Shown piece after piece: positions 1-64,000 of a stretch of DNA of 64,000 nucleotides. The stretch's first letter is position 1; every line of letters starts with the position of its first letter. The stretch comes from Methyloprofundus sedimenti. GTDB taxonomy: Bacteria; Pseudomonadota; Gammaproteobacteria; Methylococcales; Methylomonadaceae. A program made the position numbers and the translations under genes. The stretch spans positions 219,001-283,000 of the forward strand of contig NZ_LPUF01000001.1 in the NCBI RefSeq assembly GCF_002072955.1. The letters are read 5' to 3'. The notes beneath the pieces are model-generated. The model searched no databases. It was not told the origin of the DNA and saw nothing but the letters and a program-made list of their open reading frames with translations.

Positions 1-262
1 GAATTTTGTCAATAATTATAGCTAGACAAATATATTAGCCCATATACTTTCTTATAAAAACAACACTGAAGTTATTTTTTAATTTCCTGAATTCATGACT
101 ACTGCAAACAATAATACTAGATTATTAACATTTGATTAACCCTATCTAGACTATCACCTGAAAATCTTTACCTAACTTAGAAAAGCATTTTTTACGAGGG
201 AATCTTTGCGCGAGAATATTGGGTAGATCATTAATTGTTCCAAAAATTTTCCTGATTACTCA

Positions 263-366
263 CAAGCTTCAGCTATCTTTAAAAAATACGTATAAATTTA
301 ATGTAGCCCGCATGAAGTTTACGGAATGCGGGAAATAGGTGCCATAAATATCCCATATTCCGCTAG
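263..366 (+). repeat. dispersed repeat C, copy 1 (about 105 bp)
   Basis: The stretch starting ACAAGCTTCAGCTATC and ending TATTCCGCTAGC is nearly identical, in the same orientation, to 14723-14832. Both contain a TAATGTAGCCC core and an AGGTGCCATRAATATCCC block. Its function is unknown. It is probably a mobile or recombinational intergenic repeat. Confidence 0.75.
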
Positions 367-393
367 CCTTTGCATATAATGTATCAGGCAGCT

Positions 394-482
394 ACTGATG
401 GCTGTACTATATAAAGATGGGCACGAAAAAAACCTTTGCCCATCCTACAAGTTGCTCATATTATTTCGTGCATGTTCCTAAG
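394..482 (+). repeat. MITE-like element A, truncated copy (right half)
   Basis: The segment from ACTGATGGCTGTACTATA through GCCCATCCTACAAG to CATGTTCCTAAG matches the right half of the complete copy at 50550-50727. The left inverted-repeat arm is missing, so this looks like a truncated non-autonomous element. Confidence 0.7.
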
Positions 483-506
483 TCATCTTGAATAACATAT
501 TTATTC

Positions 507-1121
507 TTATTTAACTGCTCTGATCATTTTTACTATATGCGAGCTTTCTGGTAAAACGTCTACTTTAGAGAATCCACAGACTTGTACTGTTTTCACTGTT
601 TCCCGGTTTATATTCGCTCCGAATAAGCGCACTATAATTGGGTTTGATAGGTTCATTATTGCCGCTAGAAATTTATTAGTACTCAGCACATGCTCCAGTA
701 GCAACACTTCACCGCCTGGCTTGCAGACTCTTTTTAATTCTAACAGGCCATGTTTTGGCCCTGGCACTGAGCAGAATAAAAAGGTACCGATAACGCTATC
801 AAAATAATTGTCAGGAAAATCCAGTTGCTGTACATCCATAATAGCTAAATCGACTACTACCCCTAGGTGTTGTCGTTTCTTCCTGGCTTCATTAATCATC
901 GCTGGACTGAAATCAATTGCTGTGATTGATTTTGCAGGATAGTAAGGAAAATTTTTTCCTGTGCCGACACCTACTTCCAGGATTTTTTCTCCTGAGACCT
1001 TTTGCCAGATACTTTCCCTTAATTCCCCCATCATCATTTTTTCCATCATACTTTCTATACGATCAAAATAGGGTGCAAGGCGATCGTAACGTTTTTTAAT
1101 AATTTCGGTTTGATTGGGCAT
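507..1121 (-). CDS. class I SAM-dependent methyltransferase
   Basis: This is a Methyltransf_11/25-type enzyme of about 204 residues. Motif I reads ILEVGVGTGKNFPYY and is followed by an acidic SAM-ribose motif, AIDFSPAMI. NYFDSVIGTFLFCSVP and GGEVLLLEHVLS complete a class I Rossmann methyltransferase. The best match I recall is the UbiE / phospholipid N-methyltransferase (PmtA-like) group, but the substrate cannot be read from the sequence. An ATG at 1181 would add 20 residues, but those codons are a REP-type palindrome (1150-1203). I prefer the ATG at 1121, which begins MPNQTEIIKKRYDRLAP and has an AAGG ribosome site upstream. It lies downstream of thyA on the same strand, separated by the REP, so co-transcription is possible. 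Confidence 0.75.
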   Translation of the reverse strand: MPNQTEIIKKRYDRLAPYFDRIESMMEKMMMGELRESIWQKVSGEKILEVGVGTGKNFPYYPAKSITAIDFSPAMINEARKKRQHLGVVVDLAIMDVQQLDFPDNYFDSVIGTFLFCSVPGPKHGLLELKRVCKPGGEVLLLEHVLSTNKFLAAIMNLSNPIIVRLFGANINRETVKTVQVCGFSKVDVLPESSHIVKMIRAVK

Positions 1122-1149
1122 AAGTGTTGGACCTTCATAAGAGGGGGGA

Positions 1150-1203
1150 TTTGTCGGATTACGTTTTTTAATGCTACGCAATAAAAAATCTAATCCGACC
1201 TAC
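1150..1203. repeat. REP-like palindrome (GTAGGTCGGATTAG family)
   Basis: The segment carries TGTCGGATTACG at one end and CTAATCCGACCTACA at the other, so its arms are inverted copies around an A/T-rich loop. The arms match the REPs that flank the RAYT gene near 6.6-7.3 kb apart from a GGATT/GGGTT difference. It extends into the annotatable 5' end of the methyltransferase gene, which argues for the shorter start. Confidence 0.7.
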
Positions 1204-1206
1204 ATT

Positions 1207-2040
1207 TTAGACAGCTATGGGTGCAGAAATATGCGGATGTGGATCGTAGCCGACAATCTCAAAATCTTCAAAATGATAGTCGAAAATACTGTCTGGTTTA
1301 CGTTTGATAATTAATTCTGGTAGTGCTTTGGGCTCGCGTTGTAATTGTATTTTCGCTTGTTCAAAATGGTTACTGTATAAATGACAGTCCCCAATTGAGA
1401 TAATAATCTCGCCAACATCGAGATCACATTGCTGCGCAATCATGTGCGTAAAAATTGCCAGACTGCAGGTGTTATACGGATTACCTAAAAACAAGTCATT
1501 GCTGCGGATATATAAAGAACCGCTTAGTTTACCTTCTGCGACATACCATTGATAAAGTAAATGGCAGGGCGGCAAAGCCATTTTTCCATTGGCTACATTT
1601 TCTTGCGGGGATTTGGTTTCATCGGGCAGATCGGCAACATTCCAGCCACTGATAATATGTCTTCGGCTATCGGGATTATTTTTTATACCTGCGATCAAGG
1701 CAGTCACCTGATCGTAGCTTTCTCCTTCTACCCCTTTCCAGTTTCGCCACTGAGCACCATATACAGGACCTAGTTCGCCTGTTTCAGTCGCCCATTCATT
1801 CCAGATTGATACACCATTATCATTGAGATATTTTATATTGGTATCGCCTTTGAGGAACCAGAGTAACTCATGAATAATGGATCTGGTATGCAGGCGTTTG
1901 GTTGTGACTAAGGGCAGACCTGCCTGCAGATTAAAACGTATCTGACGCCCAAAAAGAGACTTTGTGCCTGTTCCGGTGCGATCTCCCTTTAAGCAGCCTG
2001 TGGTGAGCGTTTCTTCTAATAATTCGAGATATTGTTTCAT
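1207..2040 (-). CDS. thyA: thymidylate synthase
   Basis: ThyA converts dUMP to dTMP using methylenetetrahydrofolate, in the cytosol. The product has 277 residues against 264 in E. coli. The extra length is an insert of about 13 residues just before the active site (around 140-152). The catalytic cysteine is Cys159 in [13 protein letters not shown]. Other family blocks are [12 protein letters not shown], the phosphate-binding [11 protein letters not shown], and [15 protein letters not shown]. The C-terminus [10 protein letters not shown] ends in Val as expected. It lies just downstream of lgt on the same strand, the lgt-thyA order known in gammaproteobacteria. A partner dihydrofolate reductase (folA) is at 34.9 kb. 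Confidence 0.97.
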
Positions 2041-2049
2041 ATTGTATTC

Positions 2050-2115
2050 TCGTTCCCGCGCTCGGCGCAGGAATGCATATGTTGATGTTCTGCATCATAA
2101 GTTACGTTCCCATGC
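2050..2115. repeat. degenerate GTTCCC palindromic repeat between lgt and thyA
   Basis: The piece contains CGTTCCCGCGCTCGGCGC followed by GGAATGCAT and later ACGTTCCCATGCAGCGC. It resembles the larger stem-loop repeat at 38837-38904 (GTTCCCATGCTTTGCGT) but is decayed. It is probably an old intergenic repeat and could form mRNA structure between the two genes. Confidence 0.45.
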
Positions 2116-2135
2116 AGCGCATAAGACCGATGTAA

Positions 2136-2930
2136 CTATGATGATTTTACAAGCTTAGATTTATAGGCAAAACTTAATAAGATAATACCTACAATGATCA
2201 TTGGCGTAGACAGGATCTGTCCCATCGTTAACCAGTCCATTGCCAGGTAACCTAAATGCGCATCAGGCACTCGATAGAATTCCACGCTAAAGCGAAAGAT
2301 CCCATAGAACAAGGCAAATAATCCTGAGACTGCCATATAGGGTCTTTGCTTACTGGAATAAATCCATAAGATCAAAAAGAGGGCTAGTCCTTCTAACCCG
2401 GCTTCGTATAACTGTGAAGGGTGTCTGGCTAATGGGCCTGCGCCTGGAAAGACAAATGACCAGTAAACATCGGTTGGTCTACCCCATAGCTCTGCATTAA
2501 TAAAATTGCCTATCCGCCCAAAAAATAAACCGATAGGGACTACCGGTGCAATAAAGTCGGTAAGTGCGAGCATGGTGCATTGATTCTTTCTTGCAGATAT
2601 CCACATAGCAATAATAACACCGAGTAAACCACCATGAAATGACATGCCGCCTTCCCAGACTTTAAATAGCAATAAAGGATCGGCCAAAAATTGATTAAAA
2701 TTATAGAAGATGACATAACCGATTCGTCCACCAAGGATAACGCCCATTGCTCCGTAGAATATTAAATCCTCTAAAGCTTCGGGTTTGATTGGTGAATAGC
2801 TTTTGTTAACACGAAAACTTAATAGTAACCAGGCTCCACCTATACCGATTAAATACATCAACCCATACCAGTGAACTTTGATGGGGCCTAGACTAATTGC
2901 AACGGGATCTATAATTGGGTAAGTAAGCAT
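2136..2930 (-). CDS. lgt: prolipoprotein diacylglyceryl transferase
   Basis: Lgt is an inner-membrane enzyme that moves diacylglycerol from phosphatidylglycerol to the lipobox cysteine of prolipoproteins. The 264-residue product has about seven hydrophobic segments. The Lgt signature region [17 protein letters not shown] is intact, as are the upstream HGGLLG motif and the later HPSQLYEA. It starts [23 protein letters not shown], the usual N-terminus of the family. It is followed on the same strand by thyA. Lipoproteins elsewhere in this window (at 33.1 kb and 51.0 kb) are predicted substrates. Confidence 0.96.
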
Positions 2931-2964
2931 GTGTTTAATGTTTTAGTAAATAAAAAAGGGCAGA

Positions 2965-4569
2965 TTAAGTTATTGCTGGTTTAATATCAAAAGCCACACA
3001 AAATCGTTCCTGATCCGAACTGAAAGGAATCGTATGATGAAATAAAGAAGATGGAAACAAAACCAGGTCACCCACATTAACATCCACAATCTGACTAGGA
3101 AAGTCATTATTTAATCTTGGATAATCATCGCCATCAGTGCTGTAAGCAAAACTTCCTTCATGGCCATTCATGCGATCAGGCAATTTAAGATAAACACAAC
3201 CACTGATCCAGCCCTCCTCGTGTATATGAGATGTCAGATGTCCGCCTTGCTTCATTCTTATATACCAGGAACTGGTAAACTCAATATTTTTAGGAAACTC
3301 TTTAATCAATCCATTTTGGGAACCTGAGAAATGTTTTCGATAATTTTTAACTTTTTTAATGATTAAAGTCGCCAGGCTTTGAAATGAAGCTTCAGAGCGT
3401 AATAACAAGTTACCGGCTGACTGATTACCATAATATAAACGTGATTGTTGCCTTTCCGCTATTGCAAGGTGAGTAATATCATGCACCAGCTCTTCAAGTA
3501 GAGGATTATCCTTATCTATTAATTCATCAATAGGCGTCTGTAACACAAAATCCATTGGATTATCACAAAAGGGATAGTGATTTTTTTGCCCAAAATTGGT
3601 CGCATAATGTGTAGACAAGGTGCCCAATAAAACCGTGGTATGTTTTTGCTTGGCAATCAGGCTATCAAACCTTTGCTTAAATAAATCAAATTGACGCGTT
3701 TTATAAAGACATTGCAGCGCCCTTTCCTGACTATCAGCAAATTGTGAAGCTTCAAAATAAGAAATTGCATCTTCAAAGTGATCAGCCAGACACAAATATT
3801 CCCCCATATTATATTTCGCCCGGTTATGATCAGGATCAATTTCCAAGGCTTTTTTATAACTTAAAATAGCCTTATCCATTTCACCATAATCGCGCTGGAT
3901 TTCTCCCAATGAATTCCAGGCATCTGCAAAAGACGGGTCAAGTGTCAGTGAATTTCTGAATGCTTCACATGCTGCTTCATGTTGCCCCAAACCATACAGC
4001 ACAGTCCCCAAATTAAAGTGAGCTCTGGCATTAGGATGAAGGGACAAATTTTTCCGGTAACATTGTTCTGCTTCTTCCAGCAATCCTTGCTGCTGCAGAA
4101 CAGCTCCTAAATTAACCTGTGCCTGGAAAAAGTCAGAATCCAAGCTAACCGCTTTTCGATAATATTTGGCTGACTCACTTAAAAAGCCCTGAGATTGTAA
4201 TAAGGTACCTAAATTAAAATGTGCTGAAGTCATATCAGGTTTTAACTTAATGGCTTTGCGATAACTGGCAACCGCATCTTTCACTTTATCCAGTTGCGTT
4301 AATAAAATCGCCAAATTGAAATGAACTTCTGCAATACCCGGGTCAACTGTCAATAACTTTTTAAAACTACTGGCCGCTTGCGATAGCTTACCTTGATGTT
4401 GCTGACAAAGACCAATAACATTCAACAAAGAGGGTGCTTTGGGATATTTCTTAAGCATCGATTCGGCTATCGATTCAGCTTGCTGCATATTGCCTGCCTG
4501 AAATAACTGGTGCAAACTTTGTAATTCTGCTGGAGCAGGTTGCTGAGGAATTTTTTGCGACTTTTTCAT
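2965..4569 (-). CDS. TPR-repeat protein with C-terminal 2OG-Fe(II) oxygenase-like domain
   Basis: The 534-residue protein has two parts. Residues about 15-310 form roughly eight tetratricopeptide repeats (for example AHFNLGTLLQSQG, AWNSLGEIQRDYGEM). Residues about 400-530 look like a double-stranded beta-helix oxygenase of the TIGR02466-like group: WYIRMKQGGHLTSHIHEEGW supplies a His-x-His pair, VGDLVLFPSSLFHHTIPF supplies the distal His, and ERFCVAFD supplies a candidate 2-oxoglutarate-binding Arg. The fold assignment is by motif only. The TPR part probably selects a protein partner or substrate for hydroxylation, which is inference. No signal peptide is visible. It is not tightly linked to its neighbours. 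Confidence 0.75.
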   Translation of the reverse strand: MKKSQKIPQQPAPAELQSLHQLFQAGNMQQAESIAESMLKKYPKAPSLLNVIGLCQQHQGKLSQAASSFKKLLTVDPGIAEVHFNLAILLTQLDKVKDAVASYRKAIKLKPDMTSAHFNLGTLLQSQGFLSESAKYYRKAVSLDSDFFQAQVNLGAVLQQQGLLEEAEQCYRKNLSLHPNARAHFNLGTVLYGLGQHEAACEAFRNSLTLDPSFADAWNSLGEIQRDYGEMDKAILSYKKALEIDPDHNRAKYNMGEYLCLADHFEDAISYFEASQFADSQERALQCLYKTRQFDLFKQRFDSLIAKQKHTTVLLGTLSTHYATNFGQKNHYPFCDNPMDFVLQTPIDELIDKDNPLLEELVHDITHLAIAERQQSRLYYGNQSAGNLLLRSEASFQSLATLIIKKVKNYRKHFSGSQNGLIKEFPKNIEFTSSWYIRMKQGGHLTSHIHEEGWISGCVYLKLPDRMNGHEGSFAYSTDGDDYPRLNNDFPSQIVDVNVGDLVLFPSSLFHHTIPFSSDQERFCVAFDIKPAIT

Positions 4570-5214
4570 ATTAATTCAGTTTATAAAAATATTGTAAAAA
4601 AAGCATTTATACTTCCAGAAATTCGCCCCCGTGACCGCGCGAAGTATAAACTAGCGTTTCAAGTTACCCAGATTCTATCCATCAAAATATAGAATTAATT
4701 CACCACGCCAAAGCATAATGCGACAATTACCGCCGTTGAGTACGGATTTTGTGGAAAATTTGAGTATGAAAAACAAGTCACAGCTCGCAGGCAAGGTCGT
4801 AGTCCTTGGCAAGAGCTGTTGGGGAATTTCGTCTGATCACCAATTGAAAAACGCCTGTAAACTGATACTTTTAATCAATTGAATATTATCATTATTACTT
4901 ACTCATTCTGCAACATCTAAAACTAACTCGTTAGATAAATTCTCTAAGCAACCGTTGAACAGAAATCAGAATTTTCTAGACAAAACCGTGAAACGGCAAA
5001 ATAGAGCACCTACTTTACCGGCGCGTAATGACTCGCAAAAAGACACACTACTCATCCTACAAAATGTATTAATTTTTTGGAGTGTCTGAAGACTTTCACC
5101 CAATACGCTTTTTATATTCCCCAGACCAGAATGAGCCTGCAACCTTTCCAGTAAACGGGCAGATTGTGTTGATATTCAGTCAACTTAATGGCCGTTTTTC
5201 AAAAAACAACCTGA
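4570..5214. other. gene-free stretch
   Basis: No open frame here has recognisable similarity. A short deleted copy of inverted-repeat element B lies at 4606-4650. The rest (about 4650-5200) separates the TPR-oxygenase gene from the insertion-sequence patch and may include the outer end of the IS1595 relic. I could not identify its terminal repeat. Confidence 0.5.
4606..4650. repeat. inverted-repeat element B, short deleted copy
   Basis: The segment begins TTTATACTTC and ends GTGACCGCGCGAAGTATAAA, so its ends are inverted. The 19 bp GTGACCGCGCGAAGTATAA is identical to the right end of the longer copy at 21069-21223. It is probably an internally deleted copy of the same element. Confidence 0.65.
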
Positions 5215-5449
5215 TTACCCATAACCCTCAGCCAATTTCAATAGGCGTCCTGGCATAGGTGGAGTTCGCATAGCCATATAGCCCAATCGAGGTAACATGT
5301 CTTCCAATTGGAAGCGCCGATTAAACCGATAACAGAACTCTGCAAGGTAGCGTGGTAGGTGTTTTTTGCCAATAGAATGGTAAACGCCAGTCATTGCCGT
5401 CTTTATATTACCAATTATCGTATTCACCCAAGTGAATTCCCGCGAATTC
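5215..5449 (-). pseudogene. IS1595-family transposase remnant, C-terminal part
   Basis: The frame encodes FTWVNTIIGNIKTAM followed by KHLPRYLAEFCYRFNRRF, the hallmark C-terminal block of ISXO2/IS1595-type DDE transposases. The gene is cut at its 5' side by the IS30 element that starts at about 5450. The next upstream codons are found on the far side of the IS30, at 6527-6600, in the same frame once one GAATTC is removed. It has no intact start and should be inactive. Confidence 0.85.
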
Positions 5450-6443
5450 AAGCAATTAATGCAACACCCTGTGATTTATTTATATCAACCCCCGTTATTT
5501 GGCAAAATACTTCCCATGGAGTTCTGTAATTTAACCCTTTTCTTGGACGATGATTAAGTGCTGTAATGGCACTATCAACCTCATCTTGAGTTACCTTATC
5601 CAAAGGTTCTTTTTTAGGGAAGTATTGCCTTAATAAGCCATTGTGGTTTTCATTTAAACCTCGTTGCCACGAATGATACGGTTTGGCAAAATAAGTGCCG
5701 CAGTCGAGTGTTTTTGCAATGGCTTCATGCCCACAAAACTCACGTCCATTATCAAAGGTAATCGTGTGAACCCAACGTTTAAAAGGCTCAAGAGCATTGA
5801 TAATCGCCTCTTTCGTTAATTCAGATTCTTTACGCTCAATTGAGATGGCGAAGTTGAGCTTTGAGACCCGTTCAGTCAGCGTCACCAATACGCCTTTATG
5901 TCCTTTACCGATAACAGTATCTGCTTCCCAATCACCTAAACGCGTTTTATCATCAACCACTTTTGGTCGCTCATCAATATCAACACGGCTGGGTATCGTT
6001 CCGCGATAATCATTTTTTCCATATCGCTTACGATAAGGTTTGGCTTGATGCCTCAAATAAGTATACAAATCGCCACCGGCTGCTTTGTTAGCTAAAATAT
6101 AACGGTAAATAGTCTCATGACTGACGGAGTCCTTACCTTGTTGTTTTAAGCGTCCTGAAATACAGTCAGGACTCCATTTCTCTTTGATTAAAGGCGTTAT
6201 TATCTGTTGTAACTCAGCCGTCATCTTGATGTTTTTGGGCTTATCAATATGGCGTTGTTTAGCTATTCTCTCAGCTTGCTTGTAACGATAACCACACTGA
6301 CCTGTATTACGCGTAATTTCACGTCCAATAGTCGATTTATGACGCCCCAATGTGATGGCTATTTGATTCTTAGAAACGCCTTGTTTTAGTTGCGTATAAA
6401 TGTAAAATCTTTCCTCTTGGGTTAGATGGTTAAACGTGTTCAT
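5448..6443 (-). CDS. IS30-family transposase
   Basis: This 331-residue DDE transposase has the normal IS30 layout. An N-terminal helix-turn-helix region carries LTQEERFYIYTQLKQG and GRHKSTIGREITRN. The DDE core has DWEADTVIGKGHKG (first D), ITFDNGREFCGHE (second D) and SWQRGLNENHNGLLRQYFPK (E). The length is normal and no frameshift is seen, so it is probably functional. It sits inside the IS1595 transposase remnant. Confidence 0.95.
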   Translation of the reverse strand: MNTFNHLTQEERFYIYTQLKQGVSKNQIAITLGRHKSTIGREITRNTGQCGYRYKQAERIAKQRHIDKPKNIKMTAELQQIITPLIKEKWSPDCISGRLKQQGKDSVSHETIYRYILANKAAGGDLYTYLRHQAKPYRKRYGKNDYRGTIPSRVDIDERPKVVDDKTRLGDWEADTVIGKGHKGVLVTLTERVSKLNFAISIERKESELTKEAIINALEPFKRWVHTITFDNGREFCGHEAIAKTLDCGTYFAKPYHSWQRGLNENHNGLLRQYFPKKEPLDKVTQDEVDSAITALNHRPRKGLNYRTPWEVFCQITGVDINKSQGVALIA

Positions 6444-6526
6444 TGAGCACCTCTTTTTAGTTTCAGGTTTTAGTCGACGGAAACTATACCATCTAACCCT
6501 TTAAAGAGGTGTTGCAGTTATTATAT
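5450..6526 (-). mobile_element. IS30-family insertion sequence, inserted in an IS1595 relic
   Basis: The limits are set by GAATTC copies at 5444-5449 and 6527-6532, a candidate target duplication. The inner ends are imperfect inverted repeats that share TGCAACACC (left AATTAATGCAACACCCTG; right, reverse complement, AATAACTGCAACACCTCT). The length of about 1.08 kb fits IS30 elements. Removing the element plus one GAATTC restores a continuous IS1595 reading frame, which supports these limits. Confidence 0.75.
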
Positions 6527-6600
6527 GAATTCGGGGGGTCCTCTAAGGTAACGCAATCAGGCCCTCCACCCTTGATAATACTGGTGTGTATACGGTTCCG
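6527..6600 (-). pseudogene. IS1595-family transposase remnant, middle part
   Basis: Read on the minus strand this segment gives IHTSIIKGGG and then VTLEDPPN, which runs directly into NSREFTWVNT on the far side of the IS30. IS1595/ISXO2 transposases have a similar Gly-rich stretch just before the FxWVNT block. The frame ends abruptly at 6600, where a REP begins, so the N-terminal half is missing. Confidence 0.65.
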
Positions 6601-6635
6601 TAGGTCGGGTTAGCGGCCTCATCGCGTAACCCGAC
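6600..6635 (+). repeat. REP 1 of the RAYT unit
   Basis: GTAGGTCGGGTTAGCGG followed by ATCGCGTAACCCGAC forms a short imperfect palindrome. It is a near-exact direct copy of REP 3 at 7277-7312, and both are followed by ATTTCAAAAC. Its edge coincides with the break in the IS1595 relic. Confidence 0.85.
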
Positions 6636-6678
6636 ATTTCAAAACCATCACCCTATTTTGAGCTCTTTTTCTGAACCC

Positions 6679-6710
6679 GTCGGGTTACGCTAGCGCTAAC
6701 CCGACCTACG
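6679..6710 (-). repeat. REP 2 of the RAYT unit (inverted)
   Basis: GTCGGGTTACGC followed by TAGCGCTAACCCGACCTACG is the same palindrome in the opposite orientation to REPs 1 and 3. It lies immediately 3' of the RAYT coding sequence. Confidence 0.85.
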
Positions 6711-6723
6711 TTTTTGTTGTGCA

Positions 6724-7263
6724 CTATTCTTTACCTATTTCATTGGGTATTTCAATACCTGAAACACCCCAATTTTTCGGAATAATTCCGTCTTTTATAT
6801 ATTGATGCAAACTGGAATAAGGCCAATCAACCGCTTTATTGGTATATCCATGCTTTACTGGGTTGTAATGTATATAATCAATATGCTCATGATAATCCTG
6901 CTCATTCCGTATCATATGCTCCCAAAAACGATGCTGCCAAATGGCTTGTTGTTTTTTTCGTATTCTGGCTTGATTGGGTTGATTTATATTCGTCTTATCA
7001 CAATTTTTGCTAAATCCTGTTTTAATCAAACGCCAACGTGTTGAATAATCATGATCACCTTCCGGTAATGTCCAAATGCAATGAAGATGATCGGGTAATA
7101 CCACAATGGCATTAATCGTAAATGGATATTTTTTCATCACCTTTTTAAATGACTCGCGCAATATATTTATTTGTTTTTCATCTTTAAAAATAGGTCGTCT
7201 TTTTTCTGTCACCAAGGTGAAAAAATAACAAGCTCCTTTGATATAGACCCGATGATATTGCAT
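6724..7263 (-). CDS. REP-associated tyrosine transposase (RAYT, Y1_Tnp family)
   Basis: The 179-residue product has the IS200-like Y1 nuclease fold markers. The HUH motif is VVLPDHLHCIWTLP. Further blocks are WQHRFWEHMIRNEQDYHEHIDYIHYNPVKHG, which contains the candidate catalytic Tyr, and WPYSSLHQYI. The family moves or processes REP sequences and is normally flanked by them. Here REPs of matching sequence lie on both sides (6600, 6679, 7277). The frame is intact, so the enzyme may be active. The ATG at 7263 follows directly on REP 3. Confidence 0.92.
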   Translation of the reverse strand: MQYHRVYIKGACYFFTLVTEKRRPIFKDEKQINILRESFKKVMKKYPFTINAIVVLPDHLHCIWTLPEGDHDYSTRWRLIKTGFSKNCDKTNINQPNQARIRKKQQAIWQHRFWEHMIRNEQDYHEHIDYIHYNPVKHGYTNKAVDWPYSSLHQYIKDGIIPKNWGVSGIEIPNEIGKE

Positions 7264-7276
7264 TCTTTATAACTCA

Positions 7277-7312
7277 GTAGGTCGGGTTAGCAGCCTTATC
7301 GCGTAACCCGAC
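7277..7312 (+). repeat. REP 3 of the RAYT unit
   Basis: GTAGGTCGGGTTAGCAG followed by TTATCGCGTAACCCGAC is the direct copy of REP 1. The two copies bracket the RAYT gene as in other REP-RAYT units. Confidence 0.85.
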
Positions 7313-7315
7313 ATT

Positions 7316-7429
7316 TCAAAACTGAACTTGTTTAACGATGTTTGACAACTCCGCATACCAAGCTTTAGTATTTTCAGTCTTTGGCGTTATATCATTAACC
7401 CAAGCTGCCTTTTTTTGGAATAGTCTCAT
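7316..7429 (-). CDS. short ORF of unknown function (37 codons)
   Basis: An ATG at 7429 opens a frame MRLFQKKAAWVNDI that ends in QVQF just inside the REP 3 flank. I recognise no family. Position and length suggest the remaining start of a gene whose 3' part was lost when the REP/RAYT unit arrived. No clear ribosome site was seen. Confidence 0.25.
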   Translation of the reverse strand: MRLFQKKAAWVNDITPKTENTKAWYAELSNIVKQVQF

Positions 7430-7502
7430 AACATACGCTCCTGCATAGTTTGGCACTTGCTCATTATATGTAAATGGCTAGACCATGATAATTCCCACAT
7501 TA

Positions 7503-7695
7503 ATTTTTAGAGTTTTAGTGTATCCGCATAAGTCACATAAAACTGCCGCATACGCCAGAAATCTTGTGCCAGTGCTTCACCTAATTGGCGTAATTTAATG
7601 AGTGTGGTATGGGATCGCTGGTAAAAGCGTTTTCTGCAGCATGTGCTAATTGCAAAAAAATAGGGTCATGTTCTTGTAGGAAATGAAAATTACTT
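7503..7695 (-). pseudogene. frameshifted fragment of a restriction/nuclease-type gene (HsdR-like N-terminus joined to DUF1016-like piece)
   Basis: On the minus strand MVKSNFHFLQEHDPIF continues to LAHAAENAFTSDP, which resembles the DUF4145-type N-terminus found in many type I restriction HsdR proteins. The frame then shifts, and the next frame reads TLIKLRQLGEALAQD, the usual continuation. After that it runs into FWRMRQFYVTYADTLKL and a stop, resembling a short DUF1016 (YhcG-like) piece. The fragment is too short and too broken to be functional. Similarity calls are from memory of the families. Confidence 0.5.
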
Positions 7696-7708
7696 TTAAC
7701 CATCATTA

Positions 7709-7992
7709 GTCCCTCTCAAGAATGTATTCCTTTCTTAGATTCAACTCACAGTTCGGCTTAATATATCACTAAGAACATATTTTATTACTCTGGTTTAGCT
7801 GTATAAAATTTACAATATAACAACTAGTGAATCCATTTTTATTGAGGTAATAGCTAGATAAATCCTATTATTTACCTAGCTATTAATGCGTTATTAATAC
7901 TTTCTATATGATATAAAAAGTGGTGTTTTTTTTATTATTTGTATTACTAGTTTGGCACACTTGTCACTCATTGTGTCACCCGACAAAAATAT
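7709..7992. other. intergenic region downstream of gyrB
   Basis: I see no gene in this AT-rich stretch. The gyrB stop is at 7993, so this is its 3' flank. I could not identify a clear stem followed by a U-run. Confidence 0.5.
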
Positions 7993-11564
<3,572 letters not shown>

Positions 11565-11570
11565 AGCGCC

Positions 11571-12671
11571 TTATAAACGCATTGGCATAACAATAAATTT
11601 ATATTCCTGTTCGTTAGGCTCTTCAATAAAACAACAGCTGGAATTTTCAGCGATAGTGAGCACTGCTAGTTCAGAATCCAGATTAGCGACAGCATCTAAA
11701 ATATACTGAGAATTAAATGCAATCGAAAGTGGTTGCCCTTGGTATTCAATAAAAATCTCTTCATCAGCTTCTTCATGTTCGGGGTTATTAGTACTTATTT
11801 TTAAGTTACCCCCATCAATAGAAAACTCAACCCCTTTAAACTTTTCATTTGAAAGAATCGCAACTCGCGTTAAAGCATCTTTTAATAATTGTTTTTGTAC
11901 ATGAATCGGACTATAAAAGTCCTGCTCAAAAACTTTGCTAAAGTCCGGATATTTTGAATCAACCAGCTTGGCTGAAAATATCAAATTACCAATGACTACA
12001 CGTATATTATTACGCGAAAAATCTACCTGTAATTCCTGTTCCTCATTATCTAACAAACGTGCTAATTCCAATACACCTTTTCTAGGAATAATAATGCGCA
12101 ATTCAATCCCGGTTTCCTGAGCAATACGATCTTCATAGATTGCCAGTCTATGACCATCAGATCCAACCAGTTTAAGTTGCTGGTTAAATATATTCAGCAT
12201 AATGCCATTTAAGTAATAGCGTATATCCTGATTAGCCATGCAGAATGTTGTTTTATCCAGAGCTTTTTTGAGCTGGCCTGCTTGTATAGAGAAATGACAA
12301 TCCATTGAGCTCATTTCAAAGTTTGGATAGTCATCAGCCGGTAGAGTACTTACGACAAAGCGACTACGACCTGATTGAATTTTTAATTTGTTGTCACTTA
12401 ATTCAAATTTAATATCAACAGCGCTGGGTAATAAACGACAGATATCGAGAAGTTTCCGTGCCGGAATAGTAATACTACCTTCGACTTCATTATCCAATGC
12501 AAGTTTAGCAACAATTTGTACTTCCAGGTCTGTGCCCGTCAATGTAAGTTGATTGTTTTGCAATTGAAAAAGCACATTAGCAAGAATAGGCATGGTTTGC
12601 TTTTTTTCGATAACATTGACAATCTGCTGTAGAGGCGTGAGTAATAGCTCTCTATTAATTATAAATTTCAT
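11571..12671 (-). CDS. dnaN: DNA polymerase III beta sliding clamp
   Basis: DnaN is the ring-shaped processivity clamp of the replicase. The 366-residue product has the same length as E. coli DnaN. It starts MKFIINRELLLTPLQQIVNVIEKKQTMPIL and ends EQEYKFIVMPMRL; the C-terminal VMPMRL is the hallmark of the hydrophobic pocket that binds clamp partners. Three similar clamp domains follow in order. It is the first gene of the dnaN-recF-gyrB run. The usual upstream neighbour dnaA is absent here and lies at 30.8-32.1 kb. Confidence 0.98.
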   Translation of the reverse strand: MKFIINRELLLTPLQQIVNVIEKKQTMPILANVLFQLQNNQLTLTGTDLEVQIVAKLALDNEVEGSITIPARKLLDICRLLPSAVDIKFELSDNKLKIQSGRSRFVVSTLPADDYPNFEMSSMDCHFSIQAGQLKKALDKTTFCMANQDIRYYLNGIMLNIFNQQLKLVGSDGHRLAIYEDRIAQETGIELRIIIPRKGVLELARLLDNEEQELQVDFSRNNIRVVIGNLIFSAKLVDSKYPDFSKVFEQDFYSPIHVQKQLLKDALTRVAILSNEKFKGVEFSIDGGNLKISTNNPEHEEADEEIFIEYQGQPLSIAFNSQYILDAVANLDSELAVLTIAENSSCCFIEEPNEQEYKFIVMPMRL

Positions 12672-12998
12672 AAAAGATATATTATTTTATTAGTATTACT
12701 ATTGAGTTAGCTTCTAACTATTGATAGGTATTATTAGGACAGCATTTTAACCTGTTTTGTAACCTTGTGCCTAAGATTGAAAATACTTGTATCCTGGATT
12801 TACAGGTAAATGAAAGCGTTAAATTCAAGTACTGACCGAACACAATAAACCCGGCACTCAAAGTACTGGATTGTGCATAGAATGAAACCGGGGTGCTGTG
12901 GTAAAGCGGACCTAAAGTCCGCTATAAGAAATACGACTCAAGAAGGGAAAAAACAGGCGAACTAGAGTTAGAGTCCGTCTATACTGAATTAAAAATTT
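12672..12998. other. intergenic region upstream of dnaN
   Basis: No gene is visible. The dnaN promoter should lie here. A short hairpin (12905-12923) lies toward the 3' end of the upstream minus-strand gene. Confidence 0.55.
12905..12923 (-). terminator. possible hairpin 3' of the conserved unknown gene
   Basis: AGCGGAC, a five-base loop and GTCCGCT form a perfect 7 bp stem about 75 bp beyond the stop at 12999. No strong U-run follows on the minus strand, so a terminator role is weakly supported. Confidence 0.3.
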
Positions 12999-14414
12999 CT
13001 ATCTAGCAGAGTAGCCAAGCAATCTTTTACTAATAATCATTTTAGAAATAGATTCAGGGACTTGATCCTCCCATTTTCCCCTCCCTTTTTGAATTTCTGA
13101 GAGTACTTGAGATGGATTTATATGCAGCATACTTTCGTCTACATTTTCTAAACCTACCAAATAACCATTTTCTTTACAGTATTCAAATAAGTGCTGTAAT
13201 TTTTTAGGCGGTTTAAAATTATCAATCGTGATTAATTCTTCTTGTTCAGGGCTTTTGATAGGGTATATGTATAAACGGGTATTGTCTGGAAATAATTTTG
13301 CGAACGCTTCCAGAATCCCTCCTTCTAATCCAATATAATAATCTTCAGTGAAAATAAGATCCAGATTGGAAATTCCAAGAATCATACCAAGCTGTTGATT
13401 GGTATAACGACGGAAATATTGACGTAAGCGGAAATAGCGCAAATAATTAGAAATCATCACTGTATATCCCTGGGTGTTTAGCATATCCACACGAGCAAGA
13501 AAATCAGCATCATCGATTACATCACCTACAGTCAAGCTCGCCATAGTTATTTCAGCTAACACCAGGATTTTGCTGGTATCAATATTATCAACTTCCTTAA
13601 AGTGTTCCTCACCACATTTTTTCATATCAAGATGTAGTTTTGTTAAAGGCGTGTAGGTGCCACGGATTACCAAAATATTTTTCTTGTACAGGAGTTCACT
13701 AGGCACTTGTACTTCACCTTCCGGGCTAAACATTATGGCATGCGTCAAATTTTTATGAACCAGATGTAAATTCATTAATCTATTTTCAGTCTCTTCAAAA
13801 TAAGGACCTGAAAAATTAATTAAATCAACTTCAATACGGCAGGGTTCTAGATCATCAACCAACGCTTCAATGATTTTTTTAGGTTGAGTGAAATGGTGAA
13901 AAGCAGCATGAATTAAATTTACCCCTACTACACCTAATGCCTCTTGCTGAGCACCACCATCATTATCTAACATACGCACATGTACAATAATATCGCTAGG
14001 TGCAGCTCCGGGGTATAGCTGTACTCGAATACCTAACCAACCATGACATTCATTTTTTTGTAAATAACTTTTTGCAGTGACTGTTGCAGCATAAGAAAAA
14101 AAAGTAGTATTTCTCGGGCGTGTTGGAGTTAATAAATCAGTAACAGCCGTATATTCCCGATCCAGCATTTTCATCAATCGACTGCGACTGACATATCGCT
14201 TGGTTTCTTCAGCCCCATAAATATCATCACTTACTTGCATATCATATGCGGACATTGTTTTAGCAATTGTTCCGGCTGCTCCACCTGCTTGAAAAAAGTT
14301 TCTTGCAACTTCCTGACCCGCTCCTATTTCAACAATTGTTCCATACTTGCAAATATCCAGATTAATTTCTAAAGCTTTTTGTAATGTTTTTTGAATTTTT
14401 TCACGATCAGACAT
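12999..14414 (-). CDS. conserved protein of unknown function (471 aa)
   Basis: I do not recognise a characterised function. The protein begins MSDREKIQKTLQKALEIN and appears soluble: no signal peptide or membrane segment is seen. A stretch RGTYTPLTKLHLDM (about residues 248-261) resembles the phosphate-binding loop of nucleotidyltransferases (GTFxPxxxxH). This may be why relatives are sometimes annotated as nicotinate-nucleotide adenylyltransferase, but the downstream ISTSR-like motif is not evident. It lies between dnaN and the candidate origin, reading away from the origin. Confidence 0.7.
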   Translation of the reverse strand: MSDREKIQKTLQKALEINLDICKYGTIVEIGAGQEVARNFFQAGGAAGTIAKTMSAYDMQVSDDIYGAEETKRYVSRSRLMKMLDREYTAVTDLLTPTRPRNTTFFSYAATVTAKSYLQKNECHGWLGIRVQLYPGAAPSDIIVHVRMLDNDGGAQQEALGVVGVNLIHAAFHHFTQPKKIIEALVDDLEPCRIEVDLINFSGPYFEETENRLMNLHLVHKNLTHAIMFSPEGEVQVPSELLYKKNILVIRGTYTPLTKLHLDMKKCGEEHFKEVDNIDTSKILVLAEITMASLTVGDVIDDADFLARVDMLNTQGYTVMISNYLRYFRLRQYFRRYTNQQLGMILGISNLDLIFTEDYYIGLEGGILEAFAKLFPDNTRLYIYPIKSPEQEELITIDNFKPPKKLQHLFEYCKENGYLVGLENVDESMLHINPSQVLSEIQKGRGKWEDQVPESISKMIISKRLLGYSAR

Positions 14415-14489
14415 TTTGGTAAAACCTTTTGGTAGTAATTTTTACAGTCATTATGACGTGTTAGTTAGTAATAATAAAATATTTATTTA

Positions 14490-14700
14490 TATAAACTTAC
14501 TATTACTATTAGTCATTGATTAAGTTGTGGATAAGCTGTTTTTCAACATTAATATCAATTTCTTAACGTGTATGTAACTATGTTATAAAGTTTAGTGTTG
14601 AGTGTGACAAAGGTGTACGTAAAAAGGCAATGAATCATTGAACACAGAATAAAAACATCTTTAAACATGGCTAATTAACAGGGTTGTACACACTTGCAAG
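14490..14700 (+). repeat. origin-like repeat unit, copy 1
   Basis: The unit contains AT-rich ACTTACTATTACTATTAG, then a perfect DnaA box (TGTGGATAA), TTCTTAACGTGTATGTAA, ATGTTATAAAG and AAAACATCTTTA, and ends ATTAACAGGGTTGTACACA. It aligns block by block with copy 2 about 860 bp to the right. Confidence 0.7.
14526..14534 (-). promoter_or_regulatory. DnaA box (perfect)
   Basis: TGTGGATAA here is TTATCCACA on the minus strand, the exact E. coli-type DnaA box. It follows an AT-rich trinucleotide-like run (TACTATTACTATTAG) that could serve as the unwinding element. Confidence 0.7.
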
Positions 14701-14722
14701 CGCTCAAAATATTATCTGATTA

Positions 14723-14832
14723 GCCACAAGCTTCAACTATCTTTAAAAAAAATGCGTATAAATCTAATGTAGCCCATATGACGTTTATGGAATGCGGAGA
14801 ATAGGTGCCATGAATATCCCGTATTCCGCTAG
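14723..14832 (+). repeat. dispersed repeat C, copy 2
   Basis: The stretch ACAAGCTTCAACTATC to TATTCCGCTAGC is nearly identical to 263-366. It sits between the two origin-like units, so a mobile or recombining repeat has entered this gap. Confidence 0.75.
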
Positions 14833-15349
14833 CGCCATAACGGGCAACAAAGTAGTTATTGATAGGCTGAAAATTAAACGTAATCAGGAAATATTAAAAA
14901 CGGAGCTAGCTTAACTAAATGAATATTTTAGTGCTCCATTTAGGTTTGGAACATCTGCGTAAGCGAACAGTATTTTTTTGTCGATAAAATATAAGGTGCT
15001 CCGATATCAATCACATCAGGACATGTAAGGTAAAAAATATAAACTGCTGCAGATTTTATAAAGGGATGTAGCTCGAATCAGAGCAACATCCATTTCAATT
15101 TGTCTCGTTGAGCCTGGATACCTAAAGTAAGTCTGTGTAAAAAATAATTCTCCAATACTGTTTTTAATCGCATATGTATCAATCCAATACTATCGAATAT
15201 GAATTCGATAGTTTAGTTTGGCAATTCTGCTGACTTTTCAATACATAAAATTTCTAAATTTGAAATCTTTGAACGGGCAATCCAAAGATCTCTCAGTGCC
15301 AGGATTTTAAGCACTTTGTAAAATCTCTAATAATTATAAGAAGGTTAAA

Positions 15350-15560
15350 TATATAAACTTATTATTACTATTAGCAAAGCAAAAGTCTGTTGATAAGTTA
15401 TTTTTTAGCTTAACTATCAGTTTATTAACCTGTTTGTAATATTGTTATAAAGCTTAGTTATAGATGTTACAAAGATGTGGGTTTAAAGGACAGTAAAAAT
15501 TAATAACAGATAGAAAACATCTTTATGTATACATAGTTAACAGGCTTATGCACATGAAAC
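15350..15560 (+). repeat. origin-like repeat unit, copy 2
   Basis: The unit starts ACTTATTATTACTATTAG, contains TGTTGATAA (one mismatch to a DnaA box), TTATTAACCTGTTTGTAA, TTGTTATAAAG and AAAACATCTTTA, and ends GTTAACAGGCTTATGCACA. The order and spacing of the blocks follow copy 1. Confidence 0.7.
15546..15554 (+). promoter_or_regulatory. DnaA box (TTATGCACA)
   Basis: TTATGCACA fits the TTATNCACA consensus exactly. It lies at the right edge of origin-like unit 2, close to the tesA stop. The matching position in unit 1 (14684) reads TTGTACACA. Confidence 0.6.
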
Positions 15561-15570
15561 TTGCTAAGCT

Positions 15571-16170
15571 TTACAACAATGGCAACAGATAAGGCACTAT
15601 ATTATTTGCAATAACAGTTTGTGCGATTTCATTAGGATGTAAGCCATCGCGCTGTATTTGAGATTTATCTAAAGCAACACCTTCGAGAATAAAGGGTACT
15701 AAAGTAATATTGCTTTTTTTAGCTATTTTTTCATAGCTGGTATAAAACATGTCAGTGTAGCGTTTTCCATAATTACTGGGTATACGCATAGTTAGTAGTA
15801 AAACTTTTGCACCCGATTTTTTTGCCTGTTCAATTATGGCAGTTAAATTTTGTTGCATGTTCTTTAAAGACAAACCTCTTAACCCATCGTTCGCACCAAG
15901 TTCAAGTATGAGTATCTCGGGTTGATATCGGGTTAGTATTTGCGGTAAACGTGCTAGTCCTCCGGCGGTAGTATCACCACTAATACTTGCATTATGCACT
16001 GTATAATCAGGATGACTGGATGCCAATTGCTTGGCCATTAAAGCAACCCAGCCATGTTGTACTTCAAATCCATAGCTAGCACTGATACTATCTCCTAAGA
16101 CTACAATTGACTTTGCCTGTGTCAGCGTAGAACAAAAAAATAAAACTCCCACTAAAATAACTTTAAGCAT
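15571..16170 (-). CDS. tesA: TesA-like SGNH lysophospholipase / thioesterase
   Basis: This is a periplasmic GDSL/SGNH esterase of the TesA (acyl-CoA thioesterase I, protease I, lysophospholipase L1) group. Block I is VVLGDSISASYGF with the nucleophile Ser, block II SGDTTAGG, block III ELGANDGLRG and block V RDGLHPN with the Asp-His pair. I choose the ATG at 16170, which starts MLKVILVGVLFFCSTLTQAKS, a clear signal peptide; the in-frame upstream extension to 16290 has no such support. It is divergent from the ybbA-like gene, with only 1 bp between the two start codons. The same tesA / ybbA / ybbP arrangement exists in E. coli. Confidence 0.93.
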   Translation of the reverse strand: MLKVILVGVLFFCSTLTQAKSIVVLGDSISASYGFEVQHGWVALMAKQLASSHPDYTVHNASISGDTTAGGLARLPQILTRYQPEILILELGANDGLRGLSLKNMQQNLTAIIEQAKKSGAKVLLLTMRIPSNYGKRYTDMFYTSYEKIAKKSNITLVPFILEGVALDKSQIQRDGLHPNEIAQTVIANNIVPYLLPLL

Positions 16171-16171
16171 A

Positions 16172-16861
16172 ATGAACTCCCAAATAGATAAATATAAATC
16201 AAGCATCATTAATGTTGATAACTTGTGTAAAACAGTATCCAGTAATAATAGCGATTTGACTATCTTGTCATCAGTTAGCTTTAAAATCAAAGCCGCAGAA
16301 AGTGTAGCGATTATTGGTGCTTCAGGATCTGGGAAATCTACTTTACTGAGTTTATTGGCAGGCCTGGATGTTGCCAGCTCCGGTTCAATAGAAATACTGG
16401 GTCAATCAATTGGTAAATTTGATGAAGATGGTCGCGCAGCTTTACGTAATCAATTGATTGGTTTTGTATTTCAATCTTTTCAATTATTACCCAATCTTAC
16501 TGCATTAGAAAATGTCATGTTGCCGCTAGAATTAACGGGTAATAAAAATGCAAAAAAATTGGCGGCTGATTTGTTAGATCGAGTTGGATTAAGCCAGAGA
16601 TTAACACATACACCAAATCAACTGTCTGGTGGAGAACAGCAACGCGTTGCTTTAGCGCGCGCATTTGTGACTCGACCTAAAATTTTATTTGCGGATGAAC
16701 CGACTGGCAACCTGGATAGCACAACAGGTGAATATATTATCGATTTACTATTTGAATTAAATCGAGAAAATCAGACGACTTTAATATTGGTGACACATGA
16801 TCAGCGATTAGCAGAACATTGTGATCGCATCATTGAATTAAAAGCAGGGTGTATTATATGA
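16172..16861 (+). CDS. ybbA: ABC transporter ATP-binding protein, YbbA type
   Basis: The 229-residue ATPase has Walker [17 protein letters not shown], the signature [14 protein letters not shown] and Walker [14 protein letters not shown] followed by the H-loop LVTHDQ. The LolD/MacB-type sequence and the downstream FtsX-like permease identify the YbbA-YbbP exporter class, whose substrate is not established. It overlaps the permease gene by ATGA at 16858-16861, so translation is probably coupled. The start codon nearly abuts that of the divergent tesA, so both promoters must lie within each other's coding region. Confidence 0.93.
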
Positions 16862-19341
16862 ATCGTTTGTTATTAGCCTTGCGCTTTTTGCACAGAGATA
16901 GTCGCTCAGGAGAATTGACTTTATTAATGTTCGCACTGATTATCGCTGTAGGAAGTTCTACCGCGATCAGTTTATTTGCCAATCGCATCAATCGCACGAT
17001 GAATTTTCAGGCAGCTGAATTTTTAGCAGCAGATTTGGTACTGACTAGTCCAGACTTTATTACGCATGATATTTTGGCAAAGGCCGAAAGTTTGGGATTA
17101 AAACATTCACAGGGAACTGATTTTTCCAGTGTGCTGATGGAAAATGATGAGTTTTTATTAGCCGCTGTTAAAGCAGTGAGTGCAAACTATCCATTACATG
17201 GTTATTTAAAAATAAGACAAGACAGCTATGCTCAGGAGCAGACTGTTTATCACGGTCCTTACATAGGTGAGGCATGGGTGGAAGCGCGTATCTTGTCTGC
17301 TTTACAACTTAAATTAGGCGATTTTTTGAGAGTTGGTGAGAAATCACTGTTAATTGCCCAGATTCTGACTTATGAACCTGATAAGCAAGGCGATTTATAT
17401 AGCCTATCACCCAGAGTGATGATTAATGCAGGTGATTTGGCAGAAACCAGAGTATTACAACCAGGCAGTCATGTACATCACTTTTATCAATTTGCTGGAG
17501 ATGAGGCAGGTATTCTTAAATTTAAGCGCTGGCTAAAGCCTCAGCTAGGTGTATCGCAGCGTATTATGGATGTTTATGAGGATAGACCAAAACTGGGCTC
17601 TGCTTTAGAAAAAGCGGAACGTTATCTGGGCTTGTCCAGTATTGTGGTCATTTTAATTTCCGGTGTCGCGATTGCGATGGCAACAAGGCGTTATAGTGAA
17701 AGGCATTTTAACAGTAGCGCAATTTTGCGCTGTTTAGGTTATAAACAAAATGATGTGCTGCAATTATTTTTATGGCAATTTGCTTTTATCGGCTTGTGTG
17801 CCAGCAGCATCGGCTGTCTAGTAGGATGGGTTACACAGGAATTTTTATTACATACCTTGCGTGAATTATTACCGGCAAAAATAGCAGCTCCTAGCTTACT
17901 TGCTTTTTTATTCGGCATAATTATGGGAGTTGTAGTGTTATTCGGGTTTGCTTTACCCCCTTTGTTACGTCTAAAACAGGTATCGCCTTTACGTATATTG
18001 CGTCGTGACCTGGTTCCGTTACCCAGTAGTGCCTGGCTGGTATATGGATTGGCAATAACTTTGTTACTGGTGTTAATAACTCAATATACTGAAGATATGC
18101 AAATGACACTTATTATTATCGGTGCATGTGCTCTTAGTTTATTAATAATAGCGGGGCTGGTATATCTTATATTAAGTACAAGTCGTTATTTACTTGCGTA
18201 TGTGAATTTAACCTGGCGCTTTGGTTTGCAAGGATTGTCAAAAAACAAGCACACAAATATTGTGCAGATATTAGCCTTTAGTATGACTTTGTTGGCAATC
18301 ATATTGAGTTTTACAGTACGATCGGATTTAATCAATGACTGGCAAAAGCAATTAGCGGATGATGCACCCAATCATTTTGCTTTAAATGTTTTTGCAGATC
18401 AGAAAGATGGATTGGAGTTGGAATTAAAACAACAAGGGGTAAAAGTGAGCAAGTTTTATCCTGTCGTTAGAGGACGTCTGGTTGAAATCAATTCACAACC
18501 GGTACAGCAAATTGTGACTAAAGACTCTACAGGCGAACGTGCGATACATCGTGATTTAAGTTTAACCTGGTCGCAAGCTGTCGCTAAGGATAATAGAATT
18601 GTCGCAGGACAATGGCCGGAAAAGCGTAAGCCAGGCCTTGTTTCAATAGAACAAAAACTAGCAGAAAATCTAAAGGTTAATATTGGCGACACGTTAACAT
18701 TTTCTATCGGCAGTCAACAAGTTAAGGCAGAAGTTGATAGTATTCGCAAAGTTGATTGGGATACCATGAAGCCTAATTTTTATATGATGTTCTCACCGGG
18801 CAGTATTGATCAGTTTGCGCATACCTATATCACCAGCTTTTATTTATCTGCCAGCAAAAAAGATTTGTTGAATCAATTACTCAAACATTATCCCGCGATG
18901 ACAGTATTAGATGTGGATTTATTATTACAACAGATTAATCGCATTTTGAGTCAATTAACAGCAGCTATTAATTACTTATTATATTTTGCATTAGCGGCCG
19001 GATTTTTAGTGTTATTTGCAGCAGTTCAAACAACATTAGATAGCCGAATTTATACCGGTGTATTAATGCGTACGCTAGGTGCAAAGCGCAGTTTTTTTCA
19101 AAAAATACAATGGATTGAATTTAGTGCCTTGGGTTTAATAGCAGGGATCCTGGCAGTTTTGATGTCGCAACTGGTCATCTATGCTTTATATTATTGGGTA
19201 CTTAAACTGGATTTTACTATTAACCTTACTTTGTGTTTAACAGTTCCAGTAGCGTCCGCTTTATTGATAGGTTTAGCAGGATTCTGGGGTACGCGCTCTG
19301 TTGTTAATCAGTCGCCTATGCAAGTCTTGAGAGAGTTGTAG
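16858..19341 (+). CDS. ybbP: FtsX-like ABC permease, YbbP type
   Basis: This is a long inner-membrane permease of about 827 residues with the YbbP layout. An N-terminal membrane helix (about 20-45) precedes a large periplasmic part. Four helices lie in the middle (about 260-450), a second periplasmic part follows, and three C-terminal helices end with TRSVVNQSPMQVLREL. The ATG at 16858 ([10 protein letters not shown]) overlaps the ybbA stop; a GTG three codons upstream is less likely. It works with the YbbA-like ATPase. The pair is related to LolCDE/MacB machinery, but the transported molecule is unknown. Confidence 0.92.
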   Translation: MNRLLLALRFLHRDSRSGELTLLMFALIIAVGSSTAISLFANRINRTMNFQAAEFLAADLVLTSPDFITHDILAKAESLGLKHSQGTDFSSVLMENDEFLLAAVKAVSANYPLHGYLKIRQDSYAQEQTVYHGPYIGEAWVEARILSALQLKLGDFLRVGEKSLLIAQILTYEPDKQGDLYSLSPRVMINAGDLAETRVLQPGSHVHHFYQFAGDEAGILKFKRWLKPQLGVSQRIMDVYEDRPKLGSALEKAERYLGLSSIVVILISGVAIAMATRRYSERHFNSSAILRCLGYKQNDVLQLFLWQFAFIGLCASSIGCLVGWVTQEFLLHTLRELLPAKIAAPSLLAFLFGIIMGVVVLFGFALPPLLRLKQVSPLRILRRDLVPLPSSAWLVYGLAITLLLVLITQYTEDMQMTLIIIGACALSLLIIAGLVYLILSTSRYLLAYVNLTWRFGLQGLSKNKHTNIVQILAFSMTLLAIILSFTVRSDLINDWQKQLADDAPNHFALNVFADQKDGLELELKQQGVKVSKFYPVVRGRLVEINSQPVQQIVTKDSTGERAIHRDLSLTWSQAVAKDNRIVAGQWPEKRKPGLVSIEQKLAENLKVNIGDTLTFSIGSQQVKAEVDSIRKVDWDTMKPNFYMMFSPGSIDQFAHTYITSFYLSASKKDLLNQLLKHYPAMTVLDVDLLLQQINRILSQLTAAINYLLYFALAAGFLVLFAAVQTTLDSRIYTGVLMRTLGAKRSFFQKIQWIEFSALGLIAGILAVLMSQLVIYALYYWVLKLDFTINLTLCLTVPVASALLIGLAGFWGTRSVVNQSPMQVLREL

Positions 19342-19597
19342 CGTGCGAACTGTATTTAATGCACTACAGAATTTTTACTCAAAAGGAAATAGAGAGCAGA
19401 ATTGTAAAGTTGCTTTTCTCAGAGCTTAATTCTAGATTAAAGAATAATTATGAATAACTACTTATTGATAAACAGGTAAAATGTCACTATCTTAATAAAG
19501 TGTTTATTAACATTGAAAATTGTAGGTTTGACACTAAAAACCTCCTAGTTAATGGTATGTTGTGCGTGCCTTCAGAAATATAGAGATTGCTTAAATA

Positions 19598-20425
19598 ATG
19601 AAAACAAAGAAAATAGGATTTATCGGTGGCGGTAATATGGCTCATAGCCTGATCAGTGGTCTAATTGCTAGTGGCCACCCGGCGCAACAAATCTGGGTTG
19701 CTGATTCAGATCAGGAAAAACTCTCCAGTTTGGCTAGCAGTATGCATGTAAATACTTCGGCAACAAATGATGATTTGATTGCACAAGTTGAAGTCGTTGT
19801 ATTAGCAGTTAAACCTCAATCGATTGCAGCCGTAATTAGGGCTTCCAAAGCTAGTTTTAATAAAGCCAATATTTTACTGGTTTCAATTGCAGCGGGTATT
19901 AATCAGCAAAGTTTAAGTAAATGGCTAGGTGCAGATAAAGCGATTGTTCGTTGTATGCCCAATACACCTGCTTTAGTACAAACCGGTGCAAGCGGATTAC
20001 ATGCTAATCAAAATGTAACTGAAGAACAACATGATTTGGCGGAAAATATCATGCGTTCTGTAGGAATTGCAGTCTGGGTTGAAAATGAATTTGAATTAGA
20101 TGCTGTTACTGCAGTTTCAGGTAGTGGTCCTGCTTATTTCTTTTTGCTAATGGAAGCGATGGAAAAAGCAGCGCTTGAATTGGGTTTATCGCAGCATACG
20201 GCTCAATTACTCATTGAACAAACCGCTTTAGGGGCAGCAAGAATTGCACTGGAATCGTCAGAGTCACCCGGAGAATTAAGAAAACGGGTGACCTCACCAG
20301 GTGGTACGACAGAAGAAGCGATTAAAACTTTTGAACAAGGTGGTTTCACTGCTTTGGTAAAAAAAGCTTTGCAAGCAGCCAATGATCGATCCATTTCATT
20401 ATCTAAAGAATTGGGAGCAGAATAA
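19598..20425 (+). CDS. proC: pyrroline-5-carboxylate reductase
   Basis: ProC makes L-proline from pyrroline-5-carboxylate using NAD(P)H. The 275-residue product has the N-terminal Rossmann motif KIGFIGGGNMAHSLISGL. The P5CR signature is in the region VSGSGPAYFFLLMEAM and SPGGTTEEAIKTFEQGG. It begins 256 bp after ybbP, so it probably has its own promoter. Its last base is the first base of the yggT start (ATG at 20425), giving tight proC-yggT coupling, an order common in gammaproteobacteria. Confidence 0.97.
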   Translation: MKTKKIGFIGGGNMAHSLISGLIASGHPAQQIWVADSDQEKLSSLASSMHVNTSATNDDLIAQVEVVVLAVKPQSIAAVIRASKASFNKANILLVSIAAGINQQSLSKWLGADKAIVRCMPNTPALVQTGASGLHANQNVTEEQHDLAENIMRSVGIAVWVENEFELDAVTAVSGSGPAYFFLLMEAMEKAALELGLSQHTAQLLIEQTALGAARIALESSESPGELRKRVTSPGGTTEEAIKTFEQGGFTALVKKALQAANDRSISLSKELGAE

Positions 20426-21000
20426 TGGGTTCAACATATGTTAGTGATCCAATCATTTTTTTGATGGATACCGTTTTTTCATTTTATATTTTAGCGGTGG
20501 TTTTACGTTTTCTTTTACAATGGGTGGGCGGAGATTTTTATAATCCAATCTCACAGTTCTTAGTGAAAATAACCCATCCGCCTCTTCGAGTGTTACGCCG
20601 CTATATTCCGGCAGTGGGTAAAATAGATACATCATCCATCGTGTTTGTCATTGCTTTGCAAATGTTTTCAGATCTTATTACCCTGACTCTAAAAGGCATT
20701 CCATTTAGTTTTGCTGCACTCATTCTATTATCCATCAGTCAGTTAATTTCTTTAGTCATTAATGTGTTTGTGTTTGCTGTCTTTGTACGCGCATTATTAA
20801 GCTGGATAAACCCAGGTTCATTTAATGCGGCTTCCAATTTGCTGTACAGCATTACTGAGCCACTATTAGTTTCTTGCAGACGAGTCATTCCCGATATTGG
20901 TGGTATCGATCTATCGCCATTGCTTGTTCTTGTGGGTCTGCAACTGGCTAAAATGTTAATTATTCCACCGTTACAGGAATTAATTACTCTGGTTGGATAA
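20425..21000 (+). CDS. yggT: YggT family integral membrane protein
   Basis: The 191-residue protein consists of two YGGT repeats, each with a membrane segment and a polar signature. The first contains VLRFLLQWVGGDFYNPISQFLVKITHPPLR and the second ALLSWINPGSFNAASNLLYSITEPLL. The family has been linked to osmotic tolerance and to Sec- or division-related functions in different bacteria, with no firm activity. It overlaps proC by one base. Confidence 0.93.
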   Translation: MGSTYVSDPIIFLMDTVFSFYILAVVLRFLLQWVGGDFYNPISQFLVKITHPPLRVLRRYIPAVGKIDTSSIVFVIALQMFSDLITLTLKGIPFSFAALILLSISQLISLVINVFVFAVFVRALLSWINPGSFNAASNLLYSITEPLLVSCRRVIPDIGGIDLSPLLVLVGLQLAKMLIIPPLQELITLVG

Positions 21001-21013
21001 TTTGTCCAGGATG

Positions 21014-21039
21014 TAGCAGTATTTTCCTGGATACTGCTA
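21014..21039 (+). terminator. hairpin 3' of yggT, possible terminator
   Basis: TAGCAGTAT and ATACTGCTA form a perfect 9 bp stem with an 8 bp loop, starting 13 bp after the yggT stop. The following sequence (TATCTTTGTTA) is only moderately T-rich. Confidence 0.55.
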
Positions 21040-21068
21040 TATCTTTGTTAAATTTAAAATATCTAAGA

Positions 21069-21223
21069 TTATACTTCGCGCGACCACATGCCACATATGC
21101 GGTTTTCTAGCGGCCGAATTTAGCCGATAGCCGCGTTGCTTATTATGCGCCTGTTTCAGCGCCTTGCTCTTAACCAAAATAAACTCGATAAAAATTCCGT
21201 ATCCGTGACCGCGCGAAGTATAA
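21069..21223. repeat. inverted-repeat element B (MITE-like), longest copy
   Basis: The ends are TTATACTTCGCGCGACC and GTGACCGCGCGAAGTATAA, inverted copies of each other around about 120 bp. A deleted copy lies at 4606-4650. No coding frame is seen inside, consistent with a small non-autonomous element. Confidence 0.7.
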
Positions 21224-21276
21224 TAAAAACATAAGACATGACTAGTCTGTGAACTTTAGATAATTGTGTTTATCCT

Positions 21277-22269
21277 ATGAAAAATTCTAGCTTTATTTTT
21301 TGTTCAATATTGATTACCGGTATGATTGCATTGCAATCCTCGGTGCATGCAAAAATGTACCGTTGGGTAGATAAAGACGGCAATGTATCATACTCTGATC
21401 AGGTTCCTCCGGATCAGTCCAGGCTCGAGCGAAACGTATTAAATGACAGTGGCAGGGTAATTGATACAGTAAGTGCCGCAAAAACTCAGGAACAAATTGA
21501 CCTGGAAAAAAGACTGGCAATTTTAAGAACGGAACAAGAAAAGATTATAGCCAAGCAAAATTTAAACGATAAAGTGTTACTGAGTACCTTTCGCAATGTT
21601 GATGATTTACGCTTAACCTTAAATTCCAAGTTACTTGCTGTGGATGCACAAAAACGTGTGTATGACAAAACCCAGGAAAATTTAAGAGAAGATTTAGCTC
21701 AAGCGCGCAAACGAGCAGCACAAGCGGAAAGAAGTGGTCATAAGGTTTCTCAAGCGATTTTAAATGAAATTGCCCAAATAGAAAAAAGTATAGATGTCAC
21801 TGACCAGGAAATTAGTAAAGTAATAGTAAAACGACAGGAAATTGAAAAAAAGTTTGATAAAGAAATAGAACGCTTTCTTTTTTTAACTAAAACAAATAAA
21901 GACAATTCCAAAAATGTAATTAATGAGATAGCAGAACTAAAGGATGCTGATGATTTGGGTTTGTTTAGTTGTGAGGATGCAAACAGCTGTCAACTAGCAT
22001 GGGAAGAAGCTAAGCAGTTTGTTGTATTGAATTCCACGACAGGAATTAATTATTTTACTGAAACTTTGATTATGGGGAATGATCCTGTAAAAGAAACAGA
22101 TATAAGTCTATCGGTATCTAAATTGATGCGGAAAAATAATAATGACAGCATATTTTTAGATATACGCTGTCATAATTCCAGTAGGGGCACGGAACTGTGT
22201 CTCAGTAAACAAGTGGATTTAATACGTCGCTCTTTTGGACCTTATATTCAAAGTGCGGTGAAAAAATAA
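21277..22269 (+). CDS. DUF4124-domain exported coiled-coil protein
   Basis: The 330-residue protein starts with a signal peptide (cleavage probably after SSVHA). A DUF4124 block MYRWVDKDGNVSYSDQVPPD follows directly, a short domain common in gammaproteobacterial exported proteins. Residues about 65-215 are rich in charged heptads (LEKRLAILRTEQEKIIAKQN, QARKRAAQAER) and probably form a coiled coil. The C-terminal 100 residues contain four Cys (for example CEDANSCQ, CHNSSRGTELC) that could form disulfides in the periplasm. The function is unknown. It stands alone between element B and thiO. Confidence 0.8.
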   Translation: MKNSSFIFCSILITGMIALQSSVHAKMYRWVDKDGNVSYSDQVPPDQSRLERNVLNDSGRVIDTVSAAKTQEQIDLEKRLAILRTEQEKIIAKQNLNDKVLLSTFRNVDDLRLTLNSKLLAVDAQKRVYDKTQENLREDLAQARKRAAQAERSGHKVSQAILNEIAQIEKSIDVTDQEISKVIVKRQEIEKKFDKEIERFLFLTKTNKDNSKNVINEIAELKDADDLGLFSCEDANSCQLAWEEAKQFVVLNSTTGINYFTETLIMGNDPVKETDISLSVSKLMRKNNNDSIFLDIRCHNSSRGTELCLSKQVDLIRRSFGPYIQSAVKK

Positions 22270-22457
22270 ACCATTGATAGACACCGCCCCGGCAGACTTA
22301 TTACACTGTATCAAAGTATTCCAGCTATTAAACTTTCACAAAAGCTTTAAAAAGATTTATTCTCGGCCACCAGCTCGTTGTAAACATGCAGTGTTTACTG
22401 CTTTATTTTGCTGCTATTCACACATACTTAACGGTGCACTTCTGGAAGTGCAAAAGG

Positions 22458-22463
22458 TATAAT
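22458..22463 (+). promoter_or_regulatory. possible -10 element of thiO
   Basis: A TATAAT hexamer lies 31 bp upstream of the thiO start. The sequence 17 bp further upstream (TGCACT) is a poor -35, so this is a weak prediction. Confidence 0.3.
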
Positions 22464-22493
22464 GATTTTCTGTCTTTTTAAGGTCTATTTTTT

Positions 22494-23594
22494 ATGTATT
22501 CTATTCCCGATATAACTTTTGTTGGTGGTGGTATCACTAGCTTTTTAAGTGCGCGTTTGTTTGCTTTAGCTGGAGCTAATGTCACTATTATAGATAAGAA
22601 TCAGACTGGAAAAGAATCGTCCTGGGCGGGTGGTGGTATTTTACTGCCCCTATATCCCTGGCGTCAGGCGGATGCCATTAGTCAACTTGTTATTCGAAGC
22701 ATAGAGGCTTATCCAGAGTTAGCACAAGCATTGATTGATTCTACCGGCCTCGATCCTGAATATATTGAGAGTGGTTTGTTAATGTCACAGCTGACAGATT
22801 TAGATAAAGCTCAGGAATGGTGTGCTAAATATTCTATAGACTGTTGCTCTGCAAATAGGCAACAACTAGAAAACTTCCCACAGATCAATAATCAATCTCT
22901 GTATATGGATTCTATTGCTCAAGTAAGAAATCCACGTTTACTTAAATCACTTAAACAGGATTTGCTCCAGCGTGGAGTTAATATTATCGAAAATTGCGCG
23001 ATAGAAAAAGTAAGCATCAAAAATAACCGAATTACTGAAATAGCGAGTGAATCTGATTCATTTAACGTTAATTCGGTGATTATTACGGCTGGTGCCTGGA
23101 CAGGAACATTGTGCAGACAATTATTCGGCGGAACAATTGCAGAGCAGCCTGATGTTTTTCCTGTAAAAGGGCAAATGTTAATATTAGATACGGCTGTAAA
23201 TACTCTGGATACTATTATTCTTGAAAATGATAGGTATCTAATACCCCGAAGTGATGGAAAAATTCTATGCGGCAGCACGGTAGAGTATGCCGATTTTGAT
23301 AAATCGACATCAGAACAGGCGCAACAATCATTGCTTGCATTTGCCAGGAAATTATTTCCTGCTTTAGAGTCAGCGCCCATTATTCATCACTGGGCTGGTT
23401 TACGTCCGGGGACTCAACAAGGTATCCCGTACATAGATATTCATCCAGAGATAAATAATCTAGCGATTAGTGCAGGACATTTTAGAAACGGATTTGCTAT
23501 GGGACCCGCTTCAGCGCAATTGCTGTTTGAAATAATAACTAAGCAACCCACAACAATTGATGCTGCCTTGTATCAATTTTCAGCCAAGCACTAA
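22494..23594 (+). CDS. thiO: FAD-dependent glycine oxidase ThiO
   Basis: The product has 366 residues and is a DAO-family flavoprotein. The N-terminal dinucleotide fold is ITFVGGGITSFLSARLFALAGA, followed by the ThiO-type SSWAGGGILLPLYPW, a central VFPVKGQMLIL and a C-terminal HWAGLRPGTQQGIPYI with GHFRNGFAMGPA. In bacteria lacking ThiH, ThiO supplies dehydroglycine for thiamine thiazole formation. No other thiamine genes are nearby, so the assignment rests on sequence alone. It is 11 bp from pyrD and probably co-transcribed with it. Confidence 0.88.
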   Translation: MYSIPDITFVGGGITSFLSARLFALAGANVTIIDKNQTGKESSWAGGGILLPLYPWRQADAISQLVIRSIEAYPELAQALIDSTGLDPEYIESGLLMSQLTDLDKAQEWCAKYSIDCCSANRQQLENFPQINNQSLYMDSIAQVRNPRLLKSLKQDLLQRGVNIIENCAIEKVSIKNNRITEIASESDSFNVNSVIITAGAWTGTLCRQLFGGTIAEQPDVFPVKGQMLILDTAVNTLDTIILENDRYLIPRSDGKILCGSTVEYADFDKSTSEQAQQSLLAFARKLFPALESAPIIHHWAGLRPGTQQGIPYIDIHPEINNLAISAGHFRNGFAMGPASAQLLFEIITKQPTTIDAALYQFSAKH

Positions 23595-23605
23595 GTTATC
23601 TGCCT

Positions 23606-24628
23606 ATGAATTATTACCCTTTTATACAGCCCTTACTTTTTAAGTTAGATGCTGAGGCTTCCCATTACCTGACTTTAAATGGTTTAAAACTCTCACATTT
23701 GGCCGGTTTGGACAAAATATTGAATCCAGCCATGATAGTAAAGCCGTTAACAGTTATGGGGCTAGAGTTTGCAAACCCTGTGGGTCTGGCTGCCGGCCTG
23801 GATAAAAATGGCGATTATATTGATGCCTTGTCTGCCCTTGGGTTTGGTTTTATAGAAATAGGTACGGTAACTCCGCGTCCTCAACCTGGAAATCCCAAAC
23901 CACGGTTATTCAGGTTAATCGAACATCAGGCTATCATTAATCGTATGGGTTTTAATAATCAGGGTGTTGATTATTTATTAGAACAAGTTAAAAAAAGTCA
24001 GTATAAAGGGGTGTTAGGTATTAATATTGGCAAAAATTTTGATACGCCGATTGATAAAGCTACTGAAGATTATCTGATTTGTCTACGTAAAGCTTATTTG
24101 GATGCGAGTTATATAACTATAAATATTTCATCACCGAATACTAAAAATCTACGTCAACTGCAACAAGGAGATGAAATTAAAAAGCTACTCTCGTCTTTAA
24201 AAGAAGAACAACTGCAGTTACAAATGCAATATCAAAAATATACACCCATTGTCGTTAAGATCGCGCCTGATTTAAGTGATGCAGAAATCCAGCATATTGC
24301 AGGGCTCTTAGTTGAATTTTCTATAGATGGTGTCATTGCAACGAATACAACCCTGGAACGCAGTGCTGTACAAGGTCATCCCCTGGCTGATCAAATGGGC
24401 GGCTTGAGCGGAGCACCAGTGAAACAGAAAGCAACGTATGTTGTTGCGCAACTAACTGATGAATTACAAGGAAAACTGCCCATTATCGCAGTCGGCGGAA
24501 TTATGAGTTATGCTGATGCACAAGAAAAACTTGATGCTGGAGCGAGTTTGGTACAAGTATATAGCGGCCTGATTTATCAGGGGCCAACTTTAGTACATGA
24601 TATTATGCGCGGATTATCAGCAGCTTAA
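23606..24628 (+). CDS. pyrD: dihydroorotate dehydrogenase (quinone), class 2
   Basis: PyrD oxidises dihydroorotate to orotate in pyrimidine synthesis and passes electrons to quinone. The 340-residue length and the N-terminal amphipathic region (YYPFIQPLLFKLDAEASH) mark the membrane-associated class 2 enzyme. FMN-site blocks are NPVGLAAGLDKNGDYI, FGFIEIGTVTPRPQPGNPKPR, the catalytic-Ser loop INISSPNTKNLRQLQ and the C-terminal IIAVGGIMSYADAQEKLDAGA. A strong terminator follows at 24665. Confidence 0.97.
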   Translation: MNYYPFIQPLLFKLDAEASHYLTLNGLKLSHLAGLDKILNPAMIVKPLTVMGLEFANPVGLAAGLDKNGDYIDALSALGFGFIEIGTVTPRPQPGNPKPRLFRLIEHQAIINRMGFNNQGVDYLLEQVKKSQYKGVLGINIGKNFDTPIDKATEDYLICLRKAYLDASYITINISSPNTKNLRQLQQGDEIKKLLSSLKEEQLQLQMQYQKYTPIVVKIAPDLSDAEIQHIAGLLVEFSIDGVIATNTTLERSAVQGHPLADQMGGLSGAPVKQKATYVVAQLTDELQGKLPIIAVGGIMSYADAQEKLDAGASLVQVYSGLIYQGPTLVHDIMRGLSAA

Positions 24629-24664
24629 ACCTGTTTTTTGAATCAAATATTCAGAGAAATAAAA

Positions 24665-24697
24665 AAGGCCGCTAGAGTAACAAACTCTAGCGGCCTT
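24665..24697. terminator. bidirectional terminator between pyrD and the convergent gene
   Basis: AAGGCCGCTAGAG and CTCTAGCGGCCTT form a perfect 13 bp stem with a 7 bp loop. It has A-rich sequence on its left (24659-24666) and T-rich sequence on its right, so it can serve both pyrD (plus) and the 24717 gene (minus). Confidence 0.9.
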
Positions 24698-24716
24698 CTT
24701 GTGAACTAAATAGTTA

Positions 24717-25142
24717 TTAATTTAATTCAACTGAATAATCGCCCAGAGGACGGCGAAAAGCAAAATAATAAGGAGTTACGACAAAGTCGTTCCATGTCGT
24801 TTTAAAAGCATCATGTGGCTCAGGTATACTAGCTAGTCCAGAGAAAGGTGACGCAGCAATAAAAATTGCCAATCCTGTGATACTGCCAATTACCGCTACG
24901 GGGCGTATGATAATCTCGGAAAGCATATCTGTGGTAGTTGATGAGTTTTCATCTAATTCAGTAGCGATATCCTGGGCTTTTGACAGGGTTGGGTCAAAGT
25001 CCTTTTCAGTTTTTGTTGTAGGGGAATCCACTTCCTTGGCCTGCTGAGATGTGCTGGTATCATTTTGCTCTGCAGCAAAAGCTGTTTGTTGGGTTAGGAA
25101 AATGAATGAGGCTATAAAAAAACAGGTCCTAATGTATTGCAT
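24717..25142 (-). CDS. small exported or membrane protein of unknown function
   Basis: The 141-residue protein has an N-terminal signal peptide (MQYIRTCFFIASFIFLTQQTAFA). A low-complexity acidic/Thr-rich linker follows (about 27-70). A hydrophobic segment lies at about 83-105, and a conserved-looking tail reads DAFKTTWNDFVVTPYYFAFRRPLGDY. I do not recognise a characterised family. It shares a terminator with pyrD and lies 180 bp downstream of rho on the same strand. Confidence 0.7.
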   Translation of the reverse strand: MQYIRTCFFIASFIFLTQQTAFAAEQNDTSTSQQAKEVDSPTTKTEKDFDPTLSKAQDIATELDENSSTTTDMLSEIIIRPVAVIGSITGLAIFIAASPFSGLASIPEPHDAFKTTWNDFVVTPYYFAFRRPLGDYSVELN

Positions 25143-25321
25143 ACTGTTCCCCTTATTTTACTAAATGATGATACTACGATCAGTAATTCTGGTTGATATT
25201 GAATCTGGAAAAGTCGTTACGTCTAACTGTACTTGTTTTTATATCAGTTACTGTTCAGTTGTATTATATAAAATTCAATAGACACAGAAGAGCTAAATCA
25301 GATTCAGGTTGAGAAAGTTAA

Positions 25322-26578
25322 TTAGCGTTTCATGGATTCAAAAAATTCGGCATTAGTTTTAAAATCCTTTAATTTGCCGAGTATGAATTCAGAAGCAGCC
25401 ATTTCATCCATAGGTTGCAGAATTTTGCGTAAAATCCAGGTTTTTTGCAACGCTTCCGGATCTACTAGATAATCTTCACGACGCGTACCTGAGCGGTTAA
25501 TATTAATAGCAGGATAAATACGTTTCTCTGCAATTTTACGTTCCAGATGCAGCTCCATATTGCCCGTTCCCTTGAATTCTTCGTAAATGACTTCGTCCAT
25601 GCGTGAACCGGTGTCAACAAGTGCCGTTGCAATAATGGTTAAACTGCCACCTTCTTCAATATTACGGGCAGCACCAAAGAAACGTTTAGGTTTTTCTAAT
25701 GCATTTGCATCAACACCACCAGAAAGTATCTTGCCAGATGATGGAGCGACCATATTGTAAGCCCGCGCCAAACGGGTCAAAGAGTCTAACAAAATAACTA
25801 CATCGTGTTTGTGTTCAACCAGTCGGCGAGCTTTCTCAATAACCATTTCGGCTACTTGAACATGACGTGTAGCAGGTTCATCAAAGGTGCTGGAAATAAC
25901 TTCACCACGTACACAGCGCTGCATTTCCGTGACTTCTTCAGGGCGTTCATCAATGAGCAGAACGATCATGTAGCACTCTGGATTATTTTCTGCAATGGCA
26001 TGTGCCAGGCTTTGCAGAATCATGGTTTTACCCGCTTTTGGAGGTGAAACAATAAGACCACGCTGACCTTTGCCAATAGGGGAAATTAAATCAATTACCC
26101 GTCCGGTTAAATCTTCACTACTGCCATCGCCACGTTCCATAATGAAACGTTTGTTAGGGAATAAAGGTGTTAAATTTGTAAAGAGAATTTTGTGTTTAGC
26201 ATTTTCGGGTGTTTCAAAATTGATTTTTTCAACTTTGAGCATTGCAAAATAACGTTCGTTGTCTTTTGGGGGGCGTATTTTACCACTGATGGTATCCCCG
26301 GTACGTAAGCTAAAGCGTCTGATCTGACTAGGGGAAACATAAATATCATCAGGTCCAGCCAGATAAGAACTGCCCGGTGTGCGTAAAAAACCAAAACCAT
26401 CCTGTAGAATTTCTATGACTCCGTCGCCGTAGATGTCTTCGCCGCTTTTTGCTTGTTTTTTTAGAATAGAAAAGATAACTTCTTGTTTCCTCGTTCGAGA
26501 AACATTTTCGATACCAAGGTTTTCAGCGAGTTCGATAATTTCTGTAATTGGTTTTAATTTTAATTCGGTAAGATTCAT
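25322..26578 (-). CDS. rho: transcription termination factor Rho
   Basis: Rho is the hexameric RNA-dependent ATPase that terminates transcription. The 418-residue product is one shorter than E. coli Rho. The N-terminal Rho_N helices begin [22 protein letters not shown]. The RNA-binding cold-shock fold has [23 protein letters not shown]. Walker A is [12 protein letters not shown] and Walker B is [15 protein letters not shown]. The C-terminus is [16 protein letters not shown]. It lies downstream of trxA on the same strand, the classic trxA-rho order, but a terminator at 26715-26743 separates them. Confidence 0.98.
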
Positions 26579-26714
26579 ACAAGGATAGTTTTAGGAAGAT
26601 ATAGCATTTTTGGCTAACAGATATAGTTAGCTTGATATGTAAGATGCGGTTATTTTGATATGCAGAAGGTGCAGAAGAGGTTAGCACCAGATTCGTAGTA
26701 TACGCATAAAAAAA

Positions 26715-26743
26715 GGAAGTAACAAATATTTCTTGTTACTTCC
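26715..26743 (-). terminator. intrinsic terminator of trxA
   Basis: GGAAGTAACAA and TTGTTACTTCC form a perfect 11 bp stem with a 7 bp loop. On the minus strand the stem is followed by a run of seven or more U residues. It lies 25 bp beyond the trxA stop. Confidence 0.9.
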
Positions 26744-26768
26744 CCTGGATTTTAAAATAGAGTGTACT

Positions 26769-27107
26769 TTAAATGTTGCTGTCGATGAATTGAGTAAGTT
26801 GTGATTTTGTCAATGCACCTACTTTTGTTGCTTCAACATCGCCATCTTTAAATAGCATTAGTGTTGGGATTCCACGTACACCATAATGTGATGGTGTGGC
26901 AGGATTGTCATCAATGTTCAATTTTGCAACAGTAATTTTACCTGAATATTCTTTAGAGATTTCATCTAAAACAGGCGCGATCATTTTACAAGGACCACAC
27001 CATTCTGCCCAGTAGTCAACCAAAACTGGCGTACCGGCTTTTAAAACAAGCTCATCAAAATTACTATCCGTTACATGAAGGACTGAGTCACTCACGCTAT
27101 TCTCCAA
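26769..27107 (-). CDS. trxA: thioredoxin 1
   Basis: This 112-residue thioredoxin has the active site [13 protein letters not shown] (Cys37 and Cys40). The family cis-Pro loop is [12 protein letters not shown] and the buried Asp is in [10 protein letters not shown]. It has no signal peptide, so it works in the cytosol as a protein-disulfide reductant, for example for ribonucleotide reductase. It is divergent from rhlB and followed by rho, the same neighbourhood as in E. coli. Confidence 0.97.
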
Positions 27108-27326
27108 ATTATTTTACGAGTGGGTAATATCGCTGTATCACCTAATTTTGTCAATAAATTTTTTCTAAAAATATGGATTTTTTTGACTTGCCCTGGAATA
27201 GAAAAATATGACTTTAAGTAGGCTTATTTTTCAGTTATTGTGGAATCATGAGTTTTTGTTAGCAATAAAGCGTATTAGCTTAAACAGAGCAGTGCAAATT
27301 AGCAGTTATTGATGTATTCTATCAGG

Positions 27327-28577
27327 ATGAAGAAAACACATTTAACGGATACACGTTTCATTAACCTGGAACTTTCCGGCATTATTTTAAAAGGCTTGAA
27401 AGATGCAGGTTTTGATTATTGCTCTCCAATTCAGGATCAATCCTTACCTATTGCTCTTAGAGACAGGGATGTTGCCGGACAAGCACAAACAGGGACAGGA
27501 AAGACAGCAAGTTTTTTACTGGCTACCTTTCAGCGCTTGCTAAACGATAATAGTGAAAAGAAAAAATATCCCAGAGCGATTATTTTAGCCCCCACTCGTG
27601 AACTTGCTATTCAAATTCATAAAGATGCAGTGTTATTAGGCAAGCATCTGAATTTTAATTTAGCACTTATCTATGGTGGAACAGACTATGAGAAGCAATT
27701 AAAAGCAGTTCAAGGGAAAGTCGATATTATCGTAGCAACGCCGGGCAGAATTATAGATTTTTATCGGCAAAAAGCGTTTTCTCTGGATAATATCCAGGTG
27801 ATGGTGCTGGATGAGGCCGATAGAATGTTTGATTTAGGGTTTATTAAAGATATACGCTATTTACTCAATCGTATGCCAAGTCCTGAAAAACGCCTTAATA
27901 TGTTGTTTTCAGCCACTTTATCATTCAAGGTATCCGAGCTGGCTTATGAACATATGTATCAGCCTGTGATGATTAAAATTGAAACGGAAGAGGTGACTTC
28001 AGTGTCAATTAAGCAATTTGCATTTTGTCCCGCTAATGAGCAGAAAATACCCTTATTAGTAGGTTTGCTTAATTCGCACATGCCGGTGCGTAGTATTGTT
28101 TTTGTTAATACCAAGCGTAGTGCAGAAAAATTAGCCGATTATCTTGCTGTAAATGGGCATAAAACTGCATTATTAAGTGGCGATGTGCCACAGGAAAAAC
28201 GTCAACGTCTGTTGGCTGACTTTCAGGAAAATAAAGTCACCATTATGATTGCTACAGATGTTGCGGCACGCGGCCTGCATATCCCTGATGTCTCACATGT
28301 TTTTAATTTTGACTTACCCCAGGATGCCGAAGATTACGTGCATAGAATAGGTAGAACAGCACGCTTTGGCGCAAAAGGTGAAGCGATCAGTTTTATTTGT
28401 GAAGAATATGCCTATTCAATGCCAGATATTGAAGATTACATCAGTCAGAAAGTACCGGTACATAAAGTAACTGAAGATTTATTACCTGAATTAATAAAAC
28501 CAGTGCCTAGAGCCAGAATTCCACGCAAGCAATATTCATCAGGAAAGCCCGCACATAGAACTCATACAAAAGCGTAG
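27327..28577 (+). CDS. rhlB: DEAD-box RNA helicase RhlB
   Basis: The product is about 416 residues from the ATG at 27327. That start gives MKKTHLTDTRFINLELSG, matching the E. coli RhlB N-terminus (MSKTHLTEQKF); the longer frame from 27309 adds six unsupported residues. Motifs are AQTGTGKTASF (I), PTRELAIQIH (Ia), VLDEADRMFDLGF (II), FSATL (III) and HRIGRTARFG (VI). RhlB acts in the RNA degradosome and in unwinding of structured mRNA. The short basic C-terminal tail RARIPRKQYSSGK fits. Divergent orientation from trxA-rho supports the symbol. Confidence 0.93.
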   Translation: MKKTHLTDTRFINLELSGIILKGLKDAGFDYCSPIQDQSLPIALRDRDVAGQAQTGTGKTASFLLATFQRLLNDNSEKKKYPRAIILAPTRELAIQIHKDAVLLGKHLNFNLALIYGGTDYEKQLKAVQGKVDIIVATPGRIIDFYRQKAFSLDNIQVMVLDEADRMFDLGFIKDIRYLLNRMPSPEKRLNMLFSATLSFKVSELAYEHMYQPVMIKIETEEVTSVSIKQFAFCPANEQKIPLLVGLLNSHMPVRSIVFVNTKRSAEKLADYLAVNGHKTALLSGDVPQEKRQRLLADFQENKVTIMIATDVAARGLHIPDVSHVFNFDLPQDAEDYVHRIGRTARFGAKGEAISFICEEYAYSMPDIEDYISQKVPVHKVTEDLLPELIKPVPRARIPRKQYSSGKPAHRTHTKA

Positions 28578-28740
28578 GCCTGGCGGGTTCATGAATTGAT
28601 GTGTGTCGACCCTGAAAAGTAGAAGAACAGCCAGATTCTATGTTATTGATTTCCGCTATTTAATTGAGATAATGCTATAACTCTTTTAGAGCTGATTTTT
28701 TTATTCTCTACATTGTCCTGTATGAAATAAAGTTATAACG

Positions 28741-29400
28741 TTACTCAGCAACCGGCATAATCTCACGAAAGTCATTAATAGCAAGAAATTCATTAATAAT
28801 TCGGGGCATTTTTTTTGAATCAGGCTGTTTAATGGATACTAAGTATTCAATGCCAAATGTCTGAGCAGAACGTAATACGGCAAGACTATCATCAACCATT
28901 AAGGTCGATTGTTTATCCCACCGGTGCTGATTTTGAAAGGCTTGCCAAAACGATTGATGCTCTTTGGCAAAACCAAAATCATGAGAGCAAATAATATCGT
29001 CAAAAAAGGACTGTAAGCAGGTTTTCTCCATTTTTAATGACAAACTTCCACGGTGTGCATTGGTGACTAAAAGTACTCGCTTGTCAGTTTGCTGTAATGC
29101 ACTTAAAAAATCAGTGACGTGAGGTAATATGCTAATCAAACCAGAAACTTCAGTTTTCAGGCCGACAATATCCAGGTTTAAAATATCGCTCCAGTAATCC
29201 AGACAATACCATTCCAGTTTTCCTTCCATATTTTTAAATAAGGGCTGCAAAACAACTGTTGCTTCATCGATAGTTAATTGATTTTGAATTGCGTAGCGTT
29301 CCGGGATAAATTCCAGCCAGAAATGATTATCAAAATTCAAATCCAGTAAGGTACCATCCATATCCAGTAAAACTGTATTAATTTTATTCCAATCCAGCAT
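28741..29400 (-). CDS. yrfG: GMP/IMP nucleotidase, HAD family (YrfG)
   Basis: The 219-residue HAD hydrolase has motif I VLLDMDGTLLDLNFDNHFW, motif II LLVTNAHRGSL, the motif III Lys in DFGFAKEHQSFW, and motif IV MVDDSLAVLRSA. The start WNKINTVLLDMDGTLLDL and LNFDNHFWLEFIPERYA are typical of YrfG, which dephosphorylates GMP and IMP. It is divergent from nudE; yrfG and nudE are also neighbours in E. coli. There is a 48 bp gap between the two starts. Confidence 0.9.
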   Translation of the reverse strand: MLDWNKINTVLLDMDGTLLDLNFDNHFWLEFIPERYAIQNQLTIDEATVVLQPLFKNMEGKLEWYCLDYWSDILNLDIVGLKTEVSGLISILPHVTDFLSALQQTDKRVLLVTNAHRGSLSLKMEKTCLQSFFDDIICSHDFGFAKEHQSFWQAFQNQHRWDKQSTLMVDDSLAVLRSAQTFGIEYLVSIKQPDSKKMPRIINEFLAINDFREIMPVAE

Positions 29401-29448
29401 AACAAAGGCTATAGTAATATTAAATAAATAAAAGTTACCATACCAAAA

Positions 29449-30000
29449 ATGTCAGAAAAACCGAAGATACTTAACAGAAAAATCGTGGCTCAATCCAGTT
29501 TGTTTAGAGTTGAGTCTATGAATTTAGAATTCAGCAATGGTGTGACAAGGCAATATGAACGTTTAATGCGAGGTAGTGGCAGTAATGGTGCAGTACTTAT
29601 CGTACCCATGATAGATGAGCACACAGTATTATTGATCCGTGAATATTCTGCCGGTATTGAACGGTATGAGTTAGGGCTTGCCAAGGGAAAAATAGACGAT
29701 GGTGAAAACGCCTTACAAGCTGCAAATCGTGAATTAAAGGAAGAGGTGGGTTACGGAGCGCATAAAATCAAACAAATCAGCTCCTTTTCTATTGCACCTA
29801 GTTATATGGAGCATATGACAGAAATTATTCTTGCTCAGGATTTATATCCAGAAAAATTGCCAGGTGATGAGCCGGAAGAATTAGAAGTAGTACCCTGGAA
29901 ACTGGATAATTTAACGGAATTAGTGAGCAGTGGGCAATGTACCGAAGCAAGAAGTATTGCTGCTTTATATATAGTCAGAGACTATTTATTGAAAAATTGA
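29449..30000 (+). CDS. nudE: ADP compounds hydrolase NudE
   Basis: This is a 183-residue Nudix hydrolase. The Nudix box is in GLAKGKIDDGENALQAA followed by NRELKEEVGYGAH (G-x5-E-x7-REUxEExGU). The N-terminus MSEKPKILNRKIVAQSSLFRVE and the position beside yrfG match NudE, which cleaves ADP-ribose, Ap3A and NADH-type compounds. The start ATG at 29449 is only 48 bp from the yrfG start, so the two promoters must overlap. Confidence 0.9.
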   Translation: MSEKPKILNRKIVAQSSLFRVESMNLEFSNGVTRQYERLMRGSGSNGAVLIVPMIDEHTVLLIREYSAGIERYELGLAKGKIDDGENALQAANRELKEEVGYGAHKIKQISSFSIAPSYMEHMTEIILAQDLYPEKLPGDEPEELEVVPWKLDNLTELVSSGQCTEARSIAALYIVRDYLLKN

Positions 30001-30065
30001 GGTTTTAAAAACGATTAACCACAAAAAAATATTTCATTTTGTGCGTGGTTCGTTAGTCAAGTAAT

Positions 30066-30626
30066 TTAGTGCCTTATTCCATGGCTGCTGACAACTTTAA
30101 ACAGGGTTAACCAAAGGATACCCAGGTCTCCAGTAAAAGACTGCTTCTGCATATACTCTGTATCCAGTTTCACTTTTTCAGGAATAGCCAATTCATCACG
30201 GCCATTTATTTGTGCCCATCCTGTAAGACCAGGGATTAATCGGTGAATACCCTGCTCGGTACGCAGAGCTATTAAATCATGCTGATTAAATAAGGCTGGC
30301 CGTGGACCAACAAAACTCATTTCACCTTTTAAAATATTCCATAATTGCGGTAATTCATCCAGACTGGTTTTGCGTAAAAAATTACCGATGGGTGTTAATG
30401 CGCTCTGTGGGTTAGTTAATAAATGTGTAGCAACTTCAGGGGTATCAATTTTCATACTCCTGAATTTAGGCATTTTAAACAATTCATTATTTAAACCTAC
30501 CCGATCCGACCAGTATAAAACAGGTCCTGTTGAGGTAAGTTTGACTATCAGTGCAATGATAAGAATGGGGATGATAGAAATCAGTAAAATACTAATCGCT
30601 AAAATAATGTCAAAAATTCTTTTCAT
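30066..30626 (-). CDS. bacterial sugar transferase (PglC/WcaJ C-terminal type)
   Basis: The 186-residue protein is a minimal monotopic phosphoglycosyl transferase. One N-terminal hydrophobic segment (about 6-28) is followed by the catalytic domain: LYWSDRVGLNNELFKMPKFRSMK, LRKTSLDELPQLWNILKGEMSFVGPRP and PGLTGWAQINGRDE. It moves a sugar-1-phosphate onto undecaprenyl phosphate to start a surface glycan. It stands alone here, with no glycosyltransferase or export genes nearby, which is unusual for the family. The donor sugar cannot be told. Confidence 0.88.
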   Translation of the reverse strand: MKRIFDIILAISILLISIIPILIIALIVKLTSTGPVLYWSDRVGLNNELFKMPKFRSMKIDTPEVATHLLTNPQSALTPIGNFLRKTSLDELPQLWNILKGEMSFVGPRPALFNQHDLIALRTEQGIHRLIPGLTGWAQINGRDELAIPEKVKLDTEYMQKQSFTGDLGILWLTLFKVVSSHGIRH

Positions 30627-30763
30627 TATTGCTTTGCTTAATATGTATTAGGGTGAAGTGCTGGCTTAGAAAATAAGAAAAAATATACAGGAGTAAAATA
30701 TTTATTGCTTTATTTTAGTTATTGACAGCAATAGTTAAAGCTATTGCACGCCTTTTATGTAAG

Positions 30764-32101
30764 TTAATGCGATAAGGTACGCAACAAATTCGCATAATCT
30801 TCATCAACTTTATAATCGCTAGCACGTAATGCCTTAATTCGTTTACAGGCATTAATGACCGTAGTATGGTCACGACCACTAAAAGCATCACCAATTTCAG
30901 GTAAGCTATGGCTGGTTAATTCTCTTGCCAATGACATGGCGATTTGTCGAGGTCGTGTAACTGATTGTTTACGGCTTTTGGATAATAAATCGGCAATTCT
31001 GATTTTGAAGTAATCAGCAACTGTTTTTTGAATATTGTCTATGCTTACCAGTTTATCTTGTAGCGATATTAAATCGTGTAGTGCTTCTTTAGCAAAATCA
31101 ATGGTAATATCCGCTCCCGTAAATTGAGCATTGGCCAGAACACGACGTAATGCACCCTCCAGGTCCCGCACATTTGATGGAATACGTTTACCAATAAAAA
31201 AAGCAACCTCATGATCCAGTTCAACATTATTTTGCTGAGCTTTATTGATTAAAATTGCCGCTCTTGTTTCCAGATCAGGCGGCTCGACAGCCACAGGTAA
31301 GCCCCAGCCAAAGCGTGATTTTAAGCGGTCTTCCAGCCCATCAATTTCCTTCGGGTATTTATCACAGGTTAAAACAACCTGATTTTTCTTTTCTAACAGT
31401 GTATTAAAGGTATGAAAAAACTCTTCCTGTGAGCGCTCTTTCCCCGCAAAAAACTGGATATCATCAACAAATAAAGCATCAACATTACGATAATAGTCTT
31501 TAAACGCATTAATACTGTTTTGCTGGAACGCCTTAACCATATCCTGAACAAATTTTTCGGAATGTAAATAAACAACATTGGCATTTGGGTTTTTTGCCAG
31601 AATTGCGTTACCGATGGCATGCATTAAATGTGTTTTACCTAAACCTGATGCACCATAGATCAGCAAGGGATTATAAGCTTTGCCTATGTTTTCGGACACT
31701 TGAATTGAAGCTGCTTTTGCCAGTTGATTAGATTTACCTTCAACAAAATTCTCAAAGGTAAAAGCGGTATTAATAAAAGTGGGTGTTTTTTTCTTCTTTT
31801 GAGGTTCACTGGAAGGGCCGGTAGTGCGCGTGCTTCGATTTGCTATGATTGCAGGTTTAGCATTTTTTGAGCCGATCTCCATTTTTACAGTATATTGACC
31901 ATTGGAAAATTCATAGATCGTATCTTCAATTTTACCTAAAAAATGATCTTTTACATGCGCAATAATAAACTGGTTGGGAGCCAGAAGTTTAATAACATCA
32001 TTTTCTACTTGCGCTTGTAATGGTCGAATCCAGGTGTTTAAATCATTAGCAGAGATTTCATTTTCAAGACGGGACAGACAGGAATTCCAAATAGAGCTCA
32101 T
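30764..32101 (-). CDS. dnaA: chromosomal replication initiator DnaA
   Basis: DnaA binds origin boxes and melts the origin. The 445-residue product has domain I ([25 protein letters not shown]), a variable Ser/Lys-rich domain II (about 80-105), the AAA+ domain with Walker [16 protein letters not shown] and Walker [17 protein letters not shown], and the DNA-binding domain IV with [20 protein letters not shown] and [13 protein letters not shown]. It is not followed by dnaN; dnaN-recF-gyrB lie about 18 kb to the left. I see no strong DnaA box in the 147 bp upstream region. Confidence 0.98.
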
Positions 32102-32248
32102 TAAACGATTCGTATGATAGTAAACAGCAGATAAGTTAGCTTAATGCTAAATAGCTGTTAAAAATAAGAAAAAACAGGATCTGAAGTACACTTCAGTTGA
32201 GATAAATCATAGCATAAAAGCGCACACCTCTTAATAATTAATACCAAA

Positions 32249-33076
32249 ATGAATACACAAACTATATTAATTACCGGCTGCTCGACAGGTATAGGTTATC
32301 GAGCTGCTGTATTGTTAAAACAACGCGGTTATCGCGTTGTCGCCTCTGCCAGAAAAATCGAAGATGTTACGCGCCTGCGTGATGAAGGTTTTGAAACCGT
32401 GCAACTGGATTTAGCAGATAGTAACAGTATTCAGCAGGCTGTAAAACAAGTTGCTGAAATGACCGAAGGAAAAATTGATGGATTATTTAATAATGGTGCC
32501 TTTGGGCAACCGGGTGCTGTGGAAGATCTAAGCCGTGATGTTTTACGCGAGCAATTTGAGACTAATTTTTTTGGTACCCATGAATTAACCAATCTGATTA
32601 TTCCCTTAATGCGTCAGCAAGGAAAAGGGCGGATTATCTATAATAGTTCCGTCCTGGGGTTTATTGCGATGACGTATAGAGGCGCTTATAACGCCAGTAA
32701 ATTTGCTTTGGAGGGGCTTGTTGATACGCTACGCCTGGAATTATATAGGACTAATATCCATCTTTCATTAATAGAACCGGGGCCTATTAGCAGTGATTTT
32801 CGGAAAAATGCATTTGCTTTATATAAAAAAAATATCGATCCCGTCAATAGCCCGCATAAAGAGACCTACCAGGCTATGGAAATCCGTCTGCAAAAAAAAG
32901 GTCCGGCTGTCCCCTTTACTTTACCCGCAGATGCTGTGGTGCAGAAAGTTATTCATGCAATGGAATCAAAACGCCCCAGGATTCGTTATTATGTGACTGT
33001 CCCGACTTATGTATTTGGCTATTTAAAAAGGATTCTACCCACAAGTTGGCTTGATTACCTGGCACGCAAAGTATAG
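32249..33076 (+). CDS. short-chain dehydrogenase/reductase
   Basis: This is a 275-residue classical SDR. The NAD(P)-binding motif is TGCSTGIGYRAA near residue 8, the family NNG motif is LFNNGAFGQPG, the catalytic Ser is in IYNSSVLGF, and YNASKFALEGL carries the Tyr-x3-Lys pair (Tyr near 147). Basic residues after the first strand (SARK) suggest NADP(H). The substrate is unknown. It is divergent from dnaA, sharing a 147 bp intergenic region. Confidence 0.9.
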   Translation: MNTQTILITGCSTGIGYRAAVLLKQRGYRVVASARKIEDVTRLRDEGFETVQLDLADSNSIQQAVKQVAEMTEGKIDGLFNNGAFGQPGAVEDLSRDVLREQFETNFFGTHELTNLIIPLMRQQGKGRIIYNSSVLGFIAMTYRGAYNASKFALEGLVDTLRLELYRTNIHLSLIEPGPISSDFRKNAFALYKKNIDPVNSPHKETYQAMEIRLQKKGPAVPFTLPADAVVQKVIHAMESKRPRIRYYVTVPTYVFGYLKRILPTSWLDYLARKV

Positions 33077-33115
33077 ATAGCTAAGCGGCCTGGGGGGGGA
33101 TTATTTAGCGCAGGA

Positions 33116-33643
33116 TTAAAACCAGGATTTATTGTTCAAACCCTTGAACATTTCAGTAATAGTATAATCAAGTCGTTTACGGACTAACTCGGCATCAATA
33201 TCCTGCTGTATTTCAGCTTCTGCCTTGCTAATCCAGATTATATTCTTACTGGCGATATCAGTTAAAACAACTATTAGGGTGGCATCAGGTTTGATAATTA
33301 GCATATCCTGACTGGAGTTAGGTTTTTTTACTAACTCCAATGCCTGCATATTAGCAGCCAGCCGAAATGAGACAGCCAAGCCAGGATTCGTTGTGCTATA
33401 GCGTACTCCACGTTTAGCTAATTCACGATCAATAAGTTGTCTGATATCCTCGGTGATATCAAAACCTGGAGGTTGCCATTTGCCACTAGGGTCGTTCAAG
33501 CTGGTTATCGATTCCGACCAGATATAAGCAGTATAGCGGCTAATATCTGCGTGAACGCCAACTTCGGTTTGGACCCGAATATCTCTGGCATAGTAAGCGC
33601 ATCCTGTTTGCAGGATCAACAATGTTATTAATAGAAGTCGCAT
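33116..33643 (-). CDS. DUF4136-type lipoprotein
   Basis: The product is about 175 residues from the ATG at 33643, starting MRLLLITLLILQTGCAYY, a lipoprotein signal with lipobox LQTGC. The in-frame extension to 33694 would overlap the upstream gene and lacks a signal, so I reject it. The body (SRYTAYIWSE, VSFRLAANM, IWISKAEAEIQQDIDAE) resembles DUF4136 envelope lipoproteins. The start lies 4 bp after the stop of the AI-2E family permease gene, so the two genes form an operon. Confidence 0.78.
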   Translation of the reverse strand: MRLLLITLLILQTGCAYYARDIRVQTEVGVHADISRYTAYIWSESITSLNDPSGKWQPPGFDITEDIRQLIDRELAKRGVRYSTTNPGLAVSFRLAANMQALELVKKPNSSQDMLIIKPDATLIVVLTDIASKNIIWISKAEAEIQQDIDAELVRKRLDYTITEMFKGLNNKSWF

Positions 33644-33647
33644 CTGA

Positions 33648-34727
33648 TTACTCTTTCTGCATATCTTTATCCAGCCATGCCATAAATATCTCATAACCTA
33701 ATGCTAGCGTGATAGCACCAACAAATAAACCCACGAGACCAAACCACATCATACCGCCAATGGCGCCCAGCAGAATAACCAGTGTTGGAGTATCCATTCC
33801 CCGTCCAAGAAGTAGAGGTTTCAAAAAGCTATCACTCATACTGACGAGAAGACTCCATACGGCAAATATAACGGCGGGAGCTGTATCAGCAATAGAGAAA
33901 ACATAAAATATAGCAGGAACAAGGACTAAAAGCGGAGGTAACTGGGCTACTGCAAGAATAAGAATAAAGATTGTCCAGAGTCCCCAGCCCGGTATATCCA
34001 TAAGATACATCCCCATGCCTCCTAAAACAGCCTGAATAACTGCTACTCCAAGCACTCCTTGCGCAACGCTGCGAATGGTTGCCGTTGTCAGATTGGTAAA
34101 CTGTAAACCTTGTTCTTTATCTGTCAGTCGAGAGACAATTTTTACAGATATCTCATAAGCTCGCTGAGAGTTGGCTAAAAATATGCCAGAGATAATAATT
34201 GATAAAATAAACTGCAGAACACTGCCGCCTATTCCCGTAACAGCAGAAATAAAAGCTTTGCCTAGTTTCTTAATGACAGGGATATTTTGTTTAAGCATGG
34301 CTTCAAGATTAGCAGAAGCCTGGCTCCATGCCGAATAAACAGTATCACCAATCAACGGCCACTGACTAACTCTTTGGGAGGGTGGCGGGATCTTCAAGGT
34401 ACCTGCAGAAAACCCCTTTACCAGATGGGAAGACGTTTCGACCAGAGAGCCTGAAATCAGTATTGAAGGAGCAATTAATAGACTTAATGCGAACAGTGTA
34501 TACAGCGTTGCTGCTAACTTAAAACGACCATGTAGAGCGAGGTTTAGCTTGTTATAAAGTGGAAAAATGGCAACCGCAATAATGATGCCCCATACGACAA
34601 TAATTATAAAAGGCTTAATAATCTCGAAACACAGGGCAATAATTAAAAAAGTCAGAGCTAGTCGAATACTGACTTCTATCACTCTATTGGTAAATATTTT
34701 CTCATCCGGCTTTGTATCGGAAATCAT
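33648..34727 (-). CDS. AI-2E family transporter (PerM/YdiK-like permease)
   Basis: The multi-spanning membrane protein is about 359 residues. Paired N-terminal helices lie at about 20-65, a long soluble segment at about 85-150, and four to five helices at the C-terminal side with GVLGVAVIQAVLGGMGMY and LLGRGMDTPTLVILLGAIGGMMWFG. I use the ATG at 34727 because AGAGGTAAG lies just upstream; the GTG at 34763 lacks such a site. The family includes exporters of autoinducer-2 and Na+/H+ antiporters, so the substrate is open. The lipoprotein gene follows in the same operon. Confidence 0.85.
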   Translation of the reverse strand: MISDTKPDEKIFTNRVIEVSIRLALTFLIIALCFEIIKPFIIIVVWGIIIAVAIFPLYNKLNLALHGRFKLAATLYTLFALSLLIAPSILISGSLVETSSHLVKGFSAGTLKIPPPSQRVSQWPLIGDTVYSAWSQASANLEAMLKQNIPVIKKLGKAFISAVTGIGGSVLQFILSIIISGIFLANSQRAYEISVKIVSRLTDKEQGLQFTNLTTATIRSVAQGVLGVAVIQAVLGGMGMYLMDIPGWGLWTIFILILAVAQLPPLLVLVPAIFYVFSIADTAPAVIFAVWSLLVSMSDSFLKPLLLGRGMDTPTLVILLGAIGGMMWFGLVGLFVGAITLALGYEIFMAWLDKDMQKE

Positions 34728-34914
34728 GTGCTTACCTCTAATATTATTTGTGATAGAAATCACGTCAATAATTAAAAAATCCTACAATGAAACAGATCTA
34801 GACAATACGACTGTTAGCTATTCCAGCATGTAGCAGAATAGCGATATAAATCATTCTTTAGCGCCTTTGGGTTATAGAAGAGTGGACTGAATTGCATTTT
34901 ACAAGATTAATTCC

Positions 34915-35412
34915 TCAAGGTTGAGTAATCTTCCTCTCATAAACAATAAAGCTGTAGTTAAAATCGACGCTGGTATCATCATGAATATCTTTGCGCGCAA
35001 CTTCCTGCCATAGCTGCAGATCAATTTCTGGAAACCAGGTGTCGCCATCGAATGCCTGTTGAATTTGGGTAATATAAAGCCTGTCAGCTCGAGCCAAAGT
35101 TGCAGCATATAATGTTGCACCACCAATCACAAAGACTTCGTCAATGTCTGCACAGCTTTGTAATGCACCATCAAGATTATTAAAAACAAGACAGCCTTGT
35201 TGCGCATAGTCAGGATCACGACTGATAATAATATTTTGCCGGCCGGGCAATGGACGACCGATCGATTCAAACGTTTTCCGCCCCATGATAATAGGGTGTC
35301 CCATAGTAATGTGTTTGAATTTTTTAAGATCTGCAGATAAGTGCCATGGCATTTGATTATTTAGACCAATCGAATAATTCGTTGCCATGGCGACAATAAG
35401 CGAAAGTTTCAT
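34915..35412 (-). CDS. folA: dihydrofolate reductase
   Basis: FolA reduces dihydrofolate to tetrahydrofolate, regenerating the cofactor oxidised by ThyA. The 165-residue product starts MKLSLIVAMATNYSIGLNNQMPWHLSADLKKF; the catalytic acidic residue is the Asp in LSADLKKFK. NADPH-site blocks are MGRKTFESIGRPLPGR and VFVIGGATLYA. Length and motifs fit the chromosomal type. It is the only gene on its strand in this stretch. Confidence 0.97.
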   Translation of the reverse strand: MKLSLIVAMATNYSIGLNNQMPWHLSADLKKFKHITMGHPIIMGRKTFESIGRPLPGRQNIIISRDPDYAQQGCLVFNNLDGALQSCADIDEVFVIGGATLYAATLARADRLYITQIQQAFDGDTWFPEIDLQLWQEVARKDIHDDTSVDFNYSFIVYERKITQP

Positions 35413-35521
35413 TTTTTGAGTGTTTTTAGCAAGTGTAAGTTAGAAGGAATACTACATGATTTTTGCAATACCCAGATAAAAAAAGAGATAATACATCTAC
35501 ATTTTTCTTAAGAGACTATAT

Positions 35522-36103
35522 ATGAGTACTGAACAATCCTTATTACAACGTAGTAATTCCAAATGTGAACTATGCACAGCTGAGCAAAACCTGAGCGTTT
35601 ATAACTTACCGCCTGAGAGTGAAGACAGCGCTGAAAAATCGGTCTTGCTTTGTGCCACATGCCTTAGCCAGATTACCAATCCGGAAGCAATGGATACAAA
35701 TCATTGGCGATGTCTGAATGATAGTATGTGGAATCCTGAACCTGCCGTTCAGGTTATGGCATGGCGAGTGTTGAAACACTTATCAACCGAGCCCTGGGCT
35801 CAGGATTTACTGGATATGTTGTATTTAGAACCGGAAATACTAAGCTGGGCGGAAGCAGATAGTTTAGGCGCGAGTGATGCAGATGATACTGTTCCGACGC
35901 TTGATAATAATGGCACAAAGCTGGAAGCGGGCGATACGGTTACATTGATTAAAGACCTGGATGTAAAAGGCGCAGGATTTACTGCCAAACGTGGAACAGT
36001 AGTAAAAAATATCTCATTAACAGATAACCCTAAACATATCGAAGGACGAGTAAATGGCGTACGTATAGTACTGGTCGCAGATTACCTGAAAAAGGCAAAT
36101 TAG
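35522..36103 (+). CDS. phnA: PhnA/YjdM family protein
   Basis: The 193-residue protein has an N-terminal zinc-ribbon-like region with Cys pairs CELCTAEQ and LCATCLSQ. Its C-terminal domain reads GTKLEAGDTVTLIKDLDVKGAGFTAKRGTVVKNI, the PhnA domain. Despite the historic name, the family has no proven role in phosphonate use, and no phosphonate genes are nearby. The central segment (MAWRVLKHLSTEPWAQDLLDMLYLEPE) is the longer gammaproteobacterial form. A terminator follows at 36137. Confidence 0.88.
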   Translation: MSTEQSLLQRSNSKCELCTAEQNLSVYNLPPESEDSAEKSVLLCATCLSQITNPEAMDTNHWRCLNDSMWNPEPAVQVMAWRVLKHLSTEPWAQDLLDMLYLEPEILSWAEADSLGASDADDTVPTLDNNGTKLEAGDTVTLIKDLDVKGAGFTAKRGTVVKNISLTDNPKHIEGRVNGVRIVLVADYLKKAN

Positions 36104-36136
36104 CGGTTACTAGTCCTACGGACTCAGCAAGAATTT

Positions 36137-36173
36137 CTGCGTGAACGCCTTGCGTTCCGTGACGCAGTTTTTT
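36137..36173 (+). terminator. intrinsic terminator after phnA
   Basis: CTGCGTGAACG pairs with CGTTC and ACGCAG (four-base bulge), followed by TTTTTT at 36168-36173. The stem sequence resembles the GTTCCC/ACGCAG repeat family, so a repeat may have been co-opted as a terminator. Confidence 0.7.
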
Positions 36174-36432
36174 GATATTATGCTGATATGTTGCAAGAAC
36201 ATATGCCACGTTGAATAGAGAGTTTTGTTTTATTGTAGCGTCTTACTTAATGCTCCCGGCATAATTAGTCGCAATTAAATCAAAAAATGGAAGACCGTTA
36301 TTGATTTATCGGTAACGGTCTCTATTTGTCAATAAATTCGCACTTAGGGATCTGACCCCCGTTCCTGACCCCCGTTCCTCTCTTGATCGTCAATAATAAT
36401 GAACAACCAAACCACGTGGAAAGTTAAGAGCA
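36174..36432. other. gene-free junction into the restriction island
   Basis: No gene is seen. The stretch has two tandem copies of CTGACCCCCGTTCC (about 36353-36379), similar to repeats near other transposase relics. It marks the left edge of the accessory region. Confidence 0.45.
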
Positions 36433-36939
36433 GTGAGTAATATTTTAGAAGAATTAGAAACAGTCTTATCATCAGATGCGCAGGTCTATACTCCCGAAGG
36501 AAGTGAATCTAAAGCTGTAGTTCATCAGTGGGTGCATGCCATTGCACATGATTTACCTCTTTTTGCTGAAGTTAAAGGGGTTAATAAATCAGCTATTATA
36601 AAGACCCTTAAAGACAATCAGCTCTTTAAAGATAAAACCTCATTTCATCATAAATTAACAGCACATTTGCCTATTGTTCCGCCTAACAAGGCAAGGTTTA
36701 CATTTATTGATCTCTTTGCCGGTATTGGTGGCATGAGAATCGGCGCGCAAAATAATGGCGGTGTTTGTGTGTTTTCTTCAGAATTTGAAAAAAATGCGCA
36801 ACAAACGTATTTAGATAATCACGGTGAACTTCCTTTTGGAGATATAACTGAAATAGCCGTAACTGATATTCCTAGTCATGATGTCTTGTTTGCTGGATTT
36901 CCTTGCCAACCTTTTTCGCAAGTAATGGTGTCGATGTAA
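36433..36939 (+). pseudogene. truncated DNA (cytosine-5) methyltransferase, N-terminal part
   Basis: The frame encodes 168 residues. After an N-terminal extension of about 95 residues come motif I FTFIDLFAGIGGMRIGAQNNGG, motif II (FSSEFEKNAQQTY) and motif IV FAGFPCQPFSQ with the catalytic Cys. The frame then ends at VMVSM. Motifs VI-X and the target recognition domain are gone. The same frame continues past the stop for only 19 more codons. A complete C5 methyltransferase has 300-400 or more residues, so this is a deletion remnant and cannot methylate DNA alone. It lies 80 bp before the McrB-like gene. Confidence 0.88.
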
Positions 36940-37018
36940 TATTTTGAAAACTATCGTATTTTTAATAATACGCTTAGAGAGTTGCAAATAGAAAACTAAA
37001 AAAATTTATGAGGGAACA

Positions 37019-38824
37019 ATGAAAGAGTTGTTAGAGGAAATTATTAATGGCTGGAGTTCTGCAACAAGAGAAAAATTTACCAATCACCCCATTGCCCAAA
37101 AAATTAGAATAGAGTTTCCTAATAAAATAAGAGATTATATTTCTGAAACACACCCATCCTTTATAGTTAAATCAAGTGCCGGGGCTGGTAATTGGGCCAA
37201 TGTAGCCTGGCTATCAATATTGAACCCTGAAATAACTACCACAACTCAAGATGGTATTTATCCAGTCTATTTATTTAAAGCAGATGGGAGTGGAATATAT
37301 CTTTCGTTAATCCTCGGAACAACAAATCCTGCAAAATCTCTTGGTAAAAAGGAAGCAAATAAGCAAGCTGACAATATTTCTCAATATATACGTGAGTCAA
37401 TAGATGGGTTAAAAAACTGGGGGGACTCTTCAATTGATTTGGCAGCCACAACAGCGCTAGGAAAATCATACGAGACTTCCAATATTGTTGCGAAATACTA
37501 TCCTTCTGAATTGATGCCAGATGAAGAGATATTAAAAAAAGACCTTATGGATTTGCTTGTATTTTATGAACAAGTCCCTGCGTTATGGATGAAAATTAAA
37601 AGGGATGAGGCAAGTGATATTAATTTTAGCATTCAGTTAACAACTCAGGTTGATAACATACCTTTACCAAAACCCTTCATCCTCCTATCCGGAATCTCCG
37701 GGACTGGAAAAACACGTTTCGTTAAACAGCAAGCCATAAGCTCTAGGCAAGACGCATCAAATTATCAGTTAGTCCCAGTACGCCCTGACTGGCACGAACC
37801 TTCTGATTTATTAGGCTATATTTCCCGTCTTGGTGATAAGGGCGCTGAGTACATTGTGACTGACTTCTTGCGGTTTATAGTGGCCGCATGGAAAGATGTT
37901 ATTGAAAGTATTGAAGTGCATGAGATTAGCTATAAAGATGACTGCGTGCCGTATTGGTTATGTCTGGATGAAATGAATCTTGCGCCTGTCGAACAATATT
38001 TTGCGGACTATTTATCTGTAATTGAAACAAGATATTGGGAAAACGGTAAATATAGCTGTGATCCTTTGCTTAATGCCAGTATTTTTACACAAGTGGCTGA
38101 TGTTTCTAAATTAAGAAATAGTCTTAATTTAGAGGGGGATGAAAATGATGATTTATGGGACTATTTTTTTAAAAATGGCATTAGCATACCGCCCAACCTG
38201 ATTGTAGCAGGTACGGTGAATATGGATGAAACCACACATGGTTTCTCTCGTAAGGTGATTGATCGGGCATTTACCCTGGATTTTGGCGAGTTCTTCCCCA
38301 ATGATTATCAGCATTATTTTGAGCCTAAAACACAGGCAAAGGTATTAAGCTTTCCTGTTCTTTCTCAGGTTGATCCGGATCTTATGACTAAGGTAGAGAG
38401 TGATAAAGATGCTCAGAAAAGCATTCAATTTTTAGAATCCATTAACGCGGAATTAAAAGGGACGCCTTTTGAACTCGCTTATCGGGCATTGAATGAGTTG
38501 CTGATTGCTGTAGTTTGTTTTGAACCTAAAGATGAAGTCTCACTTCAAGCGGTATGGGATGATTTTTTAATGACCAAGGTACTGCCACGGATTGAAGGAG
38601 ATGGTGAAAAATTGCAGGATGATGGAGAGCATAACTTGTTCAATAAACTGGAATCTGTTCTTGCGTTTCAGCTATCTCAAATATGGGAGTCAGAAGCACG
38701 TCCTGATTTATTAAGAGAAAATATTAACGGTGATGTGCTTACCATTCCATGTCGCTCAAAAAAGAAAATCAACTGGATGAAAAATCGCTTAAGTGATAAT
38801 GGTTTTACTTCTTTCTGGCCATAA
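37019..38824 (+). CDS. McrB-like AAA+ GTPase with MrcB N-terminal (DUF3578) domain
   Basis: The product has 601 residues. About 10-190 match the MrcB_N/DUF3578 domain (SSATREKFTNHPIAQKIR, SAGAGNWANVAWLSILNP, GIYPVYLFKADGSGIYLSL), a reader module. The C-terminal AAA+ part has Walker A LSGISGTGKTRFVKQ (about 222-236) and Walker B WLCLDEMNLAPVEQYFADYLSVIE (about 316). VAGTVNMDETTHGFSRKVIDRAFTLDF aligns with the McrB region that carries the GTP-specificity motif in E. coli. It should power a restriction complex with the next gene. The operon order, methyltransferase - McrB-like - McrC-like - Vsr, recalls LlaJI/BsuMI-type systems. Confidence 0.88.
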   Translation: MKELLEEIINGWSSATREKFTNHPIAQKIRIEFPNKIRDYISETHPSFIVKSSAGAGNWANVAWLSILNPEITTTTQDGIYPVYLFKADGSGIYLSLILGTTNPAKSLGKKEANKQADNISQYIRESIDGLKNWGDSSIDLAATTALGKSYETSNIVAKYYPSELMPDEEILKKDLMDLLVFYEQVPALWMKIKRDEASDINFSIQLTTQVDNIPLPKPFILLSGISGTGKTRFVKQQAISSRQDASNYQLVPVRPDWHEPSDLLGYISRLGDKGAEYIVTDFLRFIVAAWKDVIESIEVHEISYKDDCVPYWLCLDEMNLAPVEQYFADYLSVIETRYWENGKYSCDPLLNASIFTQVADVSKLRNSLNLEGDENDDLWDYFFKNGISIPPNLIVAGTVNMDETTHGFSRKVIDRAFTLDFGEFFPNDYQHYFEPKTQAKVLSFPVLSQVDPDLMTKVESDKDAQKSIQFLESINAELKGTPFELAYRALNELLIAVVCFEPKDEVSLQAVWDDFLMTKVLPRIEGDGEKLQDDGEHNLFNKLESVLAFQLSQIWESEARPDLLRENINGDVLTIPCRSKKKINWMKNRLSDNGFTSFWP

Positions 38825-38836
38825 TGCGTAATTATA

Positions 38837-38904
38837 GTTCCCATGCTTTGCGTGGGAATTCATACAGGAACGCTCCTGCGTTCTGTGACGCAGAGCATGG
38901 GAAC
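38837..38904. repeat. large stem-loop repeat between the mcrB-like and mcrC-like genes
   Basis: GTTCCCATGCTTTGCGT pairs with ACGCAGAGCATGGGAAC over 17 positions (one G-T). The loop holds a second smaller hairpin (GGAACGCTCCTGCGTTCT). Relatives are at 2050-2115 and 36137-36173. Inside an operon it may tune expression of the downstream nuclease. Confidence 0.8.
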
Positions 38905-38941
38905 GATGTGTAATTATTTTCATTCTACAGGAGGTTGAAAA

Positions 38942-41257
38942 ATGCCAGAACTATTGGGTCTTGAGACACCTGACTGGAAATTAGTCGTCTGGAGCAAGGA
39001 TATTAGTCAGTCTCAGAAAATGTTAAACCATACCTTAAGTACTAGAAAGACAAAGCCACCAAATACTTGTTTACGGTTTGACCCTCTACTGCATATCGTC
39101 GATTTAGATAGTCGAGAAAGCCAGTATATCTGCTCTGATAAACCGCTGTTTTTTGAAAACAAACTGTATGAGTTTGATTTTCAATTTCAAGAGAGGCGGT
39201 TTTCTGGTGAGCCGGTTATTAAACATCGTTTACAAGCCATAGAAGATGCTTTTCATTTTTCAGGAAATTCATTAAGAGGCAGCTTAAACTTCGGTAATGC
39301 AGTGGGCTGGTTTAAGCTGGAGTTAAACTATGAGCTAAACAGTAGATGTATTGCACAAGCGATTTCTTTTGAAGTTTTTCCGATTAAAATGGATATTGAA
39401 ACAGATTTATCAGCCATTCAACAAATTATTGACAAGCAGTATCCTTTATTCCGTTTTTCTTTTGCGCAAAAAACAGAGCAAGAATTATCGCGCTCGCGAA
39501 AGCCGCATGAGCGTTTTCCATTATTGTGGCTGTCTCAATTTGAAAGTTTACGGCTAGAGCTGGAAAGCGGTATTAAAAAAATTCTACAAGCCCCGCATTC
39601 TCGACTATTGCCACGCACAAAAAAGCTAAGAGCAGAGCAACTCAAAGGGCGTTTATCGCCTAAATTAGAGGAGCAAGTCAGGTCGGCATTAAAAAACAGT
39701 GAAAGTTACAGGCGTTATAAGCTAGATACTCAAATCCTGTCAGTTGATACGCCTGAAAATCGTTTTATTAAAATGGTGTTGGTACGCTGTACACGTGAAT
39801 TGTCGGCTTTTATTGCGCGTGTAAAGGAGAGTGATGCTGCACCTGAAAATAGTCGAGTATCGGATACGTTTTTTAAACAGATTAATCACTGGAAAACACC
39901 TTTAGAGCGATTTTTAAATCGTCCGTTTTTTAAAGAAATAGGCAGCTATGAAGGCTTGAATGGCGAATCATTGGTGTTACATCAAAAAGCAGGTTATGCC
40001 AATGTTTATCGAGTCTGGCAACAATTAAAGCTCTATCTTTATGTCTTTGGTCAGCATGCAAGTATTTCCATGAAGTCTGTTGCCGAGTTGTATGAGGTTT
40101 GGTGTATTCTGGAAGTACGCAGATTATTAATCGATGAACTTGGTTTTACTGAAACCACTAACAGGAAACCAGCCTTATATAAAAAAAATGTAGAAAAAGC
40201 ATTGCGTGATGGAATGGGCGCGGCTTTTAATTTACAGCGTAATGGCATAAAAATACGCCTGGCACATGAGCCGCCATTTAACAAGCCGCCTGATAATCCT
40301 CAAATGGGGCATATTTATTCATGGATTACCAGTCAGAAGCCGGATATTTTATTGGAAGCGGAATTTGAGAGTGGCGAAAAGTTACGCTGGATATTTGATG
40401 CCAAATATCGGATTTCTGCTGATGATAATGCAGTTGATTTTGCGCCAGATGATGCCATCAATCAGATGCATCGGTATCGTGATGCATTAATTCATATTCA
40501 CCAGGCTAACGATGGCTGGCAGGAAAAATCGCGACCTATTTTCGGTGCCTTTGTTTTATACCCAGGCTGGTTTGAAGCAAGTGAATCTCAAAATCCATAT
40601 AAACAAGCTATCAAAGAAATTGGTATTGGTGCTTTTCCTTTGTTACCAAACTCAAAGAACAGCTGGTTAGGTGAATTTTTAGTCGAACAGTTTGGTGTTA
40701 TTGATAATAAACTGGATGATTACAAAACCGGCTCGGCAGATCACTTGTATGTACAGGAATCCGCTCGAATTAGTTACACAGGAATGGAATTGTCAAAATT
40801 CCAGGATTTAACTCTCACCGTTGCTTTAGGAAAAGGCAGGAGTAAGGCTTATTTAGAAAAGTTTAGAGAGGGTAAAGCGCAATGGTATCACTTGCCTTTA
40901 AAAACAACAGTGGCAAAAAGAATGCAGCGCACAGCAATGCGTGAGCTTAAGTATTGTGCTTTTGTTGTTTATTATCCCGATGATGTGCAGCGGCGAATAG
41001 AATATGTTTATGAGCTTGTTTCCGTACAACTGGTCAAGCGTAGAGACATAACTGCTGAGCAAGCAGGAGTACCCCCTAAAAATTCAGACGATGACTATTG
41101 GCTGTTTGAACTGGGGAGAGTGAATAAAATGGCATTAGCTATTGACGTTTCAGGCACTAGAGATTTCAAGTTCAGACTTGCAAACATTGATGAATTAATA
41201 AAAGCTGAAGCATGGACTGATCTGCCAAATCATTATGCTTTTTTGCAAAAGGCATAA
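38942..41257 (+). CDS. DUF2357-type restriction endonuclease (McrC-like partner)
   Basis: This is a 771-residue protein. The N-terminal two thirds fit DUF2357, found beside McrB-like ATPases. A PD-(D/E)xK nuclease core is visible: PDILLEAEFESG (about 467) and WIFDAKYRIS with the Asp-x-Lys pair (about 484-486). A C-terminal part of about 200 residues contains FVVYYPDDVQRRIEYVYELVSVQL. With the upstream GTPase it should form the cutting complex. A ribosome site AGGAGG lies 7 bp upstream of the ATG, good for a gene behind a stem-loop. Confidence 0.85.
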   Translation: MPELLGLETPDWKLVVWSKDISQSQKMLNHTLSTRKTKPPNTCLRFDPLLHIVDLDSRESQYICSDKPLFFENKLYEFDFQFQERRFSGEPVIKHRLQAIEDAFHFSGNSLRGSLNFGNAVGWFKLELNYELNSRCIAQAISFEVFPIKMDIETDLSAIQQIIDKQYPLFRFSFAQKTEQELSRSRKPHERFPLLWLSQFESLRLELESGIKKILQAPHSRLLPRTKKLRAEQLKGRLSPKLEEQVRSALKNSESYRRYKLDTQILSVDTPENRFIKMVLVRCTRELSAFIARVKESDAAPENSRVSDTFFKQINHWKTPLERFLNRPFFKEIGSYEGLNGESLVLHQKAGYANVYRVWQQLKLYLYVFGQHASISMKSVAELYEVWCILEVRRLLIDELGFTETTNRKPALYKKNVEKALRDGMGAAFNLQRNGIKIRLAHEPPFNKPPDNPQMGHIYSWITSQKPDILLEAEFESGEKLRWIFDAKYRISADDNAVDFAPDDAINQMHRYRDALIHIHQANDGWQEKSRPIFGAFVLYPGWFEASESQNPYKQAIKEIGIGAFPLLPNSKNSWLGEFLVEQFGVIDNKLDDYKTGSADHLYVQESARISYTGMELSKFQDLTLTVALGKGRSKAYLEKFREGKAQWYHLPLKTTVAKRMQRTAMRELKYCAFVVYYPDDVQRRIEYVYELVSVQLVKRRDITAEQAGVPPKNSDDDYWLFELGRVNKMALAIDVSGTRDFKFRLANIDELIKAEAWTDLPNHYAFLQKA

Positions 41258-41283
41258 ACTTTTTGCTAATTGGTAGGCAATTC

Positions 41284-41745
41284 GTGGATACTGTAGACAA
41301 ACAAACTCGGTCCAGAATGATGGCTAATATCAAAGGTAAAAATACCAGGCCTGAGATTATTATTCGTTCTTTGTTACATCGCCAGGGTTTTCGCTTTCGT
41401 ATTCACGATAAGCTTTTGCCTGGAACCCCGGATCTTGTTTTAAAGAAATATAAAGCGGTAATTTTTGTTCATGGATGTTTCTGGCATCGGCATGATAACT
41501 GCAAATTGACAAGCACACCCAAACAAAACAAAGAATTTTGGGTAAAAAAGTTTGCAGCAACTGTATATAGGGATGGAGTAAATTATTTTAAATTAAAGCG
41601 TCTTGGCTGGCGAACAGCTGTAGTTTGGGAATGCGCTATTCGTGATAAAGCGCATTTATCAAACTATATTAAAACGCTGGCTGCATGGTTAAGATCAGAA
41701 AGTGAATATATTGAAATTCCAGAATGTCACACTGAGAATGACTAA
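41284..41745 (+). CDS. vsr: very short patch repair endonuclease Vsr
   Basis: Vsr nicks DNA at T:G mismatches formed when 5-methylcytosine deaminates. From the GTG at 41284 the product is about 153 residues and begins VDTVDKQTRSRMMANIKGKNTRPE, the usual Vsr start; the TTG at 41263 is weaker. The catalytic Asp is in LPGTPDLVLKKY. The zinc and His-rich region VHGCFWHRHDNCKL and the NKEFWVKKF helix are intact. Vsr genes normally accompany a 5mC methyltransferase, but here the methyltransferase is truncated. Confidence 0.93.
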   Translation: MDTVDKQTRSRMMANIKGKNTRPEIIIRSLLHRQGFRFRIHDKLLPGTPDLVLKKYKAVIFVHGCFWHRHDNCKLTSTPKQNKEFWVKKFAATVYRDGVNYFKLKRLGWRTAVVWECAIRDKAHLSNYIKTLAAWLRSESEYIEIPECHTEND

Positions 41746-41841
41746 GCTATACGAGTTTCGGCTTAATCTGATGACGTTATACCAGGCATTTCAGGAATTA
41801 GAGGAATTGTACAATAGCCATCAAAAAAAATGAGCATTGAT

Positions 41842-41863
41842 TTTATATAAAATTTTATATAAA
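41842..41863. promoter_or_regulatory. possible operator of the HTH antitoxin gene
   Basis: TTTATATAAA occurs twice, 12 bp apart, 30-50 bp before the antitoxin start. Each copy is a perfect palindrome. Autoregulatory operators of antitoxins often look like this, but the assignment is inferred. The AT-rich box could also contain a -10 element. Confidence 0.45.
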
Positions 41864-41892
41864 CTAATCTTAATTCAACCAGGAGATCAGGT

Positions 41893-42213
41893 GTGGCACT
41901 AAAATTTTATGAAAGTCCTTTTCATGTGACTGAAACAGCTGAGGTAGCCAGCAATATGGTTTTGCGTGCTGATATTATTATCATGATTAGAGATATTATT
42001 CAGCATCAGGGCTGGACACAGCAACAAGCTGCTAATCAACTCTGTATAAGTCAGCCACGCATTTCAGATATTATGAATGGCAAAATAGAAAAATTTACCC
42101 TTGATTTTTTAGTTACTATTCTGGATGCCCTTGGATTCAAAGCTCACTTTACTTTTGGTGATATTAATAGTGCAAATATTGATATCAGGCGTGTTAAAAA
42201 CAAATCTGCTTAA
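41893..42213 (+). CDS. XRE/HTH_37-type antitoxin
   Basis: The 106-residue protein carries a helix-turn-helix at about 35-75 (GWTQQQAANQLCISQPRISDIMNGKIEKF) and a C-terminal part FLVTILDALGFKAHFTF typical of HTH_37 antitoxins that pair with Gp49/RelE-like toxins. The start is a GTG at 41893 with AGGAG 8 bp upstream. Its stop overlaps the stop of a convergent toxin-like gene. Antitoxins of this class usually follow the toxin on the same strand, so the arrangement is unusual. Confidence 0.85.
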   Translation: MALKFYESPFHVTETAEVASNMVLRADIIIMIRDIIQHQGWTQQQAANQLCISQPRISDIMNGKIEKFTLDFLVTILDALGFKAHFTFGDINSANIDIRRVKNKSA

Positions 42214-42548
42214 TTTTTTAGCTGACTCTTAAGTTCTTTATATCTTGCTTTTACTGTTGCCATAGCCTGTTTATCCACCCCATTTGTTGTTTTTTCAAAT
42301 GAATGAAGTACGATAACAGTATTGAAATATTTAGCAATATAGACACACCTAAACGCAGGGTGTCCATTTATCTTCAATTCAATGACACCAGCACCTATGC
42401 TACTTAATGACCTAATGTTTAAAAACGGTTTTTTGTTTTCCTGAATTGCTCTCAAACTTGTTCCAAATTCAATCTGTATGCTCTTTTGAAAGTTTTTATA
42501 CTCTCTTTCAGCAGCATCATTAACAAATGCAAATCTCTTTTTATTCAC
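42210..42548 (-). CDS. Gp49/RelE-type toxin (phage-derived HigB-like)
   Basis: The product is about 112 residues from the GTG at 42548 (ribosome site GGGG upstream), beginning VNKKRFAFVNDAAEREYKNF. Family features are ELKINGHPAFRCVYIAKYFNTVIVLHSFEKTTNG and a C-terminal ARYKELKSQ helix, matching Gp49-like (PF05973) toxins that cut mRNA at the ribosome. It is convergent with the HTH antitoxin gene, the two stops overlapping by 4 bp. No second antitoxin is seen upstream on its own strand. Confidence 0.8.
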   Translation of the reverse strand: MNKKRFAFVNDAAEREYKNFQKSIQIEFGTSLRAIQENKKPFLNIRSLSSIGAGVIELKINGHPAFRCVYIAKYFNTVIVLHSFEKTTNGVDKQAMATVKARYKELKSQLKN

Positions 42549-42590
42549 TATTAAGCCCCAAAAAAAACAGATCAATCTTGATGCTTTTTC

Positions 42591-42617
42591 ACGCTCAGCA
42601 TCATGAGTGCTGAGCGT
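42591..42617. terminator. hairpin between the toxin and nrdJb genes
   Basis: ACGCTCAGCA and TGCTGAGCGT form a perfect 10 bp stem with a 7 bp loop. It is about 60 bp beyond the nrdJb stop (minus strand). No U-run follows on the minus strand, so Rho-independent termination is uncertain. It may still insulate nrdJ from the toxin gene. Confidence 0.45.
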
Positions 42618-42677
42618 TTGTATAAAACTTTACCCACAGCATAAAAGCTAGAAAAGGCTTTGCCCCTAATTATAACG

Positions 42678-43361
42678 TCATGAACACTTGCTATCCCCAC
42701 AGTTCAGGCAGGTCATACAACCATCCAGCAACACTAAAGCTTTAGTCTGGCATTTAACACATAACTGCGCCTGTTTCGGAAAATTATCGCTTTCATCCGC
42801 TTTTTCGCCATGCCTGGCTTCAAACTCTTTGCGTTTTTCCGCAAGAAATTGTTTCTGATGCGCGTCCATTTCCAGATCTTTCAACATGCCGATTTGCTTC
42901 ATATGCTGCTCTATGGCATGCCCTATTTCTGCAACAAGAGAAGGCATATAGGTTCCGCCCTTTTTAAAGTAACCGCCTTTCGGATCAAAAACCGCTTTTA
43001 ACTCCTCGACCATAAAGGTGATATCGCCACCCTTACGAAAGACTGCAGAAATAACCCGGGTTAAAGCCAGGACCCACTGAAAATGCTCCATATTTTTCGA
43101 GTTGATAAATACTTCATACGGGCGGCGTTCCTCATGCTCTGTGCCCATATTCAGGATCATGTCATTTACGGTAATGTATAGCGCATGTTCTGATTGCGGG
43201 GTTTTAATTTTATAGGTTGAGCCAAACAACATTTCCGGACGTAAAACATTTTCATGCATACTGACAACATCCAGAACTTCTTCCTTTTTTGCCGCAGGCT
43301 GTTGGTCTTCTTTGGTAAGGACTTTAAAGCCTACAATTTTTTTATCTATTTTTATGGTCAT
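42678..43361 (-). CDS. nrdJb: class II ribonucleotide reductase, NrdJb subunit
   Basis: NrdJb is the separately encoded C-terminal part of adenosylcobalamin-dependent ribonucleotide reductase, as in Pseudomonas. The 227-residue product has the TSCPD region (LRPEMLFGSTYKIKTPQSEHALYITVND, FINSKNMEHFQWVLALTRVISAVFRKGGD). It ends with a cysteine-rich tail, CVKCQTKALVLLDGCMTCLNCGDSKC, able to act in re-reduction of the active site or bind metal. It lies 13 bp after nrdJa and must be co-transcribed and co-assembled with it. Confidence 0.92.
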   Translation of the reverse strand: MTIKIDKKIVGFKVLTKEDQQPAAKKEEVLDVVSMHENVLRPEMLFGSTYKIKTPQSEHALYITVNDMILNMGTEHEERRPYEVFINSKNMEHFQWVLALTRVISAVFRKGGDITFMVEELKAVFDPKGGYFKKGGTYMPSLVAEIGHAIEQHMKQIGMLKDLEMDAHQKQFLAEKRKEFEARHGEKADESDNFPKQAQLCVKCQTKALVLLDGCMTCLNCGDSKCS

Positions 43362-43374
43362 TGGTTTTTTCGCC

Positions 43375-46300
43375 TTAGAATTTTCCGTAATAGCCTTCTT
43401 TCAAGGCATCAAACAAATTAGCTGCACTATGCATTTCGCCATCATATTCAATTTGCTCATTTCCTTTTAACTCCAGGACATGACCATCTTCCAGTGTAAA
43501 TTGATAAGTGGTATTTTCAAGATCCGACTCTTTAACTAATACACCTTGAAAAACTTCTGGATTAAACCGGAATGTTGTACAGCCTTTTAAGCCTTTATCA
43601 TAAGCATACATGTAGATATTTTTAAAATCTTCATACGGATAATCGGTGGGTACATTAGCCGTTTTAGAAATCGAGGAGTCGATCCAGACTTGTGCTGCTG
43701 CCTGTACATCAACATGCTGTTTAGGCGTAACGGCATCAGCAGTAATAAAATATTCCGGCAATTTTTCGTTTTCTTTTTCACTGTACGGCATAGCCTTACT
43801 ATTAATCAGCTTACGATAGGCAAGTAATTCAAACGAAAAAACATCGACTTTTTCTTTAGACTTTTTACCTGCACGAATCACATTGCGTGAATAGTGATGC
43901 GCAAAGCTTGGCTCAATACCGTTACTGGCATTATTCGCCAAGGATAAAGAAATAGTGCCTGTTGGTGCAATCGAGCTGTGATGGGTAAAACGAGCTCCAT
44001 GTTCCATCAGCGCTGCAACGAGTTCAGGCTCTACTTCTGCGATTTTCTGCATATAGCGACTATATTTTGCATGTAATACTTTCCCAGCGATCTCATCGCC
44101 TACTTTGTAACCGTCGGTCACCATTTCCGGGCGCTTATGTAACATTGAACCTGTGACTTTATACATTTTTTCCAACGCGGGAGCCGTGCCTTTTTCTTTC
44201 GCTAATGCCAGCGCTTCTTTCCAGCCCTCAACTGCCAATACTTTAGTCACTTCGCCGGTAAATGCCAAAGAAGCCTCATCGCCATAGTGCATACCTAACA
44301 TTGTAGCAGTAGACCCCAAGCCAAGATAACCCATACCATGACGACGTTTAGAAATAATCTCTTCCTGTTGCTGTTCTAAGGGTAAGCCATTAATTTCGAC
44401 AACGTTATCCAGCATACGTGTAAAAACACGGATGGTTTTACGATAAGTATCCCAGTTAAAAGAGGCATTATCAGTAAACGGCTGTTCCACAAAACGAGTC
44501 AGGTTGATTGAACCTAGAAGACATGAGCCGTAGGGTGGTAAAGGCTGCTCACCGCAATTGTGTGCATGTAAACCATTGGCATCAAAAGTATTAATACCCG
44601 GTACCTGAATATCAAAAACATCTTCAATTCCGTCAGGAATAATAGCTTCAACAGTTGCAGTAAAGCGCTCACGGTTTAATTGACGCTTATAGTTGCAAAG
44701 TGCACTGTTAAGTTTTAATGCTTTATTGATATCGGTAAAATTCACTAACTCTTGAAATACAACTAAATTAGCTCCGCTTATCACCAATTCATGCTGTGCT
44801 TTTATTTGATAATCTGCATTTCCACCTTTGCCATCAGGTAACTGTTTTATCCCTGCAGGGCGACGGTTACGATCAATACTCGATTTAATTCCCAGGCGCA
44901 ATAACATACGCTGTACAGCTTCTAGGCGGCTTAAATCTGACTGGGCCAATCGAACACTAACACCCTTTTCATGAGAACCTTGAACACTGCCATCCGCATC
45001 AAAAAAACCTTGCAAAAATCCCTTGTAAAAATCACTTGATGCTGTTTCAATCGCGGGGGTAATTGCTTTATTTCCTGCAGACATACCGAGTTCTTCGGCA
45101 AAAGATTTAAGTCCTGCAAAGCTCAGTCTATACTCATTTCTGCCAGCAATTTCAGACCATCCGTTAAAATCACTATGCGTTGTAAATTCCTGGCTTGCGA
45201 CAAGCACTTTATCCATAATCGCATTTACGCCGGTATTTATGCTATCAAAACCTGCATTGGCTACCTGAGCGCTTTTCCAGACAGATAAAACAGTTTTATC
45301 TTCTTTTAAAGTGCCATCACCGATCAATAAGCCAATTAAATACCCTTGCTTTTCAGTGTATGCTCCTTGCCAGGCGTTTGAGGCTTGATGATTATTTAAT
45401 AAAACCCTATCTCCTGCCACTAATTCACTTGCTGCACACCACTGTGTTTCCTGTTTATAACGACTTTGAGATACAACCTTACGAACTTGATGATCTTTAG
45501 TTAGGCGTAAGTTATAACCTTCCTTAGTCATCAATTTGACCACTTTTTTAGTTGCTGTCTTAAAAAAACCTTCTGCGCCTGATTGATGTAGTTTACCATC
45601 GACCAGGAGGTTAATTTGTTGTCCTAATAGTGAGCTAACTTGTCTCGCACCATGCTCGGTTTGTACCCAGGTATCAGCTGTTACGCAAGGATTAGTCGCC
45701 CGAATATCTTCACAAAACCAGTTGTTATTCATTTCATTGACTTTATCAATAAGAATAAAACCGGGTTCAGCATAATCGTAAGTTGAAGACATAATAATGT
45801 CCCATAAGCGACGTGCTGGCAGAGTTTTGGAAATTTTACAGGCAACCAGGCCATCTGCATTTTCTACATAGCCTTCAGTATGCGGTAAATCACGCCAGAT
45901 AATCAGCGTATCGTCAGCTTCATCCAGATTATCTTCTTCCCACTCTCTTTGCATAACGGGAAAAGAAAGCGGCCAGGATTTATCCGCTTTTACAGCTTCG
46001 ACAAATTCTGCGGTGATCAAGAGCGATAAGTTGAACTGGCGTAGACGGCCATCTTCACGTTTGGCCCGGATAAATTCGATAACATCAGGGTGACCAATAT
46101 CAAATGTAGCCATTTGTGCTCCGCGGCGCCCACCTGCAGAGGATACGGTAAAACACATTTTGTCATAAATATCCATAAAGGATAAAGGCCCGGATGTATA
46201 GGCTCCAGCGCCTGAGACATAGGCATCTTTGGGTCTAAGGGTTGAAAATTCATAGCCAATGCCGCAGCCCGCTTTTAAAGTAAGCCCTGCTTCATGTACT

Positions 46301-46656
46301 TTGCCTAAAATATCATCCATCGAATCAACAATAGAGCCGGAAACCGTGCAGTTAATTGTCGAGGTTGCCGGTTTATGCTCGTATGCGCCTGCATTAGAAA
46401 TAATACGACCCGCTGGAATCACGCCCTGGCGTAAAGCCCATAAGAATTCTTTATAGTATTTATCCTGTTTGACCTTGCCTTTTTCGACACTGGATAAGGC
46501 TTTGGCAACACGCTGATAGGTTTCATCAATACTGCCATCAATAGCGACACCTGATTTGGTTTTTAAGCGATATTTGGTATCCCATATATCGACAGATGCA
46601 TCCTGTAGGGGAATTTCGGTTATAGCACCCGAATCAGCGGCTAACTTGGCGGTCAT
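43375..46656 (-). CDS. nrdJa: class II ribonucleotide reductase, NrdJa subunit, with intein
   Basis: The catalytic part of a B12-dependent ribonucleotide reductase makes deoxynucleotides with or without oxygen. The raw product has 1093 residues. Residues 324-700 are an intein, leaving 716 residues after splicing. Host blocks before the intein include AGRIISNAGAYEHKPATS, AGGRRGAQMATFDIGHPDVI and AEPGFILIDKVNEMNNNW. The split falls in the conserved NP-CGEQPLPPYGSCLLGSINL, so the active-site Cys is also the splice +1 residue. After it come EINGLPLEQQQEEIISKRRHGMGYLGLG and APTGTISLSL. Paired NrdR boxes lie upstream (46776-46822). Confidence 0.95.
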   Translation of the reverse strand: MTAKLAADSGAITEIPLQDASVDIWDTKYRLKTKSGVAIDGSIDETYQRVAKALSSVEKGKVKQDKYYKEFLWALRQGVIPAGRIISNAGAYEHKPATSTINCTVSGSIVDSMDDILGKVHEAGLTLKAGCGIGYEFSTLRPKDAYVSGAGAYTSGPLSFMDIYDKMCFTVSSAGGRRGAQMATFDIGHPDVIEFIRAKREDGRLRQFNLSLLITAEFVEAVKADKSWPLSFPVMQREWEEDNLDEADDTLIIWRDLPHTEGYVENADGLVACKISKTLPARRLWDIIMSSTYDYAEPGFILIDKVNEMNNNWFCEDIRATNPCVTADTWVQTEHGARQVSSLLGQQINLLVDGKLHQSGAEGFFKTATKKVVKLMTKEGYNLRLTKDHQVRKVVSQSRYKQETQWCAASELVAGDRVLLNNHQASNAWQGAYTEKQGYLIGLLIGDGTLKEDKTVLSVWKSAQVANAGFDSINTGVNAIMDKVLVASQEFTTHSDFNGWSEIAGRNEYRLSFAGLKSFAEELGMSAGNKAITPAIETASSDFYKGFLQGFFDADGSVQGSHEKGVSVRLAQSDLSRLEAVQRMLLRLGIKSSIDRNRRPAGIKQLPDGKGGNADYQIKAQHELVISGANLVVFQELVNFTDINKALKLNSALCNYKRQLNRERFTATVEAIIPDGIEDVFDIQVPGINTFDANGLHAHNCGEQPLPPYGSCLLGSINLTRFVEQPFTDNASFNWDTYRKTIRVFTRMLDNVVEINGLPLEQQQEEIISKRRHGMGYLGLGSTATMLGMHYGDEASLAFTGEVTKVLAVEGWKEALALAKEKGTAPALEKMYKVTGSMLHKRPEMVTDGYKVGDEIAGKVLHAKYSRYMQKIAEVEPELVAALMEHGARFTHHSSIAPTGTISLSLANNASNGIEPSFAHHYSRNVIRAGKKSKEKVDVFSFELLAYRKLINSKAMPYSEKENEKLPEYFITADAVTPKQHVDVQAAAQVWIDSSISKTANVPTDYPYEDFKNIYMYAYDKGLKGCTTFRFNPEVFQGVLVKESDLENTTYQFTLEDGHVLELKGNEQIEYDGEMHSAANLFDALKEGYYGKF
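44557..45687 (-). mobile_element. intein with LAGLIDADG homing endonuclease inside nrdJa
   Basis: The 377-residue insert begins at Cys324 (CVTADTWVQTEHGARQV, block A) and ends FDANGLHAHN (blocks F/G, penultimate His-Asn), followed by Cys as +1. An N3-like block is LRLTKDHQVRKV. Two LAGLIDADG motifs are visible, GYLIGLLIGDGTL (about 437-449) and FLQGFFDADGSVQ (about 547-559), so it is a full-size intein with an endonuclease. No frameshift is seen. All splicing residues are present, so self-excision is expected. The insertion point in an RNR active-site motif is a known intein hot spot. Confidence 0.93.
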
Positions 46657-46775
46657 TTTTTTTCCTAGTCTGTGAGTATAGTGTCGACATACCTAAAGCG
46701 AGACTTTTGATCAAAAAAAATCTATTTTGAGTAGGCAGCCAGACGGTATATTTTGTTTTGCAATATTTTAACATA

Positions 46776-46791
46776 CCACAATATATAGTGT
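46776..46791 (-). promoter_or_regulatory. NrdR box 1
   Basis: CCACAATATATAGTGT differs from the 16 bp NrdR consensus ACACWATATATWGTGT at one position only. It lies 120 bp upstream of the nrdJa start. Confidence 0.85.
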
Positions 46792-46806
46792 TAAAAAATA
46801 TTATAA

Positions 46807-46822
46807 ACACTATATAAGGTAT
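46807..46822 (-). promoter_or_regulatory. NrdR box 2
   Basis: ACACTATATAAGGTAT matches the NrdR consensus at about 13 of 16 positions. Its start is 31 bp from the start of box 1, three helical turns, which is the known spacing of paired NrdR boxes. The pair predicts NrdR repression of nrdJab. Confidence 0.75.
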
Positions 46823-47191
46823 ATTTTATGTGGAATTGTTTCTTAGAGAGGTATGCTCAAAGCTGGTGTTTAAGGTCAGGCTGGCTTTATGTCTTCATTA
46901 TCCAGATTGTCAGTTTTATGCCATTGACTAACTATTCATTTATAGGGATTTGTAAAAAATACGCTGTATTTGGGTTGGTGATGGTTATCGTGGTGTCAAT
47001 ATGATGGAATGCGTCGCTCAACGTTTTCATATTGTTTTGCAAGCTATTATCCTAGAATTTGCTTTAGCAAGAGCGTTATATGATTTAAAAGATAGTGGCG
47101 ACACAATCAAAAGTGGTTCAACAGGTGTATTAGTTGCTTGTTATGTCTATAATGATGGCTATATTTTTTTCCAGGTAATGAGGTTTATTTT

Positions 47192-47476
47192 ATGAAGACA
47201 AGCACTATCGCAGCCGCTAAAAATAACCTATCCCATTTGATTAATCAACTAGAGTTTGAAGAGCCTATCCATTTAACACGTTATGGTAAGCCTGTCGCAG
47301 TTGTGATGTCAGAGAGCCAGTATCAAGCATTGGTTTCACCTCCCAAAAGTTTAAATTTGGCAATTTTGAATTGGCGTGAACAGTTAGATGAAGAGTCTGA
47401 TGTTGGTTTAACGGAGAGTGAGCTTAATATAATCCGTAAAGAGTCTAGTGGGCGTGACTTTACATGGGCCGAATGA
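47192..47476 (+). CDS. Phd/YefM-family antitoxin
   Basis: The 94-residue protein starts MKTSTIAAAKNNLSHLINQLE, continues with the Phd signature EPIHLTRYGKPVAVVMSESQYQAL, and ends in a charged tail likely to wrap the toxin. Phd/YefM proteins bind their own operator and neutralise a toxin encoded next door. Its stop overlaps the PIN-domain toxin start (ATGA at 47473). The partner is frameshifted, so this may be an orphaned antitoxin. Confidence 0.88.
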   Translation: MKTSTIAAAKNNLSHLINQLEFEEPIHLTRYGKPVAVVMSESQYQALVSPPKSLNLAILNWREQLDEESDVGLTESELNIIRKESSGRDFTWAE

Positions 47477-47888
47477 AGTATCTGCTAGATACCAATATCC
47501 TTTTCAGAACCCGCGAGACAAAAAATTAAGTGATAAGGTTATGCAGTGTTTTTCCAAGTATGATGGTCAATATGTAACGGCTGCTATTGTCTGGCATGAA
47601 CTACATTACGGCTGTGCATTGTTACCAGACTCTAAACGAAAAACTCAGTTGCAAGCTTATTTATTAACATTACAATACTCTGGGTTAATCATTTTGCCTT
47701 ATGAGCAAGCGGCAGCTGAATGGTTTGCCTACCATCGAGCTGTTTTAAAAGAACACGGGAAAACAGCGGCGTATGCTGATGGGGAGATTGCAGCTATCGC
47801 GGCGGTTAATAATTTGACATTGGTTACGCGTAATACTGATGATTTTAGTGCCTATAATAATTTATTATTAGATAACTGGTTTGAGTAA
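47473..47888 (+). pseudogene. PIN-domain (VapC-like) toxin, frameshifted in an A run
   Basis: From the ATG at 47473 the frame reads MKYLLDTNILFRTRETKN and stops; MKYLLDTNI is the classic PIN/VapC start with the first catalytic Asp. The rest of the domain is in another frame from about 47515: KKLSDKVMQCF, VTAAIVWHELHYGCALL, then YADGEIAAIAAVNNLTLVTRNTDDF with the later acidic residues. The switch falls at a run of six A (47520-47525). One more A would restore a single frame of about 138 residues. It is either an inactivating deletion, a sequencing error, or slippage-controlled expression. Confidence 0.82.
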
Positions 47889-47910
47889 ATCTTTGGGCTA
47901 AATACAACAG

Positions 47911-49938
47911 TTAGGCTGTTTGTTTTTTTGCATAAAAGCGAAAGCCTTTAATTTCCATTTGATTATTATCCAGTATCATTTTTAAAGCATCGAGCCTGAT
48001 ACCATAACGATTATTTGCCGGTAAAAACAGAGCGATTTTTTTATCGAAGCTGACTTGTTTTTTGTAGTTAGGGTAATCTTCAGTGAGATAGTGCGATTTA
48101 AAATATAGGGGTTGCTGTGCATATTCATCAACATAATCAAAGTAGTCAACGGCTTGTTGCGTTAATTTGACTTTAATGCGCTCTTTTAATAAAGGTAGTG
48201 GTGAGTCATTAAAATCTTCATAACCCATAAAGGATACCTTACCTGAATGGAAGTGAATTTTTACTAATTGGATGTCATCCAGTTCACCATAAAGCTGAAC
48301 GCCACAGCCGACATAAACACGTAAGGCAGCCGGTAAAAGGTCAATAAAGTCTTTATGAAAGGTCAGCGAATGATTGGCGAGTAAAGTGCTAGCTGGTAAT
48401 AGTTGTTGTGCGGCTAAGCTTGTCTCTGTGATCAGTTCAGTATTTGCAACAGAAAATAATAATTCACGAGCGATTTCAATGGCGTTATTGTAATTGCCGA
48501 AAAAGGCTTTGACATCACGTTGTAATTGATCCGGCAATTGCGTGTACGGTTTACGTTTATCAAATTGAGATAAGGCAAAATAAACCAATAAATCTTCTTT
48601 ACGATACTGTTCTGCTTGTGCAAAATCATTTTCTTCAAACAGGCTATCGAGCAGGGTAAAGGTTTTATGGTGCGAGCCAACGAGTTCTTTGATTTTATCT
48701 GTATCAGAAAATTCATCATTGGCTGGGATGCGCCCTAAAATTAGACAGGTATTCCAAAAGTCTTTAAAGAGTGCTTCGTGCTCAACATATACCAACTCAA
48801 ACTTTTCTTTACTGCTGGTCGGTCGAGTGGTGATTTGTTTCCAGTTGTGATGACGTTTCTGCCTGTCTGCTAAAAATAACTGCTCTTCTAATTTGTCTTT
48901 AAAGACAAAGAAAATACCAGGGCCAACCGCAATGGCATTTTCATCGAGGGTATTTTCAATAAAACCTTGTAATTCAGATTGCGAATAATATTTCTGGAAA
49001 GTATTGAGTGAGGTAATCACTCCATCTTTATACGGTGTAAATTTCTGGATATGCGCTTCGCCGGCAATCATCGCTGAAACCACTAATAGTTTTTGCGCGA
49101 GCTCAAAAGCAAGATGAATGGCTTCGATACGTTCTTCACGATCTTCAATAACATTAATAACAAAACCTATATTGACTAAATCACAAGGAAAGCGATCTAC
49201 TTCAGGGCGGTGGGTGGGGTCCCAGCCAGCTGCATCAATACCGTGTGCTTCGAGTTCTTTTAAATCATCACCTAAACCGCAGCCATAATCAAAGACGGTA
49301 TATTCTCCGTTTAAGTAGCTGTGTTTTGCTAAAACTTTCATCGGGGTGGACAATGATTGGCGCTGTATGGCTGTTTTATGACGGTCAATCTTGTTGTCTG
49401 GTGTTGCTGCACTTATCATGGCGCTTAATCGAAATAAGCGCCCATCCACTAATTCATAACCATGTTGATGAATAATGCGTTCCCAGGATTTTTTAAAGCC
49501 TATGATACGGTTGTTTTCATAGAGTCCAGCGGCTTCGCCTTCTTCAGTAATACTGACGAATTCTGCATAATGTTCATCATCAGGGCTGATAAACAATTCT
49601 TTACGATGTAATATGGGCGCATTTTCAGTTGCCGTGTAATTTGCGATTTTCTGGGTTTTATTGTCTAAATCAACGGTAACGCTATTGTGCAAGGCAGGAT
49701 AAGAGTCTTCATAAAACTGAGGATAATTCAGATAAGAAAGACGAAATTGTTGAGTGTGAAGTTTGATAATATTCCAATCGCTTGCAGGGATTTTCAGTGC
49801 ATCAGCAATCAGGATAATAAAGTCTTTTAATTCTGACGGCATTTCATGAAACGCACTGCTATGCAAGTAGCGGGCATTGCCGACTAATTTACCGAGCTTA
49901 ACCGATTTAATCAGTTGATTGAATTGTACTGCGTCCAT
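47911..49938 (-). CDS. DNA phosphorothioation-associated putative methyltransferase (TIGR04096-like)
   Basis: This is a 675-residue protein. An N-terminal region of about 190 residues (KLVGNARYLHSSAF, FRLSYLNYPQFYED, LFISPDDEHYAEFV) is followed by a SAM-binding core: YTVFDYGCGLGDDLKELEAHGI (about 213-234), AAGWDPTHRP and LVNIGFVINVIEDREERIEAI. A long C-terminal part of about 380 residues includes DLLPAALRVYVGCGVQLYGEL. I recognise the architecture as the putative methyltransferase that accompanies dnd/phosphorothioation loci in some genomes. No dndB-E or dndFGH genes are in this window. It lies 5 bp after the 49944-50504 gene, forming a two-gene operon. Confidence 0.8.
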   Translation of the reverse strand: MDAVQFNQLIKSVKLGKLVGNARYLHSSAFHEMPSELKDFIILIADALKIPASDWNIIKLHTQQFRLSYLNYPQFYEDSYPALHNSVTVDLDNKTQKIANYTATENAPILHRKELFISPDDEHYAEFVSITEEGEAAGLYENNRIIGFKKSWERIIHQHGYELVDGRLFRLSAMISAATPDNKIDRHKTAIQRQSLSTPMKVLAKHSYLNGEYTVFDYGCGLGDDLKELEAHGIDAAGWDPTHRPEVDRFPCDLVNIGFVINVIEDREERIEAIHLAFELAQKLLVVSAMIAGEAHIQKFTPYKDGVITSLNTFQKYYSQSELQGFIENTLDENAIAVGPGIFFVFKDKLEEQLFLADRQKRHHNWKQITTRPTSSKEKFELVYVEHEALFKDFWNTCLILGRIPANDEFSDTDKIKELVGSHHKTFTLLDSLFEENDFAQAEQYRKEDLLVYFALSQFDKRKPYTQLPDQLQRDVKAFFGNYNNAIEIARELLFSVANTELITETSLAAQQLLPASTLLANHSLTFHKDFIDLLPAALRVYVGCGVQLYGELDDIQLVKIHFHSGKVSFMGYEDFNDSPLPLLKERIKVKLTQQAVDYFDYVDEYAQQPLYFKSHYLTEDYPNYKKQVSFDKKIALFLPANNRYGIRLDALKMILDNNQMEIKGFRFYAKKQTA

Positions 49939-49943
49939 AAAGC

Positions 49944-50504
49944 TTACTCTTTAAGCAAAAATTGCTCTTTCTTAATGTTTTTCGGTATGCGCCGTTCGGT
50001 CGTTGCTTGCTCTAAGAGCGTAATGGCAAAGCTGTTTTCAGGGGCAATACTGATATGAATCGGTCTATTTTTACCGTAAAAATACAGTCGGTCAAATGGC
50101 AGGTGAGTCACGATCCATTTTGCAATCGTTAATGAGTCAGTATTGAGCGCATAAAAATCACAGGCGAATCCATCACGCTTACAAATGCGATTGTTTTTGG
50201 AGTTAACTTCATAACCCGCGTGCTGGTCAAGTTGAGGAGCGATACCTGGAGAAGGACGCTTTTTGATGAGTAGTAATAAATCATTGGAACAGAGGCCATA
50301 AGTTAGTTTTATCTCGCCGAACTGCTCGACTACAGGGTCTAAAATGCCTGTCGCCATGTTTCCGATGCTAGCTATCGTGCGTGGGTCTTTAGGAAGGTTA
50401 TTAAGCTGGGCCAGTGATTGAGTCTCACCGCAGTTAATCAAATCCATATATTTGAAATATTTACTGCAATAATCAATTTTTTCTACTGACTTTTTCATAT
50501 CCAT
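49944..50504 (-). CDS. M15-peptidase-like protein paired with the methyltransferase
   Basis: I do not know a named family for this 186-residue protein. Around residues 93-150 it shows QLDQHAGYEV (His95), DGFACDFYA (Asp116) and FDRLYFYGKNRPIHISI (His150). The order His ... G-x-A-x-Asp ... W/F-DRL ... His resembles the zinc site of M15/Hedgehog-type peptidases, with a longer His-Asp gap than usual. This is a motif-level inference. No signal peptide is present, so it should be cytosolic. It is the first gene of the pair with the phosphorothioation-associated methyltransferase, so it probably works in the same process. Confidence 0.6.
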   Translation of the reverse strand: MDMKKSVEKIDYCSKYFKYMDLINCGETQSLAQLNNLPKDPRTIASIGNMATGILDPVVEQFGEIKLTYGLCSNDLLLLIKKRPSPGIAPQLDQHAGYEVNSKNNRICKRDGFACDFYALNTDSLTIAKWIVTHLPFDRLYFYGKNRPIHISIAPENSFAITLLEQATTERRIPKNIKKEQFLLKE

Positions 50505-51013
50505 TTGGTTGTGGTGACAAATGAGAATAACAACTCAACTTACTTTAAACTAAGGAACACGCATGAAATAAATTAAACAAGATTAAAAATCTGTAGGATG
50601 GGCAAAGCAATAGCGTGCCCGTCAAGCTACCCAAGATAGACTGATGGCTGTATTATATAAAGATGGGCACGAAAAAGACCTTTGCCCATCCTACAAGTTG
50701 CTCATATTATTTCTACATGTTCCTAAGTAACTTCATCTTCTCAAAGGATAATCCGGGCATCAAGGTACTATACCTGCGATTAAAGTTGTAATGATCAAGT
50801 AAAGCAGGACACTTTTTAAGATTGTTTTCTTATTGCCTTGGGCGCGTCATATTGGCTTTTAAGCTCTCTGCCAAAATATGCAACACAGAGACTTCATTCC
50901 GACTTAATCTTCTGTTTTTCACCGAAGTTTTGGTGTTCAATAGCGCGGTAAATATCAAGCCCCCTCTTCTGCTTTATTATCACCTGCTGGCCGACCTCAA
51001 ATAGGCCAGTTAA
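50505..51013. other. gene-free stretch with MITE-like element A
   Basis: A full copy of element A lies at 50550-50727. To its right, the minus strand at about 50830-50960 reads an open piece ending VSVLHILAESLKANMTRPRQ. It looks like the tail of a lost gene or transposase but could not be assigned. Nothing else is supported. Confidence 0.5.
50550..50727 (+). repeat. MITE-like element A, full copy (about 178 bp)
   Basis: The left end is CTAAGGAACACGCATGAAATA and the right end is CTACATGTTCCTAAG, inverted copies. Internal arms GTAGGATGGGCAAAGC and CTTTGCCCATCCTAC are also inverted. No coding frame is inside. Copies at 394-482 and 52291-52417 are truncated. Confidence 0.85.
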
Positions 51014-51589
51014 TCAATGCGCATGTGGTATAGCGCAACCATCCAGATAAATCTGCAAAGACTCTGCATCAGGTATTACATCAATGCTTAATGTTGTATT
51101 AGTCTCGAATTGGGCTATATCATTAGCTACTAATTTGATAAATAATGCGCTTAATTCGGCGGCCAATTGTTCCTGAGCGCGATTTTTGTTTTTTATAGTC
51201 GCTGCGGCCGAGTAATTTAAGTCTTTAACGGCCTGCTGCAAGGCAAGCATAGAAAAGTCCTGGATACGTATTTCAAAATCAGCAAAAATCTCAGGTCCCT
51301 GAGTTTGCTTGATACGTTCAATATCTTCAGCATTGGCATAAAGCTTAAATAAACCGACAGCCCCTTGCTGATCATTTTTGCAGGCACCGCCTTCCATCGC
51401 TCTAACGAGATGTAATAGTTCGCCGTCCTTTATTATAGATAAATCAGGCGCACCCAATAAGTCATTTTGCAGAATAGGGTCAAGCTTTATTGTAGAATTA
51501 ACGGCAGTAGGTGGAGTATTTACGGGCTGGGTTGAACAGGCGGAAAGCAGTGGCAATAAAAGACTTATTATCAGTTTTTTGCTATTCAT
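51014..51589 (-). CDS. lipoprotein of unknown function
   Basis: The 191-residue protein starts MNSKKLIISLLLPLLSACSTQ, a lipoprotein signal with lipobox LSAC, so it should be lipidated by Lgt and sit in the envelope. The mature part has no family I recognise: a Pro/Thr linker, then mostly helical sequence (FKLYANAEDIERIKQTQG, QEQLAAELSALFIKLVANDIAQF). Two Cys (GGACKN and DGCAIPHAH) could form a disulfide. It is a single gene between copies of element A. Confidence 0.72.
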   Translation of the reverse strand: MNSKKLIISLLLPLLSACSTQPVNTPPTAVNSTIKLDPILQNDLLGAPDLSIIKDGELLHLVRAMEGGACKNDQQGAVGLFKLYANAEDIERIKQTQGPEIFADFEIRIQDFSMLALQQAVKDLNYSAAATIKNKNRAQEQLAAELSALFIKLVANDIAQFETNTTLSIDVIPDAESLQIYLDGCAIPHAH

Positions 51590-51805
51590 GGCGGTTACTT
51601 GGATATTGCGTATACTGGATTAAAAGAAGAGTTCAAAAAAATCTAAAAAGTTGGATTTATGATTAATTGTACAGAAATTTAATAAATCTAAAAAGGTAGA
51701 GGATGTGCTGACGAAGTATAGCTGAGAGTTGTGGGTAATCAGGTAATCATATACAAAGTACAGCTGGTAATTTGTTGGCAAATGCAAGCACAGCAAGGAG
51801 AAATC

Positions 51806-52036
51806 ATGAAAAATAATGAGTTAAAAATAACTGAGAATACCTTAGATATCGCGTGTGATTATGTAACAAAGCAATTCGCTGCTCATTCCTGGTGGCCAAA
51901 AGAACAGCCCGATTTAGCAAAGCAGGAATTTGCTTTAATGAGGGGGAATGCTGTCGCGTTTAATGTCTGGTGTGAGCGCTGGTTAGATGCAGGACAGTGT
52001 AGACAGCTCAAAGCCGCCATTAAAAAATCCATTTAA
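51806..52036 (+). CDS. small protein of unknown function (76 aa)
   Basis: I choose the ATG at 51806 because AAGGAG lies 6 bp upstream; the frame extends further up without a better start. The product begins MKNNELKITENTLDIACDYV and contains FAAHSWWPKEQPDLAKQEF, with many aromatic and charged residues but no membrane segment. I recognise no family. It is directly followed by a small membrane ORF, so the two may be translated together. Confidence 0.55.
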   Translation: MKNNELKITENTLDIACDYVTKQFAAHSWWPKEQPDLAKQEFALMRGNAVAFNVWCERWLDAGQCRQLKAAIKKSI

Positions 52037-52066
52037 ATTAAACTCAAATGGCAATTTCTTTTAGTA

Positions 52067-52285
52067 TTGAGTCTGGCAGGCAGCCTTTGGGCGTTGTTAG
52101 CTATTCTAATTTTGAGTCGCTTCTGGTTTGCTTTGGTGAGTTTAAAAGATATTGCAAACATTGCGCAAGCGCTCATTGATGATGCTGCTCGAAGCTGGCA
52201 TGCGGCTAAATCAGGTAAAAAAGATGCATTAAATTTTTTTGCACAGGCCAAAAAATTATTTGAGATCCGTACCATTCTGAATTAG
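52067..52285 (+). CDS. small single-span membrane protein (about 72 aa)
   Basis: The frame has no ATG start; TTG at 52067 gives SLAGSLWALLAILILSRFWFALVSL, a clear membrane anchor, followed by a soluble helix (DIANIAQALIDDAARSWHAAKSG). The frame is open back to 52037, right after the stop of the preceding gene. The function is unknown. Element A starts 6 bp after its stop. Confidence 0.4.
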   Translation: MSLAGSLWALLAILILSRFWFALVSLKDIANIAQALIDDAARSWHAAKSGKKDALNFFAQAKKLFEIRTILN

Positions 52286-52290
52286 GCTGT

Positions 52291-52417
52291 TTAGGAACGT
52301 GCCTGAAATAACTTAAACAAGTTAAAAATCTGTAGGATGGGCAAAGCAATAGCGTGCCCATCAAGCTAACTATATAAAGATGGGCACGAAAAAGACCTTT
52401 GCCCATCCTACATGTTC
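52291..52417 (+). repeat. MITE-like element A, shortened copy
   Basis: It starts TTAGGAACGTGCCTGAAATA and carries GTAGGATGGGCAAAGC, then GCCCATCCTACATGTTC. The right arm is shortened compared with the 50550-50727 copy. Confidence 0.8.
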
Positions 52418-52484
52418 ACTAGTGTTCTACAAGCTGGTGTAGCTAACTGGCGATAAATTTAAAGCTTATTAAGCCTCAGATTTC

Positions 52485-53201
52485 TTAAAGCTCAACATCA
52501 TGATAAATATTTTGTACATCATCAAGATCATTCAGCATAGCTAAAAATTTTTCAAACATCTCTAAATCTTCGCCACTAATAGGTTTCGTGTTTTGCGGTA
52601 AAAATTGAATTTCATCCACCTCAAAATCAATTTCTCCCAGCGTATCGATTAGCGCTTGTTTGGCTTTGAAATATTCAGCTTGCGGCGCAAAGATAGTCAT
52701 CGTGCCATCATCGTTTTCAATATCAGCGACATCTACATCAGCCATCAGTAATGCCTCAAGAAGCGCCTCTTCATCATCATGCTTAAAGGCAAAAATAGCC
52801 GAGTGGTCAAACATATGGCTAGCGACGCCTTGTGTGCCAATTTTACATTTTGTTTTAGTAAAGCACTGACGCACATCGCCAAAAGTCCGGTTTGGATTGT
52901 CAGTCAGGCAGTCGATAATGACCATGCTGTTACCTGGGCCAAAGCCTTCATAACGAGCTTGTGCGAAGTCTTCACCGCCGCCGCCTTTGGCTTTATCGAT
53001 GGCTTTTTCAATAACATGGCTTGGTACCTGGTTTTTTTTCGCGCGCTCAATCAAGCCGCGTAAGGCTAGATTACCATCGGTATCAACCCCACCCGCTTTA
53101 GCACAGACATAAATTTCACGGCCATATTTACTATAGACTTTAGCCTTGTTATCAGACGTTTTTGCCATAGATTCTTTGCGGTTTTGATAGGCTCTACCCA
53201 T
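52485..53201 (-). CDS. yebC: YebC/PmpR family protein
   Basis: The 238-residue product starts [35 protein letters not shown], the usual shape of the YebC-II subgroup. The central blocks [22 protein letters not shown] and [13 protein letters not shown] and the Asp/Glu-rich C-terminus fit. YebC proteins have been described both as transcriptional regulators and as ribosome-associated factors easing Pro-rich stalls; which applies here is open. No ruvABC genes follow. Confidence 0.92.
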
Positions 53202-53741
53202 TAGGCTGGTGCTCCATTAATAATGATGAAAGTGTAAATCGGTAAATTTTACAGAGAAATATTTGTCGTGGAAATCTTTAAGTCCTTAGCGCCTGTCATG
53301 AAATGATAAGTATTGGTAAATATGCGAGATAGGGCGAAGCAATTTTAAGACGGGGTTTTCATTATCTTTGTAGGGCGTGGTATTCAATTTGTCACGCGTT
53401 AAAAGGATAGCCAGGAAATGGATGTTGATACTTTTTGTATTTGAGCACAGCCTGTGTCACAAATTTTAATAAAAATAAGAAGATGCTATTTGCAGTTCCA
53501 TTTACTAGCTTTCATGATCAATGCCTGTTTGGCGTTTTTGATAATGCGGATGTGGTGCAAGCGATCAAGTTGATTGATCAGCTTATCCGGAACACTTTGG
53601 CGGCTGGTTAACTTGATCGATGTGGCTAAACTTTAATTTTCTTTTTCAGAGTGAATAGATTAACCTTATCAGATAGGTTTGAGCCAGGTAACGGTAGTCA
53701 AGTAACAGGCAATAACATACATTAAAAAGTAACGAATAATA
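53202..53741. other. gene-free stretch with a small ORF relic
   Basis: The only notable frame is 53483-53611 (42 codons) ending ADVVQAIKLIDQLIRNTLAAG, which looks like a fragment of a larger gene. The flanks show no repeat or terminator that I can support. Confidence 0.4.
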
Positions 53742-53747
53742 TTGATC

Positions 53748-54365
53748 ATGATGAAAAAAGCAATTATTTACCTGCACGGATTCAATTCCGCCTCATTGGA
53801 TCTGGATGGCAACTTGCTGACTGGCAAGGAAAAGCTTCTGCTTATGCAGGAATTTTGTGCGCAAAAAGATATTCTGTTTTATACACCTAATGTTGATTAC
53901 CGGGATTTTGAAGGCATCGTTGAGGATATGCTGCTGCAGTGGAATCAATTTTTGGATCAATCTTATGATGTTGTGTTTATGGGCTCATCAATGGGCGGAT
54001 TTGCCAGTGAATATCTGGCTATGAAGACAGGCTGTAAAGCCAGTATGATTAATCCCGCTATCACACCAAGTGAATTGTTAGCGCAATTTATGGGTGTGAC
54101 AGAAAATTTTGAGACCGGGCAGCCATATAGCTGGAATCAGAGTCACTGTGAACAATATAGAGAGTATGAGACTGAACTGGAAAGCAGTAATCAAAATCTG
54201 GACAGAACAATTTTACTGGATATGGCCGATGAGTTGATAGATGCTAAAAATACGCTATTGAAATATCAGGAAAAAGCAAAGATTGTCAGCTATGACGGTG
54301 GTTCACATAGTTTTGAGCATATGAGAGAGGCATTGCCAGTCATTGAAGGAATTCTATTTAACTGA
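53748..54365 (+). CDS. YqiA/YcfP-type alpha/beta-fold esterase
   Basis: The hydrolase is about 205 residues. It has the N-terminal oxyanion motif IIYLHGFNSASLD, the nucleophile elbow VFMGSSMGGFASEYLA (Gly-x-Ser-x-Gly) and a C-terminal His in YDGGSHSFEHM; the acid is probably in DMADELIDA. The group acts on small esters and has no established natural substrate. The ATG at 53748 or the next one, at 53751, is used. It lies 24 bp upstream of the giant helicase gene in the same direction and is probably co-transcribed with it. Confidence 0.82.
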   Translation: MMKKAIIYLHGFNSASLDLDGNLLTGKEKLLLMQEFCAQKDILFYTPNVDYRDFEGIVEDMLLQWNQFLDQSYDVVFMGSSMGGFASEYLAMKTGCKASMINPAITPSELLAQFMGVTENFETGQPYSWNQSHCEQYREYETELESSNQNLDRTILLDMADELIDAKNTLLKYQEKAKIVSYDGGSHSFEHMREALPVIEGILFN

Positions 54366-54389
54366 TCATTTACGGATAAAAACTAAACA

Positions 54390-57300
54390 ATGGATTGGGA
54401 CAGCATTCAAAATAAAATCTGTAGTTTCGACTTAGAATCAGATGAAAACGGAGGTATTTTTGCCATCGGGGCGGTTTTTCAAGACCAGGTCTTTGAGCGT
54501 AAAGCCCCGTTTAATATCCACCGGGTTCTCAATGAATTTGATGACTTTGCCAGGAATGCCGGGTTTTTATTAGGGCATAATATTCTCCTGCATGACCTGC
54601 CCTTGTGTTCTGCGCTGAATCCGCAACTGGCTTTTCTTAATAAGCCGGTAATCGATAGCTTATTTTTATCCCCGTTAGCTTTTCCGGAAAATCCCTATCA
54701 TCGATTAGTTAAAAATTATAAATTACTGCGCGATAGCCTGAATGATCCGTTGGCTGATGCCAGGCTTGCCTTGTCTTTGTTTCAAGATCAATGGCTGGCA
54801 TTGCAGGAACAGCATGCCGAGTCGGGTTTATTGTCTTTTTATCATTACGCTTTTGCTGATAACAAGCGTTTCAAAGGTTTGCAGGAGTCTTTACTGGCAA
54901 TGGGCGCTGAACCCATTAAGGCGAGTGCTGCTTTTGATCTAATTAAGGCTTTAACGCAAGGCCGTGTTTGTAAGACAGCGTTTAGCAAAGTCATAGTCTC
55001 TTATTTACCAAACCCCTTGGTACGCCCTGCATTAGCTTATTCTTTAGCCTGGCTGCGTGTGGCGGGTGGCAATTCAGTTTTACCTCCGTGGGTACGTGAA
55101 CAATTTCATGATGTGGTACCTGCCCTGCGGCAATTGCGCGATATTCCTTGTCAGGCACCCGATTGCCTTTATTGTCAGGAAATACATGATCCTGTAGCCC
55201 AGTTAAAACGTTATTTCGGTTTCTCGGCTTTTCGCCCGCAACCCGAAAATACCGAGGGTGGCAGTTTGCAGCAAAGCATTGTTCAAGCGGGGATGCTGGA
55301 TACGCCTCTATTTGCTGTTTTGCCGACCGGTGGTGGCAAGTCCTTGTGTTTTCAGTTGCCTGCTTTGGTGCGTTATCAGCGGCGTGGCGCATTGACGATT
55401 GTGATTTCGCCATTGCAGGCCTTGATGAAAGATCAGGTGGATAATTTACGCAGTAAAACCGGCGCGCCCAGTGCGGCGGCTTTATATGGCATGTTGACTG
55501 CACCTGAGCGGGGTGAGGTGGTCAAAGCCGTGCAAATGGGCGATATTGCTTTGTTGTATGTGTCGCCGGAACAATTGCGTAATATCGGTTTTAAAAAAGC
55601 TATTGAACACCGTGAGATTGGCTGCTGGGTGTTTGATGAGGCGCATTGTTTATCTAAATGGGGACATGATTTCCGCCCTGATTATTTATATGTTGCACGC
55701 TTTATTAAAGAGTTTGCCGCTCAACAGCATGCCGTTTTACCTCCGATTCAATGTTTTACGGCGACCGCGAAACAAGATGTAAAGCAGGAAATTATTGATT
55801 ATTTTAAGGCGAATTTAGCGCTGGAACTTAGTGTTTTTGAAGGCGGTGTCGAACGTAATAATCTGCAATTTGAAGTGCAAACGGTGAATAGCATGGATAA
55901 ATATGCACGTATTAACGCCTTATTGCATGAACGTCTGGATGAACTAGAAACCGGCAGTGCGATTATTTATTGCGCTAAACGCTGTCATACTGAAAAAGTT
56001 GCCGAGTATTTGCAGCAGCAAGAATGGCAGGTTGAGGCGTTCCATGCGGGTAAAAATGCCGCAGAGAAAAAACATATTCAGGAAAACTTTATTAGCAGTC
56101 ATACCCGCATAATTACCGCGACCAATGCTTTTGGTATGGGCATTGATAAGGAGGATGTGCGTCTGGTGATTCATGCCGATATTCCTGGTTCTCTGGAGAA
56201 TTATTTACAAGAAGCGGGACGCGCCGGGCGCGATCAGCTGCAAGCCGAATGTGTTTTGCTATATGATGAAAATGATATTGATACCCAGTTTAAGCTGTCT
56301 GCAGCTTCACAAGTCAATAAACGGGATATTGGCCAGATATTAAAAGGCTTGCGCAGGACGCGTAAGGATAAGTTTGATAATGTCGTCGTGACCACCGGCG
56401 AATTATTACAAAATGAAATGGTTGAGACTTCGTTTGCTGCAGATGATTACAATGCCGGAACGAAGATTATTACAGCCGTTTCCTGGTTAGAACGTGCTGG
56501 GTTTATTGAGCGTAATGAGAATAAAACACAGGTCTTTCAAGGCCGGCCTTTAGTTAAAAACAGGCAGGAAGCGGAAGAGAAGATCGCAAAGCTTAATTTA
56601 TCCTTACGCCAACAAAATCGGTGGTTAGCGATATTGGATGCTTTATTTAATGCGGCTAGCGATGAAGGTTTTAGTGCGGATGAATTAGCGCAGTTATCGG
56701 CTTTTTCGGAGAAAACTCAGGGCGAGGATAATAAAGCCAATATAACGGCGAGTCAGCAAGTGATTCGGACCTTATTCGATATGTCGCAAGCGGGGATTAT
56801 TCAGAAGAATTTATTATTAACGGCTTTTGTGCGTTACAAGGTGCAAAACTCCTCCAGTATTTTGCTGGAAAACATCTGCCTGCTGGAAAATGCGCTGATA
56901 AGTACCCTGCAGGAACAGGCCCCCGATGCGGATACTGAAGAATGGCAGGTATTATCCTTGCGCCATATTAATCAGCACCTGTTGGATATGGGTTTTGAGG
57001 AATGCAGCCCGGGTGTCTTGCAATTGTTGCTGATTTCCATGAGTAAAGACGGACAAGGCCTGGCGGGTAATAAAGGCAGCTTTTTTCTCCGTCATGCAGG
57101 CCTGGATCAATATCGGGTCAAGCTCAACAGAGGGTGGCCTGCATTATTAGAAACAGTACGTCGCAGACAAGTCGTAGCGGCACTCGTTTTGCAGGCTATT
57201 TTATTGAAGGTCCCTGCTGAGACCAAAGCGGGCGCTGATTTGTTGGTAGAGTTTTCTATCGAAGATTTAATTGCCGCTGTGCAGCAAGATATAGAAATGC

Positions 57301-59558
57301 ATTCGTCATTAAAAGATCCATTGGCAGCGGTTGAGCGTGGGCTGAATTATTTGCATGAACAGAAAATCATTACCTTGCAGAAAGGGCTGGCGGTATTTCG
57401 CAGTGCCATGACTATTCAAGTGCTACCCGAAGCGAAAGGTCGACGTTATAACAAAGGCGATTATGAGCCTTTATCCATGCATTATGGTGAACGAATTTTT
57501 CAGGTGCATGTGATGAATGAGTATGCTTTGAAAGGGCTGGAGAAAATCAGCCACGCGTTAAATTTTGTTGTTGCCTATTTCTCGCAAGATAAAAGTGATT
57601 TCGTCAAACAGTACTTTAAAGGTCGCAGGGATATTCTGGAGCGCGCGACTAGCGAGCAATCATTCCAGAAGATTGTCAGTGATTTACATAATCCTGAACA
57701 ACAAGCCCTGGTAGCCAGCCACGAAGACGATAATTTATTGATTTTAGCAGGGCCTGGATCAGGTAAAACCCGTGTGGTCATTCATCGTTGTGCTTATTTG
57801 CTGCGGGTGAAACAAGTGCCGGCGCGCAGTATTCTGGTTTTATGTTTTAACCGTAATGCTGCAACAGAATTACGCCAGCGTTTGTTTGATCTGGTCGGAC
57901 CTGATGCCAAAGCCGTGACTATTCAAACCTATCACGGCTTAAGTCTGCGTTTGTCAGGGCATGCACTGAATGGTACGGAGTCAGCGACTACCTGTGATAG
58001 CGAGCTAGCCTTTCAAACGATGATTCAGGAGGCGATTGATCTATTAACCGGAAATCAGGCTTGTCTGAATGTGGGTAGCGATGAAATGCGTGATCGCTTG
58101 CTTGCAGGTTATCGCTTTATTTTGGTCGATGAATACCAGGACATCGATGAGTTACAGTATCAGCTTATTTCTGCATTAGCCGGCCGGAATCAGGATGAAG
58201 ATAACCGTTTGAGCATTTTAGCTGTGGGCGATGATGATCAGAATATTTACCAGTTTCGTGGTGCAAATGTCGGTTTTATTCGTCAATTTGAGCAGGATTA
58301 TCAGGCACAGCAACATTATTTAGTCGAAAACTACCGTTCCAGTGCGCATATTATTCAAGCGGCGAATCAATTGATTCAGCTAAACCTGGATCGCATGAAA
58401 CAAAAGCATCCGATCCGGATTAATCACGGACGTAAAGGCTTGCCTGCGGGAGGTCGCTGGGAAAAGCTGGATCCCTTAGCAAAAGGCCGCGTGCAAATAC
58501 TGCACTGTGCTAATGCAATGCAGCAGGCTCAAGTCCTGGTGCAAGAATTACAGCGGTTAAAGCAACTGGATAACAGTCTGGACTGGTCGCAGTGTGCGAT
58601 CTTGACCACTGAATGGCGTTTACTCAATCCTGTTAGAGCCGTATTGGAAGCGGAAAAAGTGCCTCTGAGTTTAGCTTTGCCGAAACAAAGCCAGCCGCCA
58701 TCGTTTCGGATTCGAGAAAACCTGGCCTTACTGAATGCGCTCAAGCAAAGTCCGCATAAATTATGTACAGCCAGTGATTGGGCGGAATATTTACAACAAA
58801 ATAGCAGCCATCCACCCAATATCTGGCAGCAACAATTGCAAGAACTATTACAGAATTGGACATTAGAAACGGGAAATGTAGAAACCGGCAAGCAGCAATT
58901 ACTGGAATATTTATATGAAGCTCTTGCAGAACAGCGGCGTGATAGTCGTTTAGGACAAGGGGTATATCTCAGCACTATCCACTCTGTTAAAGGTATGGAG
59001 TTTAGTCATGTGTTTATCCTCGATGGAGCTTGGTCTACGCCAGCAACAGAAGAGCAAAGGCGTTTGTTTTATGTAGCCATGACCCGTGCAAAAGAAACCT
59101 TATGTTTATTGCAGCGACAAGATCAGCATAATCCTTATCTGGAAACGCTAGCCGGCGATTGTGTCTTGCACCGCGTAAGTGAAGTTCCGTCTGAGCCAGA
59201 ATTAGTATTGCAAAATAAACACTACTTGATACTCGGCTTGAAGGATTTTGATTTAAGTTATGCCGGAAGTTTTGCCAAAGATCAGCTGGTTCATTCAGCA
59301 TTAGCCAGCTTAACAGTGGGTGATCAAGTCACATTTAATCCAGTGAATGGCAAGATCGTATTACAAAAAGACCAGATCAGCATAGCCGCCTTATCAAAAA
59401 GCGCGCAGCAACAGTGGCAAAGCAAACTAGACAAGGTGCAGTCTATAAGTGTTATTGCGATGGTTACACGCTATAAAACGGACAGTGAAGAGGAATATCA
59501 ATCCCGCTGTAAAGTAGATCAATGGGAAGTGCCGATGCTTGAGGTGGTTTTGGTTTAG
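54390..59558 (+). CDS. DnaQ-type exonuclease - RecQ helicase - UvrD-type helicase fusion (1722 aa)
   Basis: Three enzymes are joined. The N-terminal DEDD exonuclease has FDLESDENGGIFAIG, LLGHNILLHDLPL and DPLADARLALSLF within residues 10-130. A small CxxxxCxxC cluster lies at about 253-262. The RecQ helicase has VLPTGGGKSLCFQLPA (about 309-324), WVFDEAHCLSKWGHD (about 412) and LQEAGRAGRDQL (about 606). The C-terminal UvrD-like helicase has LAGPGSGKTRVVIH (about 1118-1131), LVDEYQDIDELQ (about 1245), VGDDDQNIYQFRG and STIHSVKGMEFSHVF (about 1528). All Walker motifs are intact. Two motors plus a nuclease in one chain suggest DNA unwinding and processing in repair or defence. The function is inferred. 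Confidence 0.88.
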   Translation: MDWDSIQNKICSFDLESDENGGIFAIGAVFQDQVFERKAPFNIHRVLNEFDDFARNAGFLLGHNILLHDLPLCSALNPQLAFLNKPVIDSLFLSPLAFPENPYHRLVKNYKLLRDSLNDPLADARLALSLFQDQWLALQEQHAESGLLSFYHYAFADNKRFKGLQESLLAMGAEPIKASAAFDLIKALTQGRVCKTAFSKVIVSYLPNPLVRPALAYSLAWLRVAGGNSVLPPWVREQFHDVVPALRQLRDIPCQAPDCLYCQEIHDPVAQLKRYFGFSAFRPQPENTEGGSLQQSIVQAGMLDTPLFAVLPTGGGKSLCFQLPALVRYQRRGALTIVISPLQALMKDQVDNLRSKTGAPSAAALYGMLTAPERGEVVKAVQMGDIALLYVSPEQLRNIGFKKAIEHREIGCWVFDEAHCLSKWGHDFRPDYLYVARFIKEFAAQQHAVLPPIQCFTATAKQDVKQEIIDYFKANLALELSVFEGGVERNNLQFEVQTVNSMDKYARINALLHERLDELETGSAIIYCAKRCHTEKVAEYLQQQEWQVEAFHAGKNAAEKKHIQENFISSHTRIITATNAFGMGIDKEDVRLVIHADIPGSLENYLQEAGRAGRDQLQAECVLLYDENDIDTQFKLSAASQVNKRDIGQILKGLRRTRKDKFDNVVVTTGELLQNEMVETSFAADDYNAGTKIITAVSWLERAGFIERNENKTQVFQGRPLVKNRQEAEEKIAKLNLSLRQQNRWLAILDALFNAASDEGFSADELAQLSAFSEKTQGEDNKANITASQQVIRTLFDMSQAGIIQKNLLLTAFVRYKVQNSSSILLENICLLENALISTLQEQAPDADTEEWQVLSLRHINQHLLDMGFEECSPGVLQLLLISMSKDGQGLAGNKGSFFLRHAGLDQYRVKLNRGWPALLETVRRRQVVAALVLQAILLKVPAETKAGADLLVEFSIEDLIAAVQQDIEMHSSLKDPLAAVERGLNYLHEQKIITLQKGLAVFRSAMTIQVLPEAKGRRYNKGDYEPLSMHYGERIFQVHVMNEYALKGLEKISHALNFVVAYFSQDKSDFVKQYFKGRRDILERATSEQSFQKIVSDLHNPEQQALVASHEDDNLLILAGPGSGKTRVVIHRCAYLLRVKQVPARSILVLCFNRNAATELRQRLFDLVGPDAKAVTIQTYHGLSLRLSGHALNGTESATTCDSELAFQTMIQEAIDLLTGNQACLNVGSDEMRDRLLAGYRFILVDEYQDIDELQYQLISALAGRNQDEDNRLSILAVGDDDQNIYQFRGANVGFIRQFEQDYQAQQHYLVENYRSSAHIIQAANQLIQLNLDRMKQKHPIRINHGRKGLPAGGRWEKLDPLAKGRVQILHCANAMQQAQVLVQELQRLKQLDNSLDWSQCAILTTEWRLLNPVRAVLEAEKVPLSLALPKQSQPPSFRIRENLALLNALKQSPHKLCTASDWAEYLQQNSSHPPNIWQQQLQELLQNWTLETGNVETGKQQLLEYLYEALAEQRRDSRLGQGVYLSTIHSVKGMEFSHVFILDGAWSTPATEEQRRLFYVAMTRAKETLCLLQRQDQHNPYLETLAGDCVLHRVSEVPSEPELVLQNKHYLILGLKDFDLSYAGSFAKDQLVHSALASLTVGDQVTFNPVNGKIVLQKDQISIAALSKSAQQQWQSKLDKVQSISVIAMVTRYKTDSEEEYQSRCKVDQWEVPMLEVVLV

Positions 59559-60223
59559 TCTGGTGGGCAGAAGATGTTTTTTGTTAGATGTTTAATAAGG
59601 TGCTGAATATGGGTATTATAGTTTCTGAGATAAATAATTTCCAGGCTGCCCTGCTTACTGTCAGGCGTCAAACGCAAAAATCTTCGTGTGGTACAGGGGC
59701 CTCGGGACCGGCTCTGAATTTAGGATGTTTTTTTATAGACGAAGAAATAAAGTTAACCTGACCTGACCCCAGCCCCAGTTATCCTTTGAGGTGGACATTA
59801 CAAAATTTATTAATTGTCTTTCAATATAGTATAAATGTGCTATATTTGTCATTTATATGATTTATTTCAGCAATTCTCAATTCTAACAAATTCAATAGTT
59901 TACATCTGTAGGTGGCGTCAATGCTCACTTTTAATGTTTTAGGATGTTAAATGATTCTGACGAATATACCTCAAATTAGGAATAATTTTCAAAAATAACA
60001 TTATTTTGATAAAACAGGTATTGAGTGTTGCAAAATGTTTTATAAAAGAATAAACATTCATAACTTATTGATTTTATATCTCCCTAAATTGAGAATTGCT
60101 GGATTTATTTAATAAAAAAAATAATGAGAAGTTACCAGAATCTTAGGGAAAATTAACAGTCAACTTCGTGAAGGGGTTTTGTTAAGGCCACTACAACGAT
60201 AATAATTTTTTTAATAACAGTAT
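59559..60223. other. gene-free stretch with an inverted-repeat pair
   Basis: A 51-codon frame (59609-59764) has no support. GACCTGACCCCAGCCCC near 59763 resembles RAYT-type repeat debris. The main feature is the inverted repeat at 59860-59882 and 60087-60110. Confidence 0.5.
59860..60110. repeat. inverted repeats bounding a 250 bp AT-rich segment
   Basis: ATTTATTTCAGCAATTCTCAAT at the left and the reverse complement of AATTGAGAATTGCTGGATT at the right share CAGCAATTCTCAATT exactly. The bounded segment has no gene and could be a small mobile element or a regulatory region of the following gene. Confidence 0.55.
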
Positions 60224-60238
60224 TTGAGAGAGAATATT

Positions 60239-60832
60239 ATGAAGAAACTACAGGTTTTATATCTTGTCAGTGCTTTTATAGCATTAATACTTGCGGGAAA
60301 TGCAGTAGGAGCTGGGAAAGTGGATTCAGGGACTATTGAAAAATGGCCTCAGAATTTAGATAATTTTCGATTTGACGATAATGTTAGTGTCACAAGCAAT
60401 ATAGAGGTTTCTTGGTCCGTTGGTACATTTGGCCAATCTGCATATTTCTACCCAGAAAGCAATTCTACTGAAGTTGCACATGTTACGGGGATATCAGAAG
60501 TTTGTGAAATTGAAGATGCTTCAGTATATCAATACTCAGGTGAAAATTCCGGAGATGTAATTGAAGGAGATTTCGTAGTCTTTCGCAATTTGGACACGGG
60601 GTATTACGCTGCCTTTAGAGTTGATGATGTTTCTGGCTCCGACTATGACTCTTCACGTTTATTTGTTACCTGGTATCTACAAGAGGATAAGAGCCCTAAT
60701 TTTGGCCCTTGTACGCCACCGTCCACACCAGGACCAACAAAACCGCAGCCAATTCCGGTTATGGGTGGTTTAGGTCTGATGTTAATGTCAGCTGGCTTGG
60801 GTCTGATTGGATTTTTGCGTCGCCGTAAATAG
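60239..60832 (+). CDS. exported protein with IPTL-CTERM-like sorting tail
   Basis: From the ATG at 60239 the product is about 197 residues with a signal peptide (LYLVSAFIALILAGNAVGA). The central domain of about 130 residues is of unknown fold. A Pro/Thr linker follows (PSTPGPTKPQPIP), then a C-terminal signal: IPVMGGLGLMLMSAGLGLIG and a basic FLRRRK end. That tripartite tail (motif, membrane helix, Arg cluster) is the IPTL/PEP-CTERM type, recognised by exosortase-like enzymes. No exosortase gene is in the window. A GAGAG ribosome site precedes the ATG. Confidence 0.8.
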   Translation: MKKLQVLYLVSAFIALILAGNAVGAGKVDSGTIEKWPQNLDNFRFDDNVSVTSNIEVSWSVGTFGQSAYFYPESNSTEVAHVTGISEVCEIEDASVYQYSGENSGDVIEGDFVVFRNLDTGYYAAFRVDDVSGSDYDSSRLFVTWYLQEDKSPNFGPCTPPSTPGPTKPQPIPVMGGLGLMLMSAGLGLIGFLRRRK

Positions 60833-61204
60833 CCTGGTTAAAGTCCAGAAAAATCCTGGCGGACCAGATTAACTAAGTTGCCCGCCATAGACAATAACTG
60901 GGGTGTGTGGCCGAGCAAGGTGGATAATTCCAGCGGGTGAAAGTACCGCTCTGGCAAGGTAGGTCAACTACCAGATAGTAAACATCGATACCTCAGGGTT
61001 AGAGCCTGAGGTATCCCCACGAATTTAGACCGCCTCCAGTTTTTCAAAATATCCATTCAACATCGTCTGTGCTAATTCCAGATAGTCCGCTGGAAGATCA
61101 AACTGTACATATTTGCACGCTATTCGAGCAAGGAATAATATAAAGAATAATATAAAGTAAATATAAAGGGGTCAGAGCCCTTTAATAATAAATAAAATTA
61201 TGCT
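60833..61204. other. gene-free stretch with intron-like and transposon debris
   Basis: It contains the possible group II intron 5' relic (60903-61015), a minus-strand ORF tail ending in LNGYFEKLEAV with stop near 61027, and the left arm of the inverted repeat at 61165. No intact gene is present. Confidence 0.5.
60903..61015 (+). ncRNA. possible 5' relic of a group II intron
   Basis: The stretch starts GTGTGTGGCCGAGC, consistent with the group II 5' consensus GUGYG, and has CCAGCGGGTGAAAGTACCGC, a pattern I associate with domain I of such introns. A perfect 11 bp stem (GATACCTCAGG with CCTGAGGTATC, 60987-61015) ends it. No reverse transcriptase or domains V-VI follow, so it would be a fragment. 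This is a low-certainty call from memory. Confidence 0.35.
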
Positions 61205-61389
61205 ATGTTTAAACCTGTTGTTTTAAAGAGATTAGTAATGCCAAGAAAACCTCGTTTTTATTTACCAGGCGTGCCCGTTCATATCGTGCAACGCGGTAAT
61301 AATCGTGACCCGATTTTCTTTGATGAAAGTGATTACACGACATACCTTGGTTGGCTAAAAAAGAAACATAAAAAGGGCTCTGACCCTTT
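61165..61389. mobile_element. relic of a Y1/RAYT-type element bounded by inverted repeats
   Basis: AAAGGGGTCAGAGCCCTTT at 61165-61183 and AAAGGGCTCTGACCCTTT at 61372-61389 are inverted copies. Between them is the first third of a Y1 transposase gene (MPRKPRFYLPGVPVHIVQRGNN). The internal and distal parts are missing. The right repeat is read as KGSDPL in the fused protein. Confidence 0.75.
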
Positions 61390-61969
61390 AAAAGAGGTTG
61401 TTGGTGTTTTGCTTGCGGCCGGTTCCGGTAGGCGCTTTGGTTCGGATAAGTTATTGCATGCTTTGCCGAATGGTGAGTTAATGGCTGTGCAGGCTTGCCG
61501 TAATCTATTGGCGGGTGTGGATAAAGTGTTGGCGGTGGTTAGGCCGGGTAACGAGGTGTTGGTCGAGTGCTTAAAGGCCGAAGGTGCGGTTGTTGAAGTT
61601 TGTTTAGCTGCCGACCAGGGAATGGGAGCAAGTTTGGCTTTCGGTGTCGGCGCTTCTGCTTCAGCTTTTGGCTGGTTAATCGCTTTGGCTGATATGCCTT
61701 CGATTGCCCCCACCAGCATTGTTCAGGTTGCAAATGCGTTACGGACTGGTGAGCTGATTGCTGCGCCGAGCTACCAAGGTCGGCGAGGACATCCGGTAGG
61801 TTTTTCCAGTGACTTATATCGAGATTTGATCTCATTGAGTGGCGATATCGGTGCAAAATCATTGTTACAATCAAAAAAAGATCAGGTTTACCTGGTCAAA
61901 TGTAATGACCCTGGCATACTGATGGATATCGATCAACCAGATGATTTAAAATTGCTAAACCATAAATAA
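61238..61969 (+). CDS. mocA: MocA-like molybdopterin nucleotidyltransferase with a transposase-derived N-terminus
   Basis: Codons 1-about 50 from the ATG at 61238 (PRKPRFYLPGVPVHIVQRGNNRDPIFF) are the start of a Y1 transposase. From about 61392 the frame changes character to VVGVLLAAGSGRRFGSDKLLH, the nucleotide-binding start of MocA/MobA. It continues with ADMPSIAPTSIVQ and GRRGHPVGFSSDLYRDL and ends with PDDLKLLN. MocA adds CMP to molybdopterin for xanthine-oxidase-family enzymes, which fits the downstream xdhC and hydroxylase genes. The normal MocA start is gone and no good internal start is visible, so translation probably uses the transposase ATG. It overlaps xdhC by one base. Confidence 0.8.
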   Translation: MPRKPRFYLPGVPVHIVQRGNNRDPIFFDESDYTTYLGWLKKKHKKGSDPLKEVVGVLLAAGSGRRFGSDKLLHALPNGELMAVQACRNLLAGVDKVLAVVRPGNEVLVECLKAEGAVVEVCLAADQGMGASLAFGVGASASAFGWLIALADMPSIAPTSIVQVANALRTGELIAAPSYQGRRGHPVGFSSDLYRDLISLSGDIGAKSLLQSKKDQVYLVKCNDPGILMDIDQPDDLKLLNHK

Positions 61970-62760
61970 TGAAACTAACCCCGAATATCTTGGATCTGCA
62001 ATTGCAATTGCAGAAGGCACGCCAGCCATACGTTTTGGCCACGGTGGTGGAAATCGTTGGTTCATCTTCGGCCAAACCCGCTGCCAAGGCGTTGATCGAT
62101 CAGGATGGGAAATTATTGACAGGCTGGGTCGGTGGTGGATGTGCTCAGGCCATGATCACTGAAACTGCATTAGCATGTTTGGACAGCAATGAGCCTAAGG
62201 TGGTTGAAGTGGATTTGGACGATGAAATTTTTGGAGCGGGTATGCCTTGTGGCGGTCATATGCGAGTCTATGTTGAACCGGTAATTCCCAAACCTCAACT
62301 TTGGTTAATGGGGAACGGTCGTATCATCGAAACCCTTTGTGATTTTGCCGAGACTCTCGGATTCGAGGTGATTATCGATGATCCACAAGCCAAAGACGAG
62401 AACTTTCCTTGGGCTAGTCGTATCATTACTGATGATCAACACTATCAAAAATTGCTACCGGACAGGGGTGATTTTGTTGTTATTGCCACTCACCATAAAG
62501 GTGACTATGAGTCACTGACTCAAGCACTACAATCTGAGGCCTGTTATATCGCTTTGGTTGCCAGCCGTAAACGATCTGATTTGGTGTTAAAGCGTTTAGC
62601 TGAAGCAGGTTTATCCGAGATAAGTTTAACCAGAATCCGTGCTCCAGCCGGTTTAGCTTTGGGAGCTAAGCTGCCGGAAGAAATTGCCTTATCGATTGCC
62701 AGCGAAATGATTATGCTCAAACGAGGTGGTGACGGGCGACCATTGAGTAATTCTGAATAA
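61969..62760 (+). CDS. xdhC: XdhC/CoxI family molybdenum cofactor maturation protein
   Basis: The 263-residue protein has the XdhC N-terminal domain (PYVLATVVEIVGSSSAKPAAK, GWVGGGCAQAM, ICQ-like AGMPCGGHM) and a C-terminal Rossmann domain (LWLMGNGRIIETLCDFAE, VIATHHKGDYESL, IALVASRKR, IRAPAGLALGAKLPEEIALSI). XdhC binds sulfurated molybdenum cofactor and inserts it into xanthine-oxidase-type enzymes. The start shares a base with the mocA-like stop, so the two are coupled. The hydroxylase subunit genes follow. Confidence 0.92.
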   Translation: MKLTPNILDLQLQLQKARQPYVLATVVEIVGSSSAKPAAKALIDQDGKLLTGWVGGGCAQAMITETALACLDSNEPKVVEVDLDDEIFGAGMPCGGHMRVYVEPVIPKPQLWLMGNGRIIETLCDFAETLGFEVIIDDPQAKDENFPWASRIITDDQHYQKLLPDRGDFVVIATHHKGDYESLTQALQSEACYIALVASRKRSDLVLKRLAEAGLSEISLTRIRAPAGLALGAKLPEEIALSIASEMIMLKRGGDGRPLSNSE

Positions 62761-62849
62761 TCGATTGATGTCTTTACTGTCTGTGTTTCCTTGTATAGTA
62801 TCTGTACAAAGACAGTTGGCATTAATCCATATATCCTGAGGAGGAATTG

Positions 62850-63317
62850 ATGATCACTCTTACTATTAACGGCATTATCCGCCAAATCGATATTCCGTTA
62901 GATACCCCTTTGTTATGGGCTTTACGCGATACTTTGGGCTTGACCGGTACTAAGTTCGGTTGCGGTATCTCGATGTGCGGCGCTTGTACTGTGCATGCCG
63001 ACGGCGAGCCGATCCGTGCCTGCGTAACGCCAATCTCTGCCGTTGCAGGTAAACAAATTGTGACGATCGAAGCGATAGATCAGGATAAAACAGGCAAAAA
63101 AGTGCAACAAGCCTGGCTTAAAGTCAATGTACCGCAATGTGGTTATTGTCAGCCTGGACAAATCATGTCGGCCACGGCTCTTCTTAAAAAAAACCGATCT
63201 CCTAGTGATGCTGATATCGACAAAGCCATGCGTGGTAATTTGTGTCGATGCGGGACTTATCCTCGTATTCGTGCCGCAATTAAAGAGGTTGCAGGTACTC
63301 AGGAGGTAAAATCATGA
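62850..63317 (+). CDS. 2Fe-2S subunit of a molybdenum hydroxylase (IorA/CoxS type)
   Basis: The product is about 155 residues from the ATG at 62850, with an AGGAGG ribosome site. The plant-type ferredoxin part has [20 protein letters not shown] with the first Cys cluster. The second 2Fe-2S domain has [19 protein letters not shown] and [18 protein letters not shown]. The separate small subunit followed by a molybdopterin subunit matches isoquinoline 1-oxidoreductase / aldehyde dehydrogenase families. The substrate is open. It overlaps the next gene by ATGA. Confidence 0.92.
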
Positions 63318-64000
63318 AAAAGCAGACAACGTACAATGATGTATCACTCAATACAGCGGATGATGACCAGACACTGAGTATAGTCAATGTAAGCCGACGT
63401 ACATTTTTAAAGGATTTGGCGCTATCAGGTTTTGTTCTGGCTGCTGGTTTTCCTTCGCTCGCTAAAGCAGATGAGACTCAGCCTGTTGTTAAGGGTAACA
63501 AATATGGTGCTGATGCGATGCCGCATGGCTGGGTCGATGATCCACTGATATTTGTTGCCATTGATGAATACAATACAGTCACCATTATTTGTCATCGTTC
63601 GGAAATGGGGCAAGGGGTACGCACGAGTTTGCCCATGGTAGTCGCTGATGAACTCGACGCCAACTGGTCGCATGTTAAAGTCGAGCAAGCGCCGGGTGAC
63701 GAGGAGAAATATGGCAATCAGGATACTGATGGTTCGCGCAGTATGCGGCATTTTTTTATGCCGATGCGGCGAGTCGGTGCGGCCGCCCGACAAATGCTGG
63801 AAACGGCTGCTGCAGCACAGTGGCAGGTGCCGGTACATGACGTGAAAGCTGAAATGCAGCGCATTGTACATACTGCAAGTGGGAGAAGTTTGAGTTACGG
63901 TGAGCTTGCAGTTGCAGCTGCAAAGTTGCCGGTACCGGCCCGCGAAACATTAAGACTGAAAAAGCCTGAACAATTTCGTTATATTGGTAAGGGCAAATTG
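63314..64000 (+). CDS. molybdopterin-binding subunit of a molybdenum hydroxylase (partial)
   Basis: The gene begins at the ATG at 63314 and is still open at the window edge after about 229 codons; full members have about 700 residues. A twin-arginine signal is visible ([21 protein letters not shown]), so the enzyme should be exported folded with its cofactor. The molybdenum-domain start is present: [21 protein letters not shown] and [21 protein letters not shown]. The IorB/aldehyde oxidase type fits the IorA-like gene before it and XdhC upstream. Confidence 0.9.

Follow-up and report, generated by a model that had tools for sequence, protein, structure and literature searches.

Repeated oriC-type units suggest a multi-copy replication origin in Methyloprofundus sedimenti and its relatives

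The textbook rule is that a bacterial chromosome has one oriC. A locus of Methyloprofundus sedimenti, a methane-eating marine bacterium, raises the question whether this rule holds there. The stretch analysed, of 64,000 nucleotides and called the window below (G000:C1:219001-283000, from a genome of 4.29 Mb in 6 contigs), includes a gene-free gap of 1.15 kb (1156 bp) in which the first-pass annotation had noticed two diverged copies of a segment of roughly 210 bp; these were read as a bipartite or duplicated oriC, or as an old duplication with one degenerate origin. The gap is bounded by X471 (12999-14414, minus strand), the gene of an uncharacterised 471-aa protein, and by a GDSL hydrolase gene, called tesA here (15571-16170, minus strand; ORF and family match), and the ORF list of the window has no ORF of 90 aa or longer within it. 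The two copies, A and B, are in the same orientation and share 72% identity (161/225 positions; BLAST E 3e-29).

Both copies have the appearance of a complete oriC unit on the plus strand. Unit A (14485-14692) is matched with 117.3 bits at G000:C1:233486-233692 by a search model, model R1, that was built from an alignment of the units of the genus (alignment A2), and unit B (15346-15554) with 119 bits at G000:C1:234349-234554. The AT-rich run of A (14486-14512) carries five DnaA-trios, TAATAGTAATAGTAA on the minus strand (trio definition from PMC8287927), and that of B (15346-15374) likewise five, TAATAGTAATAATAA on the minus strand. Next to it lies a box resembling R1 on the minus strand, which is perfect in A (TTATCCACA, 14526-14534) and has one mismatch in B (TTATCAACA, 15388-15396), while the R4-like box on the plus strand at the other end has one mismatch in A (TTGTACACA, 14684-14692) and is perfect in B (TTATGCACA, 15546-15554), so that a perfect end box is paired with a mismatched one in both units (mismatches of the boxes at 14684-14692 and 15388-15396 counted against TTATNCACA). 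All four boxes, found by box scan, are where they had been placed beforehand, and the proposed combination of an AT-rich run with box-like ends holds for both copies. An IHF-like site follows R1 on the plus strand, namely TATCAATTTCTTA in A (14553-14565, no mismatch to WATCAANNNNTTR, the consensus from PMC5742627) and TATCAGTTTATTA in B (15415-15427, one mismatch). The right-hand ACA motifs are found at 14644, 14655, 14678 and 14690 in A and at 15506, 15517, 15540 and 15552 in B, i.e. with identical steps of 11, 23 and 12. A third, decayed copy, unit C (12677-12879, plus strand), lies between dnaN and X471; it scores 43.9 bits at C1:231677-231879, no intact trio run and no IHF-like site were found in it, and it is better preserved in several relatives. 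Apart from A, B and C the model finds just one weak place (19.2 bits) in the genome.

The same anatomy recurs across the genus. Alignment A2 contains 32 of 39 genus copies, and the conservation figures lean towards full copies since short, partial or near-duplicate rows were dropped (G011_far2, G015_dnaN, G017_dnaN, G004_dnaN, G008_dnaN, G014_1 and G014_3). From left to right, the order is an AT-rich run with trios, R1, the IHF-like site, two opposed arrays of putative DnaA sites, and R4. The AT-rich run with TTATTACTATTAG gives five TAA/TAG triplets on the opposite strand in 31/32 units, A and B included, the exception being a copy of G009, so a putative unwinding element with trios stands beside R1 nearly throughout. 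A DnaA-trio motif beside a box has been described as the basal unwinding system (PMC8287927), and for Alteromonadales TATTACTGTTATT appears in a list of DnaA trios (PMC7174414). The inward box R1 reads TTATCCACA in 23 of the 32 aligned units, the outward box R4 at the far end does so in 21, and two perfect end boxes are present in 22. The IHF-like site, between R1 and the weak-site array, occurs in all 32 (11 with no mismatch, 21 with one). The two arrays that appear to end in R1 and R4 are visible as TGT at columns 42, 97 and 119 (97-100% of ungapped rows; 97% at column 97 and 100% at column 119) and column 130 (75%), and as ACA at columns 160, 171, 194 and 206 (100% of ungapped rows). The dnaN-side copies deviate in that all five in the alignment have a two-mismatch R1 box, TTTTCAACA, and this copy is more decayed in G000 and G008.

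Chance was rejected as the source of the likeness of A and B on the basis of the E value given above and of the clustering of perfect boxes, as two of the window's four are within the 1156-bp gap (binomial chance 0.002). DnaA boxes alone prove little: the window has 104 with at most one mismatch, shuffles have 89.3 +/- 9.4, and 8/100 of them reach 104; IHF-like sites with at most one mismatch number 181 on both strands. An RNA gene or paired promoters in the gap were likewise rejected, as Rfam at E <=1 gave nothing in the gap (one match far under the gathering score is inside X471) and promoter-like sites showed no excess (5 vs 7.6 +/- 2.6 in shuffles). A mobile copy as the origin of the units was also rejected. 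The interspersed repeat found here (about 14716-14887, no strand assigned), with CTGATTA.../...TAATCAG ends and a long hairpin, sits between the units and excludes them; a folding energy of -49 kcal/mol was obtained for 14705-14901 (197 bp), and the repeat has at least nine further places in the genome, one at 241-367 of the window (10 of 70 candidates scored). Between A and B there is also a ten-pair palindrome (15189-15212), terminator-like on the plus strand.

Is the gap the chromosomal origin? The neighbours that had been named, dnaN-recF-gyrB, span 12671-7993 (dnaN itself, a gene match, at 11571-12671 on the minus strand), and parS-like palindromes occur three times, at 10428, 10467 and 10510 (10428-10525, no strand assigned), a number that 0/100 shuffles reached. 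The predicted change of gene direction at 16.17 kb was found at 16170/16172. The dnaA gene (30764-32101, minus strand) is 16 kb from the units; as no other match at E <=1e-50 is present in the genome, DnaA is single. A skew minimum elsewhere, for example beside dnaA, had been named as the observation that would speak against an origin here, and it was looked for: the cumulative skew minimum of the window is at 14.5 kb, and GC skew is negative over 0-16 kb and positive afterwards, with the exception of the bin 40-48 kb (-0.012). In the 20 stretches of the main contig that were sampled in addition to the window, it is negative in 3/4 to the left of the window (the exception, +0.013, is at 20 kb), positive in 12/12 from 283 kb to 2.2 Mb and negative in 4/4 from 2.4 Mb, and the strand-corrected skew over whole stretches goes from -0.024 (error 0.044) to +0.099 (0.027). 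In G009, a genome of the same genus in two contigs, the skew changes sign at 4.077 Mb, where the units of that genome lie, and dnaA (C1:100-1437) is 309 kb from them if the contig is circular. Since the skew turns from minus to plus here and at the G009 units, 309 kb from dnaA, the gap is almost certainly, as far as sequence can tell, the chromosomal replication origin of this Methyloprofundus species; an origin beside dnaA was rejected on the same grounds, and the origin appears to stay with the units and not with dnaA.

It is instructive to see how many copies other genomes have. Model R1 finds units in 16/18 Methyloprofundus genomes, each in at least two separate places of at least 84 bits; relatives have two to four copies with varying spacing and orientation, and in G014 up to four are found in one region, one of them partial. 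The other two genomes, G003 and G012, gave no unit match with this model and were not used in comparisons. G012 contains two DnaA-like matches (C22:9122-10501 and C31:8288-9580; 67% and 38% identity) and may represent a mixed bin. Outside the genus, the family was sampled as genomes at least 90% complete; 132/167 of them match at E 1e-5 (16 of the non-matching genomes not being individually listed), and 92 of the matching genomes do so at least twice, a few counts possibly including opposite-strand overlap; among matched genomes in five or fewer contigs the proportion is 30/33. The layouts of 15 genomes from other genera, chosen since most had several matches, have one to three units adjoining dnaN, with dnaA next to the dnaN-side units in 12/15 and another unit 5-25 kb away in 9/15. 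Elsewhere single matches prevail: other families of the order have exactly one in 36/42 matched genomes (E 0.01), and in the class sample 62/185 genomes match, 60 of the 62 in one place (G000 and G027, of the same order, set aside), although diverged second copies can be missed there because the model was trained on Methyloprofundus. Ten weak hits in G001, which cover part of the left half of the model (about 24-26 bits, one at L236 2702-2817), were rejected as oriC units, being part of a different repeat; the ORFs in one examined stretch of this repeat read like transposases.

The presence of more than one seemingly complete origin sequence on one chromosome makes a duplicated oriC very probable, and this part of the first-pass reading stood. 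G016 is a nearest sampled relative (X471 89% identical), and the gap aligns with it at the units only (BLAST E <=1e-3), each unit aligning with both units of the other genome. A and B look maintained, because the units still align and the spacers no longer do; the idea of one degenerate origin left by an old duplication suits unit C. In the unit tree, a sketch printed without support values and drawn without G008_dnaN, G014_1 and G014_3, A falls together with the copy on the X471 side in G016, which suggests that the duplication preceded the split between the two genomes; dnaN-side copies are on a branch of their own. The perfect R1 box is in the X471-side copy in G000 (A) and in the tesA-side copy in G016.

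Are the additional copies used? A and B share one gene-free gap, so skew cannot separate them. Four genomes have an extra pair of units. In G005, G011 and G013 this far pair shares a contig with the near unit and lies 26, 23 and 21 kb to the right of it, respectively, and in G008 it is on another contig; the genes beside the near unit have the same order and direction as in G000. The comparison covers up to seven right-side genes (two in G008) in approximately the first 9 kb of the interval. At fourfold sites the GC skew of the right-side orthologs is -0.14 to -0.23 in 4/4 far-pair genomes and +0.03 to +0.32 in 9/9 genomes with no known far pair, with the caveat that such an absence in draft genomes can be an assembly gap. 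Third-position coding-strand skew is -0.055, -0.083, -0.004 and +0.044 in G005, G011, G013 and G008 (in listing order) against +0.116 to +0.449 in the nine others, with a Mann-Whitney p of 0.0014 that ignores kinship. G002 (right side 0.000) was left out, its two units, a tesA-side and an X471-side copy, being located on separate contigs, and adding it gives p 0.002; G007 and G010 are outside the comparison, as their right-side genes are absent from the available sequence. Strand-corrected skew is -0.177 on the left, -0.058 between and +0.167 on the right in G005 (errors about 0.04, 0.04 and 0.02), and -0.070, -0.128 and +0.254 in G011 (errors 0.05, 0.03 and 0.07).

The simplest cause would be that leftward forks from the far pair replicate the interval in these species, and the reversal fits either two origins in use or an origin move to the far pair. 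Because it accompanies the far pair, extra copies seem to serve as origins now or to have done so in the past. There are several points to be kept in mind. The four far-pair genomes may descend from a common ancestor, in which case the reversal could represent a single event. Far-pair and other genomes do not differ in TA skew, and G013 has negative skew over the 3.8 kb that follow its far pair on the right. The left-side genes, an internal control, are mixed at fourfold sites (positive in 5/9 without and 3/4 with a far pair) and mostly positive at third positions (7/9 and 4/4). In 8/9 genomes, these being from other genera with G005 included, the whole-sequence skew of the interval between two sites departs from zero by no more than 0.016; this is a weak pattern, because at least 3/6 genomes that have a single site and do not belong to Methyloprofundus likewise show flat skew close to the origin (G132, G123 and G153; G082 by strand-corrected skew too), and it was set aside as proof of dual use. 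A lower third-position skew of X471 than of dnaN was seen and left unused, the composition of the genes being uncontrolled.

Taken together, we consider it likely that the origin is multi-copy, with two complete units of E. coli type (A and B) in tandem plus the decaying C, acting as redundant origins. DnaA from the distant dnaA gene would bind R1 and R4 of a unit and fill the two opposed arrays of weak sites, with IHF bending the DNA (the genome encodes IHF alpha, the product of himA, and also Hda); DnaA would then melt the trio/AT-rich run, and the helicase would be loaded. Either unit would suffice for initiation, which is why redundancy is proposed, and extra copies would let the origin shift along the chromosome over evolutionary time. 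On balance we favour the view that A and B are each able to start replication; that both do so in normal growth is a tentative suggestion that we would sooner doubt than adopt. Equally tentative is an extension to the Methylomonadaceae, whereby one chromosome would have several complete, DnaA-driven oriC copies, each firing in some or all cells, and the origin would move when the 210-bp unit is duplicated and activity then passes to the new site, the strand composition between it and the old site ending up reversed.

The main competitor of redundant origins is that one unit is the working origin and the other a relic of an old duplication that may bind DnaA and no longer initiates. We find this unlikely, but it deserves attention: unit C has the look of such a remnant, the R1 box of B and the R4 box of A are mismatched, and in P. 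aeruginosa only one of two autonomously replicating origins is described as essential under usual laboratory conditions (PMC4403523). Against it, both A and B keep trios, IHF-like site and arrays at equal spacing next to a spacer that no longer aligns with G016, and at least two copies of at least 84 bits persist in 16/16 matched Methyloprofundus genomes. The bipartite half of the first-pass reading fared worse. Two clusters of DnaA boxes close together near dnaN would agree with A and B being halves of one origin that need each other, as in B. subtilis or H. pylori, yet in divided origins one sub-region holds the unwinding element (PMC4285127), whereas trios, R1 and R4 are all found in A as well as in B. 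As unit number, spacing and orientation also differ among relatives, and matches elsewhere in the class are mostly single, we regard this arrangement as improbable. Much the same estimate applies to the extra copies being regulatory DnaA-binding sites (datA- or DARS-like) that set the level of active DnaA: the trio/AT-rich element adjoins R1 in the units, datA not being known to have such an element, and the far pair accompanies reversed skew of neighbouring genes. It is true that DnaA boxes and an IHF-like site are present, as they are in datA (PMC5742627).

It is useful to compare these units to origins known from other bacteria. In the oriC of E. coli the boxes are leftward in the left half and rightward in the right half, with one IHF site (PMC5742627). 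The units agree with it in the order and opposed orientation of the parts, with 11-bp array steps and a length of about 210 vs 245 bp. They differ in that there are two or more per chromosome, that they are near dnaN and not beside dnaA, and that GATC is absent in 28/32 units (0 in A, 0 in B) and a search of the G000 genome gave no SeqA match. SeqA/Dam control is not known to be a defining feature of oriC outside the enterics and their kin. The Pseudomonas aeruginosa/putida pair (Yee and Smith 1990; Jiang 2006; as cited in PMC4403523, PMC4285127 and PMC3642087) is similar, being two origin sequences on a gammaproteobacterial chromosome; unlike what these sources describe, the copies here occur across a family, with up to four per region (G014, one partial), and strand composition suggests that an extra pair is used. 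The bipartite origins of Bacillus subtilis and Helicobacter pylori share with our locus two DnaA-box clusters near replication genes, whereas here each unit appears to have its own unwinding element. The putative double origins of Ori-Finder (PMC4403523: Acidaminococcus, Dehalobacter, Ralstonia, Ochrobactrum) are also second oriCs predicted from sequence; they are single scattered cases, while the copies described here recur in many members of one family and are accompanied by comparative skew evidence. A strain of Vibrio cholerae that has one chromosome and two functional oriCs has been cited (PMC10225481). For methane oxidisers we found no paper on multiple oriC among titles and abstract openings of open-licence PMC articles, and the terms oriC, dnaA and origin of replication are absent from the main text of the Methyloprofundus INp10 paper (PMC8788690). 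The many relatives with at least two copies would be a good test of multi-start bacterial chromosomes; as several complete copies of one origin sequence are frequent in a family that includes one- or two-contig genomes, the question can be addressed by read-depth mapping, and the skew reversal offers a means of tracing origin movement.

A few words are due on the neighbouring genes. X471 occupies the slot that dnaA has in most of the sister genera examined, and was considered as a replication factor. This was rejected: Pfam and NCBIfam searches at the chosen cut-offs assign it to no family, PDB entries match it at E 0.71 at best, and among the best 80 of 241 loci its relatives are largely from Rhodocyclales, 66/80 of the loci having neither units nor dnaA/dnaN nearby (some contigs are short). 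Its AlphaFold model is poor (mean pLDDT 57). An IS200-like (Y1) transposase gene adjoins gyrB (6724-7263), and farther to the right, beyond dnaA, a short ORF (36433-36939) matches just positions 1-76 of the 324-position profile of C5-cytosine methylases.
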